A stretch of 64,000 nt of DNA from Cladochytrium replicatum (lineage: Eukaryota > Chytridiomycota > Chytridiomycetes > Cladochytriales > Cladochytriaceae), in the NCBI GenBank assembly GCA_025526935.1, contig JAHLKD010000114.1:1-64000 (forward strand), given 5' to 3'. Below, in pieces: positions 1-64,000 of this stretch (positions are counted from its first letter, which is position 1; each line of letters begins with the position of its first letter). The notes under the pieces are model-generated. The model was given only the letters and a program-made list of their open reading frames with translations, ran no database searches and had not been told where the DNA came from. Made by a program: the position numbers and the translations under genes.

Positions 1-112
1 ACCCTAACTAACCCTAACTAACCCTAACTAACCCTAACTAACCCTAACTAACCCTAACTAACCCTAACTAACCCTAACCCTAACTAACCCTAACTAACCC
101 TAACTAACCCTA
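1..112. repeat. Telomere repeat array (chromosome end)
   Basis: Near-perfect array of a 10-bp unit, ACCCTAACTA on this strand (TAGTTAGGGT on the G-rich strand). It can be read as canonical CCCTAA alternating with a shortened CTAA. One direct CCCTAACCCTAA junction occurs around 71-82, and the array ends at about 112 in unique DNA. The C-rich strand running 5'->3' inward from position 1 is the orientation expected at a left chromosome end. Most fungi have plain TTAGGG, so the alternating 6+4 pattern is unusual. Confidence 0.95.
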
Positions 113-1399
113 ATCCGGCTCAGAGAACTTTCAGAGCATACTAGTATAGCGGCTATGTCTTAATACCCGACCCCTACCGCCCTCCGTTAGGAGCAGCGTC
201 AAAGTTTCCCAGCATACAAGAGCATCTGCAACAAGCATACTGAGTGAGAACAAGCTGACCTTACAGTCAGGGCCCGGCTCTTCTCATAGTAGAAAAGGCC
301 AATTTTCGGTCCGAGTGGTCAGCCCAAATTTTGGGTCACCTCTCACTGGTTTTCCCACCAGGTAAATATAGGGCTGCACAGCCGCTGACGCGTTTCTACC
401 CCTTCCTGTCACCAAATGCTAGAGGAACACTAGAAATCGATGTCTCTACAAATCTGCTAGCAACATGGGCTAGAAAATGATAGAAAATGGGGCTCTGCCT
501 GGATGCTATAAGGTGCATCACTATAGAACTCCTAGCAAGTCTCATAGAGAATGGACCACTTTGTGCAATTTCCCAACCTTTGGGGCATCAATCCATCCCC
601 CAGACATCCTCTTTCCATCCTTCTAGACGTAACTAGAGGTTTTCCTAGACCCAAGCTTTGCTATTTTCATCAGCATCCCCCCCTATCCGTCCATGTTCAA
701 GCATCAGCACTTCAATGTCGCTGTTTTTCAGGCTAGAAGTTCACTAGCCCCAGCTTCAAGTGGCTTGGTGATGACAGGTGACCCCAGCATTCACAGAGGT
801 GATCCTAGAAATCCTCAATCCATCCATCAATCCACCTCCAATCCCTCTCTCTATCATCCTCTCTATCAATTTAGAGCAAAGTCTAGCACCAAAAGATAGA
901 GACTGGGCTATTGCAAAGGGTCTCCAGTGTTGCCCTTAGCACAAATGCTAGAAACTGCTAGGAGATCGCTTTTTTTGTCCAAAATCGCTTTGTCCTGTGC
1001 ACTCTCGCTGTCCAACGCATCTCCAAACGTTAAAAAACGCAAATATATGAAGAATGTAAATGTTTCCAACGTTTCCCCAGAGAGGCAAGGGAGTTCACTT
1101 GTCCAACAACCCCAGTTTCTAGCAAAAAGTGACCACCAGTGGACTTGCAGCTTCCCAGCTCAAGTTCTCCATTGTGCCTCTATAGATGGCCTCTAGGACA
1201 ACATGAGCACTAATTCATACGTGGAATTAAGTAATGCAATGCCCCAGAGGCCCGGGTAGCGCCTGTGGAACGCGTAGCACTCGAATATGTGCAAAGCGCA
1301 GACGCTTTCTTGCCAGAACGCTGTCAAAACGTGAGCCGGAGGTACCTAAACCTATCGTAACAAATAGATATACAACAGGACTATTCCGTGTGTGATGGA

Positions 1400-1860
1400 G
1401 AGGTCCCCTAGTGCGGGTTTGGCAAAGTTGCTCTCAGAGGCTCGATTTGGTCATTTTCGCAATGAGCCAAAAACACATGCTAAACGTCCTTGCATTGGTG
1501 TTTACTGTAGCGTATCGTATGGAGAGCAGTATTTTCTATGTTCTGAGTGACGCTGGAACTGATCAGGATTGTTTTGGTGAAGTTGCCCTCAGGGGCTCGA
1601 TTGGGCGCATCTGCAGTACCCTGTGGAGAGCCTGAGGACACCGCTTCTGCAGTGTTTAACCTAGCGCAACGTTTACGGGGGACTACAAACTACCATCTGT
1701 TAGCGGTTGGGGCCTCTCTGAGGTGATGTGAGAGAGTTGCCCTCAGAGACCCGTTCAGGAAGCTCTGCTATTCACGCATTAGGGCCAGAAAACAGCATCT
1801 CTACAGTGTTTATCCACGCGTAAAGTACTTCGAAAGTGTAAAGGTATTGTATTTAGAGTC
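1400..1860. repeat. Degenerate 154-bp tandem repeat, three copies
   Basis: Two independent anchor words recur at exactly 154-bp spacing. GTTGC(T/C)CTCAG occurs at 1428, 1582 and 1736. GTGTTTA occurs at 1498, 1652 and 1806. Intervening sequence is partly conserved. No fourth copy is recognisable at the expected positions on either side. A subtelomeric satellite-like repeat is the simplest reading. Confidence 0.75.
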
Positions 1861-2274
1861 CTGGACACTCCCAATGTCGGTTGACCCCCATCGTGTTGTG
1901 TTGTTTGTTAAATATTGTTGCTTCTCTGTTGTTCCTAGGGCGCCGTAACGCGTTTATGCTGAGATATAGGCAAGAGTAATCAAGCCATACTAGTATATAA
2001 GAGCATGCAGCGCTGATTGTATGGCATGTATGAGTTTCAGGATCGAGTCTACTCAATCACGTTGAAACGCAGTATACCCTACTCCTACTACGCTGACTCA
2101 CCACAACATTCCACACTATTGCATCCAGTGGTCGTGAGTGTGGAGGACTATCTCCACATGGTGATGGATTGAGAGTTTCCCTAGCCTTTAGCATTGAGCT
2201 GCTCTTTTGCCTATCTGCATCTCGGTTGAGCTTTAACACTTCCAACATTTATATAAGTCTCTGTATTTTATTAA

Positions 2275-2326
2275 TCAACCAAGAACTTCCCAAAAAGTCT
2301 TCAACCAAGAACTTCCCAAAAAGTCT
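2275..2326. repeat. 26-bp direct tandem duplication
   Basis: The 26-bp word that begins TCAACCAAGAACTTCC occurs twice head to tail about 70 bp past the stop codon of the leftmost gene. It is probably in that gene's 3' untranslated or flanking DNA. No function is apparent. Confidence 0.8.
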
Positions 2327-2396
2327 ACAAAGATGTTGTCTCAAAGACGGAAATTATTCACTGGGGGGTAGAATGAGAAAGAACAAGCAAAGTCAC

Positions 2397-4134
2397 CTAA
2401 TCGTCACTTTCGCCGGGCGTTCCCATTGCTGTGTCGTCCTCTGCTGTTGGCTTCTCTGCCATCCAGAAGACACTTCTCCCACCGTAACTCGCAATATACT
2501 CCGTCCATTTGGTAAGACCGACAAGTCCGGCTCGTGTCCACGTTTTCTCCGCGGCGATCAAGAACTGCCTATAATCCTCGTGGTCGGTGTTCATTTGTTG
2601 AGTGACTTTCCCTCCTGGGACAAGTACCCTGTGCACTTCTGAGTAGAATTCGGGAGTGTACAGTACACGAGCTGCTTCAGCCGATGGATCCGTGCAATCG
2701 ATCACAATCAAGTCCGCTGAGTTCGATGGAAGAGTTTTGAGATGATCGGGGGCAGATGCATGATGCCATTCCACGCGGGGATCCTTAAAAGAATTCGAAG
2801 CTCCCGCAGGAGAGAAGAACTGCTGGGTAGTTTTCGAGACCAGTGGGTCGATGTCAACAATAGAGATTGTGAGATTGGGGAGGCGACTGGAGTAAGAGTC
2901 CAAAAGGTACGAAGCTATCCAGCCGTCACCCCCTCCAACCATTTGGACATGGAATGGCGTTTGTTGTTCCGAGGACGATATTGCAGCAGGAGCTGAATCG
3001 ATCACAGGTTGGAGGGCCGGGTCAACCATGTTTTTCGTATAGATGTGATTGTCCAACTCGCTGAATTGCACCACACTGCGAAAAGATTAGGTTAGTTATT
3101 ATGTTTCATCAGATACGACTGGTGCATACCGGTCGAGCAACATGCATCTACCCAAAGTTGCCGAATCCACCACCTCGATTCGTTGAAATTGCGAACGCTG
3201 ATCGAACAGCACAGTGGCATTCCTCAGCAAGTAGCAGTCATCATCGACATCGTCTCCGTTAACGCAGATATCAGCCAGTTTGTTCCCGAATACATCCTCG
3301 CCGCGAGGGAATGTAAGGTCGCGTGGGTCCGTAGAGCGTTCTGGGGGAGGAGCGGGAGGTAGAGGGGCAGCGGATGCCTGTTGGCTTGCGAAGACGGGTT
3401 CTGGAGAAAATAATTCAACACGAAGGTCGACAATGGGAAGACTAATACATACCATCAAGATCCTCGTCCTCATCGTCGTCGTCATCGTCGCCCTCGTCAA
3501 CAAGTTTCCCAAGTGGGAGCGGCCGCTTCCCTCTGATGGAATGCCTGTTGAGGCCTCGTTCGACCAGCGTTTTTCTCACGTTCTGTGGCTTCAAGAACCT
3601 CTCAAACATGTGCACAATCTTGGCAGGTTTACCAAGCCCGCAGGTATAGACGTCGATCGCAATAAACTGGTGTTCCGGCCACGAGTGTATCGAGACATGC
3701 GATTCGGAGAGGAGAAAGACGGCTGTCAGACCACCGCAATCGAAGCGATGAGCAGATGTTCCCAGCAGGGTCATTCCCGCGGCAGCAATTGCTGCTTTAA
3801 CTTTGGTGAAACTCGAGTCGTTCTCGAGCGAAGAGAGTGCATCTGAGTCAACCCCGAACATGTCCACTATGTAGTGTTGCCCTGTTGGTGGGTGAGTGCT
3901 GGTTGGGTCGTGCTTGCATTGCAGGGATAAATCTCTAGGGAGAGCATGATAGGTGAACGAGAAAGGAGTGCTCGACGAGAAAAACGAAAGGAAGATTAAA
4001 GCGTTGATAATTAGCAGAACGACGAGAAGGCGGGAGCGTCGTTGGAAGAACGGGAAGGCCGATCGTATTGAGACGGGAGTTGGCAGGCCTGTTGCTGACT
4101 TTGCGTACAGCGGAGGTGGTAGTTTGGAAAGCAT
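2397..4134 (-). CDS. Membrane-anchored fusion of bacterial-class AdoMet decarboxylase (SpeD) and spermidine synthase (SpeE)
   Basis: Model: complement(2397..3075, 3130..3400, 3453..4134), 543 aa, introns of 54 and 52 bp, phases consistent. Residues 1-60 hold a basic stretch and a hydrophobic segment at about 36-52, like a signal anchor. Residues 84-200 match prokaryotic class-1 SpeD: the pyruvoyl site LSESH (cleavage expected between Glu144 and Ser145), SIHSWPEH with His150, and AIDVYTCG with Cys165. An acidic linker (about 214-227) leads to a spermidine synthase domain with LDRVVQFSELDNHIY, VGGGDG (about 364-369), IVDIDP and IDCTDPS. Decarboxylated AdoMet made by the first half is the aminopropyl donor used by the second. 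Eukaryotic AdoMet decarboxylase belongs to a different class, so a bacterial origin of the SpeD half is inferred. The GP usually found after the DxxDP motif is absent (here SAEA), so substrate choice may differ from plain putrescine aminopropylation. The anchor would put the enzyme on a membrane, which is odd. The start is the first ATG before the hydrophobic segment. Confidence 0.88.
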
Positions 4135-4651
4135 TTTGCGAATGGAAGGGGTTTGGGGGTTCAGTGGGTTGTGGGTATAAATTGCATTTGCGGCCGAGTT
4201 GTGATTTGTGCCCCTAAAGCGGTAGGAATACAAAAATTGTACTCGGACGTTGAAATTTGCTGTGGCGGTGGGCGGGAGAACGTTCCTGGGGTACAACGAA
4301 GGGGCCTTTCCGGAAAGCGTTGGCGGAAGAGACCGTTGGCTGCCACAGTCGATCACCGTGCAGATAATAGATTGGTGCCATGGTCCGTGCACTCGCTGAT
4401 GATTAACCGCTCATCAAACCATCAAACCGTGAGATTCCTACCTGTGCCAAGAGCGTGACCGCCGCCTGTTCTTGGCTGACGTAGTAGTGACGTGCATCGC
4501 ATTGTTGCAAATAATTAGCAAAAAATGGTTTTGGTTTCGTGTGCGCGAGGTTTCTGTCGCTGGAGATCTAAAAGTTCACAGAATTCTTCAAATGAATACA
4601 TAAATTTTGGCCGGGACGTCGAAAAATCATGAAGTTTCGCCTCTCAGAAAA

Positions 4652-7600
4652 ATGCCCAGTGAAGAGTATCTGTTGCTCCCTTTGTTTGATGAAATTCGTT
4701 TCATATCCGCTTCAACATCAGATACAGGCTCATCCCCATCACTTGACTTGTTGATTTCTACTTCCACCAATGGAAATGGTGTCAGGTTGCGGGAGTGGCT
4801 TGGAGAACCCAGACCAGGTCAGTGTTGGATCGGCGCAAAGGAGGCGAAATCACGGCATAGAACCTCGTCTATACCACCAGCTTTGCATCTGTTGGAGAGA
4901 AAGGGGATGGCGGCAGTTGGGAGACCTTCGGCTTCTGTCTCGATTGCCAATCTCGACGCTGTTTCCTTCCGAGACCTCTCTGAATGTGAGTACATCCCCA
5001 CTCTTGTCGCCGAACCTCACTTATACATAAGTTTTGCAGTTGACGATGTGCTCTGTGATATCCTGCTCGACTCACTGTTTTTGGGGTTTCGAACCCACAA
5101 AATGAACTTTGCACAGTGCATCAAATCCAGCGTTCCGCTCTCGCGCTCTGGATCTGACAGTGGAATGACCGCAAAAGAAGATGAGTTCTCATCCCGGGCA
5201 CCTGCCGATATGCGTGATTCGAATCAAGAAGGCACAACCCATCCCGCATCGAGTGAAGATAGTCAAACATATTCAGCTCATTCGACTCTTATTGAAGAAG
5301 ATTACCGAGAACTCTTAGGCTATGTAGTTCTCAAGATCATTCGCATTTTCGTTCTTAGTAAAAATGATGTCAACGCGGCAGCTGAGGTGCTTTATCAATA
5401 CCTGAGTTCTCCAATGGATATGCCGGCGTATGTATTGCGTGATACTGATTCCGTCCTTCTCACTATTTGACCAATTTTAGACAATGTACCGTTCAAAAGA
5501 ATCCATTTGCCATATTCCGAACTACGTTCAGCTCTCGGACGATCGAGCAGAGGGAGATTTTCAAAATGTACAGAAAGAACTACCCGCTCAATATTTTTCA
5601 AAAGCTGAATCATATTCCTTATGTTCTAGGCATTCCAAGTTGTACTTCTCGATGTATCATCGCAACGCTGGATATGAAATTGCTCGAACAGATCGCTACA
5701 AATGCACTGGAAAAGTTGAAGCGTGCCTGTTGGCAACCAAAAGTTGGAAGAGGGGGGACGAAATCAATCTTTGCTGTGGTTATATTGCAGAGTTAACGCC
5801 AGAGGAGGAACATCAGCTTGAACGACGCGACTTCAGTGTCATGTACTCCCAGAAACGTGGTCGGAATTGTTTATTCTTGGGTCCTGCACGATTTATTAAC
5901 CATGATTGCAACCCATCCTGCCATGTTAGTGGATTTCATCTTCTTCGCTTCAGCAACTTACATGTTGATGCATTTTACAGTTTAAGACGGACGGAAGCTT
6001 CAAAGTGAGCTTTAAGGTTATCAGAGACATAGATCCAGGTCAGGAAATCACTGCCTTCTACGGAAAAGACTATTTTGGGACCAATAACGAAGAATGCCTC
6101 TGCGAAACATGTGAAAGGTATGTATCATTCGCTCGCCTGTGATCAGTATATCTCATTATTACTTTAGGCTGGAGCAAAATGGCTTCCGAAAAGAGCACCC
6201 GAATTCGCCCGAGCAGTATGGACTACGCAGAGTCAGTGCACGACAAAAGAGATTCAACTACTTTGTTGATCCCTTGGTGGCGACCGGTTCTCCGGTTAAT
6301 GGTCAACGTCCACCAACTGACGGAAATCGTACGAACCCAAGGGCGGACGATTCTATAGAGTCTGAGTGCACCATGTGCAGAATTTCTGGGCAAGTTGAAT
6401 CATCTGGCCTTTGTGCGCGGTGCATACGCCATTGGAGAATATTCAGCACACGCTGGCCGGAAAGGAGAAAAGACGTTGACAATTTCAACCTCGATGGAAT
6501 GTCTGCCTCTCAAGTAAGTATAAGATTAAACCGGATTGTTATTGATGGATTTACCATGAAATTTAGATGATCGATGCTTTGGTTGAGCGGGCCGTACAAG
6601 AACAATCCCAGCCAATTCGGTTTCCTTCCCCAGTACCCCTCAGTCCGGCACGCGATATGCAAATCGATGACCTCTCGCATGATACAGATGATCCCTTTGA
6701 AGTTGAAGAGTTTCAGGTTGGACATGCTCTGGATGAGGGGCCATCTGCAAATCGAGCACTTCTGCATTCTCCACGGGCAAACGCAAATTCAGCCAGCCGT
6801 GCTTTTGGTCGCAGAGGAGAGGATGAAGAATGGACACCTGCCTCGAAACTTCGGCGCTCTGACGCCCCTCGAGGGCGTGGACGAGGACGCCCAAGCAAAC
6901 GTTCGTTGCTCGGACCAGAATTTGAAGAGACCATCGTTGGTGTCCAAGCGTGTAGCGTTATTGACGATCCCAACCTTGCTGCAACTCTGTCCTTCAATTT
7001 GGGTTGTCCATTCTGGTTGCTACCTCAGAACCTGATGGTTACGAAGCCGAAAGAAGTCGAACAGCCAATTGTGGAGAAGAACGGCCTTTCACTACAAACG
7101 TCACACAATTCTCCGAAGGCACTCGCACACACGAATGACCGCCATATTGCCGGATTCCGGAAGCAAAAAGTGTTTGATTGTAAGTATTTACACCGCAAAT
7201 GCATAGCACACAATAACTTTTCCCAGCAGTGATTCCAGACCACAACACTGCTACACGAAATTCGGGATTTCCAAAGCTCTCAAACATCCGTTCGAAATAT
7301 TACTCTAACCAACATTCGACCAAGAGAGCGCGCTTGGAATTTCCATCAGCTGACGTACCGAAGAATAAAAAAGCAAGGAAAAGTGGAGATTTTTCAAACT
7401 CATCCGCAGCGGATAATGTCAAGGCTGCAAAGGGAAGAAAAAGTGTTGGGGGCAAGTCATCCGATGTTCGGCCAAGAAGGAGTGTGTCTTCGTTACGATT
7501 GTTTAACTCAATACCCGGTGCTATACCAACTTGCCGTGAGTCGCAACCACTTTTATTTCTATTTTGTTTTCACTAAATTTTTCTTCTAGGTGACCACATT

Positions 7601-9902
7601 GTTCCGGTTTTTTGCTACCCAGGGAGCAAAAGGGGATATTGGTGGGCAGGGCTGGTGAGAAAGCAAAACGCATTATTTTTTAGGTGTTTACCCATTTGCC
7701 CTTACCTTTAAATTATAGCTGGTTCCGTATTCGTACTGCAACGCAAGGCAGTTTGAGCCGAAAGGCTTCTGCAAAAATGACGACGTTGCGGTTCTTTTTG
7801 CTGAATTTGGGACCAAAAATCTTCAATGGTGAGTAAAGGCGTTCACATGTTGAACCAAACCTTTGAACTTTTTTTAGGATTAACCGGAGAATGGATGAAC
7901 TGCGTATTTTTGATCCAAAGTCAGAGCCATATTGTACTTTTCAGAAAGCGAAAGGCTTTACGGAAGACACGCTCGTTAAGACGATATCTTCGATAGCAGC
8001 AGCCTCAACAGTTGATCGCAAGACGTGGCACGATCTGTTGGGAGCATTTCTATTGGATGATATTCTAATAGAGAAGGTGAAACTCAAAATAGTTGAGTTG
8101 TATGAAAATAACGCAAAAGCTTAATTTCTAGTGTTGCTGTCCAGTTGTCCAAAAAACTCCGGATCGCAATGATGTGACGATCGAAGATTTTGGACAACTA
8201 GCGGAAGATGAGCTGGCTAACGTAGACGAATCCTTGGCAGACTACAACGAAACGAAGGGTTTGAGAGGATCTGCAAGTCAAAGTCGGCATCAGAACGGAC
8301 ACGCTCAAACTCGTTCGTTCTTCCGCGAAGTACCTATCACCAATCAGGTTCGAATGACAAACGCGCCGATAGCGACATCGGGAACGCTTCCGTCGCCTAC
8401 CAGACATCACACGGTTTACTTCTCAGTACAACGATCGAGCATCTACGACAGTGCAACTTTACACGATATTACACAATTCTCTAATCTTTTCCTCCGAGAG
8501 CCTTCAAGCAGAATTGCGTCTTACAGTATTGATGAGCGGGCCAAAAGCTTACCCCCAACTCCTGTCACAGGCCGAAGAGAGACTGTAGCAAAAATGATCC
8601 TCTCTGCAGGAGGGTCCCCGATGCAGTTGAACAGTGTTGCAAGCTCTGCGGAGTGGGTTATCCCTTTGCTGCCATTGAGAAATGCTGCCGGAGTTATTCA
8701 TCCTTCTTCATCAGCCTCCCGTGACTTACTCGAGCAGCGAACAATCTCCGATGGATTGACCGAGGAACATACCGTCTCCGGTGGAGATATCGAGGAGCGT
8801 CCGGTTGGTAATGCGTCAACCAATTGCCTGAAGGCGTTCGGTACCCGACGGTTGACGGATGCGGTTATAAATGGTTTCAAACTGAGTTCTCACGAACCCG
8901 GTAGCGATGAGGAAGGCAGTAGAATGCGTGAAATTAAGGACAAAGAGGACACTTTGGGCAAAGGCAATTCGAGAGACGATTGCGAGTCAACTTCGAACGC
9001 AAGGAACTCAGAAATTGATGTGTCAACAGCTTCACAGCAAATTTCATTGCTCAATCATCCGGAGGTCGTTACCGGATCGACGGATGCAATGTCTTGTCCC
9101 GGCAGCACAGCAGACGAGAAACCAACGACAAGCACTGAAAAGATTAGGAGCAACAAGCACCGGAAGTATTCTTCCGTTGATCAGCGTAAGATGGTGCAAA
9201 AGGCTCCGTCGGTTATGCCAACAGTGAAGAGGAGATCGAATCAGCACAGGCCTGTAGAAGTGGGCACAATTGGTCTAGTTCCATGGAAAGGTTACGATGG
9301 ACACTATCTGGGGAAGATTTTGGAAAACAGCGGGGGCCAATATCTCGTACAAATGTTGACACATGCCGGTGTGAAGCGCAAGGTCGCAGCAAGCTATTTT
9401 GCTCCCCTACCTCGGCGAATTGCGGATCTTCTTCGGGATGGATTACCATCAGATCTGAAACAGCGCTATGTCTGCGGTGAGTCGCTTGTTTTGTACATTA
9501 TTTCGACCCAGTTTTAACAACCTCAACAGGCATTACAAAGCCAAGGGTGGATGTAGTTTCGGCAGGTAAATTCAAGAGAGACATCAATTATCCAATCTAA
9601 TCATTAGTGACTTAGAAATACTTCATCATTTCGGTCTGATTTCCGACGATGAGGAAGATCTCTTTGAACGAGATTCTCCGGATGCAATCGTGACTGTGAC
9701 AACTGCTCCAAATATGGTCCAGGAGCAACCGGACACGACAGTAAGGATTGCCAAACGACCCTCTGAAGGCTTCTACTCTGAATCGAAAAGAAGGAAGAAA
9801 AAGCGCCTGTCTGAGCTGCCGGAGAAAGAATCCCCATCAGCGGGGGAGCAGGAAAGTGAACTCCAACCGTCTCTTGCAACTTCCAATGATTTTGAAGTGT
9901 GA
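4652..9902 (+). CDS. Set9/SUV4-20-type histone H4K20 methyltransferase with PWWP-like, AT-hook and Tudor-like regions
   Basis: Thirteen-exon model giving 1534 aa: 4652..5427, 5481..5567, 5630..5924, 5981..6117, 6168..6513, 6567..7179, 7227..7535, 7590..7654, 7719..7828, 7878..8076, 8132..9476, 9530..9565, 9616..9902; every junction keeps phase. The N-terminal region has DDVLCDILLDSLFLGFRTHKMN, like the SUV4-20 N-domain. The SET domain (about 290-440) shows AGYEIARTDRY, ELTPEEE, DFSVMYS, GPARFINHDCNPSC, GQEITAFYGKDYFG and a post-SET CLCETCER. A CxxC...CxxC segment follows, then an AT-hook (RGRGRP). Exons 8-10 (about residues 855-950) read like a PWWP domain: YWWAGLLVP, then VLFAEFGTKNLQWI. Residues about 1355-1405 (IGLVPWKGYDGHYLGKI) resemble a Tudor/SH3 fold. 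Expected role: H4K20 methylation in chromatin. The intron 8077-8131 is the least certain junction. The intron before exon 7 has a NAGNAG acceptor (CAGCAG), so one residue is ambiguous. Confidence 0.85.
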
Positions 9903-10324
9903 TGAGAGCACGTTTTGACTTCCCCTTCCCGTTCGTCGAGCTACTTCATTATTATTTGTTAGATTTAAAGTCAACAGCCACACACCAGCCACTCGATCCC
10001 GTCAACCAACAGGTAAAGACCTTGCAAGGACGATCTGAGCGAAGAGCGGTGTGTTGCGGCAGTGCGCCGGGCAGAGATCTGGGGCGAGGTCATCGGAATG
10101 CTGTCCGCTGTTTGAAAGGAATGCGTTGGTGAATAATAAAAGAGATGCTGCGAAAGAATCAAGAGGGAGCTTTGGTTGAATTGCTTAATGCTTACCTACC
10201 CTGTACAGGAATGCTGTTTTGCAGATTATTGAAATTCTTAATCTTTCAGGCTGCGAAGCTTTACCAAGCTATATCTCTGTCACCAGCCCGCTGAATCAAC
10301 ACTCGAACCTACCCTTGTCACATA
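9903..10324. other. Short intergenic spacer between co-oriented genes
   Basis: About 420 bp carrying the 3' end of the methyltransferase gene and the presumed promoter of the V-ATPase subunit gene. No conserved coding signal or RNA gene was seen. Confidence 0.6.
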
Positions 10325-11098
10325 ATGGCGCTATACGGCTCGACATATGCAGGTTATGGCTTCGGAACACTCGTAACCGTCGTCATCGCTTACGGAATCT
10401 TGGATCTGATTGTCAACGGCCGCTGGTTCAACATCGCATACTTGATTGAAACTCCATCGCCATATTTCTGGGCATCCATGGGAATAGGGTTGTGCATCGG
10501 ACTCAGCGTCATAGGAGCAGCGTGGTAAAATATCCGACTGATAAATCCAATAAGCAACAACTCATACTCCGCAAAAGGGGGATTCTTCTCACCGGTGTCA
10601 GCATTGTTGGTGCTGCTGTCAAAACACCAAGGATCCGAACCAAAAACCTGATCAGGTATGCCGTTCATAATTTGGCATTGCTCGATAATGACATCCAATT
10701 TGGTCAAGTATCATTTTCTGTGAGGTGGTGGCCATTTATGGTCTGATCGTTGCGATCGTCTTTTCGTCGAAGCTATCGAATGCCATACCCGTTTCTGGGT
10801 GGTCTAGGGAAGCCCTGTACGCTGGTATGATTCTCTTAGCCCAAGTTTTCGGAATTCTTAATTGGGGCTTGTTTCGTTAGGCTACGCGATGTTTTGGGCT
10901 GGATTAACTGTCGGCATGGCAAACTTGGCGTGTGGTGTCTGTGTTGGGGTCGTTGGTTCCAGCTGTGCGCTTGCAGATGCTGCGGATCCACAGCTATTCG
11001 TGAAGGTTCTCGTGATCGAGATCTTTGGAAGCATTATCGGACTGTTTGGGCTTATTGTCGGGCTATTGATGACTGGCCGCGTTACGCCATTCAAGTGA
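10325..11098 (+). CDS. VMA16: V-type proton ATPase proteolipid subunit c'' (Vma16 family)
   Basis: Model 10325..10524, 10578..10655, 10709..10824, 10881..11098 gives 203 aa, a usual length for the family; introns are 53, 53 and 56 bp. The product is almost all membrane helix. Recognisable motifs are [33 protein letters not shown], the ion-carrying helix [17 protein letters not shown] with its conserved glutamate, [44 protein letters not shown] and [11 protein letters not shown]. It forms part of the rotating c-ring of the Vo sector that pumps protons into vacuoles and other organelles. Nothing looks broken. Confidence 0.95.
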
Positions 11099-11961
11099 AA
11101 ACTTATATGATAGTTCACAAATCTGTAACGTCGTTTGGGGTGGTCGCTTCGTTATCTATTCATTACTCTACAATATATAACTGTCATTTCTTGAAAAGAC
11201 TTTGAGCTGGGCCTCCATTGTCCAAGCGATGAGGACACTGATTTGCGTTCGTTAAACCTAAAATTTGTTCGCAATATGAACGGAGCAAAATCACTACAAC
11301 TCCCTATCATGTTCACATTTGCTTTTCGCTTATCCTAAGTCGCTAGTGTTGCGCTTTCAAATCCCCGTAATTCACCCACATTCGTGTGAGCTTCATCTGG
11401 CGCACCAATACTCAACCTCGAGGCTGCCTCCGGTCCTCCATAAGCAGACGATGGTGACATAAGACCACGTTTATCGGTGTTGGGCGGTGGACTTTGAGAC
11501 GCGATGGAGATGTCGGGAAGTTTGTGTACAAGCCGGCAAACCGAAACGAAAGATTGTTGTAGCCATGGCCGGAGAGTGGAAGGCAATGGGGGGCTTTTTA
11601 TGGACGCTGGACGATGTTTCCAGGTGGTCAATGCAGTTGAATCATGTGCTGAGTTTGGCTTAAGCGGTTGACTAGAACCCACTACTAACAAAGCAATACA
11701 GACCAGGTGACGAGATTATTGGGTTGAAGGTCGTTGGAATTGATACTAACCCATAGTATGTTTGTCGGATCCGTTAGCGATTTTGTGACACAACATTCGG
11801 GAGGCATTCCTTTTCTTGTGGTCAAACCCGCCTCTTAACCAACGTCATGTACTTTAATATGTCGGTACAACTGTTAAACTGTATACTAATGTACTGTTCC
11901 TTCTGTGGTATTTTTTAAAAGTCTACATTAACTGTCGCACAGCCACCAAGGGTTCGCGAAG
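11099..11961. other. Intergenic region, possible unrecognised minus-strand exon
   Basis: A minus-strand open frame of about 118 codons (11335-11691) is preceded by a fair splice acceptor (TGCTTTGTTAG) but has no ATG and no motif I recognise. No partner exon was found upstream on that strand. It is treated as non-coding unless transcripts show otherwise. Confidence 0.4.
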
Positions 11962-13509
11962 ATGAACAGTCTCGGTATGTGCGAACAACCAGTCGATTGT
12001 GGGATATGGACGCTGACCACGGCATTCTTGTGCAGATTCGCTCCTCAAGGAACTCGAAACAACCACTTCCCGCCCGACCTCCGTAGCACCTACCACCGCA
12101 GGTGCTGGTGGTTCACCGAACGCAAAAACTCGTGCATCAACCTTTGCATCGACACGCTCCAATGCTGCGTCCCGCCGCTTCCCGTCCATCGCACCTCCTC
12201 GCGACTCCGCCATCCCCAGCACCAACAATGCATTCAGCCCACCGCGCAAGTCCGAGGACCCGAACCCCACGGGTAGTCCCGCACCGTCATGGCAGCAGCA
12301 GCAGCAACAGCAGCAGTCTTCGCCTGCCTTCTCACCACCGCAAGTGAAACAAACTCCTCCACCACCTCCAGGTGTATCGACTATGCCGCCCGCACCGCCA
12401 AGTAGCGACACAATGCGGGACGCATTGCAGTTGCAACAGGACTTGTTCATGAGTCAGCCAGTGCCTGGTCGACCTCAAGGACCGCAGTCGCCCCAGGGAT
12501 TTCAGAACCAGCAGCAGCAACAACATCAGAATCAAGGCGCTGGCTGGATAGGGCCCTCTGGACCGTCTGGAATGGTTGGAGGGGAAATGCAAGGAGGGTA
12601 TCCTGATTTCAAAGGACCGACGAAACCGAATGCACCAGCATGTGCCTACTGCGGTGACCCAGTTCTTGATGTAAGGATTTTATTTTGAAACAGTTTTTTT
12701 CATTTGCTAATGTTTCTATTCTAGCGCTGTATCAAGGCCGTGGAATCGACATGGCACCCGGAACACTTTTTCTGTGCACAATGTGGACAGCTGTTCGCAC
12801 CGGGAGCGGGATTTTTGGAGAAGGACGGACTGCCTTACTGCGAAACAGACTATTTCCAGCTTTTTGGAATGAAGTGCGCTGGATGCGGGAAGGTGATTCT
12901 CGGGGAGTATGTGACCGCACTGGAAAAGAGCTGGCACGCGGGTTGCTTCTCCTGCATGGTGAGTGAGAAGAATCAATGCATTTTAGTACAAGTTATTTAA
13001 ATTTTATTTATTTATTGCAGGACTGTAAGAAACCGTTTGACAATGCAACATACTTTGATCTGGATGGATATGCGTACTGCGAGCACCACTACCATCTTCG
13101 ACGGGGCAGTATATGCGCAGCATGCACACACCCGATCCAGGGGCAAGCGTGCGTGGTAGCATCATCGGGGACGGACGATGTGACACCGTCGCCAGTGTAC
13201 CGGTTCCATCCGGAGCACTTCCGGTGCAACTTGTGCGGAGATCAGCTTGCGACGGTGACGGAGGGCGGGGTGCTTAAAGCGGACGAAGACGGAGTGAGGG
13301 AACGAGAAGGGAAGGTGTACTGCATGAACTGCTTTTCTCGCGTGTTTGGAGGAAGTGGAGGTCGAGTTGGAGGGATGGGATACGGGGGCGGAGGGTATGG
13401 ATATGGAATGCAGCAACAGCAGCAGAATTATCAACCACAGCAACTTGGGAATGGGGTTGGGATGGGGATGGGGATGGGCAACGGGACACGGCAGCCCGTT
13501 GGAATGTAG
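11962..13509 (+). CDS. Paxillin-like LIM protein with N-terminal LD motif
   Basis: Model 11962..11974, 12036..12670, 12725..12958, 13021..13509 gives 456 aa. The first exon is only 13 bp (Met-Asn-Ser-Leu plus one base). After a 61-bp intron it joins to read MNSLDSLLKELETTT, an LD motif of the paxillin kind (LDxLLxxL). A long Pro/Gln/Ser-rich linker (to about residue 215) precedes three LIM domains with complete zinc-ligand spacing: one opening CAYC...HFFCAQC, a second opening CAGC...CFSCMDC, a third opening CAAC with the later HFRCNLC and YCMNC. The C-terminus is a Gly/Gln/Met-rich low-complexity tail. Paxillin family members dock focal-adhesion, integrin and actin regulators; in yeasts Pxl1 acts in polarity and cytokinesis. 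The 13-bp exon is chosen because it alone supplies an ATG and restores the LD motif in phase. Confidence 0.87.
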
Positions 13510-13725
13510 TAAACGAGACGAGTGGACAAGAGTCACCGGACATAGAACAGCGTCATCCAGACTGTAGATTGTGACTCTTGTAAAAACATAAATACATTAG
13601 TACAACCCCCCGGGCCGAGACTCGAACCCGTGCTCCACCGAAACACCTCCACAGAATCTAGAATCTGATCTGATCCACCGATTCACCGCTTCACCACTGA
13701 TTCACCACACGCTCCAACTCTCGCT
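13510..13725. promoter_or_regulatory. Promoter region of the hexokinase gene
   Basis: Compact 216-bp spacer. Just upstream of the start codon are repeated words TGATTCACC/GATTCACCG (about 13670-13710). The segment around 13612-13640 resembles a tRNA T-arm on the minus strand but lacks the rest of a tRNA. Confidence 0.4.
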
Positions 13726-15459
13726 ATGGCTGAATGGTCGGACTCAAAGACCCCCCTGTTCCTGTTCGGACTGACCACCGGAATCGCTGTCTCGGCTGCT
13801 ACTCAGTTCCTGTTCAACGCTATCGCTCAACAGAAGAAACCTGCCGCTCGTCCTGTCTCCACCATCGCTAATGCCCCCAGCCCAAACTCAGTGCCCTATA
13901 CCCCAATCTCTATCGGATTCAACTCGTCGAGCCAGCAATTCGGTCTCTTCTCAGAGTCGGAGAACCTCTCCAAGCTGGAGAAGGACTTTTCCATCTCTGC
14001 CGCCTCCCTCAACCGCATCGTCAAGCACTTCATCGCCGAAATGAAAAAGGGTCTCCAGGCCGATGGAAACACCCTCAAAATGATTCCTTCCTTCGTCGAG
14101 AACAGGCCAGACGGGACAGAAACAGGCTCCGTCCTCGCCCTCGATATGGGTGGCACAAACTTTAGGGTATGCGAAGTAATCCTCGAAGGCCAGGGCCGCG
14201 TCAGAATGCGCCAGCGCAAGTTTGCAATAAGCGAACAGCTCAAGACCGGCACCGCTGACAAGCTCTTTGACTTTTTCGTCGACTGCATCCAAAAGTTCTT
14301 GGATGAGATTCAGGCAGACCTCAGCGAGGAGAGGCGCCTCGGATTCACCTTCTCCTTCCCAGTCCAGCAAACTGCAATCAACAAGGGTGAGTTATTATTA
14401 TTGATGGGGCAAAACCATTTTAACCAAGTGCTTACTTATCCTTGTTTTTCAAGGCTACCTCATTCACTGGAACAAGGGATTCACGGCCACTGGTGTCGAA
14501 GGAACAGATGTGGTTGATCTGCTTACGGCTGCCATCCGCCGCAAGAACCTTCACATCCATGTGTCTGCTCTCGTCAACGACACTGTCGGTACTCTGATGG
14601 CGCACGCCTATTCTGACCCCCAGACCCACGTTGGTGTTATTCTCGGCACCGGTACGAACGCTGCCTACTTTGAATCCATCGACCGTGTCCCGAAATGGAC
14701 CGGCGGAGCGGTTCACTCTGGCGAGATGGTTATCAACACCGAATGGTTTGCAAATCCCACCTAATGTTTAACTTTATTGCTAATTCAGCTGCTCAATAGG
14801 GGGGCATTCGACAACGAGCAAGTGGTTTTGCCTGTTACCAAGTACGACCAACAGCTCGACCGTGCTTCCGCCAACTCAGGTATCCAGATCTTTGAAAAGA
14901 TGATCTCCGGCATGTATCTGGGTGAACTCGTTCGTCTTACCCTCGTCGACCTCATTTCAATTGGTGAGCTCTTCCGCGGAAAGTCCTCCGCCGAGCTTGC
15001 CCGCCCTTACTCCTTCGAAACCGCCTACATGTCACGAATCGAGCGGTGAGCCTGAACATTGCGCACTCAATTCTTTCATTTCTAATTTCATTCCCATTTA
15101 GCGACCACACGCTCGAGCTGTCAGACACCAAGGCTGTTCTCGAGGATCTCTTCCAGATTCCGGCCACCTCGACCCGCGATCGCCGCATTGTCAAGCGCGT
15201 TTGCGAACTCGTCGGTATCCGCTCTGCGCGTCTCGCTGCTGCTGGTGTAGCAGCCGTCGTCACAAAAATCAACCGTCTCGACGGTTGCACGGTCGCTATT
15301 GACGGCAGCTTGTTCGAGCAATACCCACACTACGCCAACCGCATGCGTGACGCTTTGAGGGAAGTCCTTGGCTTGAGCAGCGAGAACATTGTGCTTGACC
15401 AGGCTAGAGATGGCAGTGGACAGGGTGCCGCTTTGATCGCCGCTACCGCGCGATTCTAA
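13726..15459 (+). CDS. Hexokinase with N-terminal membrane segment
   Basis: Model 13726..14386, 14454..14745, 14800..15045, 15102..15459 gives 518 aa. A hydrophobic segment spans residues about 10-32, ahead of the kinase core. Core motifs are present: phosphate-1 LALDMGGTNFRV, the sugar-binding LGFTFSFPV followed by KGYLIHWNKGF, the catalytic-Asp region NDTVGTLM, GVILGTGTNAAY, MVINTEWGAFDN across the second intron, the AIDGSLF adenosine region and GSGQGAAL. It phosphorylates hexoses with ATP at the entry to glycolysis. The extra N-terminal segment suggests attachment to an organelle membrane, possibly the mitochondrial outer membrane as in animal hexokinases; this is inference. The second intron has a GTTTGC donor, accepted because it alone restores the conserved WGAFDN sequence. 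Confidence 0.95.
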
Positions 15460-17380
15460 AGACTACGGTTCTCCTAAACCCCACTGAATTTGATTTCTGT
15501 TGGACGTTGTTGTTTTGTGGAACGGTGAACTCCAAAGTGCCCCTTAAGAATGCTGTTGTTTTGTTTTCTTTTTCGGACTCTTTCACTATCAATGTTTTGC
15601 GTGAGTTGGGGTTTCGCACTCCTGCCTGATTAACGAAAACTTCTCTGGTGCCTTATCCAAGTTATGCTGTTTCTGTTATCCTGCTTTTCTTTCGTGCTCG
15701 GCGGTATGTCTTTGAATGATTCATGTCATTCTGGGGTCCGTTGTCGTGTACTGAGTGCGGCTTGGAACCAGAACGCTCCCAAACCTCGTTGCCCTGTCAG
15801 CTGGAAGTTTCCAGCGAGTATTTCTCTTTTCTGGCCTGCTTCTGTTTGTCTTTCGATCTGTAAAGTCTGGATTGTTATTAGTTTGTTTGGTACTTTACAG
15901 AACTACTTTTAAGACTTTGCGGCAGTGGGTAATAAAAACCATATCAACAACACCCCGTGGGATTCTCTCCGGTAAGGTTACAGACTCCAGAACTGATAGA
16001 GCCCCGACTGACTGTTGGTGACGATAATTCCGCTTGTATGAGGTTGTGAACGACTTCTGTGTTTTACTGAAATATTATGTGTATTGGGTTAGAAATCAAA
16101 GAAACCAGAGGGGGAACGACTCATACATTTCGTGCACGGAGCTTCCGACAAAACGCTCGAACCATAATCAACCAACAAGCCAATCGAGACAATCAAAGTC
16201 TAGACCAAAGCAAGCTTAGCAAGCAAGGAAGTTTGTGCTAACCAGATCAGCCAAGTGGCCTGATCGTTGTTTTGTTGGTGGCCTGGGTGACAAACAAAAA
16301 TGACATCACAGCCCAGCCACCAAGAATCTTCACTTCTCCCCCCTTCTTCCCTTTCCTCTTTCCTCGGTTTCTCCAGTCCGTTTGCCACGGTTGTCAAGCA
16401 CACAACCCACGGCGACGGCTCTACCCGTCCTCGGCCGTGCTGCTCGCTGCTGGCATCCCGCTCTGCCTCGTGTACTCGTACTTCGCAAATAAAGAACCCG
16501 CAACCGCTCAATCCCAATCATCGTCAATTTTGCGCCTTATAGAACACGAGCAGCAACCATCTCCTGTCAATTACGACCATTTTGAAGCCGAATCGAAACC
16601 TGGCACCTGTACTGTTGTGCGGCAAGGTCTGGGGCCAGTAGTTCTTTTCGCTCCTGCCGCATTCCTGTTTCCGTTTGCAAGGGTTTAGGCATGGTTTGAA
16701 GGAGAAGGGTCTGGCGGGTATCCTCGTTTGATGGGTCCGCTTGTTTGTGTGGACCCTGGAGAGTGCAGGTCCAACCTTCATAAACTTCATAAAGGTTAGC
16801 GTGGTGGACACCGCTAACACAGCTGTGATATACCCCGCTGGGACCCAACCAACAGTCACTCCCCCACGCGACCTCTGATGAAGGGCGGTTGGGACGCAAG
16901 GGGTGCGCAGGGTGCGAGTGTTTTGATGGAGGTGTTTGAAATGGCGTGATGGAGGGGTGTGAGATTGGACGGCGGGCTCGTGCTCGAGGGAACAGTGTCA
17001 CTCCCCCACGCGACCTCTGATGAAGGGCGGTTGGGACGCAAGGGGTGCGCATTGTGCGAGTGTTTTGATGGAGGTGTTTGAAATGGCGTGACGGAGGGGT
17101 GTGAGATTGGACGGCGGGCTCGTGCTCGAGGGAACAGTGTCTGGGTTATGTGGGAAGGTGGATGTGGTGAAGGCTCTGAGGACAGTGGGGAGAATTTATT
17201 GCTTTAGCACAGCTTGATCGCTTCGCAATGGAATAAGTTCATAGATAGAGAGTCAACAGATACAACAATGCTCAGTTTCTTGGCGGAGAAGTGTAAAAGG
17301 GTAATGGTTTCAAGTCGTCATTTGTACACGCACGTTTCCTTCTCAGTTTCGCAATTCACTTGGAAACTGATGGAGCAACC
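15460..17380. other. 1.9-kb intergenic region between convergent genes
   Basis: The first part should be 3' flank of hexokinase. A plus-strand frame at 16272-16688 has no family motif and lies in C-rich DNA; I do not call it. The right part holds a 142-bp tandem duplication. Otherwise nothing is recognised. Confidence 0.5.
16855..17140. repeat. 142-bp tandem duplication, two near-identical copies
   Basis: The segment starting CACTCCCCCACGCGACC at 16857 recurs at 16999 and both copies end in GGGAACAGTGT. Only a few substitutions are visible (e.g. GCAGGGTG versus GCATTGTG), so the event is recent. It lies downstream of the convergent GpsA-type gene. Confidence 0.92.
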
Positions 17381-18721
17381 CTAGGCTATTCCTCGGAGCT
17401 CTTCGCTGGGATCACGCATGATCAACCCACGAAGCGCGTCCATGAGATCGACGCCCTCGAAAAGCACGCTATACACTGCATCAATCTGAGGCGAGCTGCA
17501 ATGGGAGATCCCAAGCGTCAGGATATTTCAAGGTCAACAGTAGCGCCCATCCTTACTCAACGCCAAGCTTCCTGCAAAGATGGTACGCACTTCGTGTCGT
17601 TTCGACACCTTCCGCGACGGACCCTAACGTCCTAATGACTTCATCCAAGGTTTGACCCTGTGCGATTCGCTGGCCGACCGAAAAGTTTCTGGACTTTTCA
17701 GAGGTGCAGGTCAGGAACAGATCTCCCACACCAGACTTGGGAAAATCAAAAAAGAGAGGTTGAGTACAGAGCACCCCAATATCTGACAGAGTTGTGTGCA
17801 CACACAACATACCAATCCGGAGAACGTGAGTGGGTTTGCGCCAAGGGCGACGCCGATTCGTGTTATCTCGGCGAGACCACGGGTGATCAGCGCGGCGCGA
17901 GAGTTCATCTCGAATCCGAGGCCATTGCATGCTCCCGACGCAATGGCGATAACGTTCTTGAGCGCACCGGCGATCTCAACTCCCACCACATCCGTCGTCG
18001 AGTAGACCTGGAAGCCCGAATTGTCAAAGGAAATCCAATAAGACTTTCCCCAAACACAAATACCCTAAAGTAAGGGGCATGGAACAGCATCTGGGTCCTC
18101 AGAGCACGTTTCTTGCTCCTGGAAGCGACGGATACACAAGTGATCTGCTTCTTTGCGACCTCGATGGCAAAGCTCGGACCCGACAAGAACACCGCCTTAT
18201 CCACAATCTCCGGGCCGAGCACGTCCGCCATGATCTCGTGGGGCAAGAACAAGGAAGGGTTCTCGATGCCCTTGTTGAGGACGATGAGGAGGTGGTAGGG
18301 GTGGAGATGGGGTTTGATGGATTCGAGTTGGGAGCGCATGTGCTGGGTCGGGATGGCGAGGAGGATGACGGAGGAGGCGGCAATGAGGGACGCGGTGAGT
18401 TGGGATGTGGACGTCAAGTTTTCCGGGAGGGTTACGGTGGAGAGGTATTTTGGGTTGCGGTGGTGGTTGTTGATCGACTCTACGACGGACTCGTCGCGAG
18501 CCCAGATGGTCACTGGGTGATTGAGACCTGTTTGAGTGTGGAAAGACTGCTCAGCAAATTATAGTTGTAGTGACACATCTCCGGACATTATTACCAGCCA
18601 AGTGGGCAGCAAGACAAGTACCAAAGTTCCCTGCTCCGAGCACAAGGATCGGCTTCCCATCCTCGAAATCGCTGGGATACTCGGGACCGTTGAGATCGTC
18701 GAACGCGGCGGTGGTGGACAT
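17381..18721 (-). CDS. Glycerol-3-phosphate dehydrogenase [NAD(P)+], bacterial GpsA type
   Basis: Model complement(17381..17495, 17557..17735, 17813..18007, 18064..18527, 18595..18721) gives 359 aa; all phases agree. The N-terminal dinucleotide fold begins [15 protein letters not shown]. Further landmarks are [55 protein letters not shown] with the catalytic lysine, [25 protein letters not shown] and SRNFSVG. This set is that of prokaryotic GpsA rather than of animal/yeast GPD1 (which has LSGANIA and a different C-terminal half). It reduces dihydroxyacetone phosphate to glycerol 3-phosphate for lipid and glycerol synthesis. No peroxisomal SKL ends the protein. Transfer from bacteria, directly or through another protist lineage, is possible. 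Confidence 0.9.
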
Positions 18722-19432
18722 TTGGATGGGGGTGGCGTACGAGGAGAATTTGGGACGGGAGGTGGTACTAGCGGGGACAGTGCGTATAGTACTAGGGTAC
18801 TAGAAGTGCACCGCACAAGGAATTGACATGAGCATGGTGGATCGATCACATTCAGTAGCACAATGAAGATCGCACCACGATACGATACCCCACGCAAGTG
18901 CCACAGTTGACCATTCATTCATAGTTGACATGAAATATTAGGTTGCAAAAATGAATTAAAATCTTCTGTTCTGGTGACTGGTTCACATCCACTACTGTGA
19001 ACTGCTCATCCCTGGTGCTGACCCGTTCACTTCCCCATATACATATATAATTTGTATCACCTCCGTGTTGATGATACGTACCCAACCCGCCAACCCCGCC
19101 AACCCGCCAACCCGCCAACCCGCCAACCGCCTGTGCATTCGTTCGCGCTTGGAACATTTCAGTGAACCCACTGCTGCCCACGACTCGCCGCCGCTCTTCC
19201 GCACTTCGCTGCACAGACCCTGACCCTTAGCCACGCCGGTGGGCTCGCCTGCGCGTACTCGCAGTCCGTGTTGGTCAACAATCGCTGATTTCTCCGCTTA
19301 CTCTATCAGAACTCTCGCACGCTGGCCACTCACGCCGCTCTCCACTCGTCCCCTCTCCCTCCGCTTCCTCCCGATCTCATCCAAACTACGCTGGATTACC
19401 ACCACGCCCACCAGCACGCCCACAACCACAAC
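18722..19432. promoter_or_regulatory. Divergent promoter region with CCAACCCG-type microsatellite
   Basis: This 0.7-kb spacer separates the minus-strand dehydrogenase from the plus-strand zinc-finger gene, so it holds both promoters. At about 19083-19131 the word CCAACCCG(C) is repeated five to six times with one variant copy. No coding signal is recognised. Confidence 0.55.
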
Positions 19433-21187
19433 ATGCATCGCATGCCTCCTCTACCCTCCCTTGACATTTCGGCACCTGTGTCGATGTCAATGGCTGTCTC
19501 GCCAGGCCCAGTCAACCCAGGGAGCTTCTCGTACCGCAGACGAATGTACTTTGGCTCAATGGGTCGCTCCTTCGGAAACAGCCTCGGTCGCTCGATGAAC
19601 ATGAACCCCTCCCTCTCAGAGTATGTGTTGCCGTCCTCTGCTCTCGTGGGTTGGATTTTGAGTTTAAGTGTGAGAACACCGCTGTGGGAAAGCGGACAGG
19701 ACTCTTTTTTCACATTCCCTTCAACTGTTAAGGAATGCGCTTGTGTCACTTTTGTGCTGTTGCTAGGATGGCACTCGACTGCATTGCTCTTTACAATTGT
19801 CTGACCCTACTCTACAGCCTGCAGCAATTCGGCTTCTTCTCTCGGTCGCCGGCGTCAAACTACGCAGCAGGAATCATATCCCCAGGACGTGACCTAGCAC
19901 ACTTTGCCGTTCTCGAGGATCGCTTCTGCAAGGACTTCAACTGCTGCGGCCTCAACCTCGAGAACCTTCACGATCTCTTGCAGCACTTTGAAGAGAATCA
20001 CGTCCACGTCGAATCTGACGTTGAGGACGAGGATGAGCTTCTTCCGTTCCAGTTTGAACCTGTCGACGACATGGATATGGACATGGACATGGACGGAGAT
20101 GCGGACCAACAGCCGCACCACCTCCACTTCCTCAAGAACCACCTCCGCTCCATGGCCGTCGCTGCAGCCCAAACGTCAGCTGTGTCAGGTGGCGGCGAAT
20201 TCCCGGCCATCGCGCTCTCCGACATCTACAGCGAGGATTACAGGATCGTCAACCGTCCCGCTGCATCCCAAAGTGCCGCATTTGATACATCTGTCGTCCG
20301 CAAGTCCCGCATGGGTGGTGCAACAACATCCAACCCCTCCGCCCGATTCCGCAAATCGAAACCTTCAGTAGCAGCCCAGCAGAACGGTTCAAACTCCACC
20401 ACTGTCCCATACCACTTTGACGGCCCCACACAGGTCATTTCGGACGTCGACATGGACGAGGATTCTGCGCCTACGCACTCCAGTGTAATTGTCACTCCTC
20501 CCCAGCCAGACACTGACCACGGACTCCCACCTCTTCCCGTCGAGGCACTCCCCCGCGCTCCTGCACACCCAGCACAGCAACAAAACCACCAGCAACAGCA
20601 AGCGCAGCAGAAAGACCAGGGGGCACAAGGACAGCAGCCACACGAAGAGAAGGACGACCGTCCATACAAGTGCAAGATGCCTGGATGCGTCAAAGCTTAC
20701 AAGAACCCTGGAGGACTGAAGTACCACATGCAGCATGGACACTGCGAGGACACTGGAGACCCAGAGATGAACAACATCATCCACAAACCCTACCAATGGT
20801 GCGGTCACCACTCGGTGCATAACTAGCCCTATTGACACTCTTCTCATCTGTCTTGTTTCATTCAGCCCGGTGCCCGATTGCGGCAAACGCTACAAGAACC
20901 TCAACGGTCTTAAATACCACATCGAACACTCGCACATCTCCTTGGTCAACGGTGGTGTCTCACCTCCCTCGAATGACCCGGCGACCGCCACTGCACCGCA
21001 AGCAATGGCTGTCCCGCCGGTCTCGGCAGCACTCCCGATGGTCCCACCTCTTCCCATGATGGACGTGCTTGGGCTACAGATGCTGCAGCAACAGCACGCG
21101 GCACAACAACAGCAGCACAACCAACAGCAGCAGCAGCGCTTTGGCCACCTCATGAGGGACGACGGTGCGATCGAGATTATGATGTGA
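19433..21187 (+). CDS. Sfp1/JAZF1-type C2H2 zinc-finger transcription regulator
   Basis: Model 19433..19620, 19818..20798, 20866..21187 gives 496 aa; the first intron is 197 bp, long for this window. An N-terminal finger-like segment (CKDFNCCGLNLENLHDLLQH) with EENHVHV is followed by an acidic MDMDMDMDGD run and a Pro/Gln-rich linker. The C-terminus has two paired fingers: YKCKMPGCVKAYKNPGGLKYH and, across the last intron, CPVPDCGKRYKNLNGLKYH. This spaced arrangement is that of yeast Sfp1 and animal JAZF1. Sfp1 controls ribosome biogenesis and cell size; the same role here is inference. A polyglutamine/histidine stretch lies near the C-terminus. An upstream frame from 19239 overlaps the start region, so the ATG at 19433 is likely but not certain. 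Confidence 0.85.
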
Positions 21188-23679
21188 ACACACCTTCTAG
21201 GCTCCTTGTGTCAGGGTTGATTTTTGATGAAATGGACTTTTTATTTTTCGCCGTAGGTTTACAGTTTTCACTTTTCATGGTTTGGGGACAACCGTTTTTC
21301 CATAGCTCCCAACAGTTTTCTTTTTGATCCGTGTTGATCTCGCGATCAAGGTTTCATTCCCACTTCACTTCAATGTTGGAATTCCCCCTTTTTTCTCAAA
21401 AAAGGAAAAGATGAACTTTTTCCATCATGAGTGTGTTCTGCGTTTTATTTTACTTTTGGGGAGAGGAAAGACCCATATTTTTTTTATTATTGTGTTTCAC
21501 TTGCTCTTTCTTTTCAAGACGAAGTTGTGTTTTCGCAACACTTACCACATTTTTTATAATGTCTTATTGATGATGTGAGCCAAGGAGAGAGCAGCTCCAC
21601 TTTTTGTGTTTTTCTTACATCTTCCATCACGCACCACTTGTTATCAGAAGATCTCTCTTCTTACACCGCTCACTAGTTCCATGGGCTCGAAACCTTTTTC
21701 CGGATCCAGGAGCACAAACTCTTTTATGATATATCTCCCACTTTTATTCTTCTAACACACTACAGAATTGCACTCGAAAATATATTATTTCGTCCCTTTT
21801 CTGTGTGATCAAGGGCGAATCTCCTTTTGTTTTTTCACACCGTTTCAGTGGTAAAGAGCTCCTCAGTTTTTCGAGCTTCCATCTCGTGTCTTTCGTTTGT
21901 TTCTCGGATGGTGAGCTCTGCAGCTAACTCCTTGCGGGAACTTTGCTTCACTTCAACACAATTTCATCTTTTTCTCACATTACGATGCCGGTCAAAGTAG
22001 TTTTTTGGTTGGGAGCTTGGGTTTTCATGTTTGCATCTCTTCTCTTCTTCTTCCCAACATTTGTCGATGTTACCTCCACACGTTCAATCTTGGTAACTTT
22101 TTACCATCACAATGCCATTCTTTATTATAGATTGACGGACAGAAAACTCCGTTCTTTTCATCTGTCATTTTGCTTGTCTTTTATCACCTTTCCCTCCTTA
22201 TTGAATTCAACTGTATCTGTTTGGGTCAGCGGGGCAAAAGGCGAGGAAAGAGAACGGTTAGAGGGAGGGAGGGAGGGAGAGGTTTTGTGTGTGTTTGGGG
22301 GATTGGCGGGTTGTGGGATGGTGTGGCGACGGTTTTTCTTTCATATTTTGAGTTCGAATATCTGACACCGATCCGCTGTTTTCCTCTTTTTTTTTCTTTG
22401 TCTATTTGACTTTCCTTTATTCCGTATGTGTGAGATCCATTCCCTCTCTTCCATTCCTCTCGTGTGCTGTTTTTTTTGAGAAACGGCCTTGGTTTTTGTT
22501 GTTTTTTCTGTACTGGCTATTGTAATACGTAGTTATAGGATCCCTTTGTCTTACCTCTCATTAGTTCCGCAATCTCGATAGCATACCACGTTCAAAGAAC
22601 GAAGCATCCCTTTTGTTTTTTTCTGATCGCACCACAGCCATCCCTTTTTATTAGAATTACTTTTCCGGCTGGTTCGGAACTTTCGACTCTCTGAAAAGTT
22701 GCAGTGTGTGCAATGTTCCAAGATCGCATATACAGTTTTTCGGCTTTTCGGTGTGTTTAGGTGGGCGAAATGGACAAATTAGGGTTTTTTTTTATCGAGG
22801 TGGACCTGAACTGAATTCAAATTCGGAACCAATTTTTGTTACGAACATGTTTCAATACAACACGATCCGTATTTTTGCCAGTCGTCCAGTCGTAGTTTAA
22901 GTAAAAAAGTATTGCGAGTTGTAAAGCGCTTCCACACCACCTCACTCTTCTTACTTGAACTTCAAACGTAGCCTCATGTCCCAACAGTGTTCGGTGGATA
23001 TTCTCTCTAATTTGCGGAATTACGGACTCATCCAGAGTGGTGTAACTACAACCTTGTTCAAGTCTTCCATGCTGCCACGACGGGATCTCCTTGATCTTGA
23101 TGAGGGAGATCTCTTCGCCAGTGTGGTGACATCCTAGCTACACAGCTTACTTCCTAAGGCGCTTCGCGGACTGATGGACAGTCCACGGACTACTGAGGAC
23201 GTTGTAGTATTGGTAGTAGTGGGAATGTTCTTCCCACACAATTGCAATATCACCCGAAACTATCTGACCGGTCGAAGATTTCGTGAAAAAAGCTAGGCAT
23301 GCACCGTCGTGACAGGTTGATTGCGCTGCTTGGATGTGTGTGCAGTTGATTTGTGTTCGGTGCATCAAGCATCTCTACCTGGTCTCACACGAGCCTCTGG
23401 TTCCCAGCCAGATCGTCTGTCAAAACGTTGGCGAATTTGTTCCTCTCGTTCGGATCAATCGCTGCACTGATTGTCTGCTTCCATGGTGAACCCACACCGA
23501 CTTTACGATTGAGCATGCAAAGCTCGGGCCAATATGCAAGCTCCAGTCCTGGAAATGTCCGACTACGGAGAAGGGTTAAAATGTGTCAAACTGTTTGGTA
23601 TTCACACTCAAACTGACAGGAAGAATAATGGAGGAAACACCTCCAACAAAAAAAGGGGGGCCTCATAATCCTACACTCC
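21188..23679. other. 2.5-kb T-rich intergenic region
   Basis: Between the zinc-finger gene and the convergent DAHP synthase gene the plus strand is strongly T-rich, with many TTTT runs from 21220 to 22660. Frames here (e.g. 21943-22365) look hydrophobic only because T-rich codons give Phe and Leu. No gene is supported. A long 3' untranslated region is possible. Confidence 0.5.
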
Positions 23680-25044
<1,365 letters not shown>

Positions 25045-26465
25045 TTTGGAGTTGAGGAGATTAGATTTGATAGGAAGAAATCAAAATCCAAAGAAATCTC
25101 AGGGATGAATCATGTTGAAATATAGAAAAGAAAAGGTAGCTAAAAAGCGTTCATGCTCTACAGGTTGAGATTCCATTGGAAAATAAGAGCACCATTGCAC
25201 TGCAGTGCTTGCTCATGTTGCCAGCAACGCAAAGAGTCACAAAGCTCAACGCACTTTGCACAAGATGCAACGATTCCACCGCACCAACATCCCTGTCGCC
25301 CCGTCGTCACGCACAGCGTCTGACCGCTTTGCTTGCGGGCTGGCCGGGTCTATCATCAACTTTTCTGCATTTTCGGCAGCGCTAATCATACGAAGGTTAT
25401 GAGGCATCATGAACGATATGGTGTATATGACCTTCAGGCGCAGATGATCAGCATAACTCGATAACCACCTGGTGCGACTTCAGAGGGTGGTCCGGTCTTT
25501 CCAGATAGGAGTTCGGGAATCATTTTGCGATAGAGGCGGGACCAAGTCTTGCACGAGCAAGAGTTTCCAGGGGAAAGATTATTTCATCTTTTGTTCATCG
25601 GGTGCTTACGGCTGCCATGTAACAAAAACCATGTCTCCGCTATGACAGTGGTGGTTTTGGCTTTGGCGAGAGCGATCAACGGGCCATGCTCGTCGATGTA
25701 CGCCATTTGCAGCGATCCCCATTGCATATACTTTGGCGAGTAAGGAAACTCGTTTGCTGCTCTTTGAAATCGCTCCTCGGGCCGTACATGTTATAAGGCG
25801 GTCAGCCACCGTGTGAGAGTTGAGCTTGCACTACATATTGGTTTCATATTAATTTGAGTGAAGCGTTAGAAAATCTCTTCTTGAAACTAGATCACAACAT
25901 ACAGTGAAGCACCGAATATGAGAGACAAAAGTGAAACATTGTGGATGTTCAAGTTGAAACTTGGGTGGGTTTACAGAGCAAACAAAAATAGAGATCACAT
26001 AAAGGGACCTGTGTATCTCAGAGTCCTAAGGCTAGTAAGGCAGAATCTAAGATGCTTGATAAAACCCAAAATGCAAGCTTGCACATCATAGGCCCTTTTA
26101 CGGAGTTATCGAAAGGAAATCCTTCTGGAAAGTAAAATTATCACAGTCAACATCCATGTCGTCCACATTCTCTGGCTTGGCAACATTGCTTTTGGGCTTC
26201 TGAGCCTTTAAAACGAATGCACAAGGTACATTTCAGCTGAATATGTCCTCTCTGGTTACACAAAGTACGAACAATATTCTTTCAGTCACCAGTCTTACTC
26301 CAAGCCTTGAATGAGATCCTGAACTACACTGCTCCTTCTCCACCCTCCTCATCATCTTGCATTGAGCACAACACTCAGAGTTTGTATGAGGTTTGGGGGC
26401 ATCAGGATGAAGGATAAACGGATCCTTGGGAGTTTTTGAAAAGAGACTTCAGCTCTGCTTTGGCT
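25045..26465. other. Intergenic region, no recognised gene
   Basis: About 1.4 kb between the DAHP synthase 5' end and the minisatellite. A minus-strand stretch at 25600-25750 reads open for about 45 codons but shows no family motif I can name. Nothing else is visible. Confidence 0.45.
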
Positions 26466-26865
26466 GATTGTGTTGAGCCGAACTGTGATTCTTCATTACT
26501 TCTAGCTAAAAGAGTGTTCGGAATTTCGTCAACATTGACAATATTGTCCGATTGTGTTGAGCCGAACTGTGATTCTTCATTACTTCTAGCTAAAAGAGTG
26601 TTCGGAATTTTGTCAACATTGACAATATTGTCCGATTGTTGTAATATTGTCCGATTGTGTTGAGCCGAACTGTGATTCTTCATTACTTCTAGCTAAAAGA
26701 GTGTTCGGAATTTTGTCAACATTGACAATATTGTCCGATTGTTGTAATATTGTCCGATTGTTGTAATATTGTCCGATTGTTGTAATATTGTCCGATTGTT
26801 GTAATATTGTCTGATTGTTGCAATATTGTCCGATTGTTGTAATATTGTCCGATTGTTGTGATCAA
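26466..26865. repeat. Compound minisatellite: 84-bp unit x3 and 19-bp unit x7
   Basis: Copies of an 84-bp unit begin at 26466, 26550 and 26653. A 19-bp unit (GATTGTTGTAATATTGTCC) sits once between copies 2 and 3 (26634) and then six times in a row from 26737 to 26850, with a partial seventh. The 19-bp unit is itself close to the end of the 84-bp unit, so it probably grew from it. Because 84 is a multiple of three, both strands carry long repetitive open frames that are not genes. Confidence 0.93.
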
Positions 26866-27799
26866 GAACCCAAGTAGGTGAATTTCCCATGTTGAGCTGG
26901 TTGCTGGTTGCCATTCACTAGTTTTGTTCGCCGTGACTGGACCCAAAAATTGGTGAAGTGCAGGCACTCCCTCTGCACCTTGGCCACGACCTGCTGCAAC
27001 AAATCTCCAAAAACATCTTTACTCACTGTCATTTTCAACTTTGCCTGAACAGAATCATAAACCAAATAAGCAAAAGTTTGAACAGAGCAGGCACACTTTG
27101 CTTATCTTTCAGTATGATTGATCCAAAGTGTTGTTGCCAGAGTTCCCTTCCATTGTCAAGGATTGGCAGGTTTTCCGGTCAGGTTCTGGTCCATTGACAA
27201 AATGAATCCGATCTGATATGCAGGGTTTTCAGGAAAATATTTTGGGTCACATCTTGGTCAGGTATCTGGTCTAGAAGCTAAACGCTTATCGGGTCCAGAT
27301 TCAGACCCGTGTCCATTTTTGCTATGGAGGTGGAACGTTGACGTGACAGTGTTGACAGAAAGTACAGCTCTTAAGGTCTGCTGTGATAGAAATTGTTTGT
27401 TAGACTGTCTTCTTGAAAGTATCTGCGTCGGCCTCCTTCTATCTTTCTTATCACATCTGGTTTACACCACCTTTGTTAAACCAAAGCGCAAAGCAGCCTC
27501 TGATGCAAGCCAAAGACTTGTGGATATTCACCCCCGCTTGACACACAGAAGCGAAGTCTGCCAAACCCCAGAACTTCAGAGGTGCCAACAAGGGAGAAAC
27601 CTTGAAGGGAAACACAGACATATATCAGAACACAATGGAAACAACAGCCATCGAGACAGCTCAACATCGTCTTCAAATTACTCCAGAAGGTTGGGCCTGG
27701 CTGCACAACTAACCCTGTGAGTTGCATTTGAGAAAATAAGGTCGGGGGATATTGCTAAAAATTTTCTACCTTGTGTTGTATCGCAGTACACAGTATTTT

Positions 27800-29790
27800 T
27801 CGATATGTTTGTCATGTTTGCGATGGTGTGGGCAACAGTCGCAAAGAAGCGTGTGATCTTTCTGAGTAGCCATGGCCAGGTTTCTGGGACAGTGTTTATG
27901 GCTTCAATATGTCGCACATCAAAACACTCGCTCTCAGGGAACCGCTCGTCGACACTGTTGACAACAAAGCCGTTGTTACAGCTTCACACCCTTTCCGCAC
28001 TATAGACCTCGCCACCGTCACCATAAGTGCTGCTAACACTCCAGTGCTATGGGAGCCTGCAGGTGGATCGGGTCAACCATCAATGCTATCATCAGATGCA
28101 GATGTAGATAGCATGTCGGACTATAAAAATAGTCGAGGCAGCATAGCAAAGGATTACTATAAGGTTGATAATGTGAGAACGTGTTTGGTTGCAAAATGCA
28201 AGTGGAGCAAGATGGTCGACTAGACGGGATCAATAACGTCGTTTCTCTGGCATCTGAAAAGCAACCATGGATGTATTTCCAGGTTGCGAGGACTGTTTGA
28301 CACTGTCGCAAGGGACACCAGACATTGAATTTTGGCTTGCTAGAGAAGCAGCAAGACTTTGTGTTCAATCCAAACGTAGTGTGGTTGGGGGTGATTTATT
28401 GCTGCAGACAATCAGGCTTTTCTGTTGTGTAGAATGAGTTTGTTGTCAGCATGCTGAAGACTTTCCACCCAAGCTTTACACTGAAAACTGCAAAAACGGT
28501 GAAGCAAAATGAGATGGATGTTTACGATAGGCAGAAGGAGCTGTTTAAACGTCTGATTGTTGGTTCCCCTTCAAAGCATTGATAACTGCTGACTGTTGGA
28601 CATCGAAGAACCAGATTTCTATCTGGAATTACCGCCCACTGTATCATGAAAGAATAGGAGCCGCAGGACTTGCTGCAGCAAGATAATTCCTAGTTGGAAG
28701 CCATGAAGGCGTCCCCATTGCTAATCAGCTTGTCAAATGTCTGGATGAATTTGGCATGCTATCAGGTGAACGATTATTGTACATTGCAACCGACAACGTG
28801 TCAAACTACTTTACCATGAGTGCTAAGCTGGAGACGTTATTGGAAGATAGGGGTATTCAGTGGTCTGCAGAAACTCAATACATGTGGTGCAGGCAGAGGT
28901 TATCAATCTTGCAGCAAGGATTTTATCAATACATTTGGGCCAGGACCCTGTCGCAGATGGGACCTCAACTACAGACAATGATATTTCTGGCATAAATGTG
29001 ATAAACCTTCCTCGACGGCTGGTCAGAGGAATCTGGTCTTCCCCAAAACAATGAAGCTCATTTATTGATTCATGCCAATTTATGAAGCTGGATCCTCTAT
29101 TACCAATTATCGATGGCAACTAGCAGGAATTGCACATTCTACATCATTGATCAAACAAGCCTTACAGCTACGAGCTGCATTGGACAAAATATGCAGGATT
29201 GAAGATTTTTTGAAACACTGGTCAAATAAAAGCAAAGCAATAGGAAGTCCTAGAGAAGATCCAGGATAGTTTGATTGTTCTTGAGTTTATATCAAAGGCA
29301 ATAGAGGGGTCTAGATATCCAACACTTCCGCTTGTTATTCCATTTTACAATGATCTTATCGATCAACTTGAGGACCTAGAGGATGCAGAATTGGATAAAA
29401 CTTCCGCAAAGTATTTTGAAATGCACTGGACAAGCTGGGAGTATTGCACAATCGCTAAGTGCCCATGTTTGGCAGTTGCGACAGTACTCGATCCTCGTTT
29501 TACGGATCAATATTATCGATTTTCAAAGGCTTGAGAGAAAGATGTAGGAAGGATCATGTCACCATCGTGCGGAAAGTGTGGGAGGAATTGTAGACACGGA
29601 GTGTCAATGGTGGTCAGGTTGCTGGTCGCACTCACAACCAAAACCAAGTATACTACAGAGAAACCAGAACTGATGCTTGGCAGAAATGCCACTATAGACA
29701 GTGTGCTGAAACAAATGGAGCAATATTCAACATCTAAAACTAAGAAATACTGTAACTTTTTTTTCGACCTATGACACGTGACTCCGTTTT
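27800..29790 (+). pseudogene. Degraded hAT-family transposase (mobile element relic)
   Basis: Fragments in shifting plus-strand frames resemble hAT (Ac-like) transposases in the expected order. Near 28440-28560 there is a helical segment ending ELFKRLIVG. Around 28585-28650 comes ITADCWTSKNQISIWNY (the TxDxWTS motif). At 28715-28820 a segment reads EGVPIANQLVK then IATDNVSNYFTM (cf. TDNASNN). At 29320-29520 the C-terminal part reads PFYNDLIDQLEDLEDAELDK with VLDPRFTDQYY, the hAT dimerisation region. Several stops and frameshifts interrupt it, so it cannot make a full transposase. Terminal inverted repeats were not identified. It ends about 230 bp before the beta-galactosidase start and may have altered that promoter. 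Confidence 0.8.
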
Positions 29791-30016
29791 TGGCTGCTTG
29801 GTGTTTGCGACTTATGACCTGTTCTCCCATATCGCTCGATAGTGTCACACATAAATTTTCGTTAGCCAAGGAGAGCCGCCCAACAGCTTCCAAGATCGAT
29901 TCAAATTTGCTAGCTAAATTGCTTTTTATGCATGGCTGCACAGCCATCCACGCACTGTGGCACAGCGTGTGCACGCGGAGCATATTTTGGAAAAAAATTA
30001 AATTTGTTGTGTTGCA

Positions 30017-33000
30017 ATGGTCTACGAGGTCGATCCGTCCAGCGGAGGCGGCAGCGAAGCAACAATGCTCAAGTCAATCGTTACCTACGACAGGCACTCG
30101 CTTATCGTCAACGGAAAGAGGCTCAACGTATGGTCAGCGGAAATGCATCCCTGGCGCTTGCCCTCGCCGTCTCTCTGGCGCGACGTGCTGCTCAAGCTGC
30201 GCAGGGCCGGTTACAACGCTGTCAGCATCTACGTCAACTGGGGCTACCACTCGCCAAAGAAGGGTGTATATGACTTTAACGGAATCCGCTCTTGGGACAC
30301 TTTCTTGACCCACGCTGAGGAGTAATAACTCAATTTTTTCCATTGCTCTTAAGACATTCAGACTCATTCCAATTTTATAGAGTTGGAATCTACGTCATGT
30401 TCCGTCCGGGTCCATACATCAATGCTGAAACAACCGGAGGTGGTTTGCCCACTTGGCTGGGCTGCGATGTCAAAGAAATGGCCCGCACCCATCTCAAAGA
30501 ATATCGTGCGGTCTGGGAGCCCTACTTTGCTGCTGTCAACGCAATTGCAGCGCGTTACCAAGTTCGTCGCGATGTATCAACCGGAAAAGTCATCGGCTGT
30601 GTTGTGCTCTATCAGATTGAGAACGAGTTCTCGACTTCACAAGAGTAAGTTGTATTGCAATTTCTCTTTCATCGCTCATTCACTTTTTTATAGCCCGGAG
30701 TACATGACTCAGCTTCGGAACAGAGTGCGTGCTGCGGGAGTCCACGTCCCCATCTTTCACAACGATGCGTGGAACAACGGATCCTGGGCCCGCGGGAAAG
30801 GAAGTGTGGACATCTATGCTTGGGACGGCTATCCCAACGGCTTCGACGCAAAGAGCCCCAAGAACTGGTCTCCCGTTCCGGATGTTCATGGGCAGTTTTA
30901 CAACAGACATAAGGCGGATGGCAAGTTTAATCAAGACAAACACTCAAGTATTAATAATCATTATTCACAGCGCCAATGTTTATCGCCGAGTTTCAAGGTG
31001 GGACTTTAGACTTTTGGGGTGGCTGCGGGTACCACCTTGCTCGTAAACTCACCGACTATGACTTTGGTGCGCGAAAGTAGTCATTGACATAGATTTATGC
31101 TAATGATTGTCATCTTATAGTGCGCGTGTTCTGCAAGAATAACTTGATTGCTGGAGTGACTATGCAAAACTTTTACATGACTTACGGTGGAACGGTATGC
31201 TCAGTTTACAAATTATCGACATTTACTCGAGCTGTTTGTCCACATAGAACTGGGGACATGTCGCCAAAACACTGCTCTACTCTTCATACGACTGTAAGCG
31301 CTTCCCCAGTCTCCCTGTTCTCAGACTCACAACTATTTGTGAATTCAGTCGGAGGAGCAATCACAGAAGACCGACGCCTCACCGAAAAGTACTACGAGAA
31401 CAAGCTGATCGCATACTTCCTCGAAGCAGCCGGTGACCATCTCGCCAAGACCGATCGAGTCTACGCTGCACCAGTCCACAACACCTCCAAATTCGCCGCT
31501 CCAGTGTCTATCCACTCGATCCGAAACCTGGACACTGGTGCGCAGTTCTTCCTCCTTCGTCACGCCGATCCCTCCCAACTTGGCCGCGATGAAACCAAGA
31601 CGCCTGAGGAAGAAACATCCTACGTGAGTTTCTCGCTCGACCGCGAATACCGTCGTGTTCCAGCGATTTTCCCCGACAGCGAGAACCCAACTATCGGTCC
31701 GCAAACAGGAATCGCGATCACTGCGCGGCAAGCGAAACTCCTGGCTGCTCACTACCCTTTCGGAACTCAGTACATTGTGTACTCGACCGCAGACATAATG
31801 ACACACACGGATCTCGGTGACTACGAGGTGCTCGTTCTGTACGCCGAGGACGCAGAGTTTAGCGAGATCGTGTTGAAGGCCGACGATGGTGTGCAGGTGA
31901 AGCCACTCTTGAGTTCGAGGACGCTCACACACAAGCGAGAGGGCGATGCAGTCAGGATCAACTTTCAACACGAAAAGTTTTCGCCAATCTGGGTCCAAAA
32001 CATAGGCAAGTTTTGGTTAAAGGCATCAACACACATGCGTTCACCCTGACACGCTTTACACCATAGAGTCAAGTCAGATCAAACCCCTCCTTATCATCGC
32101 CGCATCTCGCGAAGTTGCATACAAGATCTGGAAAATTGATGCGACGACGACCATTAATTCAGACAAGACTCTCCCAGTCGTTATCAAGGGTCCCTACCTC
32201 GTTCGCTCCATCCACATCGACGCAAACACTCGATCTATCGATATCCGCGGGGACCTCGATACAGCCACCGCCTTGGACGTATGGACCCCAATCCCAGTCA
32301 ACCAAGTCCTCTTCAACGGTTCCGTTGTCCCCCACGCAACCAGCACCTGGAAAAGTTTGCACGGACTCCTCCGCGGTCCGCCGCAGTCGGTCAATCTTCC
32401 AAAACTGAAACGCTGGCAAATCTCGCAAGACGATGCAAGGAACTGGAAAGGCACGCCAGAGATTGACGCATTTTTCGACGACTCCAAATGGCTATCGTGC
32501 GACAAGACAACAACCTACATGCGTTCGACGCACTTCGAGACTCCCGTGCTGTTTGCTGACGACTACGGTTTTCACGTCGTAAGTGACCTTGTCAGAAAAT
32601 CTTCAGTCCGTAGCATGTTTAATCAGATTCACGAAAATAGGGACACCTCAACTATCGCGGAACGTTCAAGTCAAAACGCGGCAACGAGACTGGTATAACC
32701 ATTACCGCCGACGGCGGCGACTTTTACATCTACTGTCTCTACCTAAACTCGCACCTCCTGGGCCATGGCACCCTCCGCGACAAACCCGAGCACTTCTCCT
32801 TCCCACCCGACACCGTCTGCATCGGTTCAAATACTCTCTACGTCCTCATCGACCACATGGGCCGGGACGACGACTGGGACGCCCAATCGATGGACTACAA
32901 GAACTACCGCGGCCTCAAGTCTGCCGTCCTCGATTTCGCGATCGACGACGACGCGCAGGAGCATACCGCGGTCGAGTGGAAGGTACAGGGGAACAGGGGC

Positions 33001-33690
33001 GGTGAGGACATTGTGGATGCTGTGAGGGGGGTGTACGCTGTCGGTGGGCTTTACGGCGAACGACACGGGTGGCATCTTCCTGGGTTCTGCGGACGTTTTG
33101 CCGACGGGAAGGGATGGAGGAGCCTGGATGTTTCCGATCAGTATGTATTCTTTTCTCACTCAAGTTCGGATTGTTAAACTTAAAGAAACTGATCTGTTCT
33201 TTCAGGGTGGTGTTGAGCCATTCGCACGGTGTACAGTGGTTCCGGACAGGTTTCAACCTCGATATCTCGTCCAAGCTCGACGTGCCCATCTTCCTGTGCT
33301 TTGATCAGAACAGGTGGGACAACCTTCCATTCAAGCAACGACCAGCCTACCGTGCCCAGTTTTACATCAACGGCTGGCTACTTGGTAAATGAAAATCTTA
33401 ATTAAAAATCACCTTTCAAACTAAACGACGTTTTTCTTGAAGGTCGGTACATTAATAACTTTGGTCCTCAAACCGAGTTCCCAATCCCGGAGGGGATCTT
33501 GAACCATCGCGGACACAACACGCTCGCGATCGCGGTCTGGGACTTTTCAGAAAAGGATGTTTTGCTTCCAGTTTCTTCGTACGTTCCAGTGTTTTTGAAA
33601 GCGGTCAATGGAGTATACGTTTATGGAGGACCACCAGTCGGGCTGGTTGATTCGCCGGGGTACGACGAAAAGGTTTATGGGTACATTTAG
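30017..33690 (+). CDS. Beta-galactosidase, glycoside hydrolase family 35
   Basis: Eleven exons give 1035 aa: 30017..30321, 30381..30644, 30694..30920, 30971..31066, 31121..31194, 31248..31293, 31349..32005, 32067..32578, 32641..33140, 33206..33384, 33443..33690. The N-terminal barrel has SAEMHPWRLP, YVNWGYHSP, FRPGPYINAE, LYQIENEFS (acid/base Glu) and FIAEFQGGTLDFWGG (nucleophile Glu), then NFYMTYGGTNWGH. C-terminal jelly-roll segments end with YINNFGPQTEFPIPEG. Length and motif wording match fungal LacA-type enzymes. Unlike those it has no visible signal peptide, so it may act inside the cell or an upstream exon is missing. Introns 30921-30970 and 32006-32066 use GC donors (GGCAAGT). A second ATG at 30065 is an alternative start. 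Confidence 0.92.
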
Positions 33691-35894
33691 CGCGTTTACT
33701 TTCAAATGTTTCGTGGGGTATTGATAACGTGGTGGGATTCGAATATCAATAAAGACTATGTGAGAGATGCTTTAATCCGCAACAGCAGGTAAAGTTAGTT
33801 TCGGTTACATCAAGAAGTGGGTGTCATTGTACGTGATTACTGAAAGTACCAAAACCCACTTTGGAACATCACTGGCAGATTCGAGCTTTCGTTGAACGGT
33901 AAGGTGAAAACGAGTTTGTGAAGGCAAGGAACCCAGTTTCATTATGTCGCAGCACATATACTAACTAGTAAACATTTGCATGTGCACTTTGCAGATTGCT
34001 TAGGGTCAATGTGGTTTATCTGTCTGTCAGTGGTGACAACAGCTGTTCCGGTTGAATGGTTCAAGTTCAGTATCAATGAGCACTAAGTGAGATGTGTTAG
34101 TTGATTCCTTGAGCTAAAACCAGAAAACCAACTTTGCAGATTGCTTAGGGTCAATGTGGTTTATCTGTCTGTCAGTGGTGACAACAGCTGTTCCGGTTGA
34201 ATGGTTCAAGTTCAGTATCAATGAGCACTAAGTGAGATGTGTTAGTTGATTCCTTGAGCTAAAACCAGAAAACCAGGTAAGTCACTCTTAGGATTTTGTC
34301 GATTGTTGTCACTTACAATTTTCTGTTTGTTTTAATTCCACCTGCACCCTTTTGAAAAGATAGATTTTTGGTTAGATTTGTTGAGTGTGTATTTTCTTGC
34401 ACATACAAGGCCTTTATCATTGTGTTAAAGCAACGTTGAAGATTTCTGACCTCAAAAAATACACTGCTCTCATCAAACTTGTTATCTTCCAACATGCTGA
34501 AGTCTAGCTTTGTTGCCTGCAATATTTTGAGAAGATGTGAAGGTTTATCTCAATACATTTGGCTGTGTTCTCACCAAAACCATGTTGCGAGTCATTCTCT
34601 TCAATGGCCATTCTGCAAAAATGATTGTCAACAGTCCAGCCACTGACCAAATTACACAGCAAAGATGGAGACCTCCCTGAGTTTTTGATTCATTGATTTG
34701 AGCAGTAAACTAAGTCCTGGGTAAGGCCACAACAATCGCAAAATGATCTGTCGCAGAGATGTTCAACCTCATTGCAGCTGTTGCCCAGACTTCTCCATTA
34801 TCAGATTTGATTGGAAAATCATTAATGTAGTCGTCTGGAGCAATCTTAAAGCGAGTTGTGTTGAAGAAGGGAAGCTTTGATATTCCACCCCCATAGCGGG
34901 CTTTGATCCCAAGGTCAGCAATGATAGGATTTCAGCCTTATCAACAAACCAGTAAAGTCACTGTTGATTATGCTAATATTGACATTGACAAGGCCAATCT
35001 TTTGCTCTTGCACCATTAGAAACATTCTGCTGACACCCCAATGGAGAAGACTTTATAAGAATCTAACGTTTTGTTCAGCTTATATTTGACAAAACAGGCA
35101 GACAGAAAGGAACTCAAGTTTTGGCTTTAGAAGAGAAACGGTAAGCAGTGCATGTAATTGGATACGATGTGAAATTTGAAAATAGTCGTTCCCCGGAAGT
35201 ATTCGCCGTTTGGTATCGCGGTGGGGATTATGACTCGCCAATCCCTCCACGGTTAATTCGCCAACATTCGTTCGAGAGAGATTTGTCTGCACCGACATTG
35301 ATGTTGTTGGTAAACTGAAGGGGCAGTTAACCTGTTTAAATATCCGTGGTTTAAGTTCAAGGGGATGTGATCTGTTCATCACCTTTGTTTACAACGTCGA
35401 TCGAGATCGAGGTAGAGGGACAGTGGCAAACCTTTGTTCGTATATACTATCTATTTTAAAACAGCTTGTTTTCACTGAAAGAGCCCAGGCCTCCGTTCTA
35501 AACAGTCCAGTCCTTTTTTCTACGACCGATCAACTGGTGGACCTATTCTTTGAATAATCAAGGAAACTGGTTTTGAATCCCCATTAATCAGATATTTTTA
35601 GCGGCAACCGGGAGCATGACAGTGCGCTGTGATCTTGTAAAATAAGAGATAGGGAGGTTGGCAGGCCCACACGCTTCATAACATATCCTAGTGTTTATTA
35701 CCTGGAACTTGATGCCCCGAGAAGGGCACGTATTCATCGGCTTGATGTGACTTTTATTGGTATTCATGAGGTGCAACAAGTTGAAGCTCACACATTGAAT
35801 GAACGCAGAAGTAAAAAAAGCAGATCAGAAGGAGCGTTGAGAAAGCTCCGATCAAACACTTCCAACAAGCTAATTAGGGGCAAGTTAATGGACG
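33691..35894. other. 2.2-kb region of repeats and unrecognised DNA
   Basis: No credible gene. It contains a 145-bp tandem duplication (33986-34275) and AT-rich DNA with short minus-strand frames (34313-34522, 35080-35382) that show no motifs. It resembles decayed mobile-element DNA but no family can be named. Confidence 0.5.
33986..34275. repeat. 145-bp perfect or near-perfect tandem duplication
   Basis: The segment beginning ACTTTGCAGATTGCTTAGGG at 33986 is repeated from 34131 and both copies end in CCAGAAAACCA. I see no difference between the copies by eye, which points to a very recent duplication or an assembly artefact. Confidence 0.93.
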
Positions 35895-38800
35895 TCAAAA
35901 GCAGGCATGGACGTTTTGACATACCGTTCTGGCAGACTCAACAATCTCTTTAAGATTACTTAGTGGCCGGAAAGAATCAACCTCAAATCCAAGCTGACTC
36001 AACTTAAAAAAGAAAAAAACAACCGGTTAATATAGCGCATATCGCCATAAGTCATATCGTCATGATTCTTCTCACCTCGACTGTAAGCTGCTCCACATCG
36101 AGATACACCTGCAACCTGATCTTATCTTCATCACTCAGCCCACCAACCCCGTCATCCCCAGTGGTCTTCTTCCCCTTCTTAAACTTTCTCAGGGACTCCT
36201 GCATCTTCCTCTCGTTCGCAAGAAGCTCAGACACGACCGCACCGTAAAGCTCGCACACTTGCGTTGCGACCTCCGCCCTCCATGTCCGGATCGCACTGGA
36301 CTCGCTTGAGAGAATGGGTTGCACATCGGTGCCAGGTTCACCCCCACACGCGGATCGTATGAAAGCAGTCAGGGGCTCAAACATCGTTGGGATAAAGTAC
36401 GATGCTCTTGTTGGTGCCTTGATAACAAAACAGTGTTCTGTTCAATGTGCTTTGCTCGGAATTCCGATGCTCACCTCTTTGTTAGTTTGTCGGTACTGTC
36501 GCGGGATCTCTTTGACGTAGCGAAGGGGCTCACTGCATCGCTTTACAAGCACGGCGACCACTCTGCCGCTAAGATCCGGTAGCGTCTCCTCAATCGCATC
36601 GAGAGACGTCAAAATGCTCTCTCGAAACGCGTCATAACTGTCAAGCGATCTCGGGAATAGTGGAATAATATTCGATTCGTAGATCATCAGAATCTAGTTT
36701 GATCAGCTTGGTAAACATTTTGTAGGTATAGAATACAATATGATCGATTACCTTTTCCCGGACCACAGTCACGTCATTAAATAAGTAAAGATATTGTCTC
36801 AAGAGTGCTTCATCGGCTTCAGACGATCCACTAGCAACATCCAAGGCTAAATGTGAGGACGACAAAGTGGTCGGTGGCGTGCTTCCCGGACGCTGCGGGA
36901 TCCCTGGGGAGCTCGATCGACCAATCGCATGGGCCGCTACAACACCAGGAGGAGTCGCTGCTGTAGGTGGGCTAAGTGGATTGGGGTCTGTAGGGTTGGA
37001 TGTTTCGGGGAGTGCCGATTTCAACCAGAGAGCATACCGCCCAAGGAGCTTGCAAGAATAACATTGGAATTTTGAGTAAATAGGAGGGTCAGCACTGTCA
37101 TGCAGTTACCTGCAACGTCAGTTGCCAAAATCGATGCGTCAAGACTACTGTGTACACTTTCCTGTCCCAACAGAATTCCACACAAGAAATCAGGCTCCGA
37201 GATGCAGGGAAGATAAGATCAGTGCCACTCGATTCCGGGTTGTCGGTATTCGTCGAGGCGGCCACTCCCTCTTCGAACTTTCGCACGACCTCATTGAAGC
37301 TGTACATACCACGCAACATTCAAACTCTTCTTTCCAATTGACAATGAAGAATTTCTTACCGCAATTGGAAATATGTACTAAGCTGCCAGCGCTTCATAAA
37401 GTCGATGTAGGTTTGATGTGATCTCAACTGCTTAACCGACTTTTCGGATTGGCATAGCACTTCGAATTGCGAAACAAACTCCATAGATAAAGTGTAGTTC
37501 TAAAAACCATATATCAGCACACGTGTGCCAAGGGATGTTACGTCTTACCCTGTGGAAGACATCTGGGATACCCGGGCTGAATATTGTCGGTATCGTGCGA
37601 ACAATCGCAGAAACAACGTCCGCCCAGAATAAGTCCACCATCACATCGTGATGCGTACTTCTGAAAGCCTTCGTCGCTACATCAAGAACGAGCGCACATG
37701 AACGCGACACAAAATCCATGATCCGGTTGTACAAATTCTGGAGAGTATCTTCTTGTCCACTCGATGCTCCATTCTCCATAAGGGATTGTTTTGTGATGTT
37801 CTGTTGGCACATTAAGACACATTCCAACCCATGATTAAAGAGGCTAACCTTTTTGATGAACGGTCTGATGATGGTGTATCTCATGGCTTCTTCAGCCTCC
37901 GCAATACGATCGATGAGGACATAGGTTCGAAGAAATTGAGTAAGTGAGGCGGTCGCAGCTGCCCCTGGGGTCTCCATAGCAGTTTGGATTGCAGATTTTA
38001 GTGAGCGTGAGAGCGATGTGGTTAAAGTATCCCGAATCCGATTGATGCGCTATACGCAAGTTAGCTTGTTATCTTTACCGGAACAGCATGTGGTTATTGT
38101 AGGGAACTACGCACCCATTCGATATTTGTGACAAAAGGTAGGTCCTTTCCTTTTGATACAAGGTATTGAAGCTGGTTGTACTCGATCGCGACTCGTTCGA
38201 TGAGTTTTCCGTCGTTTAAACTTTCGTCTTCCATCCTGTTAGAAAAGATTAATCGAATGCATATTAACTGTCCAAAAGGCCATACTCAGAGTTGGTGACG
38301 GGGTCGAATCCGTTCCTTCTCCTCGATGAAGATATTTCCAGCAGCTCTTCAATTTTCCCAACAGATTCATGAATGCTTATAAAGAGCTGCAGAACCCCCT
38401 TCTTCTCTCTGATCGATGCTCGCTTCTCGAGCTTCGATTCTAGCGAGTCGATCACGGACGTCAAGTTTGATTTAACCGTCTAAAATGGAGAGCCCAGTAA
38501 GAGTTGTGCACCCGGGGTATTGTCGAAACCAAATCTCGTACCAGAACGTCAGATCTAACTTTGTCGAGCGGTCTCTTCAGATCCTCAATCATCTTGTCAA
38601 CACCGACGAGATTTGTCGATAGATTGATGAAGTCCGCATAGTCTTGGTTGATTAATTCGACCTAGGTTGGGGCCATTGCAGCATTTCAGTCCCAGCATAC
38701 ATTTCCCCATCGCCATTTTCGTCCTCCAAGCCTTCATCTCTGCTCACATGCTCTTACAAGCTCATTCTTCAGCTCTTTGAGCACAAAAGATAATTCCGCT

Positions 38801-38976
38801 TTGAGCCGATCGAGCGCAATGTGTGTGCGTTCACCGAGGAACTCCACCGGGTCGAAGCCATGCTGCAGGAACACGGACCGGTCGAATGACAGATATTCGC
38901 CAAAGAACGAAGGCGATAGAGTGGAGATTGCACCAGTGTCTGCTACTGCCGTTGACTCTCGAGATGGGTTCGTCAT
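35895..38976 (-). CDS. COG2: Conserved oligomeric Golgi complex subunit 2 (COG2)
   Basis: Twelve exons, 800 aa, all phases consistent: complement(35895..36002, 36076..36417, 36475..36693, 36752..37048, 37110..37299, 37360..37499, 37549..37800, 37849..38049, 38115..38235, 38286..38479, 38542..38661, 38758..38976). The N-terminus has the family signature: LSFDRSVFLQHGFDPVEFL, LKELKNELVELINQDYADF, then a coiled-coil stretch LESKLEKRASIREKK. The later domain includes YFQLRFNEVVRKFEEG, LTLQLLGRYALWLK and IRLQVYLDVEQLTVE. COG2 belongs to lobe A of the Golgi tethering complex for retrograde vesicle traffic. Residues about 500-560 form a Ser/Pro/Ala-rich insertion. The last small exon (36 codons) is supported by phase and a TTTTTTAAG acceptor. 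Confidence 0.9.
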
Positions 38977-39193
38977 TTGGTTGTGCGAGTGCTGGTTGCA
39001 ATTTGACACACTCGAATGACAGTGTTTGGGTTTGAGGAACTTTTGGTAAAAATATAAATTAAAAAAATCAAGAATAACTGATTGAAATATTCTGAGATTA
39101 AAGAGGTAGCCTTTATTTTTCAATACATAGAATAGAATCCGAAGTTGCTGGATTGTCATAGCTATTTCTTAAAGGTTATTAGTACTTGTTAAC

Positions 39194-41201
39194 CTACTTC
39201 AGCATCCATTCCCTGAAACAAACGCAACACCGAATGAGTGCAGAATTCAAACGAAAACTTTCCATTTTCATCGCTATACCTTTTGCCGCAAGCTTCGTGG
39301 TCCAAGGATCCACCAGCGTTCCAATATCAGCATCGTACAAAGTGTACCCATCGTAGTCGGCGTAGTCCGCTCCCGCCGACATCCAGTACAGCACTCCACC
39401 GAGATTATTGTCAAGTACGGCCTGGTACCACGCAGCGTAGTTTGATGCGCGAGCAGCCTTATCGGTCAAACCAAACTCCTCGATGATCAGAGGTTTGTTG
39501 AGGGATTTTGCGACGAGAGCGTGGGCTTTGATCCAGTTTGTTCCGTCCGAGGGAAGGTTGGTGAAGCCCCAGCCTAAAAATGGAAAGTTTAGGGGGCGGA
39601 AGTAGGAATGTCGTCGGTGGCATTACCAGAGAGGTAGAGATGGACTGTTGAGAGAAGAACGAGATGTTCGGGTCAGTATCTGAATCAAGATATGGCCCAT
39701 GGTATTCTGAGTCTCACTTGTTCCAAAATCGATGTTCTTCAAGGCAAGGTTCTTGCCAAAGTCGCTACCTTCGCCGAACGAATAGGCATACGTGTTTGAA
39801 GGAGTGTCACCGGGTACGGTCGCCAAACCGAAACCTTGAAACATACGCCAAATTGAAGCTCTTTCTCTCTCAAGTCTCTCGCTCAACGATTACCTTCTTC
39901 ACCAGTAGTGACCAGATGGTTCGAATCGATGCTCTTGATGTAAGTACTAATCTCGTCTGACCAATGAAATCAGTGATCCGTCTCTCATGTCCGATATCGA
40001 TGATCAGTCTACCTGCCCAAGATGTGATATAATTTGTTGCGGAACAGCCATTGCACCTTGCCTCGTTCGCAAGCTCCCACGCCATGATAGTCGGGTCATT
40101 CTTGTATGCAATACCGGTGAGCGGATTGACGTGGTTCAATAGCCTGCAATTTCACAATGCAAGATCAATTAGATCGATGAGAATTTGGAGGTGGGGCATT
40201 GGGACCACGCACTGGGAAATGTACTGCTTGAATCCGGCCTTGACGTTGGCGTTGGTGTAGAAGTCAGAGTGAATGGATCCACCAAGGTTCTTGACGTAAA
40301 CGTCCATGCCGCCGTAGTCACTCCAGTTGTTGGTCAAAGCAATAAGAAGACGAATTCCTTTGAGCCCAGCTTGCTGCACCACGTAGTCCATGCTCGCTAG
40401 GCTCGCTAGAAAACATGAACGAAAAGATGAAACACAAGAACGATCATAATGTGTATCCCTGCGTACCCTGGTTCAGTGTGACCTACCAAACTCGCAAAGT
40501 CAGCAACGCTTTCATAATCACACGTTGATGTGTCACACACTACCGTGTTGCCAGAGAACGTGATCCAAGCTGGAGAGCAGTTCTCGCAGAATCCCCACGT
40601 GCGAAGAATGTTCTGCTTGTGTTTCGTCAGCACGGCGAACAGGTTGTCCGTGTACGATTTCTCCTTAGTCACGATGTAGTACGCGTTGCTGCCGGAGAAG
40701 TACTTTGCGCATCCGTTGACGGTGAACTGCGTGCCAGAGACCTTTACAAAAGCATTGGACCTTAAAAAGCAATAGGCTTGAGTTCCCTTTACACACACAA
40801 GTTTCACAAGGTTTTCGTTACACGGGAGAGGGTGACGCGACGATTGTCGTAGTGGTAGTCTTCGTTGCCGCCGAAGTCGCTGCAGCTGTGGTGGTTTTGG
40901 TGGAAGCCGAAGTAGCCGCAGCTGTTTTCGTAGTCGTAATCGTGCTCGAACCAGCAACTTGCAAGCACTTTTCAATACAATCAATGATCAGCCAAAATAT
41001 CAACACATTATTTTTCTCTTCATTTCTTTGATTTACCTGCGAGTACCAGTTGTTGCTAAACACGCACGACCACCCGCTGGGACAGCACGTAGCACCGGTC
41101 CACCCCTGCCCACCACACTGCCCCCACGCCGCCGCACAACTTTGGGCGGCCGAAACACCAAAGACAGACAACAACGAAGCAATCAGCAACAAAGCACGCA
41201 T
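39194..41201 (-). CDS. Secreted mannan endo-1,4-beta-mannosidase (GH5, subfamily 7-like) with N-terminal CBM1
   Basis: A signal peptide ([20 protein letters not shown]) leads to a CBM1 cellulose-binding module ([15 protein letters not shown] ... NWYSQCL, split by an intron), a Thr/Ala-rich linker and the GH5 barrel: [42 protein letters not shown] (acid/base Glu), [13 protein letters not shown] and [10 protein letters not shown] (nucleophile Glu). Exons on the minus strand: 41037..41201, 40824..40967, about 40490..40741, about 40213..40405, 40013..40143, 39894..39956, 39718..39834, 39627..39644 (18 bp), 39194..39573. The junction between the third and fourth exons is not settled. The last exon may instead splice at a GTATAG donor near 39276, ending the protein about 30 residues earlier. 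It degrades plant mannan outside the cell. Confidence 0.88.
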
Positions 41202-41645
41202 TGGAGACAATGATGTGCGCATTCGTAACGAGAGATCTCCCTTTATATAAGTCGCACGGGTGCATGATTTATGCTTTGCTGTGTTTATGCGAGCAAAAAT
41301 TACGGTCATTGGGAAGTGGCCATGTGATGGAGCACGTTGAGATACACCAGAACCCCACCTCCATTAGCGAGTGTATTTGGGACGAGATCTGTATTGACGT
41401 TATGAAAGATCTTCTTTCTGCAAAGCTGAGCCAGATCCGTCTGACCTCCCAATGCTGCAGATTCTGGCTGAGGTTTGAAAACTTTCCTCGTGCACACGGG
41501 TGGCCAACATGCACACGTGAGGAAAATTTGTAACCCGCGGAATTACAACTGATCTCTTATTTACTCTGTTCGGATTAACAACTATGCGTAGACAGATCTT
41601 GTTCGACAATATTTCACCAAGATCTTGGAGTCGAAGGGCAGTGCG
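41202..41645. promoter_or_regulatory. Upstream region of the mannanase gene
   Basis: This 444-bp spacer precedes the mannanase start and follows the end of DRC10, both on the minus strand. A TATA-like TATATAAG (read on the minus strand) near 41243-41250 lies about 45 bp before the start codon. No other site is assigned. Confidence 0.4.
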
Positions 41646-43596
41646 CTATTTCTTGCCCTTCTTGCCCTTCTTCTCCTTCCCGCCTTTATCCTGCGATTTG
41701 GATAACATAAGGTGATTGTTGGTTCTCCATATCCCGCTCAACGCACCTTTTTCTTCTTGAGATCTTTCCTAATTTTGAAGCCCCTCCATACGGACTGAAT
41801 AAGGACCGCGGCGTCGGTCATACGTCTCATGACCCGTTCTTGCTCCTGAAGACACCAGAAATCAGCCACGCAAAACAAGATGTTAGTGTGTTGGATGTAC
41901 CTTCTTTAGCTCCTGTGCAATCCTCCGCTCCTCTTGGATCTGCTGGAAGTCTCTCTGAAGTCCCGCGAACCGTTTCTGAAGGTCATCCAGCTGTGCCTTC
42001 TCCTCTGTAAATATTGCCTTTGCTCACAGTTGTTAATTGGAACGACACAATGTATGTTCGCAATGGACTCACGGTGATATCCTCGATCTCGTTCTGCTTC
42101 TCATCCATGTCCTGGTCGTACTTGTGGATCCAGTTCTCGACCTCTGATTCGATCTTGAACTTTTTCTTGCGGAGCTGGGCTTCCTCCTCACGGTGCTTCT
42201 TGCAGAGCTCTTCGTGCTGGGACCGGAGGGATGCGATCTCCTGCTGTAAAGCTGCGTCCTGTGCATAGTAGTGAGGCAATGGGCTCGCATCTATATCTTC
42301 TTGGCATACCCTTTCACGGAACTGTTGGATGTCCAAGTCCTCTTTTTGCTTCGACCTGCTTTCCAGCCGCTTTGTGGTTTCCTCGGCCTGGTGCTTGATC
42401 TCCCTCAGTTCCTCTAATTAAATCAGTGTGAGAAAGCATCCCTGAGCACTCAGATTCGCAAACCTTTGAGCCTTCGGATGGTGTCGTTGCGTTTGCTCAC
42501 TTCGTTGGATCGTTCACGTTTGGCCTTTTCGAGTTCCTCTTTGAGCACCGCGACGTCATTGCTGGTCTGTGGTAAATGCATTTAGTCGTCAAGCCAATTC
42601 CATATCATATCCAACCTTTTGTTCTTTGGCAATGATGACAGAGAGTTGATCCTGTTTGGCCTTTTCCTCTTCAACCGAGGTTTTGAGGCGGTCGTAGACG
42701 AGGAGACGGACCTCGTTCAGGAGCTGTTCAAAGTGGGCAACGGCGGGCGGCTTCGTTGATTTGAGGTAGCGGAGCTTGTTGAGCGCTGTTGGGTTCTGGG
42801 AAAAGTGTCTGTAGAGCGAGCGCGTTGACGATCGGAGTTGGGATATGATTTCCTTCAGCTCGTTCTATTGAGAAGGTGAAGTAAGTTTGACGATAGCTGT
42901 GATGACAGTCAGCAGTGCAGCGCTCCGATGTTTGTGTTTCATCATTGCTTCATCGCACCAATGGTTCTAATTTATCGGTTGCTTCGCACTACTCTTATCT
43001 TCCACAACCGCGCTCCGCGCCGCCCCATTCTCACTCTCCCTCGTGTTGTTATCTCTTCGAGCTTCGTGCTTTTCGTATCTTTCTATTCGGCGCACCGCGC
43101 CGTTTAATTTTCTCTTTCTCTAGTGTCGATATCTCTTACCCCGTTTTCGTTCCTCATGTAATCCGGTGAGTCGACCAGAGCCTTGTACCGTTGCTCCAGC
43201 ATCCTGTGTTCCTAAAATAATGTGATCAAACGGTTTCATTCCCGTCATGTTGTTGGAGCACTGTCATACCGATATGAGGGAGAGAGTGTCTTGGGTAAAG
43301 ACAGACTGGGCTCTTCTATCGGTGACATCGGGAAGCAACGCGATGAGCGATATTTTCCTGAGCAGTTCGAGGAGAACAGCCATGATGCGCTGAGCCTCGA
43401 CGTTGGACAGTTTCGTAGAGAGAGCCAGATCATCGAAAGATCCCTGATCCGAAGATGAAGATGTGGAGTTAATTGGAGGGATTGGGTACAACGAGGCAGT
43501 GTTGAATGCGAGAGGTTGAGGATCAGCGATCGAGGACGTAGGACGGATTGGCGGCAGGTTGACAGTTCTTGTAGGCGAAGCGGACAGGTGGGCCAT
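41646..43596 (-). CDS. Dynein regulatory complex subunit 10 (IQCD family)
   Basis: Multi-exon coiled-coil protein; clear exons are 43270..43596, 43140..43211, 42616..42864, 42464..42566 and further exons to the stop at 41646. The N-terminal part has AQRIMAVLLELLRKISL with LLPDV, as in IQCD. The centre is coiled coil. The diagnostic segment LRKKKFKIESEVENWIHKYD followed by DEKQNEIED matches IQCD closely. Near the C-terminus is an IQ calmodulin-binding motif (AAVLIQSVWRGFKIRKDL), then a lysine-rich tail. In the ciliary axoneme the nexin-dynein regulatory complex links doublets and controls bending. The intron at about 42865-43139 is the longest in this gene. A 51-bp segment at about 42259-42309 has intron borders but is in frame, so it may or may not be spliced. 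Confidence 0.85.
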
Positions 43597-43725
43597 TTGG
43601 TCTGTGATCCACCACCACCTGGCACACACCAACGGAGTGAATTAATTGATTGATTACAGATCTTCACGCAGGTGAGGTGCTGGAAGCAGTAGCACGCTCG
43701 GCACTATTTCCTTATTTCCAGTAAC

Positions 43726-43774
<49 letters not shown>

Positions 43775-44006
43775 GCCATTAGTAATTAGCCGTCGGTCGG
43801 TGATGCTCGCAACAATTATGGCCTGATTTCTCCGTGTCATTCTCCCACACCCCAACCCTCGAACACGTCGCGATTGTCGTTGCATTGGGTCAAAGTGCCT
43901 CGCTCGCTCGTCCGTGCTTGTCATCTCTGCCATTTACAATTCAATCGCTATTCGTATTGCTACTTTGGAGCTCGCCTGAATTCTCCGCTGCGCAACTCGC
44001 GGCGAC
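43597..44006. promoter_or_regulatory. Divergent promoter region with (ATT)16 microsatellite
   Basis: Spacer between DRC10 (minus) and the GRAM-VASt gene (plus). It holds a perfect trinucleotide run, about 16 ATT units at 43727-43774. No other element is recognised. Confidence 0.6.
43727..43774. repeat. (ATT)16 microsatellite
   Basis: Uninterrupted ATT trinucleotide run. It creates a spurious minus-strand poly-Asn frame. Such runs are often length-polymorphic. Confidence 0.97.
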
Positions 44007-47000
44007 ATGTCCGACTCCCGTGCGAGCATCCCCAGCCCGTTGACCATCGGCGAGCCCCAGACAGTTAATCATCGCCCTTCTGCTGATTCTGCCATGAGTG
44101 GCACGGTTGCTTCCGGCTCTCCTTCTTCCTCATCTGTCCCTACCTCTCCCTCTGAATCAATGCCTGCTGAAAGCAATCAATCGTCTTCGACCGATCCTGC
44201 GTCTGCACCTCCCACCGACCGCTTATTCCCAACCCGTCGCTCTTCGCTCCTTGCTCAGGTCGATAGTCCTCATCAACCCACCTTTTCCTCCTTCCGCTCA
44301 TCTTTTCTCTCAACTACCCCAATCCTTACGCTTCCGCTCGACGACGTCCATCACCACCCTCTCCAACTCGACACTGATTCGGATGATACCTCGGATGCAA
44401 TCACGGCCATCCCGGTCTCCAGACTACGATCCACCTCCGACGCATCAGCACCTACATCCCCTCCCATCCCGGTCCCATCGCGTCGTCAGTCCCACGCTCT
44501 CTACGACACAATCGCGTCTGACCGTCACGTCCGTCGCGCTTCCTCTCTCAATACAATCACCACAAATAGCACTGCTTCTCGGCACTCCAAAGTACTTCCC
44601 GATGCTCCTTCGACTATTCCCCCGCCTTCTCCGCAAGATTCAAAGATTCCAACAGTCGCATCTCCTTCTTCTTCCCACCTGTCGCCTCTCGATCCTTCTC
44701 GCCCATTATCACTTTTCTCTACCACGCGCGGTGGCGGATTCTCTCCTGAACGATCGACCTTATCAGAGTTCCCGAATCCTGCCATATTCAAACCAAGATC
44801 CATGAGCTCGGCATCCAGGGACGATCATGTGGATAATCCGATTGCGGAGATGGAGAGCGAAACAATGGACAGTGTTACCGGTAATGGAACACCTCCGACA
44901 GAGAATCAAAGTTGGACCCTCGCAAACAAGAAGCGGAACACTGAATTTCACGAAATATTCACGAAATTGCCCAAGGAAGATCATTTGATCGAGGGTGAGT
45001 CGGAGGATCAAAATAGAAAATCAATGAGATATCTGTAGCTAAGAGAAATGTCGACCGTCTTTTTCTTTTTCTAGACTTCGCATGTAACCTGCAGAAAGAA
45101 CCCCCAGCACAGGGAAGATTGTACGTGTCCGAGCGACATATTTGCTTCTCGACGAAGATCTTGTGGGTTCAGGCGGTAAGCTCCATAACATTACAGTTCT
45201 TCATAATGATGTTGATCCGAATTTCTTTTCATAGCACCAAGTTTCAATACCGTTTCCGGAAGTCCTGACTTTGGAAAAGCGGAACGGACCCTCTGGTACC
45301 ATAGAAATATCCACTATCTCTACCAAGGTAGAATGTGTTGCAGCGACTTGAGTTTTCAATCTTCATGTTTTACTTTAGTTTACATTTTCTGGCTTTGTCA
45401 ACCGTGACAGCGTCGTAAGTTGCCGAATCGAACTCTCAAACTTAAGTTTGCAACTTATTTTTCTTTAATATTCCAGTATGACATGCTTCAGACGATATGG
45501 ACTCCGATGGGGCCAAAGCAAAACATAAAACTCACAACATTCCGCAAATCCGTCGTCCCTTCAAAACGATCGACATCTCCCGCTCCTTCAATGACTCGGG
45601 GTGGCTCCACGACCCCCGCGCCCAGCATTGGCAGCACCACCCTAAGCACAAAGAGCAAATCAAGCTCCAAAAAGTGCTCCCATGTCGAAGACGGTGTGTG
45701 TGAAGTGTGTGCGATTGCTGGTGGAACCGACGAGGATGGGATGGTGTCGGAGTCATCGGTGCTGGTGGACAGTGGAAGCTTGTCGGACACTAGTAGCAGC
45801 CAGGACACCACCGAGATCCGTCACGACGAACTAGACGATGATGACGATACAAAGAACGAAGTGGAAGCGTATATATACGAGACTGTGAAGAACGAGTTGA
45901 CGCAGGCAGCGAAACTTGAAGAGGAGGAGCAGATGCAGCAGAGGGACGTCAAGGTCGTGAAGACTGATGTTGTCGTGGAGGAGAAGGTGGAGGACGCTGA
46001 GGCTGCGAAAAAGCTGGACGAAAGGGTTAAAGTGGAGGAGGAGGATGACGTGCACACGGACACGCAGAGCGAGCAGCAGTTGACTGTGACCGCAGCATCA
46101 GTGGACCGCGTCAAAGCGGCGGAGAAGAAGCTTACGAATCGACTCTCAGCCGGCTCGCTTGCGTCGCTGTTCACTGGGATGTCGACGAACTCGCTACTCT
46201 CGAACACGTCGAGCGGCTCCAGTGGGACCGCACGGAATGTGGGAGGTTTGGTCGGAGATGCAATTGAGGGGCCAAGCGCGGGAGCAAGTCCGGTGAGTAC
46301 GTCGAAACCGGATCCGACGGCTTCCGTGAGGAATTTCCTTGCATCTTTAGGGATGCCGCAAGTTGGCGCAAATGGGAATGGGAGTGGGGGGGAAGGCAAA
46401 GCCTCACCCCCAAAGTCACCGGCAACGACCAAGATGCCGTCCCTCGTAATTGGATCACCCGTGTCCAAGAAACCCACGCCAGCTCCTACCATAAGTCAGC
46501 CAAACTCGAATGCAGGGTCCACGACCACGACGAGCGCGAGTGGTGGCGAGGAAGGGACTCCCGAACGCGCACGGAGCATTGTAGCAGCAGAAGCCCCCCC
46601 GCTCGGGCTTGCGGAGATCGCAGCGGCGGTGGTAGCAGGCAGTGGCTCGCCGTCACCCGTTGGAATTGGGAACCCAAGCGATGGTGGGTACGACACGGAC
46701 AACTCGCTCGTGATAACTACCACCGTGCCCGCGCACCCGCACATTGTACACCAGCCGCACCCAGTACGACGCGGATCCGCTGCGTCAGTCCTAGGCTCAC
46801 CGACACGCGCGGGAACAAAGCACGGCGTGGGTGAAGAGGATGCCGAGGCGAAGAAGAAGCGGAAGAAGCGGAAGGCGAAGGTCGGGAGGATTGTTGCGAC
46901 CGGGAAGTGCGGGTGCGAGGACACGCATAAGAAGATGGTGGGCGTTATGGATGCGACCGTGCAGTGCTCGATGGAAGCGGTCTGGGCGCTGTTGTTTGGA

Positions 47001-48259
47001 GACCGACCGCTCGTGGGGAGCTTTTACAGGAGCTTTTTGGAGAAGCGCAAGATCAAAGGTGATTCGTGGATTTAAAGGTTGTATGAGCATCGATGCTTAC
47101 ATATTTGGGTAGACACGAAATCAACGACTTGGGTCGATCCATCCACAGGTCCCCCCGACAGCGCTCTCACGGACATGCCCGAGGGACCCGAGAAGGATCA
47201 CCAGTACCTCGGCAGCCTCTCCGTGGGATCTGTGCGACGAGAGGAGTACCTGATGCCCGTGAGCAACCCCATCGGCCCCAAAGCGGTGATCTGTAAGGTG
47301 CGCGAAGAGCTTCTAAAGTACGTTCAAGGCAACAATGTGTGCGTGCTCGGGTCGAGCCAGACACCTGACGCGCCGAGTGGGTCAAGCTTCGTTATCAACG
47401 TGCGGTGCTGTATGATTTCTGACCCGGGGTCGAATGGCAAGGCGACGAGGCTGAAGGTTTCATGCGAAGTGGAGTGGCTCAAAGGCTCTTGGCTAAAATG
47501 TAACAAAAAATTTACAGCGTTATCTCTTTATGCTCATTTATTATCTGTACAGTGGCAGTTGATCAGGCTGCACCGCAAGGGATCCGGTCGCACCAGCAAG
47601 ATCTCCACAATTTTCTCAAAGCGTATCTGACGACCCAGGGACCGACCGTCGAAGTCCGCGTCGCGAAGCATCTCCCCGCGATCGCAGAGGAGACCGAGAC
47701 GGACGAAGAGGACGACGACGGGACAGGCCTCGGCGTCGGGGATCCGAGCGCGAGCCTCCGTGTTGGCACGCAGCTCCTGCGGACCAAAGACCCACTCTTC
47801 CACCCGCTCGCGGAGGAAGTCGAGCGACTCGGCAAGCACGCGCGGCGGAATGAGGACGATGGGGGCGTCGAGGACGAGGTTGAGGCGTTGTTGCAGGACG
47901 GGGTGATGAGGAGGGGACGGTGGGGGTTGAGAAGGAGCAATACGTGGAAAGGGTCGAACGCGCCTACGCGGTCGTCGTCGTTGGGGCGGCCGAGCACGCC
48001 CACGTCGCCGACGACGGGGGGCAGGGTTAGAGTTGGAGGCGGTGGTGGGGGTTGGGAGGCTGTGGGTGTGTGGGTGATGATTGTGGTTGTGATTGTGGTT
48101 TTGTGCGGGGTGATGTGGATGATGGTGTGGATGGGGATGCTGGTTGTGAAGATGGAGGAGCGGATGAGGGTGCTCGAAGGGCTCGTGAGGGAGCAGACGG
48201 GATTGATGCGGGGGATGGTGGTTGGTGGTGGGAGGATTGGGCAAGGAGAGCTGGAGTGA
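44007..48259 (+). CDS. GRAM-VASt domain sterol-transfer protein (LAM/Aster family)
   Basis: Model 44007..44994, 45075..45175, 45235..45327, 45379..45414, 45477..47058, 47113..47499, 47553..48259 gives 1297 aa. A Ser/Pro-rich N-terminus precedes a GRAM domain (NTEFHEIFTKLPKEDHLIEDF, LYVSERHICFSTKI, VSIPFPEVLTLEK, KFTFSGFVNRDS). A long acidic then Ser/Gly-rich linker follows. The VASt domain begins DATVQCSMEAVWALLFGD and continues FYRSFLEKRKIK, WVDPSTGPP, EEYLMPVSNPIGP and VSCEVEWLKGSW. A membrane helix near residues 1225-1255 (VWVMIVVVIVVLCGVMWMMVW) anchors the C-terminus. Family members move sterol between plasma membrane and ER at contact sites. Fragments of the VASt and C-terminal parts recur at 50233-50310 and 55985-56250. 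Confidence 0.92.
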
Positions 48260-48603
48260 GCAAGAAGAATATTTTGGTTTTTTTAGGGAAAAAGACCCTC
48301 ATATGTGGTGGACCTTTTCTTCTCGCTTTTATGGTTATCTTGCTCCTTTGTAATGTCTTTGTGTTAGGATTGTAAAACAAGCTCGTGTGAATTCTAAATT
48401 TTGCACCGGTGGAACACAAGCAAAGTTTTATCGTATCCGGCCCTGCTTATGCTTGTTGTGTGTGCACTATAAAATTGTTGCCTTCCTCCTCGCCATTACT
48501 GTTGGTTATCCTCGGTGCTCTACTTTTTGCATCCAAATCAACCGCTCAAGCTTAGTTTGTATTCTCTTCAACCTCAATCGAATAACTGAAGGCAACGAAG
48601 AAT

Positions 48604-49062
48604 ATGACCGCACTGCCTAGTTACACCACACCACAATACCCACCACCACCACCACAAGCAACCGAACCCACCCCATCACTACCCCCGCCCTACGTCTACG
48701 CAAGGGCCGATGCCATTCTCAAACCCTCCGATATCCCCTTGACCAAGTACCCCGACGCCAAACTCACTTTCCTCGCCGCGTCCTTTGGCCTCGTCTTTGG
48801 CTTCTCTATGCGTTTCTTGGAGTACAGATTCCCAAAGCCGCGAGCGATAAGCTACCACGCCGGAGTGGCTATCGGGAGTGGGTTGGCTGCGCTTGCGTAC
48901 TTGACGATCGGGGCTGTTTTTGCCGGTATTGCGGGGAGTGTGACAAATGGGGCTGTGATTTGTTTCACGATTGGGATTTTGGATCTGATCATGTCTGCGT
49001 GGACCGCGAACAGGTATTATCGGATGAAGAAATGGTGGGCCAACAGCGGGGGGATCGTTTGA
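48604..49062 (+). CDS. Small proline-rich multi-pass membrane protein, family copy 1
   Basis: Single exon, 152 aa; I cannot name the family. The first 50 residues are Pro-rich (PQYPPPPPQATEP) and end at a conserved KPSDIPLTKYPD. Then come a helix (TFLAASFGLVFGFSM), a basic loop (EYRFPKPRAISY), two helices (GVAIGSGLAALAYLTIGAVFAGIAG and AVICFTIGILDLIMSAWT) and a basic tail RYYRMKKWW. No signal peptide is seen. The gene starts 345 bp after the GRAM-VASt gene. Copies lie at 54609-55076 (about 85% identical by eye), 56440-56870 (broken), 61855-62680, 62883-63353 and 63480-64000 (broken). Confidence 0.8.
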   Translation: MTALPSYTTPQYPPPPPQATEPTPSLPPPYVYARADAILKPSDIPLTKYPDAKLTFLAASFGLVFGFSMRFLEYRFPKPRAISYHAGVAIGSGLAALAYLTIGAVFAGIAGSVTNGAVICFTIGILDLIMSAWTANRYYRMKKWWANSGGIV

Positions 49063-49640
49063 TCGATCGAGAGAGTGTTCTTTGGACGTGGTGCAGATCT
49101 ATGGCAGCTCTGTGTGTATTTCACAAACTTTTTGTGTATTTTTTTTGCCTGGACAATCGCCGCTCCGGAAAGTTTTTAGCAATATCATCCCATTCTCAAC
49201 ACTTCCCCCTCCAGCACCGTCATACCATGATCCGCACGCTTAAAAAAATATACCTTGGAGAAGAAAAGTGTCAATCAAAGATGAAAAAGGACGATCATCA
49301 GATACTCGTGATTGCAGATGTTATTGATAAGGCTATGTCGTACCTGTGGGTGATTCTAACGTTGCTCGAGATCCTTTGAAAGATTTTGCGTATAGTTGAC
49401 GCAATAAATGAATGTTCCAAACCACCACCTTGTATTGGAGAAACAAAAAAAAGCGTTCTTTTCCAAGACTCAAAACAAAACTCCAACTCCAACAGCAAAA
49501 CCAAAAACTAAGAAAGAGGAAAACAAGGTAAAACGAAAACGTTGCCGCAGCGAAAAGAGCTTATTATCGCGGCGAACGTGCCGTAGAATGAGCTCAATCC
49601 GTGCGGCGAAAGCGCCACACGAAACGATGTGATCTACCAT
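49063..49640. other. 3' flank shared with the second gene copy
   Basis: The sequence after the stop, including CCGGAAAGTTTTTAGCAATATC and CAGCACCGTCATACCA, recurs at about 55170-55320 after the second copy. This shows that the flank was duplicated along with the gene. No gene is seen. Confidence 0.6.
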
Positions 49641-49649
49641 GATCCCACC

Positions 49650-50205
49650 TCAACAGTTCGCATTTCGAGGAGCGAACGCAATTGATGGTTTACCTTTGGT
49701 AGCACCTTTGTGAGTAGGTCTGCAACGTTGTTTTCAGAAGCAGCGTAAAACCCTGCACTGTCTTCCCGTTGGGTTTGCGAGCCAGGAAGATTTCGGGTTC
49801 AGATGCTTGTTGGTATTGTTCTTGATGTAGCCACTGCTGATCTGGGCAAACCCATGAGGTATTCTTCCTCGTGGAGTGATGTTGGTCCTCGCTATATACC
49901 GGTGAATCCAATAATGTCATGTAGTTCGAAGATTTTATCCTGTGACCAGATCCGCTCTCCCCGTTACTTCATACAAAGCGAGTAGCTCCGAATGCGATGA
50001 GGAGGTTGTCACGATGGCTTGTTTCGTGAACCTAAACGAGACTGCGGTACTGTTTGAGTGTACCGATGTAGCCAGTTTATGCAGCTGTAAACGTCGGATA
50101 GATATCCCGAATCGGCATAAACTTCAAGACGGTGTTCTCCTGGTCGAGCTTGATAGAATTAGACCATCGTCTGATCTACCTTTCAGGTAAGGAGAAATTT
50201 GCTTG
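49650..50205 (-). mobile_element. Ty1/copia retrotransposon relic (RNase H end of pol)
   Basis: On the minus strand, fragments in shifting frames give YLKGRSDDGLIL, then EVYADSGYLSDVYSC, then VTTSSSHSELLALYEV and finally ASENNVADLLTKVLPK. These match in order the YLKGT, YxDADW, STEAEY and NVADxxTKxLP motifs at the end of copia pol. Stops and frameshifts are many, and no long terminal repeat was identified. A second copy lies at 55330-55860. Confidence 0.7.
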
Positions 50206-50232
50206 ATCCCAAGTCGAAAAGCTTCGACAAGT

Positions 50233-50310
50233 CAACAATGTGTGTGTGCTTGGGTCGAGCCAGACACCTGACGCGCCGAGTGGGTCAAGCTTCGTTATGA
50301 ACGTGCCGCG
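50233..50310 (+). pseudogene. Fragment of the GRAM-VASt gene (VASt part)
   Basis: About 75 bp nearly identical to 47332-47405 of the sterol-transfer gene (GGGTCGAGCCAGACACCTGA and onward), encoding the VASt segment around VCVLGSSQTPDAPSGSS. It stands alone, out of any longer frame. It marks an edge of the duplicated block. Confidence 0.88.
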
Positions 50311-50989
50311 AGGCCAACGGCATTCAACTCGCAGGGTCAAAGTTCTCTGTTTGACGTACCTCTCAGGTCCGGATCAGCGAAAAACCAGGTCTCAACGTTT
50401 GGCTATTTTTCAAGTTTGGACTGTTTTTTCCCTGGCAAACCAGGCGTGGTAGAGCTTTGCAGACGACGGCAATCAATTTGGAAGGCTTATTACAAATTTT
50501 ACGTACTCAGCACCTTCAGATCGGAGAAACACCCGGACCACCTCTTCACCAGTTCGATTTGGGCTGTGGATTAAACATCGTATCACGCAGGGAAAGCGAC
50601 GATTGATTTGCATGGGACGCTCTGAACAATTTGAAAGAGGATGTTTTGATTGCGCTCGTACATGGGAGGGGATGATCTGCGGTACTGGATACCCCGTTAC
50701 TCGACCGAGCCGTTTCTTGTTATGATATCTTATATTGTTGCGCTATTAATGTTCAAACCACTGTGACTCGTATTGATGCAATATGCCGATCTTCAGAATA
50801 AAGCATGGCACGGAAGAAGTTATTCCGACAGATTATGCACATTTTGGGGATTTTCCAACGATACTTGCTGCTTTCAGATGAATCTGATCATCAGGTGTTT
50901 GCGAAAGGTACGAGAAATAGTCCGCCATCGCCTCAGGCAGCTTCTTCTGCTGTGCTCGCCTATATCCAGAGATTAGCGTGCACATCGAG

Positions 50990-51260
50990 ATATCTCATCG
51001 ACTTACGTTTCGCCACGAAGGAGGTGAGCCACCCTGTCTGAAGGAGTGAGTTCTAGGACACGGGTATAGTCTTTCTCTGCTTCATCGTAACGACCTTGAC
51101 AGAAAAAACATGATTAGCGGGGATGAGCTACTCGCGCAGTGTGTCGTACCCATGGATTGGAAAAGGTTTGCGCGGTTGAAATAAACATGGGCCGCTCCGG
51201 GATTTAGTTCAATAGCTCGGTCAAATTCTTCTAGTGCTCCTTCCTTGTCTGTATCATTTG
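50990..51260 (-). pseudogene. Two orphan TPR-repeat exons
   Basis: Minus-strand 51152-51248 reads KEGALEEFDRAIELNPGAA then HVYFNRANLFQSMG. After an intron-like gap it continues at 51016-51096 as GRYDEAEKDYTRVLELTPSD and HLLRGET. These are two tetratricopeptide repeats with correct splice borders (acceptor before DKEG, GTACGA/CAAG around the gap, GTAAGT after). No further exons, start or stop were found on either side, so it is a gene fragment, probably carried here with the duplicated or inserted DNA. Confidence 0.65.
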
Positions 51261-52245
51261 GTCAAAGAACAAAGCGACGGAAATTTGGGACCTATGCTCA
51301 CAGTTTCGGATGTGATGTGGGCCAGTTCTAGGACTCATGCTCTCTTCCCAGATCATGCTATATGAATGCATGGATGGTGACAGTTTTGGATCTCAGGAGC
51401 AACAGGACATATCAGTTAGGAGGCACACACTCAACACAAATTTGGATTTGTATGGACTCAGGTAATTGAACCAGTATCACGATTTCAAACAGTATCGCGT
51501 GGTATAGCGCGGTAGCAGCATGAGCCAGCACACAGAGACATTCAGCAATTTTACGAGTTTTAATCATCAATTCTATGACACTGTGGCGACAGTCAAGATT
51601 CGGACGCTGGAGAAGTGACAGGGTTTCAGAACAGTCCACAACATTCCCAAGATTTCGCCGACACGAATGCTCCGACAGCTCTTCCCTGCCAATGATTGTT
51701 TATGGCAACCCGAGTGGCGAAACCAGTGGAGCGGCTCAGGCACCAATAGGCAACGTATGCAGATTTCAGCAAGGACACCAATCATGGCAATTTTGTTTTT
51801 GGAGACGCTTGGTAGGATTCTGGGCATCTTGGATTTCAGGATTTTCTTTTATGTGTTTATGGACTTGCATGTCTTCACTTTTTTCTCTCTGTTGTGGGTT
51901 TTTCTGATTAGCATGTCAGGAGGTTGTGGGATTGTACCTTTTAGTTTCTTTTGGTGGCAGGGAACCTAGCAGCTCTCGGGTTGTGCAGAAGGGGGATTTG
52001 TTCCAGGCTAACCATTTCGTTTGAGATGTTGGATATGATTTTCATTGTTTGTGTGTCTGTTGTATCTATGCTGTTAGTAGAACATGAACTCAATGACTCT
52101 ACGCCATCACGTTTGAACGGAGTATACCCTAATCCTAATACACTGATTCACCACAACATTCCACAAGCAGTAAGATAAACAAGAGCTAGGCAAAATGACT
52201 GGAATCAACTTAATACCATCTTCAAATGCTCCTTTAAACTAAATG
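51260..52245. other. Region without recognisable genes
   Basis: Short frames only. The 55-bp block at 52111-52165 matches 2061-2115 near the telomere and directly precedes the transposon-derived relic. Confidence 0.45.
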
Positions 52246-53075
52246 GTCTTGATCCACATATTGACACACCAATTGAAACATTGCATACCAACTTTCTTGG
52301 TCTTGTCAAATTTTTTGTGCAATTTACAATGAAAACGTTCTTTGTTGGCAAATCTGATGAATCTTTAGACATAATTGAGGCACGTGTGAACAGTCTTAGC
52401 CGGGATACATTTCGAAGGAAAGTTAGTGGAAAGCAAATGAAAAAGTATCATCCCTCATTTGTTGGCAAAGATTTCAGAGCAGTAGTTCAGATCGTTCTGT
52501 TTGTTTCTAGGGGCTTCACCCCCAATGATATGATTGTAGCAAAAATCGCCCAATTGTGCTTCCAAAGTTCTATTAAGGACATTCATGCTTACTTGATCAA
52601 TGTGTCCACCAATTACATGCACAGTTGGAGGTATTTGATTCAATTTATGAGAAGGATTATGATAAAAACCAAAGGTTCATATTTTTCTACATGCCACTGA
52701 ATACGTACGAAGATTTGGGCCAATGATATTGTAGTCTACTGAGAAAATAGAAGAACAAAATATAGTTATGTGAAACAAGCTGTTTTCAACAAATCGACAG
52801 GCACCAGTCGAGATCCGAGTTTGTCCATAGCAAAACATGAAGGATTACACACGCTAGTATCGGGCGGGACTTGGTTAGATGATATGGGAAATGTATCATG
52901 TGGAGCAGAAAATGTAAGAGATATTCTACGTGATAAAATCATGCAAGTGGCCTTGGGCCTTGATATTGCTGGATCAAGTTTGGTTTGTAATGTCGGCCCG
53001 TTCAATTGCATTTACGAAGACAAAAGGCGTAAATATGATCAAGATTTGGATTTGAAAATCTGTTGCTTCTGAACT
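52246..53075 (+). pseudogene. Relic of a fungal transposon-associated protein
   Basis: Two adjacent frames (about 52246-52697 and 52760-53072) read as parts of one protein. The first has PIETLHTNFLGLVKFFVQF, VSGKQMKKYHPSFVGKDFRAV and a following QIVLFVSRGFTPND. The second has TGTSRDPSLSIAKHEGLHTL and VSGGTWL; between them a segment resembling GPMILxSTEKIEEQN contains a stop. This pattern (D-P-ETLH...GLVKY, GKDFR, a STE-like segment, PSRD) is common in proteins linked to large fungal DNA transposons, by recollection. I cannot name the superfamily with certainty. Stops separate the parts. Confidence 0.5.
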
Positions 53076-54330
53076 TCGAGTCAGTCATTCTCATAACTCA
53101 ACAAACATACTTGCTAACATTTGATCAACAAGGTTCAACTCATGGAGAGAAATTTCAGTAATTAGAGAACAAACGTTAATTGTTCAATTAATTCAGCATT
53201 AGAGGCCAAAGACAATCATCAACCCAACTTAGAAAGTGTGGTTATATCACTTCAATTCTCACTATGACCACAGAATTTCTTTCCAAACCATTTGAAAAGC
53301 TGATGGACAATCTATAATTGTAATTTGTCTCTAAGAAGAGTTTACTCCTAGAACAACTGACAAGTTCAGCAACATTAAGTTGAAGCTCAGTAAAAAATAG
53401 AGCATGTACTGGAGCACTGATATAATTCACAAAGTTAGTGTCCACCATGATTGCTCTAATGCATGTCAAATGTAAAGACAAATGATTGTCGTTCAGGAGC
53501 AAAATTAATGGGCTGGAGATGGTCTGACAATACAATATTGTGGTGATGGTAATATTCTTTTAAGTAATTTGTCAATACACACCCAAAACCCCACCTGTTG
53601 GCTTCATAAACCCTAGTGCAAAATTTCTGAACACCGGTAGTATTACTGTCAGTATCGATGAATCTCAGAGGGGAGACTGAATTGATATGGGCGGGGGCCC
53701 ACTTTGAGCCCAATTGTGGTCTCCAAAATTCTCCGGTCAGGTTGTTGGGATAAAGAAAGACTGCCAAGTGTCTAGAAAACACACATCACCGCCGAATTGA
53801 TTTCGTCTGGGACTCACCTTGACATAGCCCAATTGTGGTCTCCAAAATTCTGCTGTCAGGTTGTTTGGATAAAGAAAGACTGCAAAGTGTCGCACGTGCA
53901 CAATCCAGGAAGGCCTGAGTCTCCCAATATGCTGCCGGCTTGACTATAAGCAGGCGGCGACGAACCTGAATGCACAATGTGGCTGGGAGTTCACTATGCC
54001 TCCTGCAGCACTTGCCTAGAACCAACTCAGTCTTGGAGTGGTCAGTGAAAATTTCAAAGGGGGATTGGCGGATTTCTAACCAATGTGTCCAACAACAGCC
54101 ACATTATATTGTCCTCAAAATTTCAATTGGGTAAATTAGTCGCGTCCCTGAAACACGGCTTATGTGCCGAAAGCCCCATTAGGATTTAGACGAGTGCGTT
54201 GATGAGACTAAGAGAAAGAAGGGTAAACCCTCACTAAACGATAGTCTCTTCACAACATCAGTGCTACAAAGCTCCAGCCCACTGAAAATCACCTGACGTG
54301 CTTTTGGGCGTGTATGCCTTTGTGTGATGA
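53076..54330. other. Region without recognisable genes
   Basis: AT-rich DNA with decayed short frames. A segment of about 65 bp occurs twice at about 53707-53770 and 53826-53890 (CCCAATTGTGGTCTCCAAAA and onward), a local duplication about 118 bp apart. Its right edge joins the copy of the small membrane-protein promoter. Confidence 0.5.
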
Positions 54331-54608
54331 TTTAAAAAACGCTCGTGTGAATAATTTTGCAGCGGTCACAAGAAAAGTTTTGTCGTATCCAACCCTGCTT
54401 ATGCTTGTTGTGTGTGCGCTATAAAATCGTTGCCTTCCTCCTCGCACTATCGCCATTACTGGTGGTTATCCTCGGTGCTCTGATTTCTGCATTCAAATCA
54501 ATCGCTCAAGCTTAGTTTGTATTCTCTTCAACCTTTGTCGCACGGGCTGTGTTCCATCCAAAACCTTACAAATCGAATCGAATCGAATAACAGAAGGCAA
54601 CGAAAAAT

Positions 54609-55076
54609 ATGACCGCACTGCCCAGTGACACCAGACCACAATACCCACCACCAACACCACCACCACCACAAGCAACCGAACCCACCCCATCACTACCCCC
54701 GGCCTACGTCTACGCAAGGGCTGATGCCAACCTCAAACCCTCCGATATCCCCTTGACCAAGTACCCCGACACCAAACTCACATTCCTCGCCGCGTCCGCC
54801 AGCCTCGTCTTTTGCTTCTCTATGCGTTTCTGGGAGTATAGATTCCCAAAGCCGCGAGCGATAAGCTACAACGCCGGAGTGGCGATCGGGAATGGGTTGG
54901 CTGGGCTTGCGTACTTGACGATCGGGGCTGTTGTCGCCGGTATTGCGGGGAGTGTGACTCACGGGGCTGTGATATGTTTCAATGTTGCGACTATGTTTTT
55001 GATGATGTCTGCGTGGACCGCGCGCAGGTATTATCGAATGAAGAGGGAGTGGGTGAACAGCGGGGGGATCGTTTGA
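54609..55076 (+). CDS. Small proline-rich multi-pass membrane protein, family copy 2
   Basis: Single exon, 155 aa, intact and clearly a recent duplicate of 48604-49062, including its promoter (GCTTATGCTTGTTGTGTGTG about 200 bp upstream) and its 3' flank. Differences include a longer proline run, the loss of one Phe-Gly pair in the first helix (SASLVFCFSMRFWEY) and NVATMFLMMSAWTARRYY in the last helix. The frame is kept throughout, which suggests that the protein is still under selection or that the copy is young. Confidence 0.8.
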   Translation: MTALPSDTRPQYPPPTPPPPQATEPTPSLPPAYVYARADANLKPSDIPLTKYPDTKLTFLAASASLVFCFSMRFWEYRFPKPRAISYNAGVAIGNGLAGLAYLTIGAVVAGIAGSVTHGAVICFNVATMFLMMSAWTARRYYRMKREWVNSGGIV

Positions 55077-55329
55077 TTGAGAGAGTGCTTTTTGGACGTG
55101 GGGAAAATCTATAGCAGTTTTGCGAGTATTTCACGTCCTCCTGTTTTTGGTTTTTTGCTTGGACAATCACCGCCCCGGAAAGTTTTTTAGCAATATCATC
55201 CATTCTCAACACTTCCCCTCCAGCACCGTCATACCAAGATCCGCACGCTGAAAAAAAAAATGCCTTGGAGAGTGTCAATCAAAACGAACAAGGATGATCA
55301 TCAGATACTCGTCGCTGGGATTTAGGGGT

Positions 55330-55860
55330 TTGCATTTCGAGAAGGGAACGTCATCCAAGTTTCCGACACAATCGTTGATGTGTGACCTTTGATAGCACAT
55401 GTTGTTTTCAGAAGCAGGGTGCAACAACCTGCACTGTCTTCCCGTTGTGTTCGCGAGCCAGGAAGATTTCGGGTTCAGATGTTTGTTGGTTTTGGGTTCA
55501 GATGTTTGGTTCTTGATGTAGCCACCGCTGATCTGGGCAATACATGAGGCAAAATATACTGGTGAATCCAATCATGTCATGTACTTCGAAAACTATTTCC
55601 TGTAACGAGATCCACTCTCCGTGTTACTTCATACAAAGCGAGTAGCACCGAGTGCCATGGGGGGTTGTCACGATGGCTTCTTTCGTGAACGAGATTGCTG
55701 TACTGTTTGGTATACCGATGCAGCCAGTTGTGATTTGCAGCTGGAAACGTCGGATAGATATCCCGAATCGGCATAAACTTCAAGACGGTGTTCTCCTGGT
55801 CGAGCTTGGTAGAATTAGACCATCGTCTTATCTAACCTTCAGCTACCGGAGAAATTTGCT
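55330..55860 (-). mobile_element. Second copy of the Ty1/copia RNase H relic
   Basis: Paralogous to 49650-50205 in the same orientation and the same position relative to the small membrane-protein gene. It has deletions and a local duplication (GTTTGTTGGTTTTGGGTTCAGAT around 55479-55505). The minus-strand frame 55577-55783 reads FMPIRDIYPTFPA, WLHRYTKQ and then VLLALYEV. Non-functional. Confidence 0.7.
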
Positions 55861-55984
55861 TGATCCCAAGTCAATGTCTCCATGTTGGTTATGCGAATGA
55901 CGTGCAAGCAGTTTGCCGGAGAAAGCAGTGTTTGGTCTTGAGCTGATGGCCAATTCCTGTGGTGTGCAAACAGCTTCTAAAGGA

Positions 55985-56250
55985 CGTTAAAGGCAACAAT
56001 GTGTGCGTGCCCGGGTCGAGCCAGACACCTGACGCGCCGAGCTTCGTTATTTACGTGCGGTGCTCTATGATGGAGGAGCGGATGAGGGTGCTTGAAGGGG
56101 TTGTGAGGGAGCAGGCTAGACTGGTGAAGGGGTGAAGGCACAAGGAGGAGTGAGAAGAATATTTGGTTTTTAGGAAAACAACCCTTACACTTGAGCTTTG
56201 TCTATCGCTTTTGTGGCAATCTAGCTCTTTTCTACTGGTTATGATCGTTA
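55985..56250 (+). pseudogene. Rearranged fragment of the GRAM-VASt gene 3' end
   Basis: The first 75 bp match the VASt piece at 47332 with a 14-bp deletion (GCGCCGAGCTTCGTT). From about 56069 the sequence jumps to the gene's C-terminus (ATGGAGGAGCGGATGAGGGT, cf. 48152) and its 3' flank. An internal deletion of about 0.7 kb therefore joined the two. It precedes a broken copy of the small membrane-protein gene, in the same order as the intact locus. Confidence 0.8.
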
Positions 56251-56439
56251 AGAACAACTGGTTATGATCGTTAAAAACAAGCTTTCGTGATAGTTCCAAA
56301 CAGAAAATTTTGTTGAACACGAAAGTTTTTGTCGTTCACTGAACTAAAATATTGGAGGTAATAACCGAATACGGGGCATCAAGTTTTTCTGTAGACGGGC
56401 GCTCCTCTTTGGACACTCCCAAACAGCTCGGATTGAATA

Positions 56440-56870
56440 AAATCGTCAGCGACTATGGGCAAAATTTTACGACCTGGGACCCCACTATCTCCTCTCCATT
56501 TTCATCGGCTTCATCTTTGGCTTCCTCGCCCATCTCGGTGCCTGCACATTCAAATCCTCGAAAAAAACCATCAGCTGGCGGCGATTGGTGCTTTTTCGCT
56601 GGTGTTGCCCAGATTTCCCTTTGGGAATATATGCAAAGCTCCTCTCGTTTCTGTTCCATCCCATCGGGATCGGGGTGCTGCATTTGATGTCTGCAGCATT
56701 CTGTGCGTCCAAGTACTTTGCCGTGAAGAATTGGTGGGAGAAAACAATTGGCACTTCTGCATTGGGAATATATCAATGTTGTATTCAAGCATATTTTGAA
56801 GAATTTTTCGTTACAGGCGGGTTGTTGGATTCAGTGAAGGCTATTGGTTTTTCAAGGCATTTCTAAGTTT
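56440..56870 (+). pseudogene. Broken copy 3 of the small membrane-protein family
   Basis: The frame opening near 56440 and ending at 56866 reads FIGFIFGFLAHLGACTFKSS for the first helix and IGIGVLHLMSAAFCASKYFA then VKNWWEK for the last helix and tail. The end aligns with IGILDLIMSAWTANRYY of copy 1. No ATG in this frame precedes the first helix; the Pro-rich start lies in another frame or is lost. It follows a GRAM-VASt 3' fragment, as copy 1 does. Confidence 0.6.
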
Positions 56871-57234
56871 GTCTGATGAATGTTTTTCCCATTGATGTTT
56901 TATTTTGTTATTGCATCTTAAAAGTGTTCAACCGTTTTAACACGAATACTTAACCTCGAGTGGACTCCGTACGTGAATCCTCTCACCAATTAGGACAGCT
57001 CGGAATGAGAAATCGCGGTTGGTTGTGTTGACAAGCTCCAGGATTTTGGGTGTATTAAGGTTGACGAGTTCCGGTTGGATGGATCAAGCCGATCAAGATA
57101 AATTTACACCCGTTTCAAAGTAAAATTCGCAACTGTCCCTAAGCAAGTTTCGCTCATAATTAAGCTCCGGGTTGCTTTTGCCTTCCGCTCATTGCAATCC
57201 AAGAAAGCACCTTGCACTCAGCACCTTCCTGACA

Positions 57235-58200
57235 ATGTCCGAAATCCAAGAGCCCGTTGCGCTGTCAACCAGGCTGCGACAAGGCACAGCTAAAGTGGTA
57301 TGCAATCATCAGCAGTGTCAATGACACAGTAACATTGATTGATTCCCTCAAGCATCGCATGGCCCACAGTGTAGTGGATGAGACAATGTCGGGAATGAAT
57401 CGCGAAGTGTACCCACACTTTGTGTATGCCCTCGCTCTCATTTACAGGTACACACATTTCCATCATCCGAAGCCTTGGGTTACTGACATCTTCATTTTAA
57501 GTACATTGGAGTTTCAACTTCAAAAGAACGCCAGCAACCCGGTTGTCCAACTCATTCACTTCCCAACCCAGCTCAACCGCACCGCCTCGCTTCTCCAAGA
57601 TCTTCTCCACTTCCAAGCCGACCTCACCTTGCGTCCCACCCCCAACACTATTGCATACGTCAAGCGACTGAACGAGCTCGGGCGCACTCGCCCAGAATTG
57701 CTGTTGTCCCACGCCTATACCCGGTACCTGGGCGACCTCTCGGGCGGCCAGATGCTCAAGAAGCAGTTCGGGGAGCTGCTTGGCGTTCCCGCGACGCCAA
57801 ATGCAGATGGGCTCAAATTCTATGAGTTTTTCGAGATCGACGACATCAAAGAATTCAAAAACACTTTCAGAGCGAAAATGGACAGCGTTGATAACATCAA
57901 TGGAACCCTCCACGGTTAGCGAAACTGGGTTAGCGCTTTGATACGTTGCTTATGCATTGCATTCGTACAGACGATCTCGTTGCGGAGGCAGTCACAGCCT
58001 TCGAACTTAATACCCGAATCTTTGCGGACATTCACTCCATTTACATGCAGCAAAGGTACCTCGAAAAGTCCGCCTGGAGCAACCAAGTGATTGGCGCCAC
58101 CAAATCACTTCGCAGCTCCCTTCGTCGTATCGAGACCGTGGTTTATTTGACTCTAATGATGTTCTTGTTGGGAAGTTGGCTCTACTTGCGATCCGCTTAG
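57235..58200 (+). CDS. Heme oxygenase, tail-anchored
   Basis: Model 57235..57297, 57353..57447, 57502..57914, 57971..58200 gives 266 aa, introns 54-56 bp. The N-terminus LSTRLRQGTAKVHRMAH carries the expected proximal heme-ligand histidine. HFPTQLNR, HAYTRYLGDLSGGQ (the distal-helix glycine signature) and the following LKKQFG are classic heme oxygenase features. A C-terminal hydrophobic helix (VVYLTLMMFLLGSWLYL) ends the protein, as in HO-1 and yeast Hmx1, and should hold it on the ER with its body in the cytosol. It cleaves heme to biliverdin, CO and iron. Confidence 0.94.
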
Positions 58201-58405
58201 CTGCAAAGAGAACCTGGCGTAGAGAAAGAAGAGAGAAAGTATGTGTGTTGATTTTTTAAGTTGTGTGTTTTCTATGTAAATGTGCTTTTTCGTTCAGTTC
58301 CGCACTGCTCTCTTGTTCCAACGGCGTTAATATAAACATCATCAACGTGACAAATAGCTGGGGCTCAACCTCGCCTTAATCATCAGCGATTAGCCCGTCG
58401 TCAAT

Positions 58406-60328
58406 TTACTCAAGGCCCATTAGTTCAACTTCCTCTTTCCTCTTCCTAAAGCTCTCTTCCCTTTCGTTTACACCAACCATAGCACTCCGCAATTGTGCAC
58501 CTGCCTCCACCAACCACTCCCTCAAGTGCAACTTGGTTCCGGTCGTCTCCACTACAAAAGCCACGAGCTTGGTATTGTCGAGCAACAGCGGGATGTTGAC
58601 ATTGTCGATGTCGTCGCAGGGTTGATGGTAGCACGGGTCAAGTGGTGCGTTTGCGAAGCCGCCGTGGGTTTGTGCCTGCTCGCGGGTTTTGGTTTGGCCT
58701 GTATAATATGGATAGTACGTCAATCATGCCTGCCCAATGCATGCTCAATGAGGAGCTCCCGACCTGCTCCAGTTTCTAAACCACCAGTTGGAACACCGTT
58801 TTGCACGAATGGAAGGAAGTCAGATCCCGCTACCATCGGCAAGAGCTCGTATGGCTCAGGTTTTGGAGTTCTCGGGGTACGGTGGTGAGTTCGATTCCCT
58901 TTAGTGAAGACATACTGAGAAATTCGGTTGTTGGAATTTCGATGTCACTCACAATACGTTGCATAGAGGTGGGTGATAACCAACGACTGGTTTCGAATGG
59001 GCTCAGGTGCAGAGTATCCGTCGAAGATCTAGCAAAGACATCACACTGAAGTCAGCACAGCAATATAGAATGCCTTGAGAAAACTCACAAAAGGAATGCC
59101 GTTCGGACTACCAAGCATATCGTGGTTGACCGACATGACGATCTTTTTGTATTCACTGGGGTGGTTTTGCATCATGTCTCGAACGTAGTGCCTGGAGCCA
59201 AGGAGACCCACTTCTTCCGATCCCCACCACGCGAAACGGATCTTATTAACCAGCTTCCTTGCTATTCCAGATTTGTGCAGTTGAACCGCGACCTCCAAAA
59301 TCGCTGTGCTCCCAGATCCGTTGTCGACCAGCCCCGGACCTTCAGGAACACCATCCAAATGTGCACCCACGACAACGACGGAATCAGCATCACCTGTTTT
59401 CGTCTCCGCAAGAACATTGAATGTCTCCACAACTTTGAGCGTGTTGTTTACAGAAATGCTGATCTTCGCAGAATCGATTTTGGCAATGAGCGCAGTTCCG
59501 ATAGTATGCGTTGCGGAGAGGACGGGGATACCCATCAACGGATCGTACTTTTTCCACTCGACAATCCGAACTCGGGACCCAAGGAGGGACTTCAGACGCG
59601 GGGGATTGTAAAATATAAGGGCGATTGCTCCAGCCTGGCAAGAAAAGTAAATATTTGGTCGAATTGACGATAGTGAGCCACAGTACCTTTTCAGCGCTAT
59701 ATGCTGCATCCCAATAATCGCATGCTTTCTGTCCAGCTTCGATTAATCCCACAGAGTTTGGTGGGAAAGATTCAAACGACTTTGGAGTGCATCCGCCATC
59801 AGGTACATGATAGAGTGAAGCGCCTTCAATGACCGCGGAAGGTCCCCCGTACCGCATGGAGCGGACTAGACAATTGCAGCAGCATCAGTGACCTGCCTTC
59901 ATAACATATCTCAGTCCCCTTAGCACTACCATCGACATTGGGTTGGAGAGTTCCAGACCACGGTCCAGAGACCTTAACCACAGGGGGTTCGTTTTCCTGT
60001 GCCAATCCAAGGATAAGTTTTGACAGTGCAGGCGACTTCCACTACGTACAGTCCAAACAGGTGCACTGAAGTACTGAGTTGAGATATCATACGAAGAGAG
60101 ACCTCCCAGAACGGACAGGACGTATTCAGCGGACGCCGCATGACCAGGCCCGATTGCCCTGTTGCCGTGTTGGATTGCAACGTCGTTAAGCGCGGTCAAG
60201 TGGGATTTCAGCCCCGGCTCGGCAATGAATGACGGAAGTACACCCCACGACGGCCAGGCGAGATTCCCAAACGCTACATTCGCAAGGTTGCCTTGAATCG
60301 CCAGAGCGTTTCCGGCAGGAAGATGCAT
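58406..60328 (-). CDS. M28-family zinc aminopeptidase with PA domain
   Basis: Model complement(58406..58698, 58764..58898, 58953..59028, 59089..59634, 59687..59865, 59930..59996, 60050..60328) gives 524 aa with consistent phases. A PA-type insert (residues about 95-260) precedes the catalytic core. Zinc ligands and catalytic residues are seen in VVVVGAHLDG (His), GLVDNGSG (Asp), WWGSEEVGLLGS (Glu-Glu), SVNHDMLG (Asp) and CYHQPCDD (His). It resembles secreted fungal and bacterial leucine or broad-specificity aminopeptidases. No signal peptide is seen at the chosen ATG, so a short upstream exon may be missing. The donor at 58763 (GTCGGG) is unusual but restores the family sequence. Confidence 0.88.
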
Positions 60329-60455
60329 TTCAGAATGATAAAGGGGTCGTGGGTCGCGCCACGAATTGTGATTAGAACATCATTTTTTAGTGTGGGGGAT
60401 GGAATTACATTGCGTTTGTCCGCAAGACATTCGAATATATGACCGTCTTGAAAGA

Positions 60456-61067
60456 TCACCACAAGCGAATCGCAGAAATCACCTCTTCTGTGCTCATAAT
60501 CCTTGCATATTCGTCTCGAAGCGCTTCGACATGAACATCTTGTACAGTCTGCGCATCATACTTTCCAGCATTAAATGCAGCCACGCCGTCTTCCACCAAG
60601 ATCAACTCCCCTTCGACCACTTCCCCCGTTGCAGGATCCACCGTGTCCGTTACCCCGAGGCACTTTGCCATCCTCACGGTGGTCGAAATTGTGTTCTGCG
60701 TCGCCAGTCCGACAATAACGAGTCTCGTCACGCCCCTGGACTTCAATACGTCTTCGAGCCCCGTGCCCACGAACGCGGAATTCACATTCTTGATGAGAAT
60801 AAGCTCGTCGCCTTCAGGTTTGCTGCATGCCATGGCAGCGACGCCTGCGGGATTGTTGGTCAGATGCAGAGGAGAATCGGGGAAACGGGAGTGGTGGTGG
60901 ACGTGGATGATGGTGAATGCCTGGTGTTTGGATGAATCGGCGGCACGGAAAGCAGCTAGGAGTTTGGAAGTATTGCTTTCGAAGGAGGGGTTCGATCGCG
61001 AAGTTCCATAGTATGTTGGGTGGTTAACGCCTTCCTGGACATCGATTACGAGCAGGCAGGTATACAT
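60456..61067 (-). CDS. Isochorismatase-fold (cysteine hydrolase superfamily) protein lacking the catalytic Cys
   Basis: Single exon, 203 aa, ATG at 61067 directly before the first strand. Superfamily landmarks are present: CLLVIDVQEG (catalytic Asp), LILIKNVNSAFVGTGL (catalytic Lys region) and VRMAKCLGV. At the nucleophile position the family consensus is HCVSTTVR; here it reads QNTISTTVRMA, with Thr for Cys. Isochorismatases proper (EntB, PhzD) also lack that Cys and hydrolyse isochorismate-type vinyl ethers, so it may be active without the Cys or may be a pseudoenzyme. No introns, unlike nearly all neighbours, so recent acquisition from bacteria is possible. Confidence 0.85.
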   Translation of the reverse strand: MYTCLLVIDVQEGVNHPTYYGTSRSNPSFESNTSKLLAAFRAADSSKHQAFTIIHVHHHSRFPDSPLHLTNNPAGVAAMACSKPEGDELILIKNVNSAFVGTGLEDVLKSRGVTRLVIVGLATQNTISTTVRMAKCLGVTDTVDPATGEVVEGELILVEDGVAAFNAGKYDAQTVQDVHVEALRDEYARIMSTEEVISAIRLW

Positions 61068-61854
61068 TTGGTTGAAGGAACGACTTGGAGGAAACGGTGA
61101 TTTTGGATTGTTTAACAGGAATCTCTGCTGAGTCAACCAGATTTCATCAAAGCCGTGCAAATTTTATCCGCTGCCATTCCGATGCCATCATCACAGGATC
61201 TTCAACCAAAAATCTGAAGGAGTTTGGCTTTGATGTTGAAGGGGTTTGGCTTTGATGTTGATTGAAAACTTTCTTTTCCGTCGGTTTATTTTAGTTATTT
61301 CTTTGTGATCCAGATCTTAGCAAGCCAAAGCGGCAAGGAAACATTCTTGCATTCTCTATATCCTTATTTAGAGATGGATCGAGCGTTACCCCATGGTTTG
61401 GCTGGTTTTCTTCGTTGGATTGACTTCACACATGAATTGTCAGTGGTTTAGTATCAAGTGGTTGATCCTCAGTTCAATTGGACAACCTCCGAATATACCT
61501 CATAACAGTTGAGAATAAAACTCAGACGATTCGCTCTTTCTAGCCAGCACTACTACCAGTTTAGTACTCGGCACCTGGGTGCAGGTTGAAGATATTCTCG
61601 GGGCCGGAACCATATTTCCAACAAAATCACTCTCAATTGGGCTAGCGATCTCGATCATGGAATCACTCCCCTCCCCTCTCTGTGGCGACTGCCCAAACAA
61701 TGTTAATATTATTGTGATTGTAATGTTACAGCCACACATCACTTGCCGCAACCTGCGACACCGTCCGCGGTTTTCCCACGTCAAATTTTGTTTTATGGAT
61801 ATTTTATAAGCTCAGCACCGCCAGTCAAAATTGTGTGCCATACGAAGAACGTTG
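61068..61854. promoter_or_regulatory. Divergent spacer with 22-bp duplication
   Basis: This separates the minus-strand isochorismatase-fold gene from the plus-strand membrane-protein gene. GA(A)GG(A/G)GTTTGGCTTTGATGTT occurs twice in a row at 61216-61259. No gene is seen. Confidence 0.5.
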
Positions 61855-62680
61855 ATGGCATCGTACAACAACAAGAATGGCTCGGCTGGTCGGCCCGAGA
61901 AGAGCCTCTACGACCAACAAGACCACCACCACACCTCTGTCCTTTCTACTCCGAGCACAGAGTATACCGCCTATTCGGGAGAGCACCATCCACCCTCCTA
62001 CAACGACACCCTCCCACACTACCCACCCGAACCCACCCCCCATGTCGTCGACATTCTCACCCACGGCAACAAACGCCGGCCCGCGCCTACCAACAAGAAT
62101 CTCTTCTCCCTCTCCCTCCCCGACGCCCCGAAAGTCGCCCACGACACGCGTGTCGTCGCCATGGCTGCAGTGTGCTCAGCAATTTTCGGGTTCACGACTG
62201 TCGGGGGCTGCTTTGCGTTCACGGGCACAAAGAAGATCAGTTTCGCCGCGGGAGTGTCGATCGGGCTTCCCATCTCGGGATTGATAAACCTGGCAATCTT
62301 TGCATTCTTGTATGGCATCAAACATACGACTTTGGGAGGGTGGGCTTTCTTTTTCGTTGTGAAGGGACTGATTGATATCGTGGTGGCCGCGTGCACGGCT
62401 GGGGAATACCTGCGATTGAAAACTATGCCGCCGGAGGGAACGTAAGTGGGATTGTCGGAGCAATGTTGTCCTGCATTGGGTAAAGAGCTGAATTGTGTTC
62501 TTGTAGTGGAAGACGGTCACGAGGAAGCTCTGGCCGTGCACATAGAGGTGTCGATGCACCCGGTGAGTTGTTGTTAGACTTTGTATCGAAGTATTCTTAA
62601 ATTTTGCGGATCTTGTAGAAGTAGGTGGTTCGTGCTGCCTGTGCTGTAGTTTCTGGTGTACAGAGTGCTGTTTTTACTGA
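61855..62680 (+). CDS. Small membrane-protein family copy 4, with Cys-rich tail
   Basis: Model 61855..62441, 62507..62562, 62619..62680 gives 234 aa. A Tyr/Pro/His-rich N-terminus (about 100 residues) precedes helices VVAMAAVCSAIFGFTTVGGC, ISFAAGVSIGLPISGLINLA and FFVVKGLIDIVVAACTAG, then EYLRLKTMP. Layout and wording match copies 1, 2 and 5. Two short 3' exons add a basic linker (GRRSRGSSGRA) and a cysteine-dense end, SCCLCCSFWCTECCFY. If the introns were not removed, the protein would stop at 62445. The Cys-rich end could be lipid-modified or metal-binding; neither is shown. Function unknown. Confidence 0.68.
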
Positions 62681-62882
62681 GGGCGTTTTACTTTGGCTTA
62701 TTTTTTTGGGATCTGCTCGTCCTTTGTGTGTTAAACGAGCTGCGTGTTACTTGCGTTAGGTCTAATTCGTTGAGCTTTCACAAAGACATTCCATATTTTT
62801 GGTGGTTGCCAAGAGTTAGCCGCTCAGCCAACTTATAAATTTGTTGATAAGACTCCAAAACACAAAACCTTCGCGACTCACT

Positions 62883-63353
62883 ATGGCCCAAAATAACCAA
62901 TACTACGGCGGCCAGGAGAAAGGTTACGCCGCTCAACCTCCGAACTACAACTACAGTGGCTACCAGCAACAGTTGCCTCCTCCGCAGCCCACGTATCCGG
63001 CAGCATACCCGCAAGCCAGGGAATCATACCGTGACCCGTGCCTAACCGCCACTGGTGCCATCTGCTCCACCATCTTTGGATTCCTCGCGCTGGTGGGCTT
63101 CTGTTGCATCCAAGGCCCCCGAAGGACGAGCTACATTGCCGGACTTGCGATCGGACTTCCGATTGCGGGTGCTTTGTGGATCGCATCGTTCGTCTACGAA
63201 TACTTTTTCATCAAACAGGCATCTGATATCTTAGTAGCGCCGGTGGGATACAATAGGGTATACCTCACGTCGCTTGCGAAAGGTGTAATTGACATAGTTG
63301 CTGGTGCGATTGCAGCGTACGTCTACTTTAAGCAAAAGAAGACGTATGTGTGA
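62883..63353 (+). CDS. Small membrane-protein family copy 5
   Basis: Single exon, 156 aa. A Tyr/Gln/Pro-rich N-terminus (NNQYYGGQEKGYAAQPP, QQQLPPPQPTYPAAYPQ) precedes helices CLTATGAICSTIFGFLALVGF and YIAGLAIGLPIAGALWIAS, a loop with VGYNRVYL, then a last helix LAKGVIDIVAGAIAAYVY and tail FKQKK. The basic loop GPRRTSY before the second helix corresponds to KPRAISY of copy 1. Function unknown. A donor-like GTATGT sits just before the stop, so a 3' exon as in copy 4 cannot be excluded. Confidence 0.75.
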   Translation: MAQNNQYYGGQEKGYAAQPPNYNYSGYQQQLPPPQPTYPAAYPQARESYRDPCLTATGAICSTIFGFLALVGFCCIQGPRRTSYIAGLAIGLPIAGALWIASFVYEYFFIKQASDILVAPVGYNRVYLTSLAKGVIDIVAGAIAAYVYFKQKKTYV

Positions 63354-63469
63354 AATGTTTCTCTGTTTTGCACATCCCATTTTGTGGCTTTATGCAATTG
63401 TGCACAGCAATTTCTGCATTATTTTTGTTTCAAATATCGCATATCCCTCCCAAAGCTTCGCAATCAACA

Positions 63470-64000
63470 TGGGCAACCTGTATGTCCCGCCCTGTTCAGG
63501 CGGGTGCTCCCCAGCCTTACATGCCTGTTGTCGCCTCTGGAGTTGATGCCTCGTACTCTACGAACCAGCTCCCCAGCCGTAAATACCCAGCCCCAGCCGA
63601 TGCTCAGCACCTAGCCTACCAAACTCCCTCGAACACAGGCGAAGACCCCCCACGTACTACGGATCCAAGCCCAACTTTGCGCAGCTTCCCCAACCCTACT
63701 GTTTTCCGTGTTTTGTCGGCATGCCGCCTTTACCAACAACGCCGCGAACAAACACCAGTGCCTGACCGCGATGGGGATTATCTTTCCATCCTCTTTGGTT
63801 TCATTGCGTTTTCGCCCCGCAGGATCAGTTACACCCTAGGACATTGTCGATCCGTGGACTAAGCACCGTTGTCCCTCGGGCAGTATTAGTTTACGTACTA
63901 ATTCTCACCTACATACTACATTGTCTACGGAATAATTGATGTGCTCGCTATTGTATTTGCGGGTCGCAGCGATCTCCAGATGAAGAAGCAGCGGGTCAAA
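63470..64000 (+). pseudogene. Broken copy 6 of the small membrane-protein family, running off the window
   Basis: A Pro/Tyr/Gln-rich frame (about 63480-63700: PVQAGAPQPYMPVV, RKYPAPADAQH) is followed in shifting frames by LTAMGII, SILFGFIAFSPRRISYTLG and, near the window end, a stretch resembling IIDVLAIVFAGRSDLQMKKQ. These correspond to the first helix, RRTSYIAG and the last helix and tail of copy 5. At least two frameshifts break it. The gene would end close to or beyond position 64000. Confidence 0.6.

Follow-up and report, generated by a model that had tools for sequence, protein, structure and literature searches.

Enzymes in which S-adenosylmethionine decarboxylase (AdoMetDC, SpeD) is fused to an aminopropyltransferase (APT) are known from several bacteria. 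Two AdoMetDC-spermine synthase (SpmSyn) fusions, of 358 aa from a delta-proteobacterium (MBW2649524) and of 376 aa from Ca. Krumholzibacteria (MCK4773364), were expressed and reported to be active both as AdoMet decarboxylases and as spermine synthases, and are considered related to the probable source of animal SpmSyn (PMC12803844, accessible part). The same part of that paper traces animal SpmSyn to a bacterial AdoMetDC-SpmSyn fusion, the SpeD half of which lost its AdoMetDC function. The fusions of Ca. Pelagibacter (Spd/Spm/Tspm synthases), for which both activities were reported, likewise combine a class 1b AdoMetDC with an APT and are likened here to the fungal protein by description (PMC11107197, accessible part).

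In fungi, APT-like domains have been described in fusion with other partners. These are the basidiomycete SpdSyn-saccharopine reductase, with no SpeD half described in the accessible part of PMC10051792, and a membrane protein-APT-like protein of P. oryzae, with no SpeD described in the accessible part of PMC12803844. Five chytridiomycetes have separate spermidine synthase and saccharopine reductase, and the terms S-adenosylmethionine decarboxylase, AdoMetDC and SAMDC are absent from the accessible text of the paper reporting this (PMC10051792). Two fungal SpmSyns were reported earlier, from yeast and P. oryzae; PMC12803844 questions the one from P. oryzae and adds others from budding yeasts, and the accessible part of its section on fungal SpmSyns names no fungal SpeD fusion. 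Intron-bearing SpeD homologs were reported from two algae (PMC10407285, accessible part). No fungal SpeD-APT fusion was found in the open-licence literature that we searched. As far as this search reaches, the fusion presented here would be the first such noted in fungi, although silence of this kind is weak evidence of absence. It is an unusual fungal AdoMetDC-APT fusion with an intact-looking decarboxylase half, and moderate evidence assigns it to the SpmSyn type.

Gene structure, second copy and genome setting

The analysed window is the whole stretch of 64,000 nucleotides of Cladochytrium replicatum DNA in which the gene was noticed. A sequence-only reading had described a gene with two introns, coding for a prokaryotic-class SpeD joined to a spermidine synthase; its coordinates, strand, motifs and both introns were recovered in a spliced frame of 543 aa, with LSESH, SIHSWPEH and AIDVYTCG all present in the SpeD half. 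The features are as follows.

2397-4134, minus strand: fusion gene, three exons in one spliced frame of 543 aa
3453..4134, minus strand: exon 1, with the N-terminal region, membrane segment (candidate), SpeD domain and start of the acidic linker (spliced frame)
3973..4029, minus strand: candidate membrane anchor, hydrophobic, residues 36-54, LLVVLLIINALIFLSFFSS (Kyte-Doolittle)
3553..3876, minus strand: class 1b AdoMet decarboxylase (SpeD) domain, residues 87-194 (PF02675, TIGR03330)
3700..3702, minus strand: Ser145, predicted self-cleavage and pyruvoyl serine, equivalent to S63 of T. maritima SpeD (invariant column in alignments A1 and A4)
3685..3687, minus strand: His150, equivalent to H68 (invariant column, A1 and A4)
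3640..3642, minus strand: Cys165, equivalent to C83 (invariant column, A1 and A4)
3401..3452, minus strand: intron 1, 52 bases, inside the acidic linker (GT...AG, frame)
3130..3400, minus strand: exon 2, linker and N-terminal part of the APT domain (spliced frame)
3076..3129, minus strand: intron 2, 54 bases, absent from the paralog (GT...AG, paralog read-through)
2400..3075, minus strand: exon 3, bulk of the APT domain and acidic C-terminus (spliced frame)
2448..3236, minus strand: APT domain, approximately residues 283-527, split by intron 2 (PF17284 and PF01564)
2697..2699, minus strand: Asp444 of DCTDP, kept (conserved as Asp in all 76 other rows, the three SpmSyn-type fusions and 3c6k)
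2397..2399, minus strand: stop codon

From the N- to the C-terminus the protein consists of an Arg-rich stretch, a hydrophobic segment, SpeD, a linker with runs of Asp and Glu, and APT. The hydrophobic segment, directly preceded by the Arg-rich stretch, has a 19-residue Kyte-Doolittle mean of 2.58. This candidate membrane segment at residues 36-54 was missing from the sequence-only reading. Pfam searches of the spliced protein gave AdoMet_dc (PF02675) with E 2.3e-26 at residues 87-194 (3.9e-26 in the genome profile search), Spermine_synth with E 1.4e-14 at residues 355-524 and Spermine_synt_N with E 4.1e-8, and no match to PF01536. The introns have the ends GTATGT...CCAG (intron 1) and GTATGC...GCAG (intron 2).

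PF02675 was found at two places in the genome (50.5 Mb in 198 contigs), the window gene and positions 211243-211566 of contig C64. The second place belongs to a paralog of 557 residues with the layout of the window protein and 71% identity to it (alignment A1). The paralog has a single intron, of 67 bases, in the acidic linker, and it reads straight through the site of window intron 2 (CMLLDRVVQF), so that the splicing of intron 2 is independently supported. Its hydrophobic segment, at its residues 39-57, has a Kyte-Doolittle mean of 2.14. The open frame and this paralog are the grounds for expecting a single mRNA with both domains. Comparison of the pair by the Nei-Gojobori method gave a pS of 0.77, which is saturated, and a pN of 0.195; identity rose from 44% in the N-terminal region to 69% in the linker, 73% in SpeD and 81% in APT. 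With synonymous sites saturated and the two domains still this similar, both halves have therefore long been subject to purifying selection, and the APT half above all.

The first 113 positions of the window are a telomere-like array of ACCCTAACTA units, 2.3 kb from the 3' end of the gene; the unit TTAGTTAGGG, used as a literature query, returned only papers on unrelated subjects. The window also has a SET-domain neighbour, the frame of which is broken up as if by introns.

The genome looks like that of a zoosporic (flagellate) fungus. The chitin synthase N-terminal domain PF08407, which we take to be a mark of fungi, had seven matches in it, and the radial spoke family PF04712, presumably a mark of flagella, matched with E 2.9e-47; 14 control genomes, all of them prokaryotes, gave no match in these searches. 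The ordinary polyamine enzymes are matched as well. The eukaryotic AdoMet decarboxylase (class 2, PF01536) had five matches on C7, covering profile positions 2-343 piecewise in unspliced form, one of them holding stops that an intron could explain, and one weaker match with stops on C72; none of these six genome matches was on C114 or C64. The second, eukaryotic-class AdoMet decarboxylase that the sequence-only reading had proposed to look for is thus present, as a separate PF01536 gene on C7. Two ordinary spermidine synthases were matched on C35 and C59 (E 1.4e-48 and 1.4e-47). Since matches to both ordinary enzymes are present in the genome, the fusion is an addition to them and not a stand-in. 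As to the earlier suggestion of a transferred whole pathway, a bacterial donor is plausible, but a pathway replacing the ordinary one does not fit.

The decarboxylase half and the search for its source

Both fungal copies score above the cut-off of 75.65 bits for TIGR03330, the B. subtilis-type AdoMet decarboxylase, with 94.1 bits for the window protein and 99.4 bits for the paralog. S145, H150, C165 and P153 are in invariant columns of alignments A1 and A4, and the spacing is that of S63, H68 and C83 in T. maritima. The accessible part of PMC10407285 gives the roles of these Ser, His and Cys residues in T. maritima SpeD processing and catalysis, and presents the proline of WPE as separating AdoMet decarboxylases from arginine-decarboxylating homologs. 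The WPE proline is kept in the fungal protein. Judged by this score and these residues, the SpeD half is of class 1b, with intact-looking processing and catalytic sites. The claim of a prokaryotic-class SpeD, fused and lying in an intron-bearing nuclear gene, is borne out by the TIGR03330 score and the fungal-looking genome.

The position of this half among its relatives was less clear. Among the rows compared, the best relative was a stand-alone SpeD from Hydrogenothermaceae (L061, 91.0 bits, 41% identity). The best fused SpeD (L046) reached 70.8 bits, and the SpmSyn-type SpeDs fell outside the 60 best rows, all with less than 63.7 bits. Two builds of the SpeD tree, on approximately 120 columns, left the fungal SpeD without a supported place; 10 of 80 viral loci and SpeD rows of at least 45 bits entered the first, while the second left out 34 of 101 rows (11 long, 23 near-copies) and included L217. 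The fungal pair stood apart from the SpmSyn-type SpeDs, and a constraint holding them in one clade was not rejected (p 0.177).

A GTDB scan with the whole fusion gave 28% identity for the best match among the best 80 of 589. No close bacterial donor was found in these best 80 of 589, nor in samples of 45 and 295 genomes. The loci that were fetched contained 21 frames with both SpeD and APT, eight cyanobacterial, eight from Bacteroidota and five other. A viral source was rejected, as 79 of the best 80 of 594 confirmed viral-contig stretches match only the SpeD part; a single stretch of the best 80 (L133) reaches both parts. Two narrow patterns of the fungal APT pair, searched in viral contigs, were confirmed in none of 13 stretches. 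Phages and plasmids were rejected likewise: none of 129 phage records and none of 40 plasmid records covers 80% of the query, and the 40 phage records listed match SpeD or SpeE, never both. A bacterial donor of the fusion is plausible.

Affinities of the aminopropyltransferase half

In the sequence comparison the published fusions MBW2649524 and MCK4773364 are represented by L216, L220 and L221 instead, which are of similar size. L216, whose open frame of 362 residues contains both domains, came from the 45-genome phylum sample (around a Deltaproteobacteria hit, with the fungal query), and L220 and L221 from the 295-genome sample around a Thermodesulfovibrionia hit, with L216 as query. The sample that gave L216 also gave two relatives, L217 and L218, in which the APT part looks short and decayed and is without GGGDG; these two entered neither the APT trees nor the character count, and the analysed set was also without L219. 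L216 and L221 match PDB entry 3c6k, which we take to be human spermine synthase, with E 2e-16 and 9e-24, and match some spermidine synthases better. From size and layout, together with the 3c6k match for L216 and L221, we infer that the three are of the AdoMetDC-SpmSyn kind.

The fungal APT scored 79.6 bits (window) and 84.6 bits (paralog) with the speE model TIGR00417, far under its cut-off of 249.55. The best PDB matches of this half were ordinary spermidine synthases, the top one being 3o4f (2.4e-18), and a profile search against 3c6k was not significant (E 0.23). In the first APT tree, built without SpmSyn-type rows, the fungal pair had a branch of 3.85 and no supported position. With these rows included, the fungal pair, L216, L220, L221 and 3c6k were separated from 49 others with support of 95/72 (27 of 82 rows, near-copies and long ones, left out). 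The fungal pair and the fusions grouped in the same way in a larger set without 3c6k, with 88/67 (five long rows of 80 left out); one further set took rows of at least 30 bits. Addition of five long odd rows (L039, L031, L058, L085 and L027) and of the APT-like region of N1, a neighbour of the paralog described below, lowered the SH-aLRT of the grouping to 60. The stem branch of the fungal pair measured 2.4-3.9 changes per column. Holding the fungal pair with the fungus's own spermidine synthase, which was one hand-joined row, was rejected by the AU test (p-AU 0.0067), and this own enzyme grouped with a Lentisphaerae row, far from the fungal pair. Holding the pair with 3c6k alone was not rejected (p-AU 0.087).

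Because long branches are in play in these trees, plain characters were examined as well. The C-terminal tail following P-[ST]-[YF] has 50-84 residues in 74 of the 74 other rows with an end (two of 76 being cut off). The fungal pair has 28 and 35 residues, rich in acidic ones, the three SpmSyn-type fusions have 12, and the 3c6k fragment, ending 7 residues short of the chain end, has 8. The motif Y[HQS][ED] is present in all 76 other rows; its place is taken by YTK and YTR in the fungal pair, by YSQ, YDA and YSW in the SpmSyn-type fusions and by YTR in 3c6k. At the adenine site all 76 have an acidic residue (75 D, 1 E), the SpmSyn-type rows have D, and both fungal copies have Ser. Many near-copies are included among the 76 other rows, which are therefore not 76 independent cases. 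The fungal APT keeps GGGDG, the Gln, the Tyr and the Asp of DCTDP, which we assume to be the catalytic Asp of aminopropyltransferases; the roles of the other residues compared, the adenine-site Asp, the Gln and the Tyr among them, are also presumed ones. DCTDP itself is spermidine-synthase-like, as against DLSMH, DLTMH and DLTAV.

The missing tail and the lost Y-H/Q-E motif agree with the tree. With moderate support, the fungal APT half thus appears to group with the bacterial AdoMetDC-SpmSyn-type fusions and 3c6k, and by these comparisons it is not an ordinary spermidine synthase. Of the earlier claim that an acidic linker leads to a spermidine synthase domain, the linker and the APT family stood, and the ordinary spermidine synthase fell with the TIGR00417 score and the AU test (p 0.0067). 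The search of prokaryotes and the trees for each half that had been suggested gave the APT grouping at moderate support (95/72), but neither a close donor nor a place for SpeD.

Like the fungal protein, the bacterial AdoMetDC-SpmSyn fusions have SpeD followed by APT and carry the SpeD signature, and L216, L220 and L221 share with it the lack of a C-terminal tail and of Y-H/Q-E. The fungal proteins differ from them in the candidate membrane segment, the acidic linker, the introns, the Ser at the adenine Asp and DCTDP, and overall likeness is low. Animal spermine synthase (3c6k) resembles the fungal protein in having a SpeD-like half followed by an APT of the truncated type, and in being eukaryotic; its SpeD half is dead (PMC12803844, accessible part), in contrast to the intact residues of the fungal SpeD, and the direct match is the weak one given above. 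The cyanobacterial (8), Bacteroidota (8) and other (5) fusions have the fungal domain order, whereas they carry the full APT tail and a Y-H-E motif where the end is present, and the ones retained in the tree fall with ordinary bacterial enzymes.

The C64 paralog has a divergent neighbour gene, N1, approximately 640 bases away. Its protein consists of a hydrophobic N-terminal segment, an APT-like region (hhalign against a bacterial APT set, probability 99.0, E 6.4e-18), a SpeD-like region (hhalign, probability 76.7, E 2.1e-5) and a SET domain (E 0.0021, 18.9 bits, under the Pfam cut-off of 22.4). In the hhalign alignment GFPEG stands in place of GGGDG and the SpeD processing residues are gone, so this APT-SpeD-SET protein has apparently lost both of its active sites. 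C102 carries a second copy. The SET-domain neighbour in the window was considered as kin of N1 and rejected, as the N1 family was found only on C64 and C102. In the tree the N1 APT is apart from that of the fusion, in a part of 26 rows (SH-aLRT 97) with no closer supported place; some rows of this part are called thermospermine-synthase-like, a label given by resemblance. The literature search found no description of an APT-SpeD-SET protein such as N1.

Proposed working and alternative readings

We read the gene, with a probability of about 0.55, as coding for a bifunctional AdoMetDC-APT fusion enzyme, the APT half of which belongs with SpmSyn-type fusions, bacterial and animal, and not with ordinary spermidine synthase. 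The SpeD half would cleave itself before Ser145, as class 1b enzymes do. The beta chain would then comprise residues 1-144 (roughly 16 kDa) and the alpha chain residues 145-543 (roughly 44 kDa), starting with the pyruvoyl group. Such a cut would place the putative membrane segment on the beta chain and the APT domain on the pyruvoyl-bearing alpha chain, the two being joined solely through the SpeD fold. The pyruvoyl group would decarboxylate AdoMet, and the tethered APT would take the product, possibly by channelling, and aminopropylate a polyamine, most likely converting spermidine or putrescine to spermine or spermidine. The fusion itself may have been acquired horizontally from a bacterial one.

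Transfer by the APT half is the likelier case because this half retains GGGDG together with the catalytic Asp, the Gln and the Tyr, and a non-catalytic APT is the main functional alternative because the adenine Asp is lost. Under this alternative the decarboxylase half would be active and the APT would serve as a dimer or regulatory scaffold, a mirror image of animal spermine synthase with its dead SpeD. It would account for the Ser at the adenine site of both copies, the loss of the Y-H/Q-E motif and tail, and the low TIGR00417 score; the seemingly dead N1 indicates that non-catalytic relatives are retained in the genome. However, the APT is the most conserved part of the pair, with 81% identity at saturated synonymous sites, and its main catalytic residues are those just named. 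The tail and motif are also absent from spermine synthase 3c6k and from relatives of fusions reported active (PMC12803844, accessible part). We regard a scaffold as unlikely, though it deserves serious weight.

The bifunctional enzyme might also have arisen independently, from a stand-alone bacterial or archaeal SpeD and a separately acquired, fast-evolving APT, its likeness to SpmSyn-type fusions being convergence or long-branch attraction. The order of the SpeD scores points this way (stand-alone L061 over fused L046 over the SpmSyn-type SpeDs), as do the separation from the latter in the SpeD tree, the long APT stem and the support of 60 once the long rows were added. On the other side, the domain order, the missing tail and the missing motif are all as in SpmSyn-type fusions, the APT grouping has 95/72, and a single SpeD clade was not rejected. 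An independent origin is a doubtful reading, to be kept in mind.

A change of substrate in the SpeD half, to pyruvoyl-dependent decarboxylation of ornithine or arginine like that of some bacteria, archaea and two algae, is improbable; such shifts are reported to be widespread and the two algal intron-bearing homologs fall in an arginine decarboxylase clade (PMC10407285, accessible part), but the fungal protein has the WPE proline and scores above the TIGR03330 cut-off. Highly improbable is the joining of a bacterial SpeD to the fungus's own spermidine synthase: the APT half does have ordinary spermidine synthases as its best PDB matches, yet the AU test on the one hand-joined row, the grouping of the own copy with the Lentisphaerae row, and the absent tail and motif speak against it. 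Bacterial contamination or an assembly artefact is hardly credible, as no supporting evidence was found and the gene has two spliceosomal-type introns, a paralog with one intron on another contig, a telomere-like array at the contig end and a SET-domain neighbour with an intron-like broken frame.

For the bifunctional fusion enzyme, a common history with the animal protein can be proposed. The fungal fusion and animal SpmSyn would both go back to a single AdoMetDC-SpmSyn fusion that an early opisthokont had acquired. The fungus would have kept a working, membrane-anchored two-enzyme form, and animals only a dead decarboxylase half as dimer scaffold; we consider this scenario quite unlikely. 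If the bifunctional reading is true, a fungal fusion with an intact decarboxylase would offer a living comparison for the loss of SpeD function in animal spermine synthase, and fungi would have a route to tetraamines in addition to that of budding yeasts. Given the candidate membrane anchor, one may ask why a cell already equipped with the ordinary enzymes would keep a second, tethered pair.

SET-domain genes divergent from the fusions

The genes divergent from the two SpeD-aminopropyltransferase fusions, one in the window and its paralog on contig C64 of the same genome (G000), and a further copy of the C64 neighbour were located as follows (L017 and L205 are loci taken from G000).

window 4616-6570 (provisional end): SET-domain gene divergent from the window fusion, split into several open pieces
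L017:5971-8953 (G000:C64:212470-215449): N1, divergent from the C64 fusion
L205:4600-7545 (G000:C102:156099-159044): second copy of the N1-type gene

The SET domain of the window neighbour was recognized by a Pfam match (PF00856, 1.7e-5) in the piece 5481-6008, and the gene presumably resembles the SUV4-20/Set9 methyltransferases. In N1, a hydrophobic N-terminus is followed by a degenerate aminopropyltransferase, an acidic stretch, a degenerate SpeD and a SET domain. Active-site residues of both enzyme domains seem to be lost in this gene type, and the frame of the C102 copy seems to be broken between its SpeD-like pieces. The N1-type proteins are probably pseudoenzymes fused to a SET domain.

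Repeats

An open frame of 580 residues with numerous repeats of the DWAS.NGH..VLDWW type (L017:1138-2877) adjoins the C64 fusion. Arrays in the window were the following.

1-113, contig start: 10-base unit ACCCTAACTA and a shorter variant; telomere-like, with an unusual unit
26540-26859 and 33986-34275: tandemly repeated units of 103/19 bases and of 145 bases, with 96-100% matches

Duplicate gene pairs

Four duplicate pairs were met in G000, namely the fusion, the SET-type gene, the eukaryotic AdoMet decarboxylase, found in two places, and the ordinary spermidine synthase, with two genes much alike on contigs C35 and C59. The second decarboxylase match (L019, G000:C72:174500-178500) contains stops and is perhaps a decayed copy.
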